From Spirochaetaceae bacterium (lineage in GTDB: Bacteria; Spirochaetota; Spirochaetia; Treponematales; Rectinemataceae), in the NCBI GenBank assembly GCA_025355995.1, contig JANXYQ010000022.1, positions 1 to 39,076 of the forward strand: DNA of 39,076 nucleotides, read 5' to 3'. Made by a program: the position numbers and the translations under genes. The notes beneath the pieces were generated by a model, which saw only the letters and a program-made list of their open reading frames with translations, was not told the DNA's origin and made no database searches. Positions 1 through 39,076 of the stretch are shown piece after piece (position 1 is the first letter of the stretch; every line of letters starts with the position of its first letter).

Positions 1-1
1 A

Positions 2-529
2 GCGTCGAATAGGTGTCGCTGTTTCACCCGCCCAGTCTGCACTAGTTTTCGCCGCCACTCAACCTTGATTCCGTCCACGCCCGCTTGGCTGTTTTGGCTA
101 TCTACCCTGGAATTTTACCCACACTCTTACGCGAAGAGCCATATAAAAAAGAGGGCCGCCGATCTCGCGCCCAGGGCAATGGCGGCTGGCAGCCAGTTCG
201 CTGCGGGAATCCTCGTCCTGCCCCTCGCGGCCGCCTTCCCGCCTGCGAACCTTCCCGGCCAGACGGCGATCGCCGCCTTGGTCGCCTTCGCCCTGCTCTG
301 CAGCGCGGTCGCCTATTTGATCTACTACAAGCTGATGTCCGAGCTCGGCCCTACCAAGGCGCTGACCGTCACCTTCCTCATCCCCGTGTTCGGCATGCTG
401 TGGGGTTCCCTCCTCCTGGGCGAGCGGATCAGCCTAGCGATGGTCGGCGGCGCCGCCCTGGTCCTGGCCGGCACCGCCCTCGTGGCTCTGAAGGGCCGTC
501 TCGCGCCTCCTCGCGTCCGCCGGGGATGA
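2..529 (+). CDS. EamA/DMT-family transporter, C-terminal part (cut by window edge)
   Basis: Inner-membrane drug/metabolite transporter of the EamA type; the substrate cannot be told from sequence. The frame is open from base 2, so the start lies outside the window. From about base 130 onward the protein fits the second EamA repeat: an AAGSQFAAG segment, a helix leading into AYLIYYKLMSELG, the typical LTVTFLIPVFGMLWGSLLLGE loop-helix, and a last helix ending in basic residues. The part before base 130 matches the family poorly and looks less GC-rich than the rest, so it may be diverged or poor sequence. The next gene starts 41 bases after the stop, on the same strand. The family call for the C-terminal half is good; the state of the N-terminal half is unknown. 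Confidence 0.6.
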   Translation, partial: ASNRCRCFTRPVCTSFRRHSTLIPSTPAWLFWLSTLEFYPHSYAKSHIKKRAADLAPRAMAAGSQFAAGILVLPLAAAFPPANLPGQTAIAALVAFALLCSAVAYLIYYKLMSELGPTKALTVTFLIPVFGMLWGSLLLGERISLAMVGGAALVLAGTALVALKGRLAPPRVRRG

Positions 530-570
530 ATAGTATATCTTTCCTGGATCGCAGCGGAGAGGAGGGAAGC

Positions 571-1727
571 ATGGCCAGGACGGGGGCGATGCCCCAGTAC
601 TGGTTCCCCTTGGAGAATTTCATCTCGAGGGAGAAATTCCAGAGGCTCAAGGATTTCGCCGCGGGGAGGGAAACGCCCTGCCTGATCCTCGACCTCGATG
701 TGGTCCGGTCCAAGTACGAGGAGCTCCGGGCGAATTTCCCCTTCGCGAAGGTCTACTTCTCGGTCAAGGCCAACCCGCGGGACGAGCTCGACCAGCTGCT
801 GCGGCTAGGCGTATCGCCCGATCGAATGTCCTTCGGGAACACGGTCAAGTAGCTCAAGGACATCGCCTACTTCCACGAGCGCGGCGTCAGCCTGTTCGCG
901 ACCGACTCGATGACGGACCTGAACGCGATCTCGGAGGCCGCGCCCGGAGCGAGGGTGTACTTCAGGCTCATTACCGACAACCTCGGCGCCGACCTTCCCC
1001 TGACCAAGTGGTCGGGCTGCCAGCCCGACCTGGCCCGCCAGCTCGTCAAGGCGGCCGTGCGCTTCAGCCTGGAGCCCTACGGCCTCTCCTTCCACCCCGG
1101 GTCCCAGCAACGGGACGTGGGCCAATGGTCCTCGGCCCTCACCACGGTGGGGCAGCTGATGAGGTCCATCCGCGAGGGGATCCACGTTGACCTGAAGATG
1201 GTGGACATGGGCGGAGGCCTGCCCGCGAATTACCTCGAGCCGGCCGATCCCATTTCCGATTACGCCGAAAAAATCAAGCGCTTCATCGGCAACGGCTTCA
1301 AGGACGGCTGGCCCCGGGAGTTCATCATCGAGCCCGGACGCTCGCTGGTGGGCGACGCCGGAGCCCTGGTGACCGAGATAGTCAATATCGCGAAGGAATC
1401 GCTGCACGAGCGCTATACCTGGTTTTCCTGGACGTGGGGATGTTCGGCGGACTGATCGAGACGCTGGGCGAGGCGATCAAATATCCGATCTATTTCGAGG
1501 GGACGGGAAGAGCCGTCGACACGATCATAGCCGGGCCGACCTGCGATTCCATGGATATGCTCTACGAGAAGTGGACCTACGCGATGCCCGAGAGCGCCAA
1601 GATCGGCGACAGGGCCTACATCCTCACGACCGGCGCGTATACGCAGAGCGCCTCTTCGATCTATTTCAACGGCTTCCCGCCGCTGGTAGCGTATATCCTA
1701 GCCCGAGGCGGGGCCTCTACTCGTTGA
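571..1727 (+). pseudogene. Ornithine/lysine/diaminopimelate decarboxylase-like gene, interrupted
   Basis: A fold-type III PLP decarboxylase that would make a polyamine such as putrescine or cadaverine from a basic amino acid. The ATG at 571 follows an AGGAGGG ribosome site. The first frame carries the PLP-lysine motif YFSVKANP. It then meets TAG at 850-852, where relatives have a lysine (GNTVK-K-L), and continues in the same frame with EPGRSLVGDAGALVTEI. Near 1423-1428 (a TTTTCC run) the frame shifts, and the C-terminal part continues with FGGLIETLGEAIKYPI, GPTCDSMDMLY and FNGFPPL. All conserved blocks are present across three pieces. The simplest reading is a recently broken gene. Sequencing error could explain the frameshift, and two independent errors are possible near a clone end. 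It overlaps the convergent DapF-like gene by 11 bases. Confidence 0.75.
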
Positions 1728-2562
1728 GGTGGAACTCGCCCCGATAGACGTACTCGGGCCGGGCCGCGACGTAGAGGGCGCCCGCGGCGGTCCACTCGAC
1801 CCACAGGGCGCCCGAGCCCAGGCGGACCATGGCCTCGCGGTCCGAATAGCCGACGGCGGCGGAGGCCGCGAGGGCCGCGGCCGCGGAGGCGCAGCAGTCG
1901 AGGGCTCCCCCCGAGGTGGCGGATACGAGGAGCTCTCCCCGCGAGGCTACCCGGACCGCCACTACCGCGGGCGCCTTCTCCTCGCGGTCGGCGGCCTTCC
2001 GCGACGGGATCCTGCGCGATGAGGCGATGCGGGCCCTCGCCCGCGCGGCGCCGCCCTCCGCGAAGACCGCGGCCGCGTCCGCGGCGGGGATGCCGGCGCG
2101 CAACGGCAGGACCTGGTAGCGCTCGCCCGCGGCCTCGATGCTCGTCGCGCGGGAGGCGGCGGCCGCCGCGCTGAGGGCGTCCCCGTCGGGCAGGCCGCGC
2201 GGCGGCCCGAGCGAGATACCCAGCGAGGCCGAGTCGAGCACGTCCACCCGCAGCTCGCTCCCGGAGATGCGCATCGGCACCGAGTCCGCCCCGCTGCGGC
2301 CCGAGTCGAGGAGGTAGCGGGCCGCGCAGAGCGCGGCGTCGGCGCAGGGGCTCGCCTCGCCGTCGGGCAGGAAGACGCGGAGCCACAGGTCCGCCTCGGG
2401 CTTGGCTATGACAGCGAGGCGGTCCGCGCCCGCGCCGCGCCTGCGGTGGAGCAGGGCCCGCGCGGCCGCCTCCCAGTCCCTGTCCCTGCCGTCCCCGGCC
2501 AGGTCGTCCACGAGGATGATGTCGGAGTCGCAGAGCCGCAGCTTGTAGAAGGTGAGGTCCAT
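1717..2562 (-). CDS. Diaminopimelate epimerase-like (DapF-fold) protein with altered active site
   Basis: A 281-residue protein of the two-cysteine PLP-independent epimerase/isomerase fold. RRGAGADRLAVI (about 41-52) matches the DapF RxxGxGADG block. Cys73 in DGEASPCADA sits where the first catalytic cysteine lies, and Cys223 or Cys224 in GGALDCCASA where the second lies. DapF substrate-binding residues are changed: the CGNG block is CADA here, the second ACGTGA block is CCASA, and the N-terminal GND is DSD. Both general acid/base cysteines therefore remain while the substrate grip differs. I infer an isomerase acting on something other than LL-diaminopimelate, or a lost activity. A -10-like TACACT lies 7 nt before the ATG and no ribosome site is seen. 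Confidence 0.65.
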   Translation of the reverse strand: MDLTFYKLRLCDSDIILVDDLAGDGRDRDWEAAARALLHRRRGAGADRLAVIAKPEADLWLRVFLPDGEASPCADAALCAARYLLDSGRSGADSVPMRISGSELRVDVLDSASLGISLGPPRGLPDGDALSAAAAASRATSIEAAGERYQVLPLRAGIPAADAAAVFAEGGAARARARIASSRRIPSRKAADREEKAPAVVAVRVASRGELLVSATSGGALDCCASAAAALAASAAVGYSDREAMVRLGSGALWVEWTAAGALYVAARPEYVYRGEFHLNE

Positions 2563-2569
2563 GGACGGC

Positions 2570-2575
2570 AGTGTA
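2570..2575 (-). promoter_or_regulatory. -10 element TACACT of DapF-like gene, leaderless arrangement
   Basis: TACACT on the minus strand lies 7 nt before the ATG at 2562. No Shine-Dalgarno sequence fits in that gap, and no clear -35 is visible. Confidence 0.4.
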
Positions 2576-2614
2576 GCACGGGCGGCCGGCTATGCGCCCC
2601 CGGTCGGCCGGCGC

Positions 2615-2620
2615 TATCAT
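2615..2620 (+). promoter_or_regulatory. -10 element TATCAT of rnhB, leaderless arrangement
   Basis: TATCAT followed by 6 nt (CGGCGC) and the ATG at 2627. There is no ribosome site. The spacing puts the likely transcript start at or beside the start codon. Confidence 0.45.
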
Positions 2621-2626
2621 CGGCGC

Positions 2627-3271
2627 ATGACGCCCACCAGTGTCCTGCGCGCGGCCGACTTCCCCGACGGGCCGCCCCACGGGAGGCGCGTCTGCGGCAT
2701 CGACGAGGCCGGCCGCGGTCCCCTCGCCGGGCCCGTGTCGGCGGGGGCCGTCGTACTGCCCGCCGGCTTTCCCCTGGGCGCGTTGGGCGATTCCAAGGCT
2801 CTCTCCGCGAGGCGCCGCGAGGCCGCCTATTCCCTGATCGTCGAGGGCTCGGTGGCCTGGTGCGTGGCCTGGGCCTATCCCTGCGAGATAGACGAGCTCG
2901 ATATCCTAGGAGCGAGCCTCCTCGCGATGCGCCGCGCCTACCTGGGGCTCGTCGCGAGGCTGGCCGCCTCGGGGGGCGGGCCGCCGGAGGAAATCTACGT
3001 CGACGGCAACCGCCTCCCCGAGCTGGGCCTTCCGAGGGAAGCCTCCTGCCGGGCCGTCGTCAAGGGAGACGGCATCGTCCCGGCCATCATGGCCGCGTCC
3101 ATCCTCGCCAAGGTGGCGCGCGACAGGGCGATGGAGCGCTACGACTGGCTCTACCCCGAGTACGGCTACGCGCGCCACAAGGGCTATCCCACGGCCGAGC
3201 ACCGCGCGGCCTGCCGAGCGCTCGGCCCCTCGCCGATCCAGCGGATGAGCTTCAACTACCTCCCGCGTTGA
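2627..3271 (+). CDS. rnhB: Ribonuclease HII
   Basis: Cuts the RNA strand of RNA-DNA hybrids and removes single ribonucleotides from DNA; cytoplasmic. The 214-residue product has the type II signature CGIDEAGRGPLAGPV near the N-terminus (metal-binding Asp-Glu), a third acidic residue in YVDGNRLPEL, and the block AASILAKVARD followed by the GYPT segment, in the family order. Length is normal for RNase HII. The frame is open further upstream, but the ATG at 2627 gives a start about 20 residues before the first motif and sits 6 nt after a -10-like TATCAT, so I prefer it. yjbQ follows after 14 bases. Confidence 0.93.
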   Translation: MTPTSVLRAADFPDGPPHGRRVCGIDEAGRGPLAGPVSAGAVVLPAGFPLGALGDSKALSARRREAAYSLIVEGSVAWCVAWAYPCEIDELDILGASLLAMRRAYLGLVARLAASGGGPPEEIYVDGNRLPELGLPREASCRAVVKGDGIVPAIMAASILAKVARDRAMERYDWLYPEYGYARHKGYPTAEHRAACRALGPSPIQRMSFNYLPR

Positions 3272-3273
3272 CG

Positions 3274-3279
3274 TATACT
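3274..3279 (+). promoter_or_regulatory. -10 element TATACT of yjbQ-like gene, leaderless arrangement
   Basis: TATACT overlaps the end of the rnhB intergenic gap and is 6 nt (GCGCGC) before the ATG at 3286. There is no ribosome site. A weak -35 (TTCAAC, 3251-3256) lies 17 nt upstream inside rnhB. Confidence 0.5.
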
Positions 3280-3285
3280 GCGCGC

Positions 3286-3690
3286 ATGGCCAAGCCATCG
3301 ATCATAAAGGTCCGCAGCTCGAGGCGCGTCGAGATCATCGACATAACCGAGGGAGCGGCCGCCGCGATACGCGACTCCGGCGTGGCCGAGGGGATCTGCG
3401 TGCTGCAGTCCCTCCACACGACCGCCGCCCTCACCGTGAACGAATCGGCCGATCCCGACGTCCGCCTCGACCTGGAGCGGCAGCTCGCCCTCCTCGCGCC
3501 CCGCGATCCGTCCTTCCGCCACGCCGAGGGCAACTCCGACGCCCACATCAAGACGAGCCTCTTCGGCCCCAGCCTTACCTTGGTCGTAAGCGGGGGCAGG
3601 CCATTGCTCGGGACCTGGCAGGCCGTTTACTTCTGCGAGTTCGACGGGCCGCGGGAACGGAGCGTCGTCGTGAAATGCCTGGAGGGCTAG
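3286..3690 (+). CDS. yjbQ: YjbQ/UPF0047 family protein
   Basis: A small (134-residue) cytoplasmic protein of the YjbQ (UPF0047) family. Members have been reported to have thiamine-phosphate-synthase-like activity; the physiological role is unsettled. The conserved histidine blocks are visible: LHTTAALTVNES, then FRHAEGNSDAHIKTSLFGPS, then GTWQAVYFCEFDGPR close to the C-terminus. Length is typical. The start at 3286 is supported by the -10 element 6 nt upstream and by the position of the first conserved strand. Its TAG stop lies inside a 16-bp perfect palindrome shared with the stop of the convergent AraC-type gene. Confidence 0.88.
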   Translation: MAKPSIIKVRSSRRVEIIDITEGAAAAIRDSGVAEGICVLQSLHTTAALTVNESADPDVRLDLERQLALLAPRDPSFRHAEGNSDAHIKTSLFGPSLTLVVSGGRPLLGTWQAVYFCEFDGPRERSVVVKCLEG

Positions 3691-3700
3691 GGCCCTAGCC
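3685..3700. repeat. Perfect 16-bp palindrome covering two convergent stop codons
   Basis: GGCTAGGGCCCTAGCC reads the same on both strands. The yjbQ stop is in the left half and the AraC-type gene stop in the right half, each as GGC TAG. It has no T-tract. It may slow polymerase from both sides; a chance result of two glycine-stop ends is possible. Confidence 0.6.
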
Positions 3701-4825
3701 GGTCCTGGCGGCTACCTGCTTGCGGTAGTCGGAGGGCGTCAGGCCCGTCCACTTCTTGAATGAAGCATGGAAGGTGGATTTCGTGTTGAAGCCGGACTCG
3801 AAGGCCGCCTCGAGGATGTTGATGCGCTCCCGGTCGGCCGCCTCGAAGCGGCTCCGCACGTCCTCCACCCGAAGCCTGTTGATGAAATCGTAGAAATTCA
3901 TCTTGCCGCCCAGGTTGATGATCCGGGAAAGCTCGGTGCGCGAGTAGCCGAGGCTCTCCGCAAGCTCGGGTAGGGTCAAGTCGGGCGAACGGTACAGCCC
4001 AGCCCTCCTTACGGAATCGAGGACCTGATCGAAGAGGGAAGAGCGCATTTCGTCCTTCGTTCCCTGGGCCGGCTCCTCCCGTTCCTTCTCCTCGCCGGGA
4101 GGGGAAATATAGTCCAGCCGCAGCATGCCCCTCCAGCCGAGATAGAGGATGCTGCCGGTCATCGAGACCGAGATGAGCGGATTGAAGGCCACCAAGGGTA
4201 TGCCCGCGAGCATGAAGCAGTCCACGACCAGGAATAAGGCAAGGATTATCAAGATGCAGACGAGGAAGATCAGGAGCCAATTCCATGCGTAACGGTCGGT
4301 GTTGGACACCGTCTCCTTTATTTCCCGCCGGTACCGCCGGTACTTGCCCAGCGACCAGAGCGAGTAGACCCAGAGGCTGGCCTGAAGGTAGAGCCAGACG
4401 ACCCACTCCTCGGCCCTCGAGGGAATCGCGGCGCTGACGTTCGAGTCCACGAAGCCGATCTTCGCCTGCGCCGATTCCAGGAAGAAGGGCGCGAGATAGA
4501 GGATCGAGAGCATGAATGGAAGGAAGTGCAGGAGCTTCGTTTTTGTGAGGCGGAAGCTCGGGTCGATGAGGGCGGAGACGTAGAGGAAGATCAAGGGGCC
4601 TATCAGGAACTGGGCGGGTATGTAGATTTTCACCAAATGAGGGAGCGCGCGATAGAGGCCCGTCGGGAAGAGGGCTTGATAGCAGATCGAGATGCCCGTA
4701 GTGAGGACCAATCCCGCCAGGTAGCGATTGGCTCCACCCCGGCAGGGCTTCGCGACGAGGATCGAGGCGAAGAAGAGGGAAAAAAGGATGCCGGAGGCTA
4801 CAACCAGGCTGGAAACGGGCCACAT
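3695..4825 (-). CDS. Membrane-anchored AraC-family transcriptional regulator
   Basis: A 376-residue protein with about seven hydrophobic segments in the first 240 residues and a C-terminal AraC DNA-binding domain (about 275-376). The second helix-turn-helix is seen in AAFESGFNTKSTFHASFKKWTGLTPSDYRK, and the first around LTLPELAESLGYSRTELSRIIN. Such proteins are thought to sense a membrane or external signal and control nearby genes directly. The divergent neighbours, a beta-barrel-like protein and an FG-GAP lipoprotein, are candidate targets. The ATG at 4825 is preceded by a weak -10 (TAAGGT, 7 nt away) and no ribosome site. An intrinsic terminator pointing into this gene lies just upstream (4863-4890). 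The ligand cannot be told. Confidence 0.85.
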   Translation of the reverse strand: MWPVSSLVVASGILFSLFFASILVAKPCRGGANRYLAGLVLTTGISICYQALFPTGLYRALPHLVKIYIPAQFLIGPLIFLYVSALIDPSFRLTKTKLLHFLPFMLSILYLAPFFLESAQAKIGFVDSNVSAAIPSRAEEWVVWLYLQASLWVYSLWSLGKYRRYRREIKETVSNTDRYAWNWLLIFLVCILIILALFLVVDCFMLAGIPLVAFNPLISVSMTGSILYLGWRGMLRLDYISPPGEEKEREEPAQGTKDEMRSSLFDQVLDSVRRAGLYRSPDLTLPELAESLGYSRTELSRIINLGGKMNFYDFINRLRVEDVRSRFEAADRERINILEAAFESGFNTKSTFHASFKKWTGLTPSDYRKQVAARTG

Positions 4826-4832
4826 CGCCAGA

Positions 4833-4838
4833 ACCTTA
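4833..4838 (-). promoter_or_regulatory. Weak -10 element TAAGGT of AraC-type gene
   Basis: TAAGGT on the minus strand, 7 nt before the ATG at 4825. It lies downstream of the minus-strand terminator at 4863-4890, so it could supply transcription of the gene. The match is weak. Confidence 0.25.
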
Positions 4839-4862
4839 CCAGGAAAGCGGGGAAATTGCCAG

Positions 4863-4890
4863 AAAAAAGTCCGCCTGGATTCAGGCGGAC
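4863..4890 (-). terminator. Intrinsic terminator facing the AraC-type gene
   Basis: On the minus strand a perfect 9-bp stem (GTCCGCCTG/CAGGCGGAC) with loop AATC is followed by six T. It sits between two divergent genes, so it stops minus-strand transcripts that begin within or above the beta-barrel gene before they enter the regulator gene. It could also act as an attenuator in a longer leader. Confidence 0.75.
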
Positions 4891-4939
4891 GACGGGCGCC
4901 GAGGGGCGGGGTATTGTCTGGCGGTCCTTGGAGGCTAAA

Positions 4940-5608
4940 ATGGGAAAACGAATCTTGGTGTCAGTAGCCCTGCTCGCGGCAGCGGCGAGCATGCTCTGCG
5001 CGATCCAGACGGCGGAGATCGATTCCCGCCACGGGGGCCAGACCGGCATCGTCGGCGGCTATCATAACGACGCCGACTACATCGGCGGCTTCGGCGGCAT
5101 CTACGAGCTCGAGCTCGCCCTTTCCAAGGATTTTAGCCTCAGCGCGGACGCGGGCGGCGGCTATAACATGGTCGACGGGCCCCTGGCTGGCGGCGGATTG
5201 GACTTCAAATACCGTTTCCTCAAGCTCAAGAGCTTCGACTTCAGCGCCATAGCCTACGGCAGGGGCTGCTACCTCTTCTCTCCGCAGGAGCCCTCCTACT
5301 ATTTCTACGGCGGCGGAGCCCTCCTCGCGGCGACCACGAGACTGGGCAAATTCGCCTGCACCCTCGGCGGAGGCGCCTCCTACGATGTCTATGGGAATAC
5401 CAAGCTAAAGCTGAGCGATAAAGGCTTCGGCCCCGTCGGGATGGCCAGCCTGAGCTACGCTCTGTCCAAGAAAGCCGACCTCGGCGCGGCCTTCGAGTAC
5501 GGCGGCGACCGGTTTTTCCTCGGCGCCTATATGGACTTCGCCATCGATCGGAGCAAGGCCGCGCCCGCGCCCAAGAAGGCTCCGCCCAAAGCCCCGAAGA
5601 AGAAATAG
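4940..5608 (+). CDS. Secreted, probable outer-membrane beta-barrel protein
   Basis: A 222-residue protein with an N-terminal signal peptide (Lys-Arg, then a hydrophobic stretch to about residue 20). The body is rich in glycine and aromatic residues in alternating patterns (GGFGGIYELELALSKDFSLSAD, YFYGGGALLAATTRLGK), as expected of amphipathic outer-membrane strands. It ends in a Lys/Pro/Ala-rich tail (KAAPAPKKAPPKAPKKK), unusual for a barrel, which normally ends on an aromatic strand. The ATG at 4940 follows TTGGAGGCTAAA, a good ribosome site; the frame is open further upstream but without support. It overlaps no gene and precedes the lipoprotein gene by 9 bases, so the two are probably co-transcribed. 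The specific function is unknown. Confidence 0.7.
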   Translation: MGKRILVSVALLAAAASMLCAIQTAEIDSRHGGQTGIVGGYHNDADYIGGFGGIYELELALSKDFSLSADAGGGYNMVDGPLAGGGLDFKYRFLKLKSFDFSAIAYGRGCYLFSPQEPSYYFYGGGALLAATTRLGKFACTLGGGASYDVYGNTKLKLSDKGFGPVGMASLSYALSKKADLGAAFEYGGDRFFLGAYMDFAIDRSKAAPAPKKAPPKAPKKK

Positions 5609-5617
5609 GAGCCTAGC

Positions 5618-8023
5618 GTGAAAAAAACACCGTTCGCTCTTTGTATCGCCTCGCTCCTCGCCTTAGCGCTCGCTTCTTGCAACATGCTGTCGAACATGAC
5701 GGGCATCGCGGCCGCCGGAAAGAACCATGGGGCTTCCCTTGAAGCCTACGGATTCCACGCCGTGAGCCCGCGCGCCGGGAACGCCCAGCCGATGGGCTTG
5801 CCCCTCTCGACCCCCCGGCCGCGCCAGCAGGTCTATCTCGGCGGGGCCGCCTACAATGGCTCCAAGTCCAACATCCTCGACATATCGGCGGGCAATGCCG
5901 TCGCGAGCGCCGTTCCCTTTTCCCAAAGCGCCAGCGAGACCTCGTGGATGACCTTTCCGCATGCCTCCGCCGGGGCCCATCTATCGAGCGCGAGCGGGAC
6001 CCAGAGCGTAGTTACTGTCGTCTTTTATCCCAGCGACACGAACTGGAATTATGCCAGCGCCCAGACTATCGGATTGGACGGGACGGTGAAGCTCGTATCC
6101 TGGGACGGGAAGAGCCAAGCTATACACTCTTTCGGAAGTGGGCAGAAGGTAACGATCGGATGGCCGGAATCGGGGGCTAGCACCTTCGAAATGAACCAGT
6201 CCGTCGTATCGATCGCGGCCGGGGACGTCAACGGCGACGGGAAGGACGAGATAGGCTTTTGCGCCGGCAACTACTTCGTGGTCATGGCGAGCGACCTCGA
6301 GGCCATCCTCTATCAGGGCTACGTTTCGCCCGGCGACGCCGCTGCCGCCAGGACCTATTTCCACCCGAGCCGCGTGGCCGCGGGCGACATCAAGAACGAC
6401 GGAGGCTGCGAGTTCGTCGCGACCTACGGCAACGATGGAGCCTCGGGCGCGGGAAGCGCCGCGATCTTCGGATACGACGGATCCAAGGTCGGCGCCATCG
6501 CCTCCGTCTCGCTCAGCAACGCGAGCTGCATCCTGAAATTCGCCAATGTCGCGATCGGCGATATCGACGGGGACGGCTACAATGAGGCGGTATTCGGCGG
6601 CAAGAGCAGCAGTAATTCCTATGGACTCATTGCGGCCAGGTGGAGTAGCGGAAGTCTGGGTTTTTTCGATGCGGCTTATACGAGCGGCTCGCCGAACTGG
6701 TCTTTCCGTCCCGTTCCTCCCCTCGCCGTCTTCAATCCCTACGGCACGAGCGTGGCCAATCCGAAAGATTACATTTTCTTCGGCGACTCGATGGTCGGTT
6801 ATGGCTCGAGCGCTTTTTCCGCGGCCTTCACGAGCGGGGATGCCGTGGAATCGGTCACCGTCACGGACGCGGTGGCAGGATGCTTCTATCACGGCTGGTC
6901 CGGCCACGAGGACCAGAGCCAGCTCGCCATCCTCAGCACTAACACCTCTTGGATGAAGATCTACGGACTCGACGATACGGGGAAGTTCAAGAATCTGCAG
7001 ACGATATCCGTCGGCTACACCAGCCCCTTTCCGTCGACGATGTCCCTCTGCGCCGCGGACCTCCAGGGAGACAGCGTGGTCCTGAAATTCATCGACCACC
7101 AGCTCCGGTATTCCGCTCCTACCATCGTGTCGGCTCTCGCCTCGCCGCCCTACTACGAGGACGCGACCGACGTGAGTTCCTTCGGTAACGCGGGGACGAG
7201 CCTGGGGAATACCACCTCCTTTACCGCGAGCGAGGCGGCGTCCTTCACCATCAAGGCCTCCTTCTCCATCGGCGGCGAGGGCGAGGCGCCGCTGGAAGGG
7301 GATCTCGCCAAGTCGAACAACAAGAATACCATCGAATTCGGCTTTTCCGCGGGCTTCCAGTTCGAGCAGGAAATGTCATATACCCATGCCTACGAGACTA
7401 TGGCCGGCCAGGACTCGGTGGTCTTCGCCTGCATTCCCTACGACGAGTACAAATACACGATCATGAGCGACCCCTCGGCAGCCAATATCGGCAAGACGAT
7501 AGTCATCGCGGTGCCCCAGGCGGCCCAGGTCATCAATATGGAGCGCGGAGTCTTCAATGCCCTGCCGGGGAACACTCTTCAGGTGGGGTCCAACGTCTTC
7601 GTTCATACCCTCGGCGTGCCGGGCAGCTACATGACCAAGAGCCAGCTGGACGCGGCGTGCGACCGCTTGGGTATTAAAGTCATGTACGACGCTTCGGGCG
7701 TATCGGTGTCGGTGGGCGACGGCCAGCTTTCCAAGTCGGCCATCTCCTATACCGATTCGAAGGCAGCTACCTTCGGCACCCAGCTCTCCGTCACCACCTC
7801 GAGCGAGGAGGTGCTAGCTTGCGTCCTCTGGGGGACCTCGCTGGGCATCGACATAAATACCGAGTTTTCCATAGGCGTCAGCGACACGACCGAGGTAGAG
7901 GGAGTCGTGCCCTCGGCCAAGTCCTCGGACAAGCCCTTCAAATTCGGCATCGGCCTCGTCAACAAGAAGGACGTGAGCCTTCAGCCAGGCTCCTTCATGG
8001 TCGCGACCTACTGGGTGGAGTAA
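5618..8023 (+). CDS. Large lipoprotein with FG-GAP-like repeats
   Basis: An 801-residue product that begins with GTG after AGGAG (8-nt spacing, overlapping the preceding stop). The signal peptide ends in ALASC, so Cys21 is the likely lipidated residue. Calcium-binding-type FG-GAP loops are visible at about 202-213 (GDVNGDGKDE), about 255 (GDIKNDGGCE, weaker) and about 314 (GDIDGDGYNE), consistent with an N-terminal beta-propeller of roughly 450 residues. The remainder is Ser/Thr-rich with no family I recognise. Probably surface- or periplasm-exposed and co-expressed with the barrel-like protein upstream. A binding or structural role is an inference from the propeller alone. Confidence 0.75.
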   Translation: MKKTPFALCIASLLALALASCNMLSNMTGIAAAGKNHGASLEAYGFHAVSPRAGNAQPMGLPLSTPRPRQQVYLGGAAYNGSKSNILDISAGNAVASAVPFSQSASETSWMTFPHASAGAHLSSASGTQSVVTVVFYPSDTNWNYASAQTIGLDGTVKLVSWDGKSQAIHSFGSGQKVTIGWPESGASTFEMNQSVVSIAAGDVNGDGKDEIGFCAGNYFVVMASDLEAILYQGYVSPGDAAAARTYFHPSRVAAGDIKNDGGCEFVATYGNDGASGAGSAAIFGYDGSKVGAIASVSLSNASCILKFANVAIGDIDGDGYNEAVFGGKSSSNSYGLIAARWSSGSLGFFDAAYTSGSPNWSFRPVPPLAVFNPYGTSVANPKDYIFFGDSMVGYGSSAFSAAFTSGDAVESVTVTDAVAGCFYHGWSGHEDQSQLAILSTNTSWMKIYGLDDTGKFKNLQTISVGYTSPFPSTMSLCAADLQGDSVVLKFIDHQLRYSAPTIVSALASPPYYEDATDVSSFGNAGTSLGNTTSFTASEAASFTIKASFSIGGEGEAPLEGDLAKSNNKNTIEFGFSAGFQFEQEMSYTHAYETMAGQDSVVFACIPYDEYKYTIMSDPSAANIGKTIVIAVPQAAQVINMERGVFNALPGNTLQVGSNVFVHTLGVPGSYMTKSQLDAACDRLGIKVMYDASGVSVSVGDGQLSKSAISYTDSKAATFGTQLSVTTSSEEVLACVLWGTSLGIDINTEFSIGVSDTTEVEGVVPSAKSSDKPFKFGIGLVNKKDVSLQPGSFMVATYWVE

Positions 8024-8033
8024 AAGCCTCGGC

Positions 8034-8063
8034 TTGACAGGAGGGGCGCGGCGCGGCCAAGAT
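8034..8063 (+). promoter_or_regulatory. Promoter of CPBP protease gene, leaderless arrangement
   Basis: A consensus -35 TTGACA (8034-8039) and an 18-nt spacer lead to CAAGAT (8058-8063), which ends 9 nt before the ATG at 8073. It starts 10 bases after the lipoprotein stop. No ribosome site follows. Confidence 0.55.
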
Positions 8064-8072
8064 TCCGGGCCG

Positions 8073-8759
8073 ATGAAGAAAATCGCCGTCCCCCTCGCGG
8101 CCATGGCCGCGTCCGCCGCTTCCCTGTTCATCGGCTTCACCCTGCTCCGGAGCGCGGTCGCGGGCTTCGTACTGTACTACCTCCTCTGCTGCTTCGGCCT
8201 GCCCGCCGCCGATATCCTCGCGGCGCGCCGCCTCTCGCCGCGCCGGCTTCCCGCCATGCTCGGCCTGATCAAACCCGGCCGCGGGAACCTGGCCCTCGGC
8301 CTGGCCTCCGGCCTCGTCATGGCGGCGATAGCCGTAGCCGTGCTCGCGATCTTCAGGGAGCGAGTGTTCGGGGACGGCCATATCCGCGAGGTGCTGGGGG
8401 CGTGGGGCGCCTCCGGCGGGAACGAGGGCCTCGTCTACGCGGTGATGCTCGCCTTCAACGGCGCGGTGGAAGAATTGTTCTGGAGGGGCTACCTGCATGA
8501 GAGGCTGAAGTCCCTGCCCAACCGCTTCCTGGCCCTGGCCCTCCCGACTGCCTTCTTCGCGGCGCAGCACATCTTCGTCGTCTCGAGGCTGGTCGCCGAT
8601 CCCGCCCTCGTCGCCCTGATCCTGGTCGGGATCCTCGGGGCCGGCGCTATCTGGGCCTATATGAGGGAGCGAACGCTCGGCGTGCTGCCCTGCGTCGTCT
8701 CGCACATGCTCGTCACCGCGGGATACATGGGAGCCCTGTTCTTCTTTTCGCCTAACTAA
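8073..8759 (+). CDS. CPBP-family intramembrane metalloprotease
   Basis: A 228-residue integral membrane protein of the CPBP (CAAX protease and bacteriocin-processing, Abi) family. The three diagnostic motifs are present: EELFWRG with Glu133, Glu134 and Arg138; a histidine in FFAAQHIF (His166); and SHML (His211). About six to seven hydrophobic helices span the chain. Members are Rce1-like proteases, but most bacterial substrates are unknown. The start is fixed by the promoter, whose -10 lies 9 nt upstream. The gene converges on the acyltransferase, with a stem-loop between them. Confidence 0.85.
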   Translation: MKKIAVPLAAMAASAASLFIGFTLLRSAVAGFVLYYLLCCFGLPAADILAARRLSPRRLPAMLGLIKPGRGNLALGLASGLVMAAIAVAVLAIFRERVFGDGHIREVLGAWGASGGNEGLVYAVMLAFNGAVEELFWRGYLHERLKSLPNRFLALALPTAFFAAQHIFVVSRLVADPALVALILVGILGAGAIWAYMRERTLGVLPCVVSHMLVTAGYMGALFFFSPN

Positions 8760-8772
8760 TACCCTCGATTGT

Positions 8773-8832
8773 AAGGCGACATAAACGCTCGCTTCGCTCG
8801 CTAAGCTTCGATCCTGCTAGTCATGTCGCCTT
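8773..8832. terminator. Inverted repeat between convergent genes, probable bidirectional terminator
   Basis: Arms AAGGCGACAT (8773-8782) and ATGTCGCCTT (8823-8832) pair perfectly over 10 bp around a 40-nt insert that contains its own short GC repeats (CGCTCGCTTCGCTCGC). It spans the gap between two convergent stops. T-tracts are short. Confidence 0.5.
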
Positions 8833-9818
8833 TATAACGAAAGCCTTGATAGCAGCGCCTCGACGACCCGCGGCTCGCTTCCCGCCTCCTCCGCCAATTC
8901 CCTCAGCTCGGCGTCGTCGAGTCCGTAGCGCCCGATGTAGTCCTCCACCTCGGGGTGGAGCATGCCCGCGCCCACGCGGCGGCGCCTCCGCGGAACGCCC
9001 TCGGGCGGGCACAGGAGGAAGGCGCGCATCCTCAGCCAAGCCTTGGCCCGCTGCCTTCGCATCGCGGCCAGCCGGGCGGCGGGTATGGGCCGGCCGACGT
9101 GGAAGGCTACGCGACGCCGGAGGCTCCCCAGGAACTCCCAGATCAGGAAGAGGAGCTTCATCGGGAAAATGTACTCGCTCAGGAAGCTGAAGAGGGCGCT
9201 GGATTCGCCCTCGACGTATATCGGGACGAAATCGGCTTTCGTCATTATGCCGAGGGCGAGGGCGGAGGGGTCCCAGCTCTCGTCGGTCACGTAGCCCTTC
9301 TCGGGGCGATAGAGGCCCACCCTTCCCGCCGGGAATACGAGGAGGCAATGGCCCTGCGCCAGCCACTCCCTCGACAGCCGGAGGGCTTCGTAGTTGGTCG
9401 CGCTGCCCTTGGCCATCGGGTTCGTGAAGATGAAGGAATCCTTGAGTTCTTCGATGAAGGAGTCCACTATGTTCGCGAAGACCTTGAAGTCGGGCCTGAC
9501 CCGCTCGAGCATGGCCATGAGGAGGACGCCTTCCAGGCCGCCCATGGGGTGGTTGGCGACGACGACGACCGGCCCCCGCGCCGGTATGCGCCGCAATTCC
9601 GCCTCGTCGAAGGAGTACTCGAGACGCTCGCGCTCGACGAAGGTGCGTATTAGGGAAAAGCGGTCGAGGCCTCGGAGGCCGTCGCGCTCGAAGCGCTCAC
9701 GGAAGGCTCGGATGCCCAGGGCGCGGTCGATGGCGGGAGCGAGGAGCCGCAGGAGCCTGCCGGCGGCCCCATTTTTGTAGATGGCCGCGACGCTGATCTC
9801 GGATCGAGTCTCGCCCAA
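8832..9818 (-). CDS. Lysophospholipid/PlsC-like acyltransferase
   Basis: A 328-residue protein of the PlsC/hemolysin-type acyltransferase group, likely moving an acyl chain onto a lysolipid or related acceptor at the inner membrane. Motif I is ANHPMGGLEG (Asn89-His90 and Glu96, the HX4-5 acid pattern with the NHP-GG variant of this branch). A motif resembling block III is FPAGRVG, followed by the PIYVEGESS segment. The start is TTG at 9818: AGAGGTGA lies just upstream, no ATG is nearby, and the stop of the preceding gene is 3 bases away, which implies translational coupling to the VWA locus. The acceptor is unknown. Confidence 0.78.
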   Translation of the reverse strand: MGETRSEISVAAIYKNGAAGRLLRLLAPAIDRALGIRAFRERFERDGLRGLDRFSLIRTFVERERLEYSFDEAELRRIPARGPVVVVANHPMGGLEGVLLMAMLERVRPDFKVFANIVDSFIEELKDSFIFTNPMAKGSATNYEALRLSREWLAQGHCLLVFPAGRVGLYRPEKGYVTDESWDPSALALGIMTKADFVPIYVEGESSALFSFLSEYIFPMKLLFLIWEFLGSLRRRVAFHVGRPIPAARLAAMRRQRAKAWLRMRAFLLCPPEGVPRRRRRVGAGMLHPEVEDYIGRYGLDDAELRELAEEAGSEPRVVEALLSRLSL

Positions 9819-9821
9819 GGA

Positions 9822-10319
9822 TCACCTCTTGAGCTTCGATGCCGCCTTCGCGAGGCCGAGGAATTCCGCCCGCCTGTCCGAGTCGCCGGCCGAGGCGCCG
9901 GCGAGCTCGAGTACGAGCGGCCAGCTCGCGCCTGCCGCGTACTTCGAGCCGCGGAGCAGCATTCCATACATCGCGACGGAGGAGGCGAAGCGGAAATCGC
10001 TTGAAGCCTCGGCGTAGGGCTTGGAGTCGTCGGCTATCGGGAACTCGAGGAGGGCGCTCTGGTCCTGGTCCGGCTTCTTGTACCGGATGCGCACCGTCCC
10101 GAGGCTCGACGCCGCGCCGGCCGCGCCCACGATCTCGTAGAGGGCGGTGACGCGGTGGCCCGCGCCCATCTCACCCGCGTCCTTCTTGTCGTTCGCGAAA
10201 TCCTGCGCGGCGAGCAGCCTCGATTCGTAGCCGACGAGGCGGTAGGACTTGACGGCGGCCGGGTCGAACTCGACCTGGATCTTCACGTCCTTCGCGACGA
10301 CGAGGAGGGTCGCGCCCAT
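9822..10319 (-). CDS. C-terminal (DUF3520-like) part of a YfbK-type VWA protein, separated by a stop
   Basis: A 165-residue fragment that continues the VWA protein encoded just upstream. In YfbK-type proteins the text runs on from KVLVEEMGGTL; here VLV is followed by TAG, then GAG ATG GGC in the same frame. So only one codon (normally Glu, GAG) has become TAG. This part carries the conserved AKDVKIQVEFDP, YRLVGYESRLLA and MGAGHRVTALYEI blocks of the C-terminal domain. ATG at 10319 is one codon after the stop, so reinitiation could make it as a separate chain, though it would have no signal peptide. It could be a broken gene or a sequencing error. Confidence 0.6.
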   Translation of the reverse strand: MGATLLVVAKDVKIQVEFDPAAVKSYRLVGYESRLLAAQDFANDKKDAGEMGAGHRVTALYEIVGAAGAASSLGTVRIRYKKPDQDQSALLEFPIADDSKPYAEASSDFRFASSVAMYGMLLRGSKYAAGASWPLVLELAGASAGDSDRRAEFLGLAKAASKLKR

Positions 10320-10322
10320 CTC

Positions 10323-11429
10323 CTAGACGAGCACGCGGCGCGCCTCGCCTATCGAATCGATGTACGAGTAGTTGCCGTTGCCCTTGTCGGCGAGGGTCTT
10401 CATGTTCCGGTCGTTCAGGTTGCCGGTCCCGAAACCCATAACCGAGAGGAAGACTCCCTTGGAGCGGTAGGAGCTGATCAGCTTGTCGAGCTCCGCGTCG
10501 CTCGAGGGCCCGACGTTGAAATCGCCGTCGGTCGCGAGTATGACCCGGTTATTGCCGCCTTTTCTGAGATTCTGGAGGGCGGTCTCGTAGGCCAGGACGA
10601 TGCCCGCGCCGCCGGCGGTCGAGCCGCCCGCCCCGAGGCGCTCGAGGGCCTCGAGGATCTTCGCCTTCTCCGATCCGGCGGTGGAGGGCAGTACGAGGCC
10701 GGCCGAGCCCGCGTAGGTGACGATGGCCACCCTGTCCTGGGGACGCATCGTGTCGGCGAGCAGGGAGAAGGCCCGCTTCACGAGGGGGAGCTTGTCCGGG
10801 TCGGACATGGAGCCCGAGCTGTCGATGAGGAAGACCAGGTTGGCCGGCGGGAGGTTCTCGGCGGAAACGCTCCGCGTCCGCAGGCCGATCGTCAGAAGGC
10901 GCGCGTTCGGGTTCCAGGGGGAGCTCGCCGCCTCGGTCGTGACGGCTATGGGGCTCGAGCCGGAGCTGGGCTCCTTCCATCCGTAGTCGAAATAGTTGAC
11001 GAGCTCCTCGATCCTCACCGCGTCGACGGGCGGGAGCGCGCCCTCGTTCAGGAAGCGGCGGACATTGGAATAGGAGGCGGTATCCACGTCCGCGGAGAAG
11101 GTCGAGAGCCTTTCCTGGGACGCGTCCTTGAAGGCATTCTCGGCGAAGGAGCCGTAATTCTCCGTGCCCTGGGCGTCGGCCGCCCCGGCTTGGGCCTGAA
11201 GGGCGGGTCCGGCCGCCGAGGATACGGAGGCCGAAGGCGAGGGCGGAGGCGCGGGGGCCATCATCTTTTGCGAGGGCGCGGCCTCTTCCGATTCCTGCGC
11301 CGGTACTCCGGCGGCGGGACCCGCGGAAGGCCCGACGGGGCGCGGCGCGCTGGAGCAGGAGGCGGTCAGGGCTATCGCCGCGAAGAACAGGGCCGCGGGG
11401 AAAGAACTACCTTTCTTGCATGCTCTCAT
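10323..11429 (-). CDS. VWA-domain lipoprotein (YfbK-like), N-terminal part ending at in-frame TAG
   Basis: A 368-residue product: signal peptide with Cys25 in ALTASC as the probable lipid anchor, a Pro/Ala/Ser-rich linker (about 27-90), the YfbK N-terminal block (FSADVDTASYSNVRRFLN), and a von Willebrand type A domain whose MIDAS motif is DSSGSMS (Asp203, Ser205, Ser207). ATG at 11429 follows GAGGAGAAAGCC, a clear ribosome site. The protein stops at TAG 10325-10323 where relatives continue into a C-terminal domain. The VWA core is complete except for that domain. The role in YfbK-like proteins is not settled; metal-dependent protein binding at the periplasmic face is the family expectation. 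Confidence 0.75.
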   Translation of the reverse strand: MRACKKGSSFPAALFFAAIALTASCSSAPRPVGPSAGPAAGVPAQESEEAAPSQKMMAPAPPPSPSASVSSAAGPALQAQAGAADAQGTENYGSFAENAFKDASQERLSTFSADVDTASYSNVRRFLNEGALPPVDAVRIEELVNYFDYGWKEPSSGSSPIAVTTEAASSPWNPNARLLTIGLRTRSVSAENLPPANLVFLIDSSGSMSDPDKLPLVKRAFSLLADTMRPQDRVAIVTYAGSAGLVLPSTAGSEKAKILEALERLGAGGSTAGGAGIVLAYETALQNLRKGGNNRVILATDGDFNVGPSSDAELDKLISSYRSKGVFLSVMGFGTGNLNDRNMKTLADKGNGNYSYIDSIGEARRVLV

Positions 11430-11481
11430 GGCTTTCTCCTCTCCGGCGGCCCATCGCCCGCGCGTGTCGCCCGCCTCGCTG

Positions 11482-11880
11482 TCAGTCCTTCGGCTCGGCG
11501 GGCTTGCGCCTCACGACTATGCGTCGCTTCTTCGCCGCCGGCTTCGCGGGCTCCGCCACGGCGGGCTCGCTGCCTGCGAAGCCGCCGGGAGTCTTGGCGC
11601 GCTTATCCGCGGGCTGGACGGCCGGGGAATAGTCGAGGGTCTTCTTGGGAGCGTCCGGCTTTTCCATGAAGCTGAGGGCTCCCTGGAAGGCCTTGACGAA
11701 TTCGGAGAGGTCCTCGCGGAACACGACGACGGAGCGGCGCTCGAATCCCTCGTTCTCGGTCGGCTTGCTCTCCACTACCGTGAGGAACATATCGCCAATG
11801 CGGTTTTCCTTCACGTTGAAAAAGTAGGTCCTGCCGTTGCACGTGACCCTCGTAGAAAAAAGCTCGCCCCGAATACCCAT
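11482..11880 (-). CDS. PUR-alpha-like nucleic-acid-binding protein (DUF3276, BpuR-related)
   Basis: A 132-residue protein. Residues 1-70 carry the bacterial PUR repeat: MGIRGELFSTRVTCNGRTYF, then FNVKENRIGDMFLTVVESKP and FERRSVVVFREDL. The related Borrelia protein BpuR binds DNA and RNA and acts as a regulator. The C-terminal half is a Lys/Arg/Pro/Ala-rich tail (AAKKRRIVVRRKP), which would add non-specific nucleic-acid binding. A -10-like TACTAT ends 6 nt before the ATG with no ribosome site. The family call is good; its targets cannot be told. Confidence 0.82.
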   Translation of the reverse strand: MGIRGELFSTRVTCNGRTYFFNVKENRIGDMFLTVVESKPTENEGFERRSVVVFREDLSEFVKAFQGALSFMEKPDAPKKTLDYSPAVQPADKRAKTPGGFAGSEPAVAEPAKPAAKKRRIVVRRKPAEPKD

Positions 11881-11886
11881 GGTGCT

Positions 11887-11892
11887 ATAGTA
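11887..11892 (-). promoter_or_regulatory. -10 element TACTAT of PUR-domain gene, leaderless arrangement
   Basis: TACTAT on the minus strand, 6 nt (AGCACC) before the ATG at 11880. No -35 is recognised. Confidence 0.4.
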
Positions 11893-11927
11893 CCTGATGA
11901 TCCCTTCGTTCGCTAGCCCTGATGAGG

Positions 11928-13847
11928 TCAGGCCCTGTCGGCCTTCCGCACCATGGACTCGTGCCAGGCGAGCAGGTATTCTTCGTCGTCAGGCTTCCCG
12001 CCCGCGACGTCGGCCATGATCCTGAAGACGCTCTCCGTGCCCGAGCCGCGCATCCAGAGGAAGGCGCGAGGCTCGCCCGATCCGTCGGCGAGCACGATGC
12101 GCAGGCCCCCCGTGCCCGAGGCGGCGAAATCGGCGCCGACGCGGGTCTCGGCCATGCCCTTCGACGCGTAGGCTTCCCACGAGGCTATGCCGAAGCGGGA
12201 CCCGAGGGCGGGCAGCCGCCCCTCCCACTCGGCGGCGAAGGCCGCCGCATAGCGCGCCTTGAGGGCCGCGTGGTCGGCCGTCCGGACGCGGAGCGCCGCC
12301 CGCGGCTCGAACACGCTGGTCGTCGCGTAGGCCGGAAGGGAGGCGAGGATATCGTCGACGCCGAAGTCCTCGCCGCATTCCCTGCCGGAGCGCCGCATCC
12401 AGATCCCGAACAAGCCCCCGTCGCCTCGGACCAGGAGGAGCTTTAGCAGGGCGCCGAGCGTGGCGAGGGGATCGCGCACCGCCGAGGGGTAGGTGATGTT
12501 GCCTCCGTTGGAGCCCTCGCCGAGGATGCGGACGATATAGCCCTCCTCGCGCAGCGAGGCCGCCAAGCCCACGACGTTGGCCTCCCCTGTCTCGGCGCGG
12601 AAGGCCTCGACGCCGAAGGCCCGGGCTATGTCGTTTATCCGCATGCTCGTCGCGTCGTTGACGACGACCGCCGCTTTTTGCCTGGCGCCGCCCGCCTCGT
12701 CGTAGCTCAAATGGCCGTCGCGGACGAGCTGCGCGAGCTCGGCGACGCAGGCGAGGGCGAAGACCACCTGGGCCTCGACGGGCCTCGCCTTCCTGTCCCC
12801 GCCGATCACCACGAGGTTGCCGCGGTCGCCGTCGCAGTCGGGCACGTAGCCGGCGGCAAAGGCGGGGTCCTCGGCGGCCGCCGACTCGAGCTCGCGCATC
12901 GCGTCGCGGAGCGACTCGCCCTCGGGTACGATCCGGTGGGCGAACTCGCGGGGCTTGTCGTTGACGGAACGGACGCGCACGCCCAGGCCTTCGAGGAAGT
13001 CCCGGTCGATGGAGAGGCAGCGCGCCGAGCCGTTGAGCTCGGCGACGACGCCGACGGGCCTGCGCGCGGCCGTCTCCGCCATCTCGTCGAAGAGCCTTTC
13101 CTGCGCGCCCGGGTCGCCGGTGCCCGAAACCACCTCGCGGGCGAAGAGGGTATAGGCGGAGACGGAGCGGCGCTTCCAGGCCGAGCAGCCGGCGAAGGCG
13201 CGGGCGAGCTCCCGGGGCTCGACGGCCTCCATGAGGGCGAGGACGCGCGCCCCTAGGCTCCTCTCGGCGAGCAGGGCGCGGTACGAGGCGATGAGGGCCG
13301 CGGAATCGGCGCCGCCGAGGACCCCGCCGGCGAGGCCGAATTTCAGGCCGTTGTGGCCGCGCGGGTTATGGCTCGCGGAGACGTAGGCGAAGCCCGCCGC
13401 GGCCTCCGCGGACCCCCGCTCCAAGGCGGAGCAGGAGCGCGAGTAGGCCATTATCTCGGGGGCCGCGACGATGAAGAGGTAGCGCGGCAAGAGGCCGAGG
13501 CCGAGGAAAACGCGGATCATCGCGTCGGCGATCGCCGGCCCGGTGGGCCTGGAGTCGATGCCGACGAGGACCGCGGGGGATTTCGCTCCGCTGCGCGACC
13601 GCAGGAGGGCCGCGAAGGCGATCGCGGCCGCGCCCGCGAGGACGAGGTCGGTGGGCGATACCGCCTCCGTATCCGATTCCTCGTCGCCGCCCGAGGCGAA
13701 GACCTTGCGCCAGCCCGAGGCCGAGAGGATGAGGCCGGAGGCGCTCGCGCCGATGTCGGCGGGCGAGGGCAGGGCGTCGTCGCTCAAAGGGAGGAGGTCC
13801 GGGTCGCCGACTATGAAACCTGTTCCGGGATGCGTTATCTTTGCCAT
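11928..13847 (-). CDS. Phosphoglucomutase/phosphomannomutase family protein
   Basis: A 639-residue alpha-D-phosphohexomutase that moves phosphate between positions 1 and 6 of a hexose phosphate. The active-site phosphoserine loop is SASHNPRGHNGLKF (Ser159), the metal loop is DCDGDRGN (Asp337, Asp339, Asp341), and the phosphate-binding loop RGSGTESVFR is near the C-terminus, in family order. At 639 residues it is longer than the usual 450-550, with extra sequence at the N-terminus (to about 90) and between domains. Substrate preference cannot be read. ATG at 13847 lies 10 nt after TATACT and lacks a ribosome site. Divergent from the ferredoxin gene. Confidence 0.88.
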   Translation of the reverse strand: MAKITHPGTGFIVGDPDLLPLSDDALPSPADIGASASGLILSASGWRKVFASGGDEESDTEAVSPTDLVLAGAAAIAFAALLRSRSGAKSPAVLVGIDSRPTGPAIADAMIRVFLGLGLLPRYLFIVAAPEIMAYSRSCSALERGSAEAAAGFAYVSASHNPRGHNGLKFGLAGGVLGGADSAALIASYRALLAERSLGARVLALMEAVEPRELARAFAGCSAWKRRSVSAYTLFAREVVSGTGDPGAQERLFDEMAETAARRPVGVVAELNGSARCLSIDRDFLEGLGVRVRSVNDKPREFAHRIVPEGESLRDAMRELESAAAEDPAFAAGYVPDCDGDRGNLVVIGGDRKARPVEAQVVFALACVAELAQLVRDGHLSYDEAGGARQKAAVVVNDATSMRINDIARAFGVEAFRAETGEANVVGLAASLREEGYIVRILGEGSNGGNITYPSAVRDPLATLGALLKLLLVRGDGGLFGIWMRRSGRECGEDFGVDDILASLPAYATTSVFEPRAALRVRTADHAALKARYAAAFAAEWEGRLPALGSRFGIASWEAYASKGMAETRVGADFAASGTGGLRIVLADGSGEPRAFLWMRGSGTESVFRIMADVAGGKPDDEEYLLAWHESMVRKADRA

Positions 13848-13857
13848 AGCGGCGACG

Positions 13858-13863
13858 AGTATA
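13858..13863 (-). promoter_or_regulatory. -10 element TATACT of phosphohexomutase gene
   Basis: TATACT on the minus strand, 10 nt before the ATG at 13847. It overlaps the left arm of an inverted repeat in the divergent intergenic region. Confidence 0.45.
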
Positions 13864-13897
13864 TAGCCGAACGCGCCCTTTGTCCCCGGGCTATATA
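13860..13897. repeat. Inverted repeat in divergent promoter region
   Basis: Arms TATATAGCC (13860-13868) and GGCTATATA (13889-13897) match perfectly over 9 bp around a 20-nt GC-rich centre. Each arm contains AT-rich sequence suited to a -10 element for one of the two divergent genes, so a single bound factor could control both. Confidence 0.5.
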
Positions 13898-13924
13898 TCG
13901 TTATGCTCAGCCCCGGAGGCGATG

Positions 13925-14101
13925 ATGCTCAGCCTGGACGACGAGACCTGCATCGAGTGCGGGATATGCGCGGATCTCCTGCCTCAGTTCTTCGAAGTGG
14001 TGGGCGGCAGGGTGAGGGTGCGCCTCGGCGCGCCCGAGCCAGATCCCGAAGCGGCGGCGGAGGCGGCGCGGGACTGTCCCTCGGGGTCCCTGCGGGCCTA
14101 A
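13925..14101 (+). CDS. Small single-cluster [4Fe-4S] ferredoxin
   Basis: A 58-residue electron carrier. Cysteines 9, 12 and 15 (ETCIECGIC) and Cys51 in RDCPSGS form one [4Fe-4S] site; there is no second cluster motif, so this is the short monocluster type with an acidic, alanine-rich linker. Two ATG codons lie in tandem (13922 and 13925). GGAGG at 13915-13919 is 2 nt from the first and 5 nt from the second, which favours 13925. The redox partner is not indicated by the neighbours. Confidence 0.8.
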   Translation: MLSLDDETCIECGICADLLPQFFEVVGGRVRVRLGAPEPDPEAAAEAARDCPSGSLRA

Positions 14102-14106
14102 TGCCC

Positions 14107-14136
14107 TTGCCCCGCCGCGGCCCTCTTTAGTATCCT
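14107..14136 (+). promoter_or_regulatory. Promoter of YciB-Nudix gene, leaderless arrangement
   Basis: TTGCCC (14107-14112), an 18-nt spacer, then TATCCT (14131-14136), which ends 8 nt before the ATG at 14145. No ribosome site is present. Confidence 0.45.
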
Positions 14137-14144
14137 GCTCCTCA

Positions 14145-15329
14145 ATGAACCCAATGCTGCTCCTGAAATCGCTCGTGCCCGGGCTCCTTCCTCTCGTGAT
14201 ATTCGTCGGGGCGGACGCCCTGTTCGGGGAGACCATCGGCCTCCTCGTGGGCATCGGGGTGGGCATCGTCGAGTTCGCCTGGGTACTGATAAAGGACAAG
14301 AAAGCCGATCCCTTCGTCGCGGCGGATACGATCCTCCTCGCGATCGCGGGCGGCCTGTCCTTCGTTCTCCATGACGCGATCTTTTTCAAGCTCAAGCCGG
14401 CCATAATCGAATTCGTGCTCGCCGCGGCGATGGGCGGGATGCTCGTACTCCCTCCCGCCTATTTGAAGGGCTACATCGGCAGGCAGCTCCGAGGCATCGC
14501 GATTCCCGATTCCGCGATGCCCCAGATGAAGAGGAGCCTCTCCCTCATGCTGGCGGTCCTCGCCGCCCACGTCGCCCTCACCGCCTACGCTGCGGTCGCG
14601 CTGTCGACGGCGGCCTGGGGCTTCGTCTCGGGAGGGCTGCTCTATATCCTCTTCGGCGTCTTCGCCGTGGGCCAGTTCGCCTCCGCCAAGCTCAAGGCCA
14701 AGCGCCTCTCCTCCGGCGCCTCCGGGGAGGAGATGCTCCCCCTGATAGACGAGGCGGGCACGGTCATCGGCACGGCGCCCAGGAGCGAGTGCCACAAAGG
14801 CCCCGGAAAGCTCCACCCGGTCGTCCACCTCCAGGTGATCGACGGGAGGGGCGGCATGTACCTGCAGAAGCGATCGGCGATCAAGGACCTGCTGCCGGGC
14901 AAGTGGGACAGCGCGGTAGGCGGCCACGTCTCCGCCGGGGAGGACCTCGAGACGGCCCTGTCGAGGGAGCTGCGCGAGGAGCTGGGCGTGACCAAGCTCG
15001 CCCTCGAGTCCTCTGGCGCCGCCATCGAGCCCATCCTGCGCTACCGCTGGGACAGCGAGCTCGAGTCGGAACTCGTCTTCTCCTTCATCGTGACCTACGG
15101 CGGGCCCTTCGCGCCCGACGGGGTGGAGGTGGAGGAGGGCAGGTTCTGGAGCTTAGCGGAAATCGGGGCGAGCCTGGGCAAGGGCGTCTTCACGCCGAAT
15201 TTCGAGCACGAGTACGGCCTGCTCCAGGCCGCGGCCGCCGCTGCGAAGGCCAGGGTGGCCGCCGAGACGGCGCTCGAGGCCACCACCACGGGCTCCTCGG
15301 CTACCGCGGAACCGAAACGGCGCCGCTAG
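14145..15329 (+). CDS. YciB/IspZ-like membrane domain fused to Nudix hydrolase
   Basis: A 394-residue two-part protein. Residues 1 to about 185 are hydrophobic, with five or six membrane helices resembling the YciB (intracellular septation protein A) family. Residues about 195-350 are a Nudix hydrolase with a textbook box: Gly260, Glu266, then RELREELGV (274-282), matching GX5EX7REUXEEXGU. The Nudix part starts with PLIDEAGTVIGTAPRSECH, like the IDI/YfcD branch of isoprenoid or nucleotide-diphosphate hydrolases. An Ala-rich tail ends in RRR. YciB proteins are linked to envelope and division-plane functions; Nudix enzymes cleave nucleoside-diphosphate derivatives. I infer a membrane-tethered hydrolase working on an envelope-related diphosphate; the substrate is unknown. 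It converges on csrA. Confidence 0.82.
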   Translation: MNPMLLLKSLVPGLLPLVIFVGADALFGETIGLLVGIGVGIVEFAWVLIKDKKADPFVAADTILLAIAGGLSFVLHDAIFFKLKPAIIEFVLAAAMGGMLVLPPAYLKGYIGRQLRGIAIPDSAMPQMKRSLSLMLAVLAAHVALTAYAAVALSTAAWGFVSGGLLYILFGVFAVGQFASAKLKAKRLSSGASGEEMLPLIDEAGTVIGTAPRSECHKGPGKLHPVVHLQVIDGRGGMYLQKRSAIKDLLPGKWDSAVGGHVSAGEDLETALSRELREELGVTKLALESSGAAIEPILRYRWDSELESELVFSFIVTYGGPFAPDGVEVEEGRFWSLAEIGASLGKGVFTPNFEHEYGLLQAAAAAAKARVAAETALEATTTGSSATAEPKRRR

Positions 15330-15336
15330 CGGAGCC

Positions 15337-15570
15337 TCATTCCTTGGGTCGGAGCGGGATATCCATGAGGGGCAGCTGCATCCCCGACGCCGCGGCGGCC
15401 TTCTTGTTCTCTTCCTGGATAGCGATGAAGACTTCCTCGCGGAACACCTTCACGGTGCGCGGGGCGTCGATGCCGAGCTTCACCTGGTCGCCGCGGACCT
15501 CGACCACCGAGACCACGATATCGTCGCCTATGACGATCTTCTCGTTGACGCGGCGGGAGAGTATGAGCAT
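15337..15570 (-). CDS. csrA: Carbon storage regulator CsrA
   Basis: A 77-residue RNA-binding translational regulator that binds GGA motifs in mRNA leaders. The sequence begins [18 protein letters not shown] and keeps the core [18 protein letters not shown], including Leu4 and the Arg of the VxxxREE block used for RNA contact. A short tail extends past the usual 60 residues. It starts 5 bases after the fliW stop and is the last gene of the flagellar operon. In this arrangement FliW binds and inhibits CsrA until flagellin titrates FliW away, coupling filament synthesis to export. Confidence 0.96.
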
Positions 15571-15575
15571 CGCTT

Positions 15576-16016
15576 CTAGCCCTTGGACGAGGCGAGCTCG
15601 GCCATGATGTCGTGCTTGACTCGCCAGCGCGAGTCCCCGAGTACGGTCTGGATGCCGAGGCGGTTCGCCTTGTTGATGATAAGGGGCCCCATGAGGTTGG
15701 CCGTCACCGATCCGCCGTCGCCCGGCACGGTGACGATGGAGAACACGAGCACGTCGTCCGGCTTTGCCACGCCGATGTCCCCGAGGTAGTCGTCGCTCAC
15801 GTCCAGCGAGTAGTCGGGGCGGAAGAGGAAGGGATCGATCAGTATGAACGCGAGGTCGGGCACGTCCGTGGACTGTAAATAGAAGAAAGGCTTCTGGCGG
15901 GCGTCGAGGAGGATGTAGTCCTTGAACTTCTCGAAGCCGAGTAGCCCCGCGGGGAAGGTCACCCGCTGGCGCTCGTCCGCCTCGATCTCTCCGTAGGCCT
16001 TCGTCTTGACTCTCAT
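15576..16016 (-). CDS. fliW: Flagellar assembly factor FliW
   Basis: A 146-residue protein that binds both flagellin and CsrA. Family blocks are visible: [47 protein letters not shown], and [21 protein letters not shown] near the end. The ATG at 16016 is chosen because TGGAGCGACAG precedes it. An upstream in-frame TTG at 16043 overlaps the flgL stop but has no ribosome site. It lies directly between flgL and csrA, the arrangement known from other spirochaetes and Bacillus. Confidence 0.95.
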
Positions 16017-16039
16017 CTGTCGCTCCACTATGCCAATCA

Positions 16040-17284
16040 TCAACGAAGGAAGTCAAGGAGAGTCTGCGAGAAGAGGCGTCCCTGGAAGCTCAGGGCCGCC
16101 TTGTGCGCGTACTCGAGCATCTTGTAGTCGGTAATGGCCTTGGTGAAGTCGAGGTCGGTCTCCTCGCTCTTGAGCTTGGTCGTGTCGGGTATCTCCCTGT
16201 TGAGCCGGGCCTCGACGACCTGCAGCCTCTGGCTCCGCGCCCCTATCTCGGCGACGCTGCGGTTCAGGTTGTCTATCCCGGCGTCGAGGCCGGCGAGGGC
16301 CGCGCCGCCGGTCTCGAGGGCGTCTCCGCGGTTGAGGGAGTCGCGCAGGCGTATGGCCGCGTCGAAGAGGGATCCCCCCGAGAGGCGCGCGCTCGGCGCC
16401 CAATTGTCGGGGGGAGAACCTGTGGGCGCCAGCAGGCCGAGCTCCTTCAGGACCCTGCCCGCGCCACCGTCCTCCATCCGCATCTGGTGCGCCGTCGTCG
16501 TCTCCAGGGCGAGCGAGAAGCTGCGGGGGTCTATGGACGCCTTCACGGCGGCGCCCGAGTCGTTGATCTTCGCGGCGACGGCGTAGACGTTGTCGCCCGC
16601 CTTAATGCCCACGCTCTTGCCGTCGACCAGGATGGTCGCGTCGGCGGCCGCGCGCCAGTCGCGGGCGTCGTAGCCGGAGACGGCCTGCTGCCTCTCGGCC
16701 CAGAAGACGTCCGCCCCGCTCTGCCCAAGGGGCATGTAGTCGCCCTCCGAGATCTCGGCCGAGGGACCGCCCTGGGCGCCGAGGTACTGCACGCCTACGA
16801 GGACCGATCCGGCGGCACCGGGCGCCGCGCCGCTAATCTCGCGGAAGGGTTGGGTGCGGGACTTGTCGCCCGAGAATACGAAGCTGCCGTCGGGTCCGCG
16901 CGAGTTGGCCATGTTCACCATCTCGCCGAGGAGCTGGTCCACTTCCTGGGCCATGTACTTCTGGTCTTCCTTGGTGAAGGTGCCGTTGGCGCCCTGGACC
17001 GCTATCTCGCGGAGGCGCTGCGTCAGGTCGATCGTCTGGCGCACGTAGTCCTCGGACACCTTGTACTGATCGTCGACCCAGGCTGCGTTCTTCTCGAAGC
17101 GCTCGAGCCGCGCGCCGACGGAGTCGTAGCGCACCGCCCTCGCCGCCGCGAGGGGATCGTCGCGGAGGCTCTCGATCTTGGTCTGGCGAGCCATCCTGGT
17201 CTCGGCCGTGGCCATGTCGCGTTCCCGGCGCCTCGCCCAGAACTGCAAATCGTCGTTCATCAAGTCGCTGCTGACCCGCTGCAT
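16040..17284 (-). CDS. flgL: Flagellar hook-filament junction protein FlgL (HAP3)
   Basis: A 414-residue junction protein between hook and filament, exported by the flagellar type III system. The N-terminal coiled segment ([20 protein letters not shown], then [24 protein letters not shown]) and the C-terminal segment ([27 protein letters not shown]) are the flagellin-like ends; the centre is the variable surface domain. It starts 5 bases after flgK. In spirochaetes this part of the flagellum lies in the periplasm. Confidence 0.93.
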
Positions 17285-17289
17285 TTAGG

Positions 17290-19164
17290 TTACGCCCCCA
17301 ATCGGTTGATGATCGTATCGAGCATCGAGTCCACCTTGGTGATGAACTTGGCCGCCGCCTCGTACCCGTGCTGGAACTTGATCATGTTCGCGAGCTCCTC
17401 GTCCATGTTCACACCCGACATCGACTGCCTGAGATCGCGGAGCTCCTTGCCAATCCTGTCGTGCGTGGCCGAGGCGCTCTGGGCCCGCTCGCCCGAGAGG
17501 CCGACGCGCGCCACCGCCTCTGCGAAATGGTCGTCGAAGGTGCGCGAGGACCCGACCATCACCGCCTGGGTCCGCAGGGCGGCGATGGCGAGGGCGGCCG
17601 AGCCGTCGCCCGCGGCGGCCGGCTTGCCGTTCGCGCCGAAGCCCGCCGCTATCGACCCGGGGTCCGACTTGATCTCCGGCGCCACCTCGAGCCAGCCGGC
17701 CGGGTGGGCGAGGGGGGCCACCGCGAAGTCGACGCCGGCCGGGCGCAGTGACGCGGTCGCCCCGGCCTGGCCCCAGTCGTAGGCGCCCGCGGCGCCGTTG
17801 GCGCGCAGGAGGCCCGAGTAGCCGACGAGGAACTGACCGGAGTCCTCGACGTGGCGGACGACGAAGGCGGGGTCGCCCTTGTTCTCGGCGGGGGTCGCGC
17901 GAAGCTCGAGCTTGCCCTCGCGCGTGAGCCTCGCGGTCACCTCGGCCCCGGCGTGGTTGATGCGGGAGACGAGGTCCGCGACCGTGTCGGTCGGGTTATA
18001 GGCGACTTCGGTTACGCCTTTTGCGGAGGAGAGCTTGATGGTTCCCGCGAGGCCGATCTGCTCCTGGGCGGTCAGGGCGTTGGCGCCCGTCATCCTATAT
18101 ACGTAGGTCGAGTCGTATTTGCCGTCGCCGTTGCGGTCGTAGTTGCCCTCGACGTTGTTGATGAAGGGCCATTCCTTGAAGAAGTCGAGGCCGGTCTTGC
18201 CGTTGGCGCCGTAGGCCGCGCGGTGCGTCTCGTTGACGAGGTCGGAGAAGCTCAGGGCCATCGTGTCGAGGGTTTGCATCTCCTTCCTGGCGTCCCCGTC
18301 GCGCAGCTCGAGGAGCGCGCCCAGGCTGCCGCCCTTGATGGAGGCGGGCAGGCCCGTGTCCTGCCAGGCGGGGCTGGCGAAGCCCTCCTCGTCAGGCCTC
18401 TGCATCTCGAAGGCCCGCGCGAGCTTGCCCTGCACCAGGATAAGCCCGTCCACGTGGACCATGAACTCGTCCGAGTCGCGCTGGTCGACGCTGATCGGCA
18501 CCAGGTGCCCGAGCTTCTCGACGAGCACGTCCCGCCGGTCCATGAGGTCGTTGGGGTTGTCGCCCATCGCCTTGGATTTCACTATCTCGAGGTTGACGCC
18601 GGCGATTTCCTTGGCGAGGTTGTTCACCTGCGTCACGGTCCCGCGGACGTCCCCGTCCGTGACGGAGCGGAAGTCCGAGAGGCGGCGGTACCTATCGCGC
18701 ATGCTCTCGGCGAGGGCCTCCCCGCGGGACAGCACCGCCTCGCGCGCGGCCGTATCGGAGGGCCGCAGCGAGAGTTCCTGCCACGAGTCCCAGAATTTGT
18801 CCATCTGCGTGCGCACCGAGCTGTCCGAGGGCTCGTTGTGGATCTGCTCGAGCTGGAGGAGGTACTTGTCCCTCGTGCCCCAATAGCCCTCGAGGCCGCT
18901 CTCGGAGTCGATGCGCCCCTCCAGGAGGTCGTCCTTCACTCGCTCGATCCTCGAGATGTCCACGCCCTGGCCTATCTGCCCGGGCGTCTGCTCGCGCTCC
19001 AGCTCCGGCGCGTAGAGGGGGTCGGACGCGGAGAGCTGCACGCGCTGCCTCGAGTAGCCGTCGGCGGAGGCGTTAGCCAGGTTGTGGCCGACCGTATTGA
19101 GGGCCTGGTTATGCGCGTTGAGACTGCGCTTTCCGAGCTCTATGCCGGCGAAGGTCGATTGCAT
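17290..19164 (-). CDS. flgK: Flagellar hook-associated protein FlgK (HAP1)
   Basis: A 624-residue hook-filament junction protein. The N-terminal signature FAGIELGKRSLNAHNQALNTVGHNLANASADGYSRQ is that of the flagellar rod/hook family, and the C-terminal segment NMDEELANMIKFQHGYEAAAKFITKVD is typical of FlgK. The frame is open upstream to 19422, but the ATG at 19164 begins the conserved N-terminus and follows TAGGAGATGCGAG, a clear ribosome site. Two stem-loops lie in the 76-base gap after flgN. Secreted without a cleaved signal. Confidence 0.95.
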   Translation of the reverse strand: MQSTFAGIELGKRSLNAHNQALNTVGHNLANASADGYSRQRVQLSASDPLYAPELEREQTPGQIGQGVDISRIERVKDDLLEGRIDSESGLEGYWGTRDKYLLQLEQIHNEPSDSSVRTQMDKFWDSWQELSLRPSDTAAREAVLSRGEALAESMRDRYRRLSDFRSVTDGDVRGTVTQVNNLAKEIAGVNLEIVKSKAMGDNPNDLMDRRDVLVEKLGHLVPISVDQRDSDEFMVHVDGLILVQGKLARAFEMQRPDEEGFASPAWQDTGLPASIKGGSLGALLELRDGDARKEMQTLDTMALSFSDLVNETHRAAYGANGKTGLDFFKEWPFINNVEGNYDRNGDGKYDSTYVYRMTGANALTAQEQIGLAGTIKLSSAKGVTEVAYNPTDTVADLVSRINHAGAEVTARLTREGKLELRATPAENKGDPAFVVRHVEDSGQFLVGYSGLLRANGAAGAYDWGQAGATASLRPAGVDFAVAPLAHPAGWLEVAPEIKSDPGSIAAGFGANGKPAAAGDGSAALAIAALRTQAVMVGSSRTFDDHFAEAVARVGLSGERAQSASATHDRIGKELRDLRQSMSGVNMDEELANMIKFQHGYEAAAKFITKVDSMLDTIINRLGA

Positions 19165-19183
19165 CTCGCATCTCCTATACGCA

Positions 19184-19242
19184 CATCGCCGAGGGCGATG
19201 ACGTCCGATCAATTTCCATGCAGTCAACGCCCGAAGGGCGTT
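19184..19242 (-). other. Two stem-loops between flgN and flgK
   Basis: In minus-strand RNA, AACGCC and GGCGTT close a CUUCGG tetraloop (19226-19242, covering the flgN stop), and CATCGCC pairs with GGCGATG (19184-19200). Neither has a U-tract, so they are more likely mRNA-stability or regulatory structures than terminators. GGA triplets lie in the single-stranded stretch between them and in the flgK ribosome site. Confidence 0.5.
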
Positions 19243-19738
19243 AAAGGGCGGTATTGAGCAGGAGGGCGTCCAGGTCGGGCTGGAGGGCCCTCCCGGTCTT
19301 CCCGTACATCCGGTGCTTCTTCTCGGGGAAGAGCTCCTCGAGCACGGCCCGCAGGAGCTCGCGGTTGCCCGCGGCGTAGTCCCCGGCGGAGGCGTTCTCG
19401 AACTTGGCCCGCATCGCCACAAGCTTGAGCCTGCGGTAGAGGTCCGTGAGCTCGCTTCGCTCGGGCTCGGCGACGAGGAGGGCCACCCTGTAGATACCGC
19501 CGGCTTCGCAGCCGGTCTGGGCCCTCAGGCGCTCGAAGGCTTCGGCGCGCTCGCTTTCCTTGCTCGCGACGTCGCGGGCGAGCTCGTCCTGGATCCCGAT
19601 CGCCGATTGCAGGGCGACCCAATCCCTCGCCTGCACGGCCGCGGAAAAGGCGCGCTGGGCCGCGATATAGGCCTCGAAGCAGGCTATCTCCGCGGACATG
19701 GCGCCCGAAAGGGCATGGACGGTCTCGGTCTGCGTCAT
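19241..19738 (-). CDS. flgN: Flagellar export chaperone FlgN-like protein
   Basis: A 165-residue, mostly alpha-helical cytoplasmic protein at the head of the flgK-flgL-fliW-csrA operon, where flgN, the chaperone for FlgK and FlgL, is expected. The sequence is weakly conserved, as is normal: long helices rich in Ala, Glu and Arg (ESERAEAFERLRAQTG, LTDLYRRLKLVAMRAKFENAS). ATG at 19738 follows AAGGAGTTTCCAG. The call rests as much on position and size as on sequence. Confidence 0.8.
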   Translation of the reverse strand: MTQTETVHALSGAMSAEIACFEAYIAAQRAFSAAVQARDWVALQSAIGIQDELARDVASKESERAEAFERLRAQTGCEAGGIYRVALLVAEPERSELTDLYRRLKLVAMRAKFENASAGDYAAGNRELLRAVLEELFPEKKHRMYGKTGRALQPDLDALLLNTAL

Positions 19739-19764
19739 CTGGAAACTCCTTCGCCTTCCATTTT

Positions 19765-19810
19765 CGGAATCCGTGGGCGCTAAATGAGATAAAAGCGCCC
19801 GCGGATTCCG
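19765..19810. repeat. Long inverted repeat between divergent flgN and Asp23-type genes
   Basis: The 16-nt left arm (19765-19780, CGGAATCCGTGGGCGC) pairs with the right arm (19795-19810) with one mismatch that is a G-T pair. The 14-nt centre is AT-rich (TAAATGAGATAAAA). It is upstream of both divergent genes, so it is more likely an operator or leader structure than a terminator. Confidence 0.6.
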
Positions 19811-19895
19811 GATTGTATGGATGGGGTTGGAGGTCGTCGCCTTCGAGCCCTGCGGGCTCGGATTGCAGGGAAGATGCTTGAACGTAATCGCCCTC

Positions 19896-19925
19896 GGCGA
19901 GTCGCATATCGGCGAGTCGCATATC
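19896..19925 (+). repeat. Tandem duplication of a 15-bp unit
   Basis: GGCGAGTCGCATATC occurs twice in direct succession, 63 bp upstream of the -10 of the P-loop/Asp23 gene. It may be binding-site duplication or slippage. Confidence 0.6.
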
Positions 19926-19964
19926 GACCGCTAGCTGCGCGAAATGAGCGGATGCGCTCAGGAG

Positions 19965-19993
19965 TTGCGCCTGCGGGGCGTGGCCGATATAGT
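19965..19993 (+). promoter_or_regulatory. Promoter of P-loop/Asp23 gene
   Basis: TTGCGC (19965-19970), a 17-nt spacer, and TATAGT (19988-19993), which ends 9 nt before the ATG at 20003. The gap contains GGGAG, so either a leaderless start or a very short leader is possible. Confidence 0.5.
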
Positions 19994-20002
19994 GGGAGAC
20001 GC

Positions 20003-20872
20003 ATGTTCAGCCCATTAAGCGGCATCCTCTGGCTCATCAGGGGAGTCCGCGTCTACGCCCTCGTCGGCGAGAGCGGTACCGGCAAGAGCTTTCGCGCCAA
20101 GCTCGTCGCGCAGAAGTACGGCATCGACATGATCATAGACGACGGCCTCCTCATCCGCGGCGACACCCTCCTCGCCGGCCGCTCCGCGAAGAAGGAGCAG
20201 CTGTACATGTCGGCGGTCAAGACGGCGCTCTTCCATGACAAGACCCATCGGGACGAGGTTGCCCGGGTCCTTCAGCGCGAGCACTTCCGCAAGATCCTCG
20301 TCATCGGCACTTCCGAGAAGATGGCTTTCAAGATCTGCGAGCGGCTCCAGATACCCCACCCCGTCAAGGTCATCAAGATCGAGGACATCGCGAGCCGCGA
20401 CGAGATCGAGAAGGCGGTGCGCTCGCGCAAGGTGGAGGGCAAGCACGTCATCCCCGTGCCCTCCCTCGAGATCCGCCGCGCCTATCCCTCGATTTTCTAC
20501 GATTCGATCCGCGTGTTCCTCAAGCGCAACTTCGGCGCCGCGCCGACGCGCCCGCGCGTCTACGAGAAGTCCGTCGTGCGGCCCGAGTACTCGAAGCGGG
20601 GACGGGTGTCGATCTCGGAGGCAGCGCTCTCACAGATGGTGATCCACTGCGTCGACGAGTTCGACGACTCCCTGCGCATCCGTCGACTCGCGGTGCGATC
20701 GGACACGCAGGGCTACAGGCTCACGATCGTGCTCGAGGTGCCCTTCGGCACCAAGCTCGTCTCCAACGCCCACGCCCTGCAGGAGTATGTCATCGACAAC
20801 ATCGAGCGATTCACCGGCATCCTCATCGAGGAAGTGAGCATAGTCATCGACCGCTTCTCTCCTCGCAAATAG
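20003..20872 (+). CDS. P-loop NTPase domain fused to Asp23/Gls24-like domain
   Basis: A 289-residue protein. The N-terminal part has a Walker A loop, GESGTGKS at 22-29, after a hydrophobic stretch (PLSGILWLIRGVRVYALV) and a LVIGTSEKMA segment where a Walker-B-like strand would lie. Residues about 190-285 resemble Asp23/Gls24 (DUF322): an EAALSQMVIHCVDEF helix, then RRLAVRSDTQGYRLTIVLEVPFG and a final EYVIDNIERFTGILIEEVSIVID strand-helix. Asp23 proteins in Gram-positives act at the envelope under alkaline or general stress. The combination suggests a nucleotide-dependent envelope-associated regulator, but this is inference. The start is set by the promoter and the first strand of the P-loop domain. 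Confidence 0.75.
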   Translation: MFSPLSGILWLIRGVRVYALVGESGTGKSFRAKLVAQKYGIDMIIDDGLLIRGDTLLAGRSAKKEQLYMSAVKTALFHDKTHRDEVARVLQREHFRKILVIGTSEKMAFKICERLQIPHPVKVIKIEDIASRDEIEKAVRSRKVEGKHVIPVPSLEIRRAYPSIFYDSIRVFLKRNFGAAPTRPRVYEKSVVRPEYSKRGRVSISEAALSQMVIHCVDEFDDSLRIRRLAVRSDTQGYRLTIVLEVPFGTKLVSNAHALQEYVIDNIERFTGILIEEVSIVIDRFSPRK

Positions 20873-20967
20873 CGAGGCGCAAGTAGCGAGGCCTTCGATC
20901 GACAGAATTATTTTCCCGTCGCGTATAATGAGTTGCGCGAAAAATTGCCCGACGCGCGCGTTTGGTT

Positions 20968-20996
20968 TGACATTCGGATTGTAAAAGGCTACGATA
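20968..20996 (+). promoter_or_regulatory. Strong promoter upstream of the secreted TPR protein
   Basis: TTGACA (20968-20973), a 17-nt spacer, then TACGAT (20991-20996). It gives a leader of about 90 nt containing two hairpins: GCCTTTT/AAAAGGC and GAGTC/GACTC, the second just before GGGGG and the ATG. A separate TATAAT near 20922 may be another start site. Confidence 0.6.
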
Positions 20997-21090
20997 TAGA
21001 GAACTTCGCTCAAGGAATGCCTTTTATCAAAAGGCGGACGCGAAGCGATTTCCGAGATAGCCGAGTCAAGGAATAGACTCAGGGGGAATC

Positions 21091-22398
21091 ATGAAGAAGC
21101 TCAGCATACTTTTACTGACCGCGTTGCTCGCGGTCTCCTTCGCCGCCGCGCAAGCCGCGACGGACGCGACCGCCGCGCCCGCGGACGCGACGGCCGCGCC
21201 CGCGGACGCGACGGCCGCTCCCGCGACGGCTGCCCCGGCAGCCAACGCATCCGCCGCCGCGCCCTCGCCCGCCCTCGCCAGCGATGTGTTCGGCACCGCC
21301 TCGAGCGAACACTACGTAGTCCTCTCCGAGCTCGGGCAGGACCGCGCGAACGCTCTCTCCCGCCAGCTCGAGGCCCTGTTCGGACTCTACGAGGGCTTCT
21401 TCCGCTACGACCTGGCCGGCCTCAAGGCCAAGCTCAACGTGCGGGAGTTCAAGGACAAGGCCGGTTTCGACATCTACATGAACCAGATCGTCGGGCAGTC
21501 CAAGGACGACTTCGTCTACCTGCACTACCCGAGCCCCGAGCGCTCCGAGCTCCTCGTCTTCGCCAAGGACGAGGGCGACTTCTCGGCCAGCCTCGCCCAC
21601 CAGGGCTTCGTGCAGTTCATCAAGGCCTTCATCCCCAACCCGCCGCTCTGGATCCGCGAGGGCGTCGCGGTCTGCTTCGAGTCCGCCCGCTGGGACGACA
21701 AGGCGGGCAAGCTCGATTTCCCCGAGAACCTCGCATGGCTCGAGACGGTGAAGTCCCTCAAGGACCGCAGCCTCCTCCTGCCCCTCGATAAGCTCCTCGC
21801 CATAGGCCAGGACGAGGCCCGTACCGAACTGGACGTTTTCTATCCCCAGGCTTGGGCCCTGACCTCCTTCCTCCTCAACAGCAAGGAAAGGGGCTACAAC
21901 CGCCTGCTCTGGGACTCCGTCGCGTCGTTGCGCAAGGACGCCAGCCTCGAGGACAACCAGAACGCGGTGAGCAAGATCATGGCTACCTGGTACGGCTCCG
22001 ACGCGACCGAGAAGGCCTTCGCGGCCTACCTGGCCGACCGCAAGACCTTTCCCGAGCTCGTGGCCACCGGCGTCCGCAAGTACGCCGACAAGGCCTGGGC
22101 CGAGGCTACCGACGCCTTCGTCGCCGCCCAGTCCATGAACTCGGCCAGCTACGTGCCCGAGTACTACCTGGGCTTGATCGCCTACGCCCAGAACCAGTTC
22201 GACGTCGCCGATGCCCACTACAAGCAGGCCCTGTCCCTCGGCTGCGACCCCGCTATCACCAACTACGCGCTCGGGGTCAACGCTTATGCCCAGAATCGCC
22301 TCGACGACGCCAAGGGCTTCCTGAAGGTCGCCAAGGACGCCGCGCCGGACCGCTACGGCGAGAAGGTGGACTCGCTCGTCGCGAAGATAGGCAAGTAA
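21091..22398 (+). CDS. Secreted peptidase-like (inactive HExxH) protein with TPR repeats
   Basis: A 435-residue exported protein with a clear signal peptide (cleavage near AAA-QA, residue 20). A low-complexity stretch follows with three ADATAAP-type units (24-44). The middle domain resembles DUF1570/gluzincin-type peptidases: the helix expected to carry HExxH reads HQGFVQ (170-175), and the downstream PPLWIREGVAVCFE keeps the usual glutamate (Glu190). The catalytic Glu and second His are thus replaced, so proteolysis is unlikely. The C-terminal quarter holds tetratricopeptide-type helices (YYLGLIAYAQNQFDVADAHYKQAL, then ALGVNAYAQNRLDDAKGFLKVAK). It has its own promoter and a strong terminator. 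Likely a periplasmic or surface binding protein. Confidence 0.75.
   Translation: MKKLSILLLTALLAVSFAAAQAATDATAAPADATAAPADATAAPATAAPAANASAAAPSPALASDVFGTASSEHYVVLSELGQDRANALSRQLEALFGLYEGFFRYDLAGLKAKLNVREFKDKAGFDIYMNQIVGQSKDDFVYLHYPSPERSELLVFAKDEGDFSASLAHQGFVQFIKAFIPNPPLWIREGVAVCFESARWDDKAGKLDFPENLAWLETVKSLKDRSLLLPLDKLLAIGQDEARTELDVFYPQAWALTSFLLNSKERGYNRLLWDSVASLRKDASLEDNQNAVSKIMATWYGSDATEKAFAAYLADRKTFPELVATGVRKYADKAWAEATDAFVAAQSMNSASYVPEYYLGLIAYAQNQFDVADAHYKQALSLGCDPAITNYALGVNAYAQNRLDDAKGFLKVAKDAAPDRYGEKVDSLVAKIGK
21160..21222 (+). repeat. Three 21-bp in-frame repeats (TDATAAP/ADATAAP)
   Basis: Near-identical 21-bp units encode a seven-residue Ala/Pro-rich linker after the signal peptide. The number could change by slippage. 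Confidence 0.7.
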
Positions 22399-22436
22399 CC
22401 GGATAGCCGATCCGAAGGTCGGCGAACTGCATGAGA

Positions 22437-22480
22437 GCCGCCTGGGCTGCGACGATCGTCGCGGCCCAGGCGGCTTTTTT
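22437..22480 (+). terminator. Strong intrinsic terminator after the TPR protein gene
   Basis: An almost perfect palindrome with outer arms GCCGCCTGGGC/GCCCAGGCGGC and inner GCGACGA/TCGTCGC, joined by one T-G pair and followed by six T. Confidence 0.92.
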
Positions 22481-22627
22481 CGGCCTCGCAGGCGGAGAGG
22501 TCTACCCGGAGGGTGAAATGAGGCTGGTTACGGCTGTCAGTGGGGGGAATCTAGGCGTACGCGATCCTAGGCGAGGCCTCGGGCAGGGATGGATTATTAC
22601 GCTGCCGAGGCTGGGAGCCGCGGAATA
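22481..22627. other. Short intergenic stretch after terminator, nothing recognised
   Basis: 147 bases between the terminator and the end of the convergent cheY. No gene, RNA or clear repeat seen. Confidence 0.5.
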
Positions 22628-23065
22628 TCAGTGCTTGAGCACGGCCAAGATGCGCTCGAGGACCTTCTTTCGGTCCAGGGGCTTTACAATGTAACTCTTG
22701 GCGCCGAGGAGGAGGGATTTCTTTACGACGTCCTCTTTCCCGAGCGCGCTCACCATGACTATGCAGGCGTTCTTGTCGAATTCGAGGATCTTCTCGAGCG
22801 CCGTCACTCCGTCCATTTTGGGCATGGTGATGTCCATCGTGACGAGGTCGATGTTCGGGCAGAGCTCCTTGTACTTCTCGATGCCCGCCATGCCATCCCC
22901 GGCGGTACCCACGACATCGAAGCCTTCGGAAGTGAGTATCTGACCGAGCTGCTTCGCAATGAACATCGAGTCGTCTACGATGAGCACGCGATACGGCCCG
23001 CCATCGGACTTGACCCCGTCGGGCCGTTTCTCATTGATGTTCGGCATGTCGGACTTGGCGATCAT
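22628..23065 (-). CDS. cheY: CheY-type response regulator receiver protein
   Basis: A 145-residue single-domain receiver. After an unusual 25-residue polar N-terminal extension (MIAKSDMPNINEKRPDGVKS...) come the acidic pair Asp31-Asp32 in LIVDDSMFIAKQL, the phospho-acceptor Asp78 in TMDITMPKMDG, the Ser of MVSALGKE, and the Lys of SYIVKPLDR. The TMDITMP form is shared with spirochaetal CheY, which controls flagellar rotation. The frame is open to 23182, but ATG at 23065 follows AAAAGGAGCGGAGAAGCGT. No other chemotaxis gene is nearby, so a stand-alone role is also possible. A candidate promoter with TTATAA lies near 23150. Confidence 0.85.
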   Translation of the reverse strand: MIAKSDMPNINEKRPDGVKSDGGPYRVLIVDDSMFIAKQLGQILTSEGFDVVGTAGDGMAGIEKYKELCPNIDLVTMDITMPKMDGVTALEKILEFDKNACIVMVSALGKEDVVKKSLLLGAKSYIVKPLDRKKVLERILAVLKH

Positions 23066-23188
23066 ACGCTTCTCCGCTCCTTTTATCGTGCGGGGCGCTG
23101 GGGCCTTAGCATAGGCCCGAGGGTCCACTGCTACGGTTATAATAGAAGCGCACGGCCTTTGCAAGGCCGCCGAACGGGCCAATGCCGC

Positions 23189-23938
23189 TCAGAGCAAATG
23201 ACCCATCTTTTCCCGCTTGACCGCGAGGTATCCCTCGTCGTGGGCGTTGGGCGCGATTACCAGCGGGATGCGGCCTTCGACCGCGACTCCCTCGGCCCGG
23301 AGCTTGGTTATCTTGTCGGGGTTGTTCGTGAGCAGCCGCAGGGACTCGATCTTGAGCAGGCCCAGGATTTTGGCGGCCACCTTGTAGTCCCTCGCCTCGT
23401 CGGGGAAGCCGAGGTAGAGGTTGGCCTCGACCGTGTCCAGCCCCAGCTCCTGGAGTCTGTAAGCCTTGATTTTATTGAGCAGGCCGATGCCCCGGCCCTC
23501 CTGCTTGAGGTATACGACCGCTCCGCATTCCTGCGTCGCCACGAAGCGCAGGGAGTCCTCGAGCTGGTCGCGGCAGTCGCAGCGCAGCGAGCCGAGGACG
23601 TCTCCCGTATGGCACTCGGAATGGACCCGGACCGGGACGTCCCTCTTTCCCGCCACGTCCCCGTGGACCATGGCGGTATGCTCCTTGTCCTCCCGCGCGT
23701 CGTAGAAGCCGTAGAGCTCGAAGGAGCCGAAGCGGGACGGCAGGTGGGCGTGCGCCACGAGCTGAACGCAGAAATCCTCGTCGGCGCAATATTTGCCCGC
23801 GCCCGCGCAATAATGCTCGTCGGTCGAATAATCGGGGACGCCGGAAAGCTTGGCCTTCAGCTCGGCGAGTTCGATGGTCTTGCCGCAATCCTCGGTCAGG
23901 CATTCTCTCGTGAGTTTCGCCGTCGATGCTTCATCCAT
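23189..23938 (-). CDS. ribA: GTP cyclohydrolase II with Cys-rich N-terminal extension
   Basis: First enzyme of riboflavin synthesis; opens GTP to the 2,5-diamino-6-ribosylamino-pyrimidinone phosphate. The catalytic core has the zinc cysteines Cys109, Cys120 and Cys122 in HSECHTGDVLGSLRCDCRDQL, the block YLKQEGRGIGL, and LLTNNPDKI. The protein is 249 residues against about 200 for stand-alone RibA. The extra 60 N-terminal residues hold five cysteines (13, 18, 44, 51, 57), which could bind another metal. No RibB domain is attached and no other rib gene is nearby. ATG at 23938 follows AAAGGGG at about 9 nt. Confidence 0.92.
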   Translation of the reverse strand: MDEASTAKLTRECLTEDCGKTIELAELKAKLSGVPDYSTDEHYCAGAGKYCADEDFCVQLVAHAHLPSRFGSFELYGFYDAREDKEHTAMVHGDVAGKRDVPVRVHSECHTGDVLGSLRCDCRDQLEDSLRFVATQECGAVVYLKQEGRGIGLLNKIKAYRLQELGLDTVEANLYLGFPDEARDYKVAAKILGLLKIESLRLLTNNPDKITKLRAEGVAVEGRIPLVIAPNAHDEGYLAVKREKMGHLL

Positions 23939-24023
23939 GTATATATTCCCCTTTCCGACTGCTTTAAGGTACTACTCCGGCCTTTACGAGGGAAGCCGCC
24001 GCCCCCCTTAATTACCCGGCCTC

Positions 24024-24052
24024 TTGACTCGGGGGGGGCGCGCGTGCATAAT
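24024..24052 (+). promoter_or_regulatory. Near-consensus promoter of the 30-residue protein gene
   Basis: TTGACT (24024-24029), a 17-nt spacer including eight consecutive G, and CATAAT (24047-24052). The leader to the GTG at 24082 is about 22 nt. Confidence 0.75.
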
Positions 24053-24081
24053 CTCAAATCGCTACGTGAAGGAGAGCTACA

Positions 24082-24174
24082 GTGCCCTGTGGTAGGAAGC
24101 GAAAGCTCAAGAAGATAGCGACGCATAAGCGCAAGAAGAAGAAGAGAAGAAACAGACACAAGACGAGAGCCTAA
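24082..24174 (+). CDS. 30-residue AURKAIP1/COX24-like basic protein
   Basis: A very short gene: GTG start after GAAGGAGAGCTACA, TAA stop at 24172-24174. The product begins MPCGRKRKLKKIATHKRKKK and continues with Lys, Arg, Asn and His to a final RA. The pattern MPxGRKRK...KIxTHKRKKR..RNRHK is that of small bacterial proteins annotated as AURKAIP1/COX24-domain, whose mitochondrial relative (mS38) is a small-subunit ribosomal protein. It has its own near-consensus promoter and a good terminator, so it is expressed as a separate unit. I infer a ribosome-associated peptide. It is below usual gene-length cut-offs and easy to miss. Confidence 0.85.
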   Translation: MPCGRKRKLKKIATHKRKKKKRRNRHKTRA

Positions 24175-24202
24175 AGTCGCTATCCTTATAGGCTCGGACG
24201 AG

Positions 24203-24233
24203 GCCGCTTCCCCACGGAAGCGGCTTCTTTTTT
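24203..24233 (+). terminator. Intrinsic terminator after the 30-residue protein gene
   Basis: Perfect 9-bp stem GCCGCTTCC/GGAAGCGGC with loop CCAC, followed by TTCTTTTTT. Confidence 0.92.
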
Positions 24234-24285
24234 GGCCCTTCGCCGTCCCGGCCCGATGCCCGTCCCATCGGTTCCGATTTAATAC

Positions 24286-24314
24286 TTGTTTCATCGGGGT
24301 GAATCAGCTACCAT
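24286..24314 (+). promoter_or_regulatory. Promoter of the 656-residue protein gene, leaderless arrangement
   Basis: TTGTTT (24286-24291), a 17-nt spacer, then TACCAT (24309-24314), which ends 8 nt before the ATG at 24323. No ribosome site. Confidence 0.45.
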
Positions 24315-24322
24315 CATCAGCC

Positions 24323-26293
24323 ATGGGTCGCGGCATCGACGTCTACCAGCTCATACGGTCATTCGCGCATCGCAACAACCTCAGCGAGCTCGATTACAAG
24401 ACCTTCGCCCAAGCCATACAGCGGCAGGCTCGCCTTTCCGACCAGTCCGAGCCCGTGTTCCGCGACCTCTCCCTCAACCCCGACACCGTCCTCGTCCCGC
24501 GGCTTTTCCTGCTTTCCAAGGAAAAGAAGCTGGTCCTCCAGAGCGTCGGCAATGAGATCCGATCCATCGTCCTGCCCGAATACTTCGCCGAGGCCTTTTT
24601 CCTGGAATACAGGCGCATGGACGAGAGCCCGGACGTACCCTTCCCCGACGAGGACTCCCTGAAGATCGCGGTGCCCGGCGACTGGATCCAGAGCATCGCC
24701 GTCGATACCGACCTCGGCACCGTCTCCGACGAGGCGGGCGAGGGCCAGGATAAGGCCTCGGAGAGGCGCGTCCCCCTCTACCGCGTCACCTTCCCCGACG
24801 GAGTGAAGCCTCTCGTCGTCCCCTCGTCCTTCGTCCCCGAGAAGCTCCTCGAGTACGCCGTCCTCAAGCTCAGGCAGTACCTGCGCAAGGGCGCCAATAA
24901 AGAATACATGTACAACAAGCTGGTCAACGCCTTCCCGGGCAAGGAAGGCCAGCTCAAGGACGCCATGAGCGCCGTCCTCACGAGGCCCCTGGAGGCGGTG
25001 AAGGGAATCGTCCGCTCCGACTCGGACTTTACCTATCCCTTCTGGGCCTACTTCGTCAGCGCGATCAAGAAGGACCTCGACAAGAAGAAGGACAAGACTC
25101 CGGAGGATTGGTCATATCACCAGTCGGCGATACTCTGCGAATTCTTCGTCAACCATTATAAGGGCAAGGCGCAGCGGCTCCAGGACCTGGAGGCGGCGAT
25201 GAAGTCCCTCGACCTGAGCATCCGCAAGCCGCCCTATCATTTCACCCTCGACGAGATCCTCGCATTCCGCGACGCGAAGGGAGCCTCCGTGCTGGGCAAG
25301 TTCGGCAAGGAGGAGCTCGAGGCGCGGATAAGGGATAAGAGCACCAAGGCCGAGGACGGCGCATTGCCGGAGTTCCTCCTCGTCTCTACGAGCGGCAGGC
25401 GCGCCTTCGTCGCCAAGGACAAGGCCCTCCTCCTCGCGGTCAGGCTCATCTCCGAGGCCCGCTCCGAGCTCCGATCCAGGCTGCTGGACCAATGGAAGCG
25501 CCTGCTCGAGGACTTCCGCTCGAACGCGGCGATGGAGAACGACGATGCCTTCCTCTCCGAGCTCGTCGCCCAGGTCGAGACCCGCTTTCCCCTGCTAGAC
25601 GCCCTCATACGCGACCGCCTCCTCCCACTCGTCCGCGACGAGGCCGCGGCCCGGGGGGACCTGCCTCCCGACGTCGGCCGGATGTTCTACAAGGACGACC
25701 TCGTGCCCCTCGACGAGCTCCTCGAGCTGTCCCGCAGGTCCCTCCTTGTCGACGCCAAGATGCTGATGCCTTTCTGGTACTCGGTCCCGATACTCTCCTG
25801 GCTCGCCCGCCTCGTGCACCGCATCACCCAGGGCCGCGCCGAAAGGGCGGCCGAGAGGTCCCAGGCCGCGCGGGAGGCCCTCGAGGAGGCGCAGAGCAAG
25901 GGCAGGGCGGCGAAGGGCCATCGGGGCCAGACCGCGAAGGAAAGGCGGGCGGAGTTCGAGGCCGCTGCGAATCGCATCGCCACCGAACTCCTGCCCCAGG
26001 GCTACGGCCTCGAGGAATACCTCCGGGACCTCGAGGGCCGCTGGAATACCCTCTTGAATCCCGAGGCCAAGCGGAACCTCACCTACGACGTCGATTGCCT
26101 CGCGCGCGACTACCTTCGCGGCGTCCTCCGGAATATGGGAACCAGCACCTTCACCACCGAACGGGTAAAGAATCTCGGCTCGAGCCTCGCCGATTCGCCG
26201 ACCTTGCTGAAGATCAAGAATCACCAGGCCCTCGAGCTATATATACAGCTGTATATGGTCAAGGTCCTCGGAGCGAGGATTGAGAACGAATAA
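24323..26293 (+). CDS. Large protein of unknown function
   Basis: A 656-residue protein I do not recognise. It lacks a signal peptide and has no clear nucleotide-binding or catalytic motif. It is highly charged and mostly helical. One stretch (about 490-512, MPFWYSVPILSWLARLVHRI) is hydrophobic and amphipathic. Next comes a long Ala/Arg/Glu/Gln/Lys-rich helix (about 515-560) that may be a coiled coil. The C-terminal part has a YDVDCLARDYLRGVLRNM segment. The frame also allows GTG at 24299, but the ATG at 24323 lies 8 nt after a -10 element. It stands alone between the 30-residue gene and the buk operon. Probably a lineage-specific cytoplasmic protein. Confidence 0.7.
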   Translation: MGRGIDVYQLIRSFAHRNNLSELDYKTFAQAIQRQARLSDQSEPVFRDLSLNPDTVLVPRLFLLSKEKKLVLQSVGNEIRSIVLPEYFAEAFFLEYRRMDESPDVPFPDEDSLKIAVPGDWIQSIAVDTDLGTVSDEAGEGQDKASERRVPLYRVTFPDGVKPLVVPSSFVPEKLLEYAVLKLRQYLRKGANKEYMYNKLVNAFPGKEGQLKDAMSAVLTRPLEAVKGIVRSDSDFTYPFWAYFVSAIKKDLDKKKDKTPEDWSYHQSAILCEFFVNHYKGKAQRLQDLEAAMKSLDLSIRKPPYHFTLDEILAFRDAKGASVLGKFGKEELEARIRDKSTKAEDGALPEFLLVSTSGRRAFVAKDKALLLAVRLISEARSELRSRLLDQWKRLLEDFRSNAAMENDDAFLSELVAQVETRFPLLDALIRDRLLPLVRDEAAARGDLPPDVGRMFYKDDLVPLDELLELSRRSLLVDAKMLMPFWYSVPILSWLARLVHRITQGRAERAAERSQAAREALEEAQSKGRAAKGHRGQTAKERRAEFEAAANRIATELLPQGYGLEEYLRDLEGRWNTLLNPEAKRNLTYDVDCLARDYLRGVLRNMGTSTFTTERVKNLGSSLADSPTLLKIKNHQALELYIQLYMVKVLGARIENE

Positions 26294-26354
26294 GTTCCAC
26301 GCGATTTCCTTGTTTCAATAGACGAAACGGCCTTTCGAATATTGTATTTTCTTC

Positions 26355-26382
26355 TTGTCCGATCGAAACTCGATGCTATAAT
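26355..26382 (+). promoter_or_regulatory. Promoter of buk-ptb-oxidoreductase operon, leaderless arrangement
   Basis: TTGTCC (26355-26360), a 16-nt spacer, then consensus TATAAT (26377-26382), which ends 7 nt before the ATG at 26390. GGGG touches the ATG and is too close to act as a ribosome site. Confidence 0.65.
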
Positions 26383-26389
26383 TCAGGGG

Positions 26390-27457
26390 ATGTCCAGGAA
26401 TATCCTCGTAATCAACCCCGGCTCGACGTCGACAAAGATAGCTGTATACGAGGATGGAACTGAACTCTTCAGCGAGAACGAGGCTATGTCCTGCGAGGTC
26501 GTTTCCGGTTTCGGCACGATGCACGCGCAGCTGGGCTTTCGCGAGAGACAGATCCGTTCCGGGCTCGAGCGCCGAGGCTACGACCTGGGCCGGCTGTCCG
26601 TCATCGTCGGAAGGGGAGGGCTGCTCAGGCCCCTTCCGGGCGGCATCTATCGCGTCGGCCCCGCCATGCTGGAGGATCTCGCGACCGCTCGCTACGGCGA
26701 GCACGCGAGCAACCTCGGCGCCTTCCTCGCCGACCGGATCGCCGCTCCCCTCGGCATCGCCGCCTACATCGTCGACCCGGTGGTCGTCGACGAACTCTCG
26801 GACGTCGCGCGAGTCATGGGGCACGCGTTCTTCAAGAAGCGGTCGATTTTCCACGCCCTGAACCAGAAGGCGGTCGCTAGGCGCTGGTGCCGCGAAGCCG
26901 GCCGGGCCTACGAGGAGTCGAGGCTCATCGTGGCCCACATGGGGGGTGGCGTCTCCGTGGGCCTCCACCTGGAGGGGCGGGTAGTCGACGTGAACAACGC
27001 CCTCGACGGAGAGGGTCCGTTCAGCGCCGAGCGCTCCGGCACCCTTCCGGCGGGGGACCTCGCCAGGCTCTGCTTTTCCGGCACGCACGCGCTGCGCGAG
27101 GTGCTGGCGATGATAAACGGGAAGGGAGGGCTCGTGAGCCTCGCCGGCACGAACGACCTCCGCGTCCTGGCGGAACGCATAAAATCGGGCGACGCCGGGG
27201 CCGAGCTCCATTTCCGCGCCTTCGCCTACGGCGTCGCCAAGGCGATAGGCGGCCTCGCAGCTGCCGCCTCGGGCAGGGTGGACGCCATCATCCTCACCGG
27301 GGGGATTGCTTTTTCTACGGACATGATGACAAATATTGAGAAAATGTGCAACTTCATCGCGCCCGTAATCGTCTATCCTGGCGAGGGCGAGCTCGATGCC
27401 CTCGCCCTCGCGGGCGAGCGAGTCCTGTCCGGCGAAGCGACGGTTTCGGAGTATTAG
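26390..27457 (+). CDS. buk: Butyrate kinase (branched-chain acyl kinase)
   Basis: Converts acyl-phosphate plus ADP to the free acid plus ATP; cytoplasmic. The 355-residue product is the normal length. ASKHA-fold motifs are visible: the phosphate-1 loop VINPGSTSTKIAVYED at the start, HMGGGVSVGLHLEGRVVDVNNA in the middle, and EGPFSAERSGTLPAGDL, a butyrate-kinase signature. The start ATG at 26390 gives the standard N-terminus and fits the -10 spacing. It is the first gene of an operon with ptb and a 2-oxoacid:ferredoxin oxidoreductase, which points to isobutyryl-, isovaleryl- or 2-methylbutyryl-phosphate as real substrates rather than butyryl-phosphate alone. Confidence 0.95.
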   Translation: MSRNILVINPGSTSTKIAVYEDGTELFSENEAMSCEVVSGFGTMHAQLGFRERQIRSGLERRGYDLGRLSVIVGRGGLLRPLPGGIYRVGPAMLEDLATARYGEHASNLGAFLADRIAAPLGIAAYIVDPVVVDELSDVARVMGHAFFKKRSIFHALNQKAVARRWCREAGRAYEESRLIVAHMGGGVSVGLHLEGRVVDVNNALDGEGPFSAERSGTLPAGDLARLCFSGTHALREVLAMINGKGGLVSLAGTNDLRVLAERIKSGDAGAELHFRAFAYGVAKAIGGLAAAASGRVDAIILTGGIAFSTDMMTNIEKMCNFIAPVIVYPGEGELDALALAGERVLSGEATVSEY

Positions 27458-27473
27458 CCGAAGGAGTTCCTTA

Positions 27474-28373
27474 GTGAAGACGATGGCCGAGATGATCGAT
27501 GCCGCGAGGAAATCGGGCCGCAAGCGGGTAGCCGTGGCGGCCGCTCAGGACGCTTCGGCCCTCGAGGCGGCGGTCGACTCCTGGGCCAACGGCCTCGCCG
27601 AGCCGGTGCTCATCGGGGACCTGCCCGCCATCGAGGCCCTGGCCGCCGATCTGGGCTTGGACCTGTCGCGCTTCGAGCGCATACAGGCCAAGGATCCCGC
27701 GGCCGCCGCTGCCGAGGCCGTGCGGCTCGTGCGGACGGGCGACGCCGACGTCCTCATGAAGGGACTCGTCGACACCTCGGTCCTGCTGAAGGCCGCCTTC
27801 AACAAGGAAACCGGCATCAACGGGGGCGCGCTCGCGAGCCACGTCGCCGTCATGGAGGTCGCCTCGTACCACAAGCTGCTCTTCGTCACCGACGCCGCCA
27901 TCAACATAGCCCCCGACCTCTCCGTGAAGATCTCCATCATCTCCAACGCCGCCCGCGCGGCCCGGGCCCTCGGCGTCGTACTTCCGAAGGTGGCCCTGCT
28001 CGCCGCCGTGGAGAAAGTCAACTTCGACAAGATGCCCTGCACGGTCGACGCGGCGATCCTCTCGCAGATGTGCCGCAGGGGCCAGCTGGGCGGCTGCCTC
28101 GTCGACGGTCCCCTCGCCCTGGACAACGCGATCAGCTACGAGAGCGCGCGCATAAAGAATATAAGCTCGGACGTGGCGGGAGACGCGGACATCCTCGTCG
28201 CCCCCGATATCGAGGCGGGCAACATCCTGTACAAGTGCCTCCTCGACCTGGCCGGCGCCAAGGGAGCCGGCATCGTGATGGGGGCGGCGGCGCCGATAGT
28301 GCTCACGAGCAGGTCGGATACCGCGGAGACGAAGCTCGCCTCCATAGCCTTCGCGGCGCTGGCATCAAGGTAA
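27474..28373 (+). CDS. ptb: Phosphate butyryltransferase
   Basis: Exchanges CoA for phosphate on a short acyl-CoA, giving the acyl-phosphate used by the kinase. The 299-residue product belongs to the PTA/PTB family: VLMKGLVDTSVLLKAAFNKETGI, then HVAVMEVASYHKLLFVTDAAINI, and the C-terminal GDADILVAPDIEAGNILYK block. GTG at 27474 is chosen because AGGAG ends 7 nt before it; ATG at 27483 is too far from that site. It follows buk by 16 bases. The order buk then ptb is the reverse of the common clostridial order. Confidence 0.93.
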   Translation: MKTMAEMIDAARKSGRKRVAVAAAQDASALEAAVDSWANGLAEPVLIGDLPAIEALAADLGLDLSRFERIQAKDPAAAAAEAVRLVRTGDADVLMKGLVDTSVLLKAAFNKETGINGGALASHVAVMEVASYHKLLFVTDAAINIAPDLSVKISIISNAARAARALGVVLPKVALLAAVEKVNFDKMPCTVDAAILSQMCRRGQLGGCLVDGPLALDNAISYESARIKNISSDVAGDADILVAPDIEAGNILYKCLLDLAGAKGAGIVMGAAAPIVLTSRSDTAETKLASIAFAALASR

Positions 28374-28386
28374 AGGAGAGAATCGC

Positions 28387-28602
28387 ATGGCGAACAAGGG
28401 TAAGCCGGTAATCGACAGGGAGCGCTGCAAGGGCTGCCTGCTCTGCGTCAGGTCCTGCCCGACCAAGGTGCTCGGGGCGGACCTCTCGCCCAATTCCTGG
28501 GGCTACTACCCCTCGAAGGCGGTCAACGAGGAGAAGTGCATAGCCTGCGGCAATTGCTACCAGGTTTGCCCCGACGCCGCCATCACCGTATACAGGCAGT
28601 AG
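28387..28602 (+). CDS. 2-oxoacid:ferredoxin oxidoreductase delta (2x[4Fe-4S]) subunit
   Basis: A 71-residue ferredoxin-like subunit with two CxxCxxCxxxCP motifs (RCKGCLLCVRSCP and KCIACGNCYQVCP), carrying electrons from the catalytic site to external ferredoxin. Such small delta subunits accompany four-subunit VOR, KOR and POR enzymes. A purine-rich AAAGGAGAGAATCGC ribosome site precedes the ATG, 13 bases after ptb, and the alpha-subunit gene follows after 10 bases. Confidence 0.92.
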   Translation: MANKGKPVIDRERCKGCLLCVRSCPTKVLGADLSPNSWGYYPSKAVNEEKCIACGNCYQVCPDAAITVYRQ

Positions 28603-28612
28603 GAGAGCTAAC

Positions 28613-29740
28613 ATGGCCGAAGAAAAACGCCTGATGAAGGGCAATGAGGCTATAGGCGAGGCCGCGATACGCGCGGGCTGCGACGCCTATTTCGGGTATC
28701 CGATCACGCCCCAGAACGAGCTGACCGCATATATGGCCAGGTACATGCTCGACTCCGGCAGGGTCTTCATACAGGCCGAGAGCGAGATCGCGGCGATGAG
28801 CATGGTCTACGGCGCGGCGGCGGCGGGGGGGCGGGCGATGACCTCCTCCTCGAGCCCTGGCGTGTCGCTCAAGCAGGAGGGCATCTCCTACGCCTGCGGC
28901 GCCGACATTCCCTGCGTCGTCGTCAACGTCGCCCGCGCCGGCCCGGGCCTGGGCGGGATATCGCCGGCCCAGGGCGATTACTTCCAGTCCACCCGGGGAG
29001 GCGGCCACGGGGACTACTACCACATCGTCCTAGCGCCCAAGAGCGTCCAGGAGGCGGCCGACCTCACCTACGAAGCCTTCGGCCTGGCGGAGAAGTGGCG
29101 AATGCCCGTGATGATCCTCGCCGACGGCCTCATCGGGCAGATGATGGAAGGGGTGGTCCTCCCCGCCGCCGTCGATCCCGGCGCGAGGCCTGACAGGCCC
29201 TGGTGCGCCGGCGGGCGCGCGGGCCTGGCCCGCGAGGCCAACCACGTCAGCTCCTGCATCCTCGATCCCGCCGGCCTCGAGGCGAGCGTCCGTGCCCGCT
29301 TCGAGCGCTACGAGAGGATAGCCGCGGAGCGGACGCGCTTCGAGGCGGTGAACGTCGAGAAGGCGGACCTGATCCTCGTAGCCTACGGCACCGCCGCCCG
29401 GGTCTGCCTGGGGGCGATCCAGGCCGCCGCGAAGGAGGGCCTCGAGCTCGGCCTGTTCAGGCCCATAAGCCTCTGGCCCTTCCCCAAGGACGAGCTCGCG
29501 CGCCTGGCCAAGGCCGGCAAGCGCTTCCTGACGGTGGAGATGAGCATGGGGCAGATGGTCGAGGACGTGCGCCTCGCCGTGAACGGGACGGTCGGCGGCG
29601 CCGTCGCCGCGGTCGACTTCTTCGGACGCTGCGGGGGAGTGATCCCCAGCGAGGAAGAGGTGCTGGCCGAAGCCAAGAGGATCGTCGACGCGATGAACGC
29701 GTCGACCGCCGAACCGCGTAGCGGTTCGGCGAGGAGATAG
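28613..29740 (+). CDS. vorB: 2-oxoacid:ferredoxin oxidoreductase alpha subunit (VorB type)
   Basis: A 375-residue catalytic subunit (pyrimidine-binding and transketolase-C-like domains) of the enzyme that oxidatively decarboxylates a 2-oxoacid to acyl-CoA with ferredoxin. The family start MKGNEAIGEAAIRAGCDAYF is followed by GYPITPQNELTAYMA, ESEIAAMSMVYGAAAAG and SSSSPGVSLKQEGISYA. The VorB/KorA branch covers branched-chain 2-oxoacid and 2-oxoglutarate enzymes. The buk and ptb genes in the same operon favour the branched-chain activity, since succinyl-CoA would not use them. GAGAGCTAAC precedes the ATG. Confidence 0.9.
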   Translation: MAEEKRLMKGNEAIGEAAIRAGCDAYFGYPITPQNELTAYMARYMLDSGRVFIQAESEIAAMSMVYGAAAAGGRAMTSSSSPGVSLKQEGISYACGADIPCVVVNVARAGPGLGGISPAQGDYFQSTRGGGHGDYYHIVLAPKSVQEAADLTYEAFGLAEKWRMPVMILADGLIGQMMEGVVLPAAVDPGARPDRPWCAGGRAGLAREANHVSSCILDPAGLEASVRARFERYERIAAERTRFEAVNVEKADLILVAYGTAARVCLGAIQAAAKEGLELGLFRPISLWPFPKDELARLAKAGKRFLTVEMSMGQMVEDVRLAVNGTVGGAVAAVDFFGRCGGVIPSEEEVLAEAKRIVDAMNASTAEPRSGSARR

Positions 29741-29742
29741 CT

Positions 29743-30504
29743 ATGGAAGTAGTATACGGGCACCCCAAGAGCCTGAAGCCCATACAGACGAAATACTGCC
29801 CCGGCTGCGGGCACGGCGCGATCCACCGCCTCATCGCGGAGGCCGTGGACGAGCTGGGCGTCCAGGACAGGGCCATCATCATGAATCCCGTCGGCTGCTC
29901 GATCTGGGCCGACCTCTACTTCGACTTCGACTCGGTCCAGGTGCCGCACGGGCGCACGCCAGCGGGGGCCACGGGGGTCAAGCGGATGCGCCCCGACCAC
30001 CTCGTGATCTGTTACCAGGGCGACGGCGACCTGGCGGCGATCGGCACGGCCGAGATAGTCCACGCCGCGAACCGCGGGGAGAAGTTCACGACGATATTCG
30101 TGAACAACGCGATCTACGGGATGACTGGCGGGCAGATGGCTCCGACCACCCTCGTCGGGCAGAAGGCGACCACCGCCCCGCACGGCCGCGATCCGGACGG
30201 CGCGGGGATGGGCTATCCCATCCGCGTCTCGGAAATGTTGGCCACGCTGGGCGGAACCAAGTACATAGCGAGGGGCTCGGTCGACTCGGCGATCAACGTC
30301 CGCAAGACCAAGCACTACATCAAGAGGGCCTTCGAGGCCCAGCTGCGCGGGATCGGCTTCACGATGGTGGAGATACTGTCCCCCTGCCCAACCAACTGGC
30401 AGATGAGCCCGCCCCAGGCGGCGGATTGGGTCGCGAGCGACATGATCCCCTTCTACCGCCTCGGCGAGATCAAGAACGAGCTCGTAGAGGGAGGCGGAGC
30501 ATGA
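29743..30504 (+). CDS. 2-oxoacid:ferredoxin oxidoreductase beta subunit (TPP-binding)
   Basis: A 253-residue thiamine-diphosphate-binding subunit. The N-terminus has YCPGCGHGAIHRLI, the TPP-magnesium motif is GDGDLAAIGTAEIVHAANRG followed by VNNAIYGMTGGQMAPTT, and the C-terminal part contains FTMVEILSPCPTNW. It starts 2 bases after the alpha subunit, and its stop overlaps the gamma start as ATGA, so translation is coupled. Confidence 0.92.
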   Translation: MEVVYGHPKSLKPIQTKYCPGCGHGAIHRLIAEAVDELGVQDRAIIMNPVGCSIWADLYFDFDSVQVPHGRTPAGATGVKRMRPDHLVICYQGDGDLAAIGTAEIVHAANRGEKFTTIFVNNAIYGMTGGQMAPTTLVGQKATTAPHGRDPDGAGMGYPIRVSEMLATLGGTKYIARGSVDSAINVRKTKHYIKRAFEAQLRGIGFTMVEILSPCPTNWQMSPPQAADWVASDMIPFYRLGEIKNELVEGGGA

Positions 30505-31052
30505 CGGAACGGACCTTCATGGCGGGCTTCGGCGGCCAGGGCATAATCTCGCTGGGTATGCTCTGGGTGTATTGCGCGATGAAGGAGGGCCTCGAGGTCA
30601 CCTTCTTCCCCTTCTACGGCGCCGAGAAGCGCGGCGGCATCGCGAGGGCCTCGGTCGTAGTCTCGAGCGCCGAGATCGCGAGCCCCCTCGTGACCTCCCC
30701 CGACTCGAGCATCGTGATGAACGAGGATTCCCTCCCCATCTGCGAGGGCGTCGCGCGGACCGGTAGCGTAATGCTGATCAACTCGAGCCTCGTCAAGTCC
30801 CGTCCCTCGCGGAAGGACCTGTGCGTGGTCGAGGTGCCCTGCGTCGAGCTCGCCGAGGAGATAGGCGACGCCAAGATCGCCAACATGGTGATGATGGGCG
30901 CCCTCTCCGCCGCCACGGGCGCGGTGATGCTGGATCACCTCGAGTCCGTGCTGAAGTCCTTCTTCCCGGAGACGAAGCACAAGTTCATCCCTTTGAACGT
31001 CCGCGCCATCGAAGCGGGTCAGATGGCGGTCGCCCAAAAGGTATCGGCTTAG
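30501..31052 (+). CDS. 2-oxoacid:ferredoxin oxidoreductase gamma subunit
   Basis: A 183-residue gamma subunit of the POR/KOR/VOR family, with the start GFGGQGIISLGMLW, the PFYGAEKRGGIARASVVVSS block and NMVMMGALSAATG. The ATG at 30501 overlaps the beta stop by four bases, after GGGAGGCGGAGC. It is the last gene of the operon. All four subunits are complete, giving delta-alpha-beta-gamma order. Confidence 0.92.
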   Translation: MTERTFMAGFGGQGIISLGMLWVYCAMKEGLEVTFFPFYGAEKRGGIARASVVVSSAEIASPLVTSPDSSIVMNEDSLPICEGVARTGSVMLINSSLVKSRPSRKDLCVVEVPCVELAEEIGDAKIANMVMMGALSAATGAVMLDHLESVLKSFFPETKHKFIPLNVRAIEAGQMAVAQKVSA

Positions 31053-31380
31053 CGGCAGTTCGACATGTATTCTCGCCGACGTGGGCGGGGCCTGTCGGCC
31101 GAAGGCCTCACCCCCCAAAGGATAGGGGGCGCGAGGCTGAGGCGATTCCGCCGCACCACGGCAATGCGTCAAGTGTCACATCCCTTGGCCGTTAAGGCGG
31201 TCGATCAATAAGTCAGCCTCGAGAGCGCGTAATCCGCAACACCAGAGAGGGGGTAGCGGAAGCCACCGGAGGTTTCGCGCAACGCGTTGTTGATTGCGCG
31301 AAACCGAGGAGGCTGGAGCGAGGGGGAGCAGGGATCGAGCATGCGAGGAATCCGCACGCGTTTGGAAATGCGCTCCCCCT
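31053..31380. other. 328-base gene-free region with structured repeats
   Basis: Between the end of the oxidoreductase operon and the end of the convergent phosphatase gene. It holds a GC-rich hairpin near 31108-31139 (CCCCC and GGGGG arms), a perfect 12-bp inverted repeat at 31271-31305, and a further pair AGGGGGAGC/GCTCCCCCT that ends at the phosphatase stop. I find no gene, tRNA or T-tract terminator. It could hold non-coding RNA or weak terminators for both sides. Confidence 0.5.
31271..31305. repeat. Perfect 12-bp inverted repeat
   Basis: GGTTTCGCGCAA (31271-31282) and TTGCGCGAAACC (31294-31305) around an 11-nt loop. No T-run follows on either strand. Confidence 0.75.
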
Positions 31381-32598
31381 TCAGGATATCTCGGCAACCA
31401 GCACCGTGATGTCGTCGGCCTGCGGCGCCGAGGCGACGAAGCCGCTGAGCTCCTGGTCGAGGTCGGCCAGGATGGCCTCGGCGCGCTTCATGCAGCGCGG
31501 GTAGAGGAATTTCCGGAGCTTCTCCTCGCCGTATCGCTCGCCGCGCTCGTTGCGGGCCTCGGTGAGGCCGTCCGAGTGCATGAAGAGCCTGAAATTCTTG
31601 GAGATGGGGAAGGCGGAGCCGCGGGGCTCGGCGAACTCGTTGATCCCGAGCGGCCAGAGGCCTGGGTTGACGATCTTGCCCTTGGTCTTGCCGCTCTCCT
31701 CATCGGAGTAGAAGGCGTACAGGGGAGGCATGCCGCAATTGAAGAACGTGGCCTCGCCGTGGGCTCGGTCGATGAAGACCATCGCCCCCGCGATGAAGAT
31801 CTCCTCCGGCGTCTGGTCCATGACGACGGCGTTGAGGGCGTTCAGGATCGAGAGGGGCGAGAGGGCGTGGAGCGAGCCGCCGATTTTGAGCGTGGCGAAG
31901 AAGGAGCTCAGGATGCTCGTGAGGAGGGCCGCGGCCGTTCCCTTGCCGCATACGTCGAAGCAGGAGAGCAGCGAGAGCCCATCGTTGATGTCCATGCATT
32001 GCAGGTAGTCGCCGCCGACCTCGTGCGCCATGCGGACGTAGTTCTCCGCGCGGATGCCCGCGCTCTTGATCGAGTTCCTCGTCATGAGGAACTCTTGCAT
32101 CTTCCGGGCCTTGTCGAGATCGACGTTCCGGATCTCGGCTATGTTACGGGAAAGGTCGGCGAAGGTGCCGATGCCGAAGAACCTGCCGTTCTCGAAGATC
32201 ATGAAATCGTCGTAGAGCTTCTCCGGACCGCGGCCGAGCACGAGGCTCATGGCCTTCTCGCAGTTCTCCGAGGCGTCGATCGAGAAGGCCGTGCCGTCGA
32301 GGAAGCGATCGACGGGGGGATCGGTCACGGCCATCAGGGTCGTCCTCTTCTTCGCGAGCTCCTTCCTCTCGATCAGGCCGATGACGCCATGCTCGCCTTC
32401 GACCGGGAGGGAGCTCGATCCCGGCCTGGCGGCGAAGGCCGCCAGGGCCTCCGTGATGCCGAGCTTCCTGTTGATCGGCTCCTCGAACTTTGTGATATGG
32501 CCCACGTTGAGGATCGAGAACGAATCCAGGATCTTTTCGAGCCTGGCCGCGACGAAATCGCGAATCTCGTCGCCGTTGTACTGCTCGAGATCTTCCAT
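31381..32598 (-). CDS. SpoIIE-type (PP2C-like) serine phosphatase with CBS-like sensory part
   Basis: A 405-residue cytoplasmic regulator. The first 180 residues resemble a CBS-pair module (GVIGLIERKELAKKRTTLMAV, then FMIFENGRFFGIGTFADLSRNI). A linker helix (DKARKMQEFLM) leads to the phosphatase: FDVCGKGTAAALL with the metal-binding Asp, NCGMPPLYAF where relatives have NAGHPP, FMHSDGLTEARNERG, and the final QADDITVLV. Such enzymes dephosphorylate anti-sigma-factor antagonists. The frame extends to ATG 32649, but a promoter with consensus TTGACA puts its -10 7 nt before the ATG at 32598, so I prefer the shorter form. Divergent from the sugar-sensing operon. The target is unknown. Confidence 0.83.
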   Translation of the reverse strand: MEDLEQYNGDEIRDFVAARLEKILDSFSILNVGHITKFEEPINRKLGITEALAAFAARPGSSSLPVEGEHGVIGLIERKELAKKRTTLMAVTDPPVDRFLDGTAFSIDASENCEKAMSLVLGRGPEKLYDDFMIFENGRFFGIGTFADLSRNIAEIRNVDLDKARKMQEFLMTRNSIKSAGIRAENYVRMAHEVGGDYLQCMDINDGLSLLSCFDVCGKGTAAALLTSILSSFFATLKIGGSLHALSPLSILNALNAVVMDQTPEEIFIAGAMVFIDRAHGEATFFNCGMPPLYAFYSDEESGKTKGKIVNPGLWPLGINEFAEPRGSAFPISKNFRLFMHSDGLTEARNERGERYGEEKLRKFLYPRCMKRAEAILADLDQELSGFVASAPQADDITVLVAEIS

Positions 32599-32605
32599 GC
32601 CCACA

Positions 32606-32634
32606 ATGGTCGACGCCGAGCGGAGGTCTGTCAA
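32606..32634 (-). promoter_or_regulatory. Promoter of SpoIIE-type phosphatase gene, leaderless arrangement
   Basis: On the minus strand TTGACA (32634-32629), a 17-nt spacer, and GACCAT (32611-32606), which ends 7 nt before the ATG at 32598. It lies inside the longer reading frame and so decides the start. Confidence 0.5.
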
Positions 32635-32650
32635 GCTTCGCGATTGCATG

Positions 32651-32680
32651 TGGACTAATCGGCTAAGGTATTCCTATAAT
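32651..32680 (+). promoter_or_regulatory. Promoter of the sugar-sensing operon, leaderless arrangement
   Basis: TGGACT (32651-32656), an 18-nt spacer, then consensus TATAAT (32675-32680), which ends 9 nt before the ATG at 32690. No ribosome site. Back to back with the phosphatase promoter. Confidence 0.6.
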
Positions 32681-32689
32681 CTTTCGGCG

Positions 32690-33700
32690 ATGAAAAAGGC
32701 CTCGTGGATCCTCGCGATCGTGTTCGGACTCGCCTTCCTGGGCGCCACTCTCATGAACGCGACCCTCGTGAGCAGGGCTCGGGCCGCGCTGGCCAGCGCC
32801 TACCTGGGCGCTAGCCCTCCTCCGGGCGCGAAGGCGAAGAGCGCCCGCTTCCACCTGGTCGTGGTCCTGCCCGATACCGACGATTCCTTCTTCAGCGGCC
32901 TCCTCGAGGGCATCGCGCAGGCGGCGCCCGCGGCCGACGCGGCCGTCCAGGTGTTCCGGTACCCCGGTGCGGCCACGACCGAGGCCGACAGGTATTTCGA
33001 GATCGCGATGCGCGCCAAGGTCGACGGCTTGGTCATGTACGCGCCCCGGGACCTGCCGGGCGCCGCCTCCTCGACGGCCAGGGCGGCCGAGGCGGCACGC
33101 GACGGCATCGTATTCATCCCGGTCGGCACCGACGCGCCGGCGGGCGTAAAGGGGCCCTTCATCGGCTCGGGCTCCCTCCTCCAGGGCCTCGAGGGCGGGA
33201 AGCTTATCGGCAAGTCCCTCGGCGCAAGGGCCCGGGTCGGGGTCATCCTCTCGTCCACGGACATGGGGAGCGGCGAGGACGACCCTCTCTATCGGGGGGT
33301 GCGCGTGGCCCTGAGCTCCTACCCCGGGGCGAGGGTGATCTCGGTGGCCAAGGCCCAGCCGGGGATCCTCTCCGGTGAGGCCGTAGCCGAGTCGATGCTC
33401 CGCTCCTACCCCGCCGTGAACGCGATCGTCTGCTCGAGCGCCCGGGACACCGTCGGCGCGGCCCAGGTTCTCGTCGACCGCGGCGCGGTAGGCAAGGTCC
33501 TGATCATCGGAGCGGATAGGACGCCGGACATCCAGCGCTACCTAGACAAGGGAGTCGTGGCCGCCAGCGTCGTGAGGGACTCCAAGAGGATGGGGCAGGA
33601 GGCGGTCCGGGCCTTCTCGCGCATCAGGCAGGGCGGTCGAGCCGCCTGGCCGGTCGAGACGGGCGTCCTGGTCATCCAGATGAAGGAAGGCCAGCGATGA
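32690..33700 (+). CDS. Membrane-anchored periplasmic sugar-binding-like sensor protein
   Basis: A 336-residue protein with one N-terminal membrane helix (about 5-25) and no good signal-cleavage site or lipobox, so it probably stays anchored. The rest is a type I periplasmic binding fold (Peripla_BP_4-like): FHLVVVLPDTDDSFFSGLLEGIAQAA, then AKVDGLVMYAPRD, VNAIVCSSARDTVGAAQVL and VLIIGADRTPDIQRYLDKGVVAASVV. Its stop overlaps the kinase start (ATGA), so the two are made together. Anchored XylFII-type proteins that pair with LytS kinases are known in clostridia; this is the likely signal-binding partner. The ligand is unknown. Confidence 0.82.
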   Translation: MKKASWILAIVFGLAFLGATLMNATLVSRARAALASAYLGASPPPGAKAKSARFHLVVVLPDTDDSFFSGLLEGIAQAAPAADAAVQVFRYPGAATTEADRYFEIAMRAKVDGLVMYAPRDLPGAASSTARAAEAARDGIVFIPVGTDAPAGVKGPFIGSGSLLQGLEGGKLIGKSLGARARVGVILSSTDMGSGEDDPLYRGVRVALSSYPGARVISVAKAQPGILSGEAVAESMLRSYPAVNAIVCSSARDTVGAAQVLVDRGAVGKVLIIGADRTPDIQRYLDKGVVAASVVRDSKRMGQEAVRAFSRIRQGGRAAWPVETGVLVIQMKEGQR

Positions 33701-35184
33701 TCCTGGGCACCGTCCGCGGCAAGATCATCGCCAACTCCGCCCTTATCCTCTTCATCCTGTCGCTCACGACGCTCTATTCGGGCTTCGCCTCCCTCGAGCT
33801 GACGCGCAGCGTCGAGCTGCTCTTCCGCAGCAACCAGAAGATGGAGAGCCTGCGCAATCTCCTGGCCTCCACGGAAGGATCGCTCGCGGGCTACCTGACC
33901 ACCAAGAGCTCGGACTCCCTGAAGGACTACATACGCTTCTCGACGAGGCTCGCGGACGAGGCGAGGGGCTTGAACCGCGAGATCGTGCAGGACGAGTCCC
34001 TCCTCATGCAGCGGGACCTCGGCGGCCTCGTGGACAGCTACCTGGAGGATGCCGAGGCGAGCGTGGCCGCCAAGCGCGGCCGCGACGTGGCCGCCTACAC
34101 GATGCGGTACGAGAGCTCGGAGGCGTCGGCCGAGCTCTCGCGCTTCCTCATCGAGAAGATAGACGGCATCTTCCTATCGAGTTCCCTGACGGCCTACTCG
34201 GGCTTCAGCACGCAGATCTCCGCCGTAATCCTGTCCAACGCGGCCTTGGTCGTGGCGGCCAACCTCCTCGGGCTGATGCTGCTCGTGCGCTATTCCTACA
34301 AGCTCACCGGCCCCATCTCGCGGCTCGCCGAGGCGGCGAGGGCGGTGGGCCGGGGGGAGTACGGCTACGAGCTGCACGTCCCGGATTCGGCGGACGAGGT
34401 CGGCACGATGACCGCGGCCTTCACGGGCATGCGCGAGAGCGTCCGCCTGGCCTTCGAGGAGCTCAAGTCCAAGGCCGAGGTCGAGAGGAGGCTCATGGAG
34501 GAGCGCATGCGGGTGCTCGAGCTCGACCATAGGCTCAAGGACGCCGAGCTCCTCGCGTTGCAGACGCAGATCAACCCGCACTTCCTGTTCAACACCCTGG
34601 CGGCGGGGATGCAGCTGGCGCTCACGGAGGACGCGGACAGGACGGCCGATTTCCTGGACAACCTCGCGGCCTTCATCCGCTACGTCCTCAAGCCGCCGGC
34701 CCGGTCGGTGCGGGTCTCCGACGAGATCGAGTGCATCGAGCGCTATATATGGCTCCTGAGGCTGCGTTTCGGCGAGCGCTACCGCTTCCTGGTCACGGTG
34801 GACGAGGCCGCGCTCTCCGTGGAGACGCCCGCCCTCCTCCTCCAGCCACTCGTCGAGAACGCCGTGGCCCACGGTCTTCGCGACCGCGAGGAGGGAGGCG
34901 AGGTGCGCGTGTCGGTGAGGCTCGAGGGCGAGGTCGCCCTCCTGTCCGTGGAGGATTCGGGCGAGGGCATGAGCCGCGACGAGATCGAGCGGGTCATGCG
35001 CGAGGGGTCGGGGGACGAGGGGGCCGGAGGCGGGGCGCCGCTCTGGGAGGGCGGCATCGGCCTGCGCAGCGTGATCAGGCGCGTCTCGCTGGCGACGGGC
35101 GGGAGGGGCCGGGTGGAGATCGAGAGCGAGCCGGGCGCCGGGACGGGCGTGCGCATCTACCTGCCCGCGAGGGGCGTCGGATGA
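33697..35184 (+). CDS. LytS/YesM-type sensor histidine kinase
   Basis: A 495-residue inner-membrane kinase. Two membrane helices (about 9-30 and 175-198) flank a mainly helical periplasmic domain (about 31-170) that could contact the anchored binding protein. A HAMP-like segment (RYSYKLTGPISRLAEAARAVG) and a coiled coil (about 250-285) follow. The His_kinase motif is QTQINPHFLFNTL with His295, and the ATPase boxes are LLLQPLVENAVAHGL, EDSGEGMS and GGIGLRSVIRRV. It overlaps its neighbours on both sides by four bases, so the sensor, kinase and regulator are translationally coupled. Confidence 0.92.
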   Translation: MILGTVRGKIIANSALILFILSLTTLYSGFASLELTRSVELLFRSNQKMESLRNLLASTEGSLAGYLTTKSSDSLKDYIRFSTRLADEARGLNREIVQDESLLMQRDLGGLVDSYLEDAEASVAAKRGRDVAAYTMRYESSEASAELSRFLIEKIDGIFLSSSLTAYSGFSTQISAVILSNAALVVAANLLGLMLLVRYSYKLTGPISRLAEAARAVGRGEYGYELHVPDSADEVGTMTAAFTGMRESVRLAFEELKSKAEVERRLMEERMRVLELDHRLKDAELLALQTQINPHFLFNTLAAGMQLALTEDADRTADFLDNLAAFIRYVLKPPARSVRVSDEIECIERYIWLLRLRFGERYRFLVTVDEAALSVETPALLLQPLVENAVAHGLRDREEGGEVRVSVRLEGEVALLSVEDSGEGMSRDEIERVMREGSGDEGAGGGAPLWEGGIGLRSVIRRVSLATGGRGRVEIESEPGAGTGVRIYLPARGVG

Positions 35185-36755
35185 TTCGCATCCTCGTGGT
35201 CGACGACGAGAGGCCCGTCGTGGAGGGCATCGCGCATATCGTGCGCAGGGACCTGGGGGAGGAATTCGAGATAGCCGGATCGGCCTCGTCGGGCAGGGAA
35301 GCCATCGAGAAGGCCGCCCTCCTGTCGCCCGACCTGATCCTCATGGACGTCCGCATGCCCGGCATCTCGGGGTTGGACGCGATCCGCGAGATCCGGCGCA
35401 GGGGCTCGCTCTCAGCCTTTATCCTGATCACCGCCTACGAGCGCTTCGACATCGCCAGGGAGGCGGTGGAGCTCGGCGTGCTAGACTACCTCCTCAAACC
35501 CGTGGCCAAGGACAAGCTGGCCTTCTCGCTGCGAGAGGCAGCGCTCCTCCTGGCGGGGAGAGGAGAGGTCGAGCGGCGGGAGATCGAGCACCGCGAGCGG
35601 GAGGAGAGGATGCGCGCGTTCGTCGAGGCGGCCTTTCTCCAAGGCCTCATGCTCGGCGAGCGCTCCGGCCCGGAGCTCGAGAAGTACCGCTCCGCCCTCG
35701 GGATTCCCGAGCCCTGGGCCGCCGCGGCCGCTGCGGCCATCCTGTCCCCGCTGGGAGTGCTCGACCCGGCGGCCGAGGCGCGCGAGGCCTACGAGGGGCT
35801 TCGCGGCACCATCCGCTACAAGACCAAGGCCCTGGTCGGACCGCTCGTCTCCGGGCTCTGCGCGATCCTCCTTCCCCTCCGCGACGAGGCCGAGGGCCCG
35901 GCCATGCAGGCGGAACTCCGGGCCGTGATAGAGGCGGCCCACGGGAGCGAGCTCGCGCGGGGCCGGCTCAGGCTCGGCTTCGGCGGGGCGCGCCCCCTTC
36001 CCGAGGCCGCGTCCTCCTGGTCCGAGGCGCTGGCCGGACTCCTCGCGGGCGCCTCCGCGGCCGGAAGCCCCGCCTCGGAGGGGCCGCGCGAAGGCGTGAA
36101 TTTCGAGGACGACGAGGCCTTCCTGGAAGCCCTGCTCGCGTCCTCGCCGGAGAGGGCGAGCCTGGCGCTCGAGCGGCTGCTTGGGCCGCTGAAGGGCCTT
36201 CCCTCGGTCGCTCCGGGCGAGGCCTACCGCTTCATCGCCCTCTTCGGCGCGGCGATCCGCTCCCTGCGCGGCAGTGGGCTCATGAACGAGGCCGAGGTCC
36301 GCGCGGCGATGGACTTCGAGGACCTGCGCATGGCGGCGAGCGGGGACCTGCTCGCCCTCGCCCTTCGCGGCCGCTTTTCCGCGCTCGCTGCCGCGGCCGG
36401 GAGGGAGGGCCGGCGCTCGCTTCCCCTCAGGGCGGCGATAGACCGCATCAAGGAGGCCTTCGGCCGGCCGATCAGCCTCGAATCGGTGGCCGACGAGCTG
36501 GGAATCCCGCCGGGAAGGCTGTCGAGGCTCTTCATCGAGGAGACCGGCAAGGGCTTCTCGGATTTCCTCATCGACTACCGCATCGAGAGGGCGAAGGAGC
36601 TGCTTTCCCTTCCCGACGCCTCGATCAAGCAGGTCAGCGCGGCCTGCGGATACCCCGATCCCAACTACTTCTCCCGCCTCTTCAAGAAGGCGACGGGACT
36701 CACGCCGAGCAATTTCTCTTCCGACGCTAAGGAGGCTAACGATGGGAATGGCTGA
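35181..36755 (+). CDS. YesN-type response regulator with AraC DNA-binding domain
   Basis: A 524-residue regulator. The receiver domain (1-120) has Asp8-Asp9, phospho-acceptor Asp56 in LILMDVRMPG, the Thr of LITAYERF and the Lys of YLLKPV. The long middle part (about 130-415) is Ala/Glu/Leu-rich with no clear motif, as in YesN proteins. The AraC domain (about 420-524) carries SLESVADELGIPPGRLSRLF and KQVSAACGYPDPNYFSRLFK. The start ATG overlaps the kinase stop. The likely targets are the two binding-protein genes that follow and transporter genes beyond the window. Confidence 0.92.
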   Translation: MIRILVVDDERPVVEGIAHIVRRDLGEEFEIAGSASSGREAIEKAALLSPDLILMDVRMPGISGLDAIREIRRRGSLSAFILITAYERFDIAREAVELGVLDYLLKPVAKDKLAFSLREAALLLAGRGEVERREIEHREREERMRAFVEAAFLQGLMLGERSGPELEKYRSALGIPEPWAAAAAAAILSPLGVLDPAAEAREAYEGLRGTIRYKTKALVGPLVSGLCAILLPLRDEAEGPAMQAELRAVIEAAHGSELARGRLRLGFGGARPLPEAASSWSEALAGLLAGASAAGSPASEGPREGVNFEDDEAFLEALLASSPERASLALERLLGPLKGLPSVAPGEAYRFIALFGAAIRSLRGSGLMNEAEVRAAMDFEDLRMAASGDLLALALRGRFSALAAAAGREGRRSLPLRAAIDRIKEAFGRPISLESVADELGIPPGRLSRLFIEETGKGFSDFLIDYRIERAKELLSLPDASIKQVSAACGYPDPNYFSRLFKKATGLTPSNFSSDAKEANDGNG

Positions 36756-37791
36756 ACGGCGATCGACGAGGGCCGCGGCGGCGCTCGTCGCCCTCGTCCT
36801 CCTGGCGGCGCTCTCGCTCGCGGGCTGCCGCCCCGCGCGGCACAAGCTCCTCCCCGGCAAGGCTCCCGTCATCGGCTTCTCGATGGACTCCCTGGTCGTG
36901 GAGCGCTGGCAGCGGGACCTCGACGTCTTCACGCGCGCCGCGCACGAGTTGGGCGCCGAGATCATCCTGGAGGTAGCCGACCAGGACCCCGTCGTGCAGG
37001 AGAAGCAGGTCCGCGAGCTCGCGGACAGGGGCATAGACGTCCTGGTCATCGTGCCCAACGACGCCGACAAGCTCTCGGCGGCGGTCAGGGAGGTGAAGGC
37101 TCGGGGACTGCCGGTCCTGAGCTACGACCGGCTCGTGCGCAAGGCGGGCGTGGACCTCTACCTCTCCTTCGACAACGAGAAGGTCGGCAGCCTTATGGCC
37201 GAGACCCTGGCCCGAGCCCGGCCCTCGGGCTCTTACGTCGTCATCAACGGGGCGCGCAACGACTACAACGCCATCATGCTCAACACCGGCATACACAGGG
37301 TGCTCGACCCCATGGTCGCCTCGGGGAAGATTAGGATCGTCTCGGAGATCTGGCCGAGCTTCTGGGACTCGGACGAGGTAAGGGCTGACATGGAGAACGT
37401 CGTGGCGAGCGAGCGGGGCATCGACGCGGTCATCGCCGGGAACGACATGCTCGCGGAGGCCGTGATCAGCGTGCTGGCGGAGTCGAGGCTCACCGCCATC
37501 GTGGCGGGCCAGGACGCGGACCTGGCCGCCTGCCAGCGCATCGCCGAGGGCTCGCAGTTCGCGACCGTCTACAAGCCGATAGACAGGCTCGCCCTCAAGG
37601 CGGCGGGCTTCGCGGTCATGCTCGCCAAGGGCGAGAGCGTCGAGACGGACTCTACCATAGACGACGGCCTGGGCAAGGTGCCCTACGTCCGCCTCGAGCC
37701 TATTCCCGTCGTCAAGGAGACCCTCGAATCCACCGTGATCAAGGATTCCTTCCATACGGCGAGCGAGGTCTACCGCAACGTCAAGCGGTGA
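36742..37791 (+). CDS. XylF-like sugar-binding lipoprotein
   Basis: A 349-residue type I periplasmic binding protein of the xylose/ribose group. The signal peptide ends in LSLAGC with Cys29 as the likely lipid site. Family blocks: PVIGFSMDSLVVERWQRD, ADQDPVVQEKQVRELADRGIDVLVIVPND, GLPVLSYDRLV and AVIAGNDMLAEAVI, then VAGQDADLAACQRIAEG. AAGGAGG lies 6 nt before the ATG at 36742, which overlaps the regulator end by 14 bases. ATG 36748 is an alternative. It may be the transport binding protein, or a second ligand receptor for the sensory system. Confidence 0.88.
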   Translation: MGMAERRSTRAAAALVALVLLAALSLAGCRPARHKLLPGKAPVIGFSMDSLVVERWQRDLDVFTRAAHELGAEIILEVADQDPVVQEKQVRELADRGIDVLVIVPNDADKLSAAVREVKARGLPVLSYDRLVRKAGVDLYLSFDNEKVGSLMAETLARARPSGSYVVINGARNDYNAIMLNTGIHRVLDPMVASGKIRIVSEIWPSFWDSDEVRADMENVVASERGIDAVIAGNDMLAEAVISVLAESRLTAIVAGQDADLAACQRIAEGSQFATVYKPIDRLALKAAGFAVMLAKGESVETDSTIDDGLGKVPYVRLEPIPVVKETLESTVIKDSFHTASEVYRNVKR

Positions 37792-37853
37792 TAAAACCCT
37801 CGCCTGGACTTTGCCCGCGCCGGCGCTTCGCAGAGTGCTAGGGCTCCCGCCTG

Positions 37854-37895
37854 GGCCGGTCGAGGGGCGATAGTGCGGACCTTCGGCCTTTTTTT
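37854..37895 (+). terminator. Probable terminator before the last binding-protein gene
   Basis: GGCCG (37854-37858) pairs with CGGCC (37884-37888) through an imperfect stem, followed by seven T. It separates the sensory operon from the abundant-type binding protein gene. Confidence 0.5.
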
Positions 37896-37936
37896 CCCGA
37901 TGACCTTTCGAGGAATGAGGCTCAGAATCGCCTCGT

Positions 37937-37955
37937 GCGCGGCTATCCGCCGCGC
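37937..37955 (+). other. Leader hairpin upstream of ChvE/XylF-like gene
   Basis: GCGCGGC/GCCGCGC, a perfect 7-bp stem with loop TATCC, is 9 nt before the AGGAGG ribosome site of the gene at 37979. It may protect the mRNA or mark an operator. Confidence 0.5.
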
Positions 37956-37978
37956 GAATTATCCTCAGGAGGTATTTC

Positions 37979-39055
37979 ATGAAACGCGCTTCTATCTTAT
38001 TGTCGGCCCTTCTCGCCGTCCTCGGGTCCATGGCCTTCGCCCAGGTCCAGGTCGGCGTCATCCTTCCGACGAAGGACGAGCCCCGCTGGATCCAGGACCA
38101 GACCAGGTTCGAGGCCGCCTTCAAGACCGCCGGCATCCCCACCCAGATCCTCTTCTCCCAGGGCAACACCGCCACCGAGAAGGCGAACGTCGAGTCCCTG
38201 ATCTCCGCCGGAGCCAAGGTAATAGTGATCTGCCCGCAGGACGGGGCCGGCGCCGCCGCCGCCGCCGACGAGGCCCGCGCGGCCGGGGTCAAGGTCATCT
38301 CCTACGACCGCCTGATCATGGGCACCGCGTCGGTCGACTATTACGTGACCTTCGACAGCTTCGCCGTCGGCGCCGCCTGGGGCCAGTTCCTCGTGAGCAA
38401 GGCCACCGGCAAGGCCAACAACCTCTACCTCTATGCCGGCGCCGCTTCCGACAACAACGCCTTCATCTTCTTCAACGGCGCTTGGAGCGTCCTCCAGCCC
38501 AAGATCGCCGACGGCACCTTCGTCATCAAGAACTCCGACAAGGCCGTCGCCGTGATGAAGAAGGCCACGCTTACCCGCGACGAGGAAGCCGCCATCATCG
38601 GCCAGGTCACCACGAACTGGTCATTCGGCGACGCGAAGAACAAGGCCGAGGCCAATCTCACCTCCGCCAAGAAGGCCGACAAGGGCACGGTATTCATCGA
38701 AGCCCCGAACGACGGCACCGCCCGCGCCATCGCCGACGCCTTCCGCACGGACAAGGACGTCAAGAAGTACTACATCACCGGCCAGGACGCCGAAGTCGCC
38801 TCGGTCCAGTACGTGATCGACGGCAAGCAGTCCATGACCGTCCTCAAGGACGTCCGCACGCTGGTCGCCGACGCCATCGCCGCGGCCGTAGCCTACGCCA
38901 AGGGCGGCGCGCCCGCGCAGACCACGACCTACGACAACGGCAAGATCAAGGTTCCCGCCAAGCCCTCCGCCATCGTCACGGTGACCAAGGAGAACGCGAA
39001 GGCCGCGATCGTCGATTCCGGCTACTATCCCTCCAGCTACTTCTCCGGTCTCTAA
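37979..39055 (+). CDS. ChvE/XylF-like sugar ABC transporter substrate-binding protein
   Basis: A 358-residue exported binding protein with a signal peptide cleaved near AFA-QV (about residue 21). Typical blocks: VQVGVILPTKDEPRWIQDQTRF, then SAGAKVIVICPQDG, GVKVISYDRLIMGTASVDYYVTFD, YYITGQDAEVASVQYVIDGKQSMTVLKD and the C-terminal SGYYPSSYFSGL end. This matches the multiple-sugar/xylose binding group. A consensus AGGAGG ribosome site at 7 nt and a separate leader suggest high expression. The permease and ATPase genes are expected just past the right edge. The exact sugar cannot be read. Confidence 0.9.
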   Translation: MKRASILLSALLAVLGSMAFAQVQVGVILPTKDEPRWIQDQTRFEAAFKTAGIPTQILFSQGNTATEKANVESLISAGAKVIVICPQDGAGAAAAADEARAAGVKVISYDRLIMGTASVDYYVTFDSFAVGAAWGQFLVSKATGKANNLYLYAGAASDNNAFIFFNGAWSVLQPKIADGTFVIKNSDKAVAVMKKATLTRDEEAAIIGQVTTNWSFGDAKNKAEANLTSAKKADKGTVFIEAPNDGTARAIADAFRTDKDVKKYYITGQDAEVASVQYVIDGKQSMTVLKDVRTLVADAIAAAVAYAKGGAPAQTTTYDNGKIKVPAKPSAIVTVTKENAKAAIVDSGYYPSSYFSGL

Positions 39056-39076
39056 TTTCCCCTAGCGGCCGGCCGC

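Follow-up and report, generated by a model that had tools for sequence, protein, structure and literature searches.

The locus at positions 24024 to 24233 raises the question whether an open reading frame of only 30 codons, rich in lysine and arginine, is a gene at all and, if so, what it encodes and how the amount of its product may be set. It is situated in the window, i.e., the whole stretch of 39,076 nt analysed here, which corresponds to contig 56 in a spirochaete genome bin of 4.5 Mb. The frame extends from 24082 to 24174 on the forward strand, starts with GTG, ends with TAA and is translated as MPCGRKRKLKKIATHKRKKKKRRNRHKTRA, with Lys or Arg at 17 of 30 residues. A Shine-Dalgarno motif, AAGGAG (24069-24074, forward strand), is located 7 nt before the GTG, and AGGAG occurs upstream of the start in all of the first relatives (44 out of 44). 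The original prediction had described a 93-base gene with a GTG start and a good ribosome site, and both its coordinates and its description are correct.

The signals that bracket the gene are located on the same strand. The original prediction had proposed a near-consensus promoter, TTGACT-17-CATAAT, and exactly this sigma-70-type site (24024-24052) was the only one returned by a scan of positions 23500-24800, where 0.3 sites were expected. The -35 hexamer TTGACT (24024-24029) and the -10 hexamer CATAAT (24047-24052) give 10 of 12 matches to the consensus. Hexamers and 17-nt spacing recur in most of 30 relatives, in which a TTGAC-17-CATAAT-like promoter is found upstream of the gene despite the diverging DNA in between. 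The predicted intrinsic terminator is present at 24200-24233 as well, but it is not perfect, since the 12-pair stem (24200-24227, with a loop of 4 and followed by a T run) includes one G-U pair. Shuffled sequence yields 1.3 such terminator sites, and thus its presence alone is not significant; most relatives have a hairpin with a T run near this position. Upstream, the unit is flanked by a divergent GTP cyclohydrolase II gene (23189-23938, reverse strand), and downstream by a 664-codon gene (24299-26293, forward strand) without an assigned family, for which a Pfam search gave no match. Relatives in the family of the window (f1) and in another family of its order (f4) keep part of this neighbourhood, in which the gene is flanked by a CheY-like response regulator and, on the opposite side, by the 664-codon gene. 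The latter stays downstream of the small gene in 21 loci of two families.

Codon variation was analysed in 30 copies from f1 and f4. Variable positions comprise 26 of 28 third, 8 first and 2 second codon positions, and the 60 nt of downstream flank retain 29% identity in the same copies. dN is about 0.01-0.08, compared to a dS that beyond the genus is mostly near or above 1. The own genome contains a single copy, and the reading frame, whose conservation in related genomes had been named in the original prediction as a point to be checked, is present in 38 of 39 relatives. Hence the lineage has one conserved copy of this gene, which evolves under purifying selection, and the proposed Lys/Arg-rich 30-residue gene is real.

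The encoded peptide is not without known relatives. In a phmmer search against the PDB, the top match was bS22 of the Borrelia burgdorferi 30S subunit (8fmw_V, E 6.4e-10, 24 of 27 residues identical), followed by bS22 of Flavobacterium (7jil_5, E 2.4e-5); a profile search gave E values of 1.3e-13 and 8.8e-13, respectively. The highly basic peptide of about 30 aa carries the pattern MPxGxKRK-KI-THKRKK-NRHK, and M1, P2, K6, K11, H15, K16, K19, R25, and H26 are invariant in the bS22 alignment. In one chromosome of 910,724 bp the bS22 match begins at 867605, which is the published start of bb0822. The B. burgdorferi protein was found, unannotated and with a GUG start, in a 70S cryo-EM structure published in 2023, and its gene bb0822 was assigned to 867605-867697 (PMC10618245). 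In view of the two structural matches and this shared position, the window peptide is the already known bS22, encoded here by a further spirochaete. A chance Lys/Arg frame inside a regulatory or non-coding RNA locus, which would suit the very short frame, its GTG start, its absence from annotation models and an mRNA that is also structured, was rejected as having practically no probability, because the peptide is nearly identical to a protein observed in the ribosome (8fmw_V), its variation is concentrated at third positions and the protein is conserved across phyla, with homologues in 348 of 393 genomes of its own phylum.

The best explanation, which we regard as almost certain, is that the gene encodes the spirochaete ribosomal protein bS22, with ribosomal place and role assigned by homology, a role that we hold with high confidence. 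In Borrelia, bS22 contacts helices h2, h27, h44, and h45 of the 16S rRNA as well as H68 of the 23S rRNA (PMC10618245). By homology, the 30-residue basic helix would lie beneath the decoding centre, in a 16S pocket bounded by h2, h27, h44, and h45, where it would stiffen the top of h44, and would reach H68 to provide an extra intersubunit contact. Zero transposon insertions were reported for bb0822, and the side chains of bS22 fit the density well; it is also the sole Borrelia ribosomal protein that mass spectrometry did not identify (PMC10618245). The proposal of an overlooked ribosomal component in spirochaetes was therefore right in substance but is not new, as a 2023 paper already described bS22 as an unannotated, GUG-started spirochaete protein and gave its gene as bb0822 (PMC10618245).

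A role outside the ribosome as a free basic peptide, e.g., antimicrobial or nucleic-acid-binding, would be in line with the observation that the bS22 and bL37 peptides of Cutibacterium acnes inhibit bacterial growth and that the former also blocks in vitro translation (PMC10085706). Considering that the closest homologue was modelled in a ribosome map, and that a near-universal single copy in the phylum is more to be expected of a core ribosomal protein than of a weapon, we judge such a role to be very improbable.

The presence of bS22 has been proved for one spirochaete ribosome, and a 30-member profile shows that most sampled genomes of the phylum (348 of 393) encode it. Genomes without a match cluster in families f27, f35, f38, and f48 and include several near-complete genomes, so that lineage-specific loss or strong divergence is likely. 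The absence at the level of whole clades suggests that bS22 is dispensable in some lineages. The original prediction, according to which gene callers with length limits miss the gene, was right in that family models do not recognise it: Pfam and NCBIfam each gave zero matches for the window peptide at E values up to 10. NCBIfam model NF047430 (ribo_bS22) matches 2 of 30 relatives (best E 0.0083), the window peptide not being one of them. Among the matches listed, the MPCG-type DNA pattern occurs in many other phyla, including genomes labelled Omnitrophota, Neomarinimicrobiota, WOR-3, Cloacimonadota, Fibrimonadales, and PVC bacteria. Most of the copies in the spirochaete phylum and in these genomes escape curated family models. 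The labels of some records are doubtful. CALPIT020000020.1, labelled as a Streptomyces griseus MAG (L118), carries a bS22 protein identical to Bacteroidota copies behind a Bacteroidota-like leader and is probably mislabelled or contaminated. Likewise, the bS22 proteins of L212 (labelled Armatimonadetes) and L134 (Chlorobiota) are the same and the sequences upstream nearly so, and the assignment to different phyla is likely due to a wrong label.

The start codon is the first of two features that reach beyond the protein itself. Among the distinct bS22 copies of the Spirochaetia, 105 out of 113 start with GTG, 7 with ATG, and 1 with TTG, so that the published GUG start of Borrelia is one case of a class-wide rule. 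ATG is used in 24 of 27 parsed copies from other classes of the phylum and, among the matches listed, in all copies from other phyla (95/95). In 30 Spirochaetia genomes, GTG starts were found for control ribosomal genes in 0 of 27 (bL34), 1 of 29 (bL36), and 2 of 29 cases (uS13). Combining a strong Shine-Dalgarno motif with GUG would lower, and perhaps tune, the initiation of bS22.

The second feature is a predicted helix between the coding region and the 3'UTR. In the window, its arms are GATAGCGAC in codons 11-14 (24114-24122, forward strand) and GTCGCTATC in the 3'UTR (24176-24184, forward strand). The helix was first noticed by eye and tested afterwards on overlapping data with a free pairing register; since the species are related, the p-values of these tests are inexact. 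In 50 copies from f1 and f4, pairing of codons 9-17 with the 30 nt from the stop codon gave a mean z of -2.35 against shuffled 3'UTRs, with 92% of copies below -1. The signal peaks at these codons (codons 1-9, z -0.5; codons 17-25, z -0.4) and is not seen when the 5' leader takes the place of the 3'UTR. Outside f1 and f4, the same test gave -0.14 for the rest of the class, -0.40 for other classes, and -0.18 for a further set of genome contigs; family f13 shows a weaker mean z of -1.0. Own pairs of coding region and 3'UTR outdo pairs swapped within a family (0 of 5000 swaps in f1 and f4; p 0.04 in f13), and the synonymous codons in use pair better with the 3'UTR than most synonymous alternatives. 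Codon 12 is ATA in 45 of 50 copies; in the window, ATA accounts for 21% of the Ile codons. Whole-mRNA folding gave a mean of 7.3 expected pairs between the arms, compared to 1.3 with a shuffled 3'UTR.

Signs of matched changes on both arms include GCA-ACC together with GGGT..TGC (L023 and L027) and, in f13, GCC with GGC (L303 and L311) and GCT with AGC (L056). L187, a spirochaete record, combines GCA with TGC. Complementarity and matched changes suggest, at the level of sequence comparison, a conserved mRNA structure in f1 and f4. RNAalifold on a MAFFT alignment recovered the terminator and a 4-pair stem only; the 3'UTR aligns poorly, which explains the miss, and the helix consequently rests on duplex tests instead of a covariance model. 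The copy in the window ranks among the weaker cases, with 9 pairs and a z of -2.5; in its predicted best fold the coding arm pairs with the 5' leader and not with the 3'UTR. This pairing, predicted between TCGCTA in the leader (24059-24064, forward strand) and TAGCGA in the coding region of the window copy, was not found to be conserved in 50 relatives (mean z -0.4, not above shuffles).

What such a structure might do is less certain. One reading would be that the pairing of codons 9-17 with the 3'UTR serves mRNA stability or processing and has no regulatory link to bS22. With the helix located just upstream of the terminator and a signal found mainly in f1 and f4 and weakly in f13, we regard this as a serious candidate, its probability coming somewhat short of even. 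It accounts less well for a helix that involves one exact coding stretch, since a generic end structure needs no coding region, and for the advantage of own over swapped pairs within families.

As a weaker inference, helix and conserved GUG start may both tune the amount of bS22, and it is tempting to speculate that the conserved mRNA structure perhaps takes part in a feedback control of bS22. In such a feedback via its own mRNA, the GUG start, with infC/IF3 as precedent, would make initiation depend on the condition of the decoding region, which bS22 itself would shape, and in the order of the window the helix that links mid-coding sequence to the 3'UTR would act as a sensor or damper. We consider this elaborated form unlikely, though, if true, the regulatory element of a ribosomal protein would be located inside and after its gene and not in the leader. 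In the region 23940-24300, Rfam 15 including ribosomal-protein leaders gave a best E of 0.14, far below gathering scores, and in the literature searched nothing was found on autoregulation of bS22 or on bS22 in Treponema.

Mimicry of 16S h44 by the helix arms was tested and found no support: 6 of 8 positions of the coding arm match 1404-1411, but 9 places in the 16S rRNA match equally well, and in most species tested the 3' arm fits no better than at many 16S sites. The E. coli 16S rRNA was used for this comparison because the own bin has no detectable one. A search of the bin for a 16S rRNA gene found none, and missing 16S rRNA genes are common in metagenome-assembled genomes. While the bS22 protein was known already, the near-universal GUG start in the Spirochaetia and the mRNA element of f1 and f4 appear undescribed in the literature searched. 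If confirmed, the two would raise the question how the dose of bS22 is set.

Several known systems lend themselves to comparison. According to the literature, mitochondrial mS38 (AURKAIP1/COX24) occupies the same site as a bent basic helix, and bS22 is analogous to mS38 and eL41 (PMC10618245). In yeast, mS38 lends stability to h44 and builds a bridge between the subunits (PMC6582356). The family name AURKAIP1/COX24 put forward in the original prediction is one that databases give to related proteins; the relation is supported by the analogous, published position, and the direct link is weak by sequence. A profile search of the own genome with COX24_C (PF08213) gave no match (6 of 30 family members are matched, best E 3e-4), and a single mS38 chain, 8a22_BC, appeared in the profile search with an E of 0.99. 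Given this non-significant value, the relation rests on published structures and the shared binding site; shared descent, which has been argued structurally in the literature, is plausible. One mS38 chain has a KIxxHKxxKRRxxNR-like stretch in common with bS22, but mS38 is mitochondrial and usually longer. The bS22 of mycobacteria and Cutibacterium likewise forms a short basic helix, which occupies the same pocket of the 30S subunit (PMC10085706). The profile search found none of these proteins at E values up to 10, and they are related to the spirochaete bS22 by position and not by demonstrable sequence.

Closer relatives are found in Flavobacterium and Borrelia. bS22 of F. johnsoniae (7jil chain 5) has 30 aa and the pattern MPxGxKRK..K.ATHKRKK...NRHK as in the window peptide, with MPSG in place of MPCG. 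The Bacteroidota copies compared here start with AUG, usually without a Shine-Dalgarno motif, in contrast to the window with both GTG and this motif. In the Borreliaceae, neither the promoter type of the window nor the helix between coding region and 3'UTR was detected. bS22 of B. burgdorferi (bb0822, 8fmw chain V; PMC10618245) differs from the window copy by the substitutions A13S, K21R, and R23K and by its C-terminus, but shares with it the length, the GUG start, the unannotated status, and a spirochaete host.
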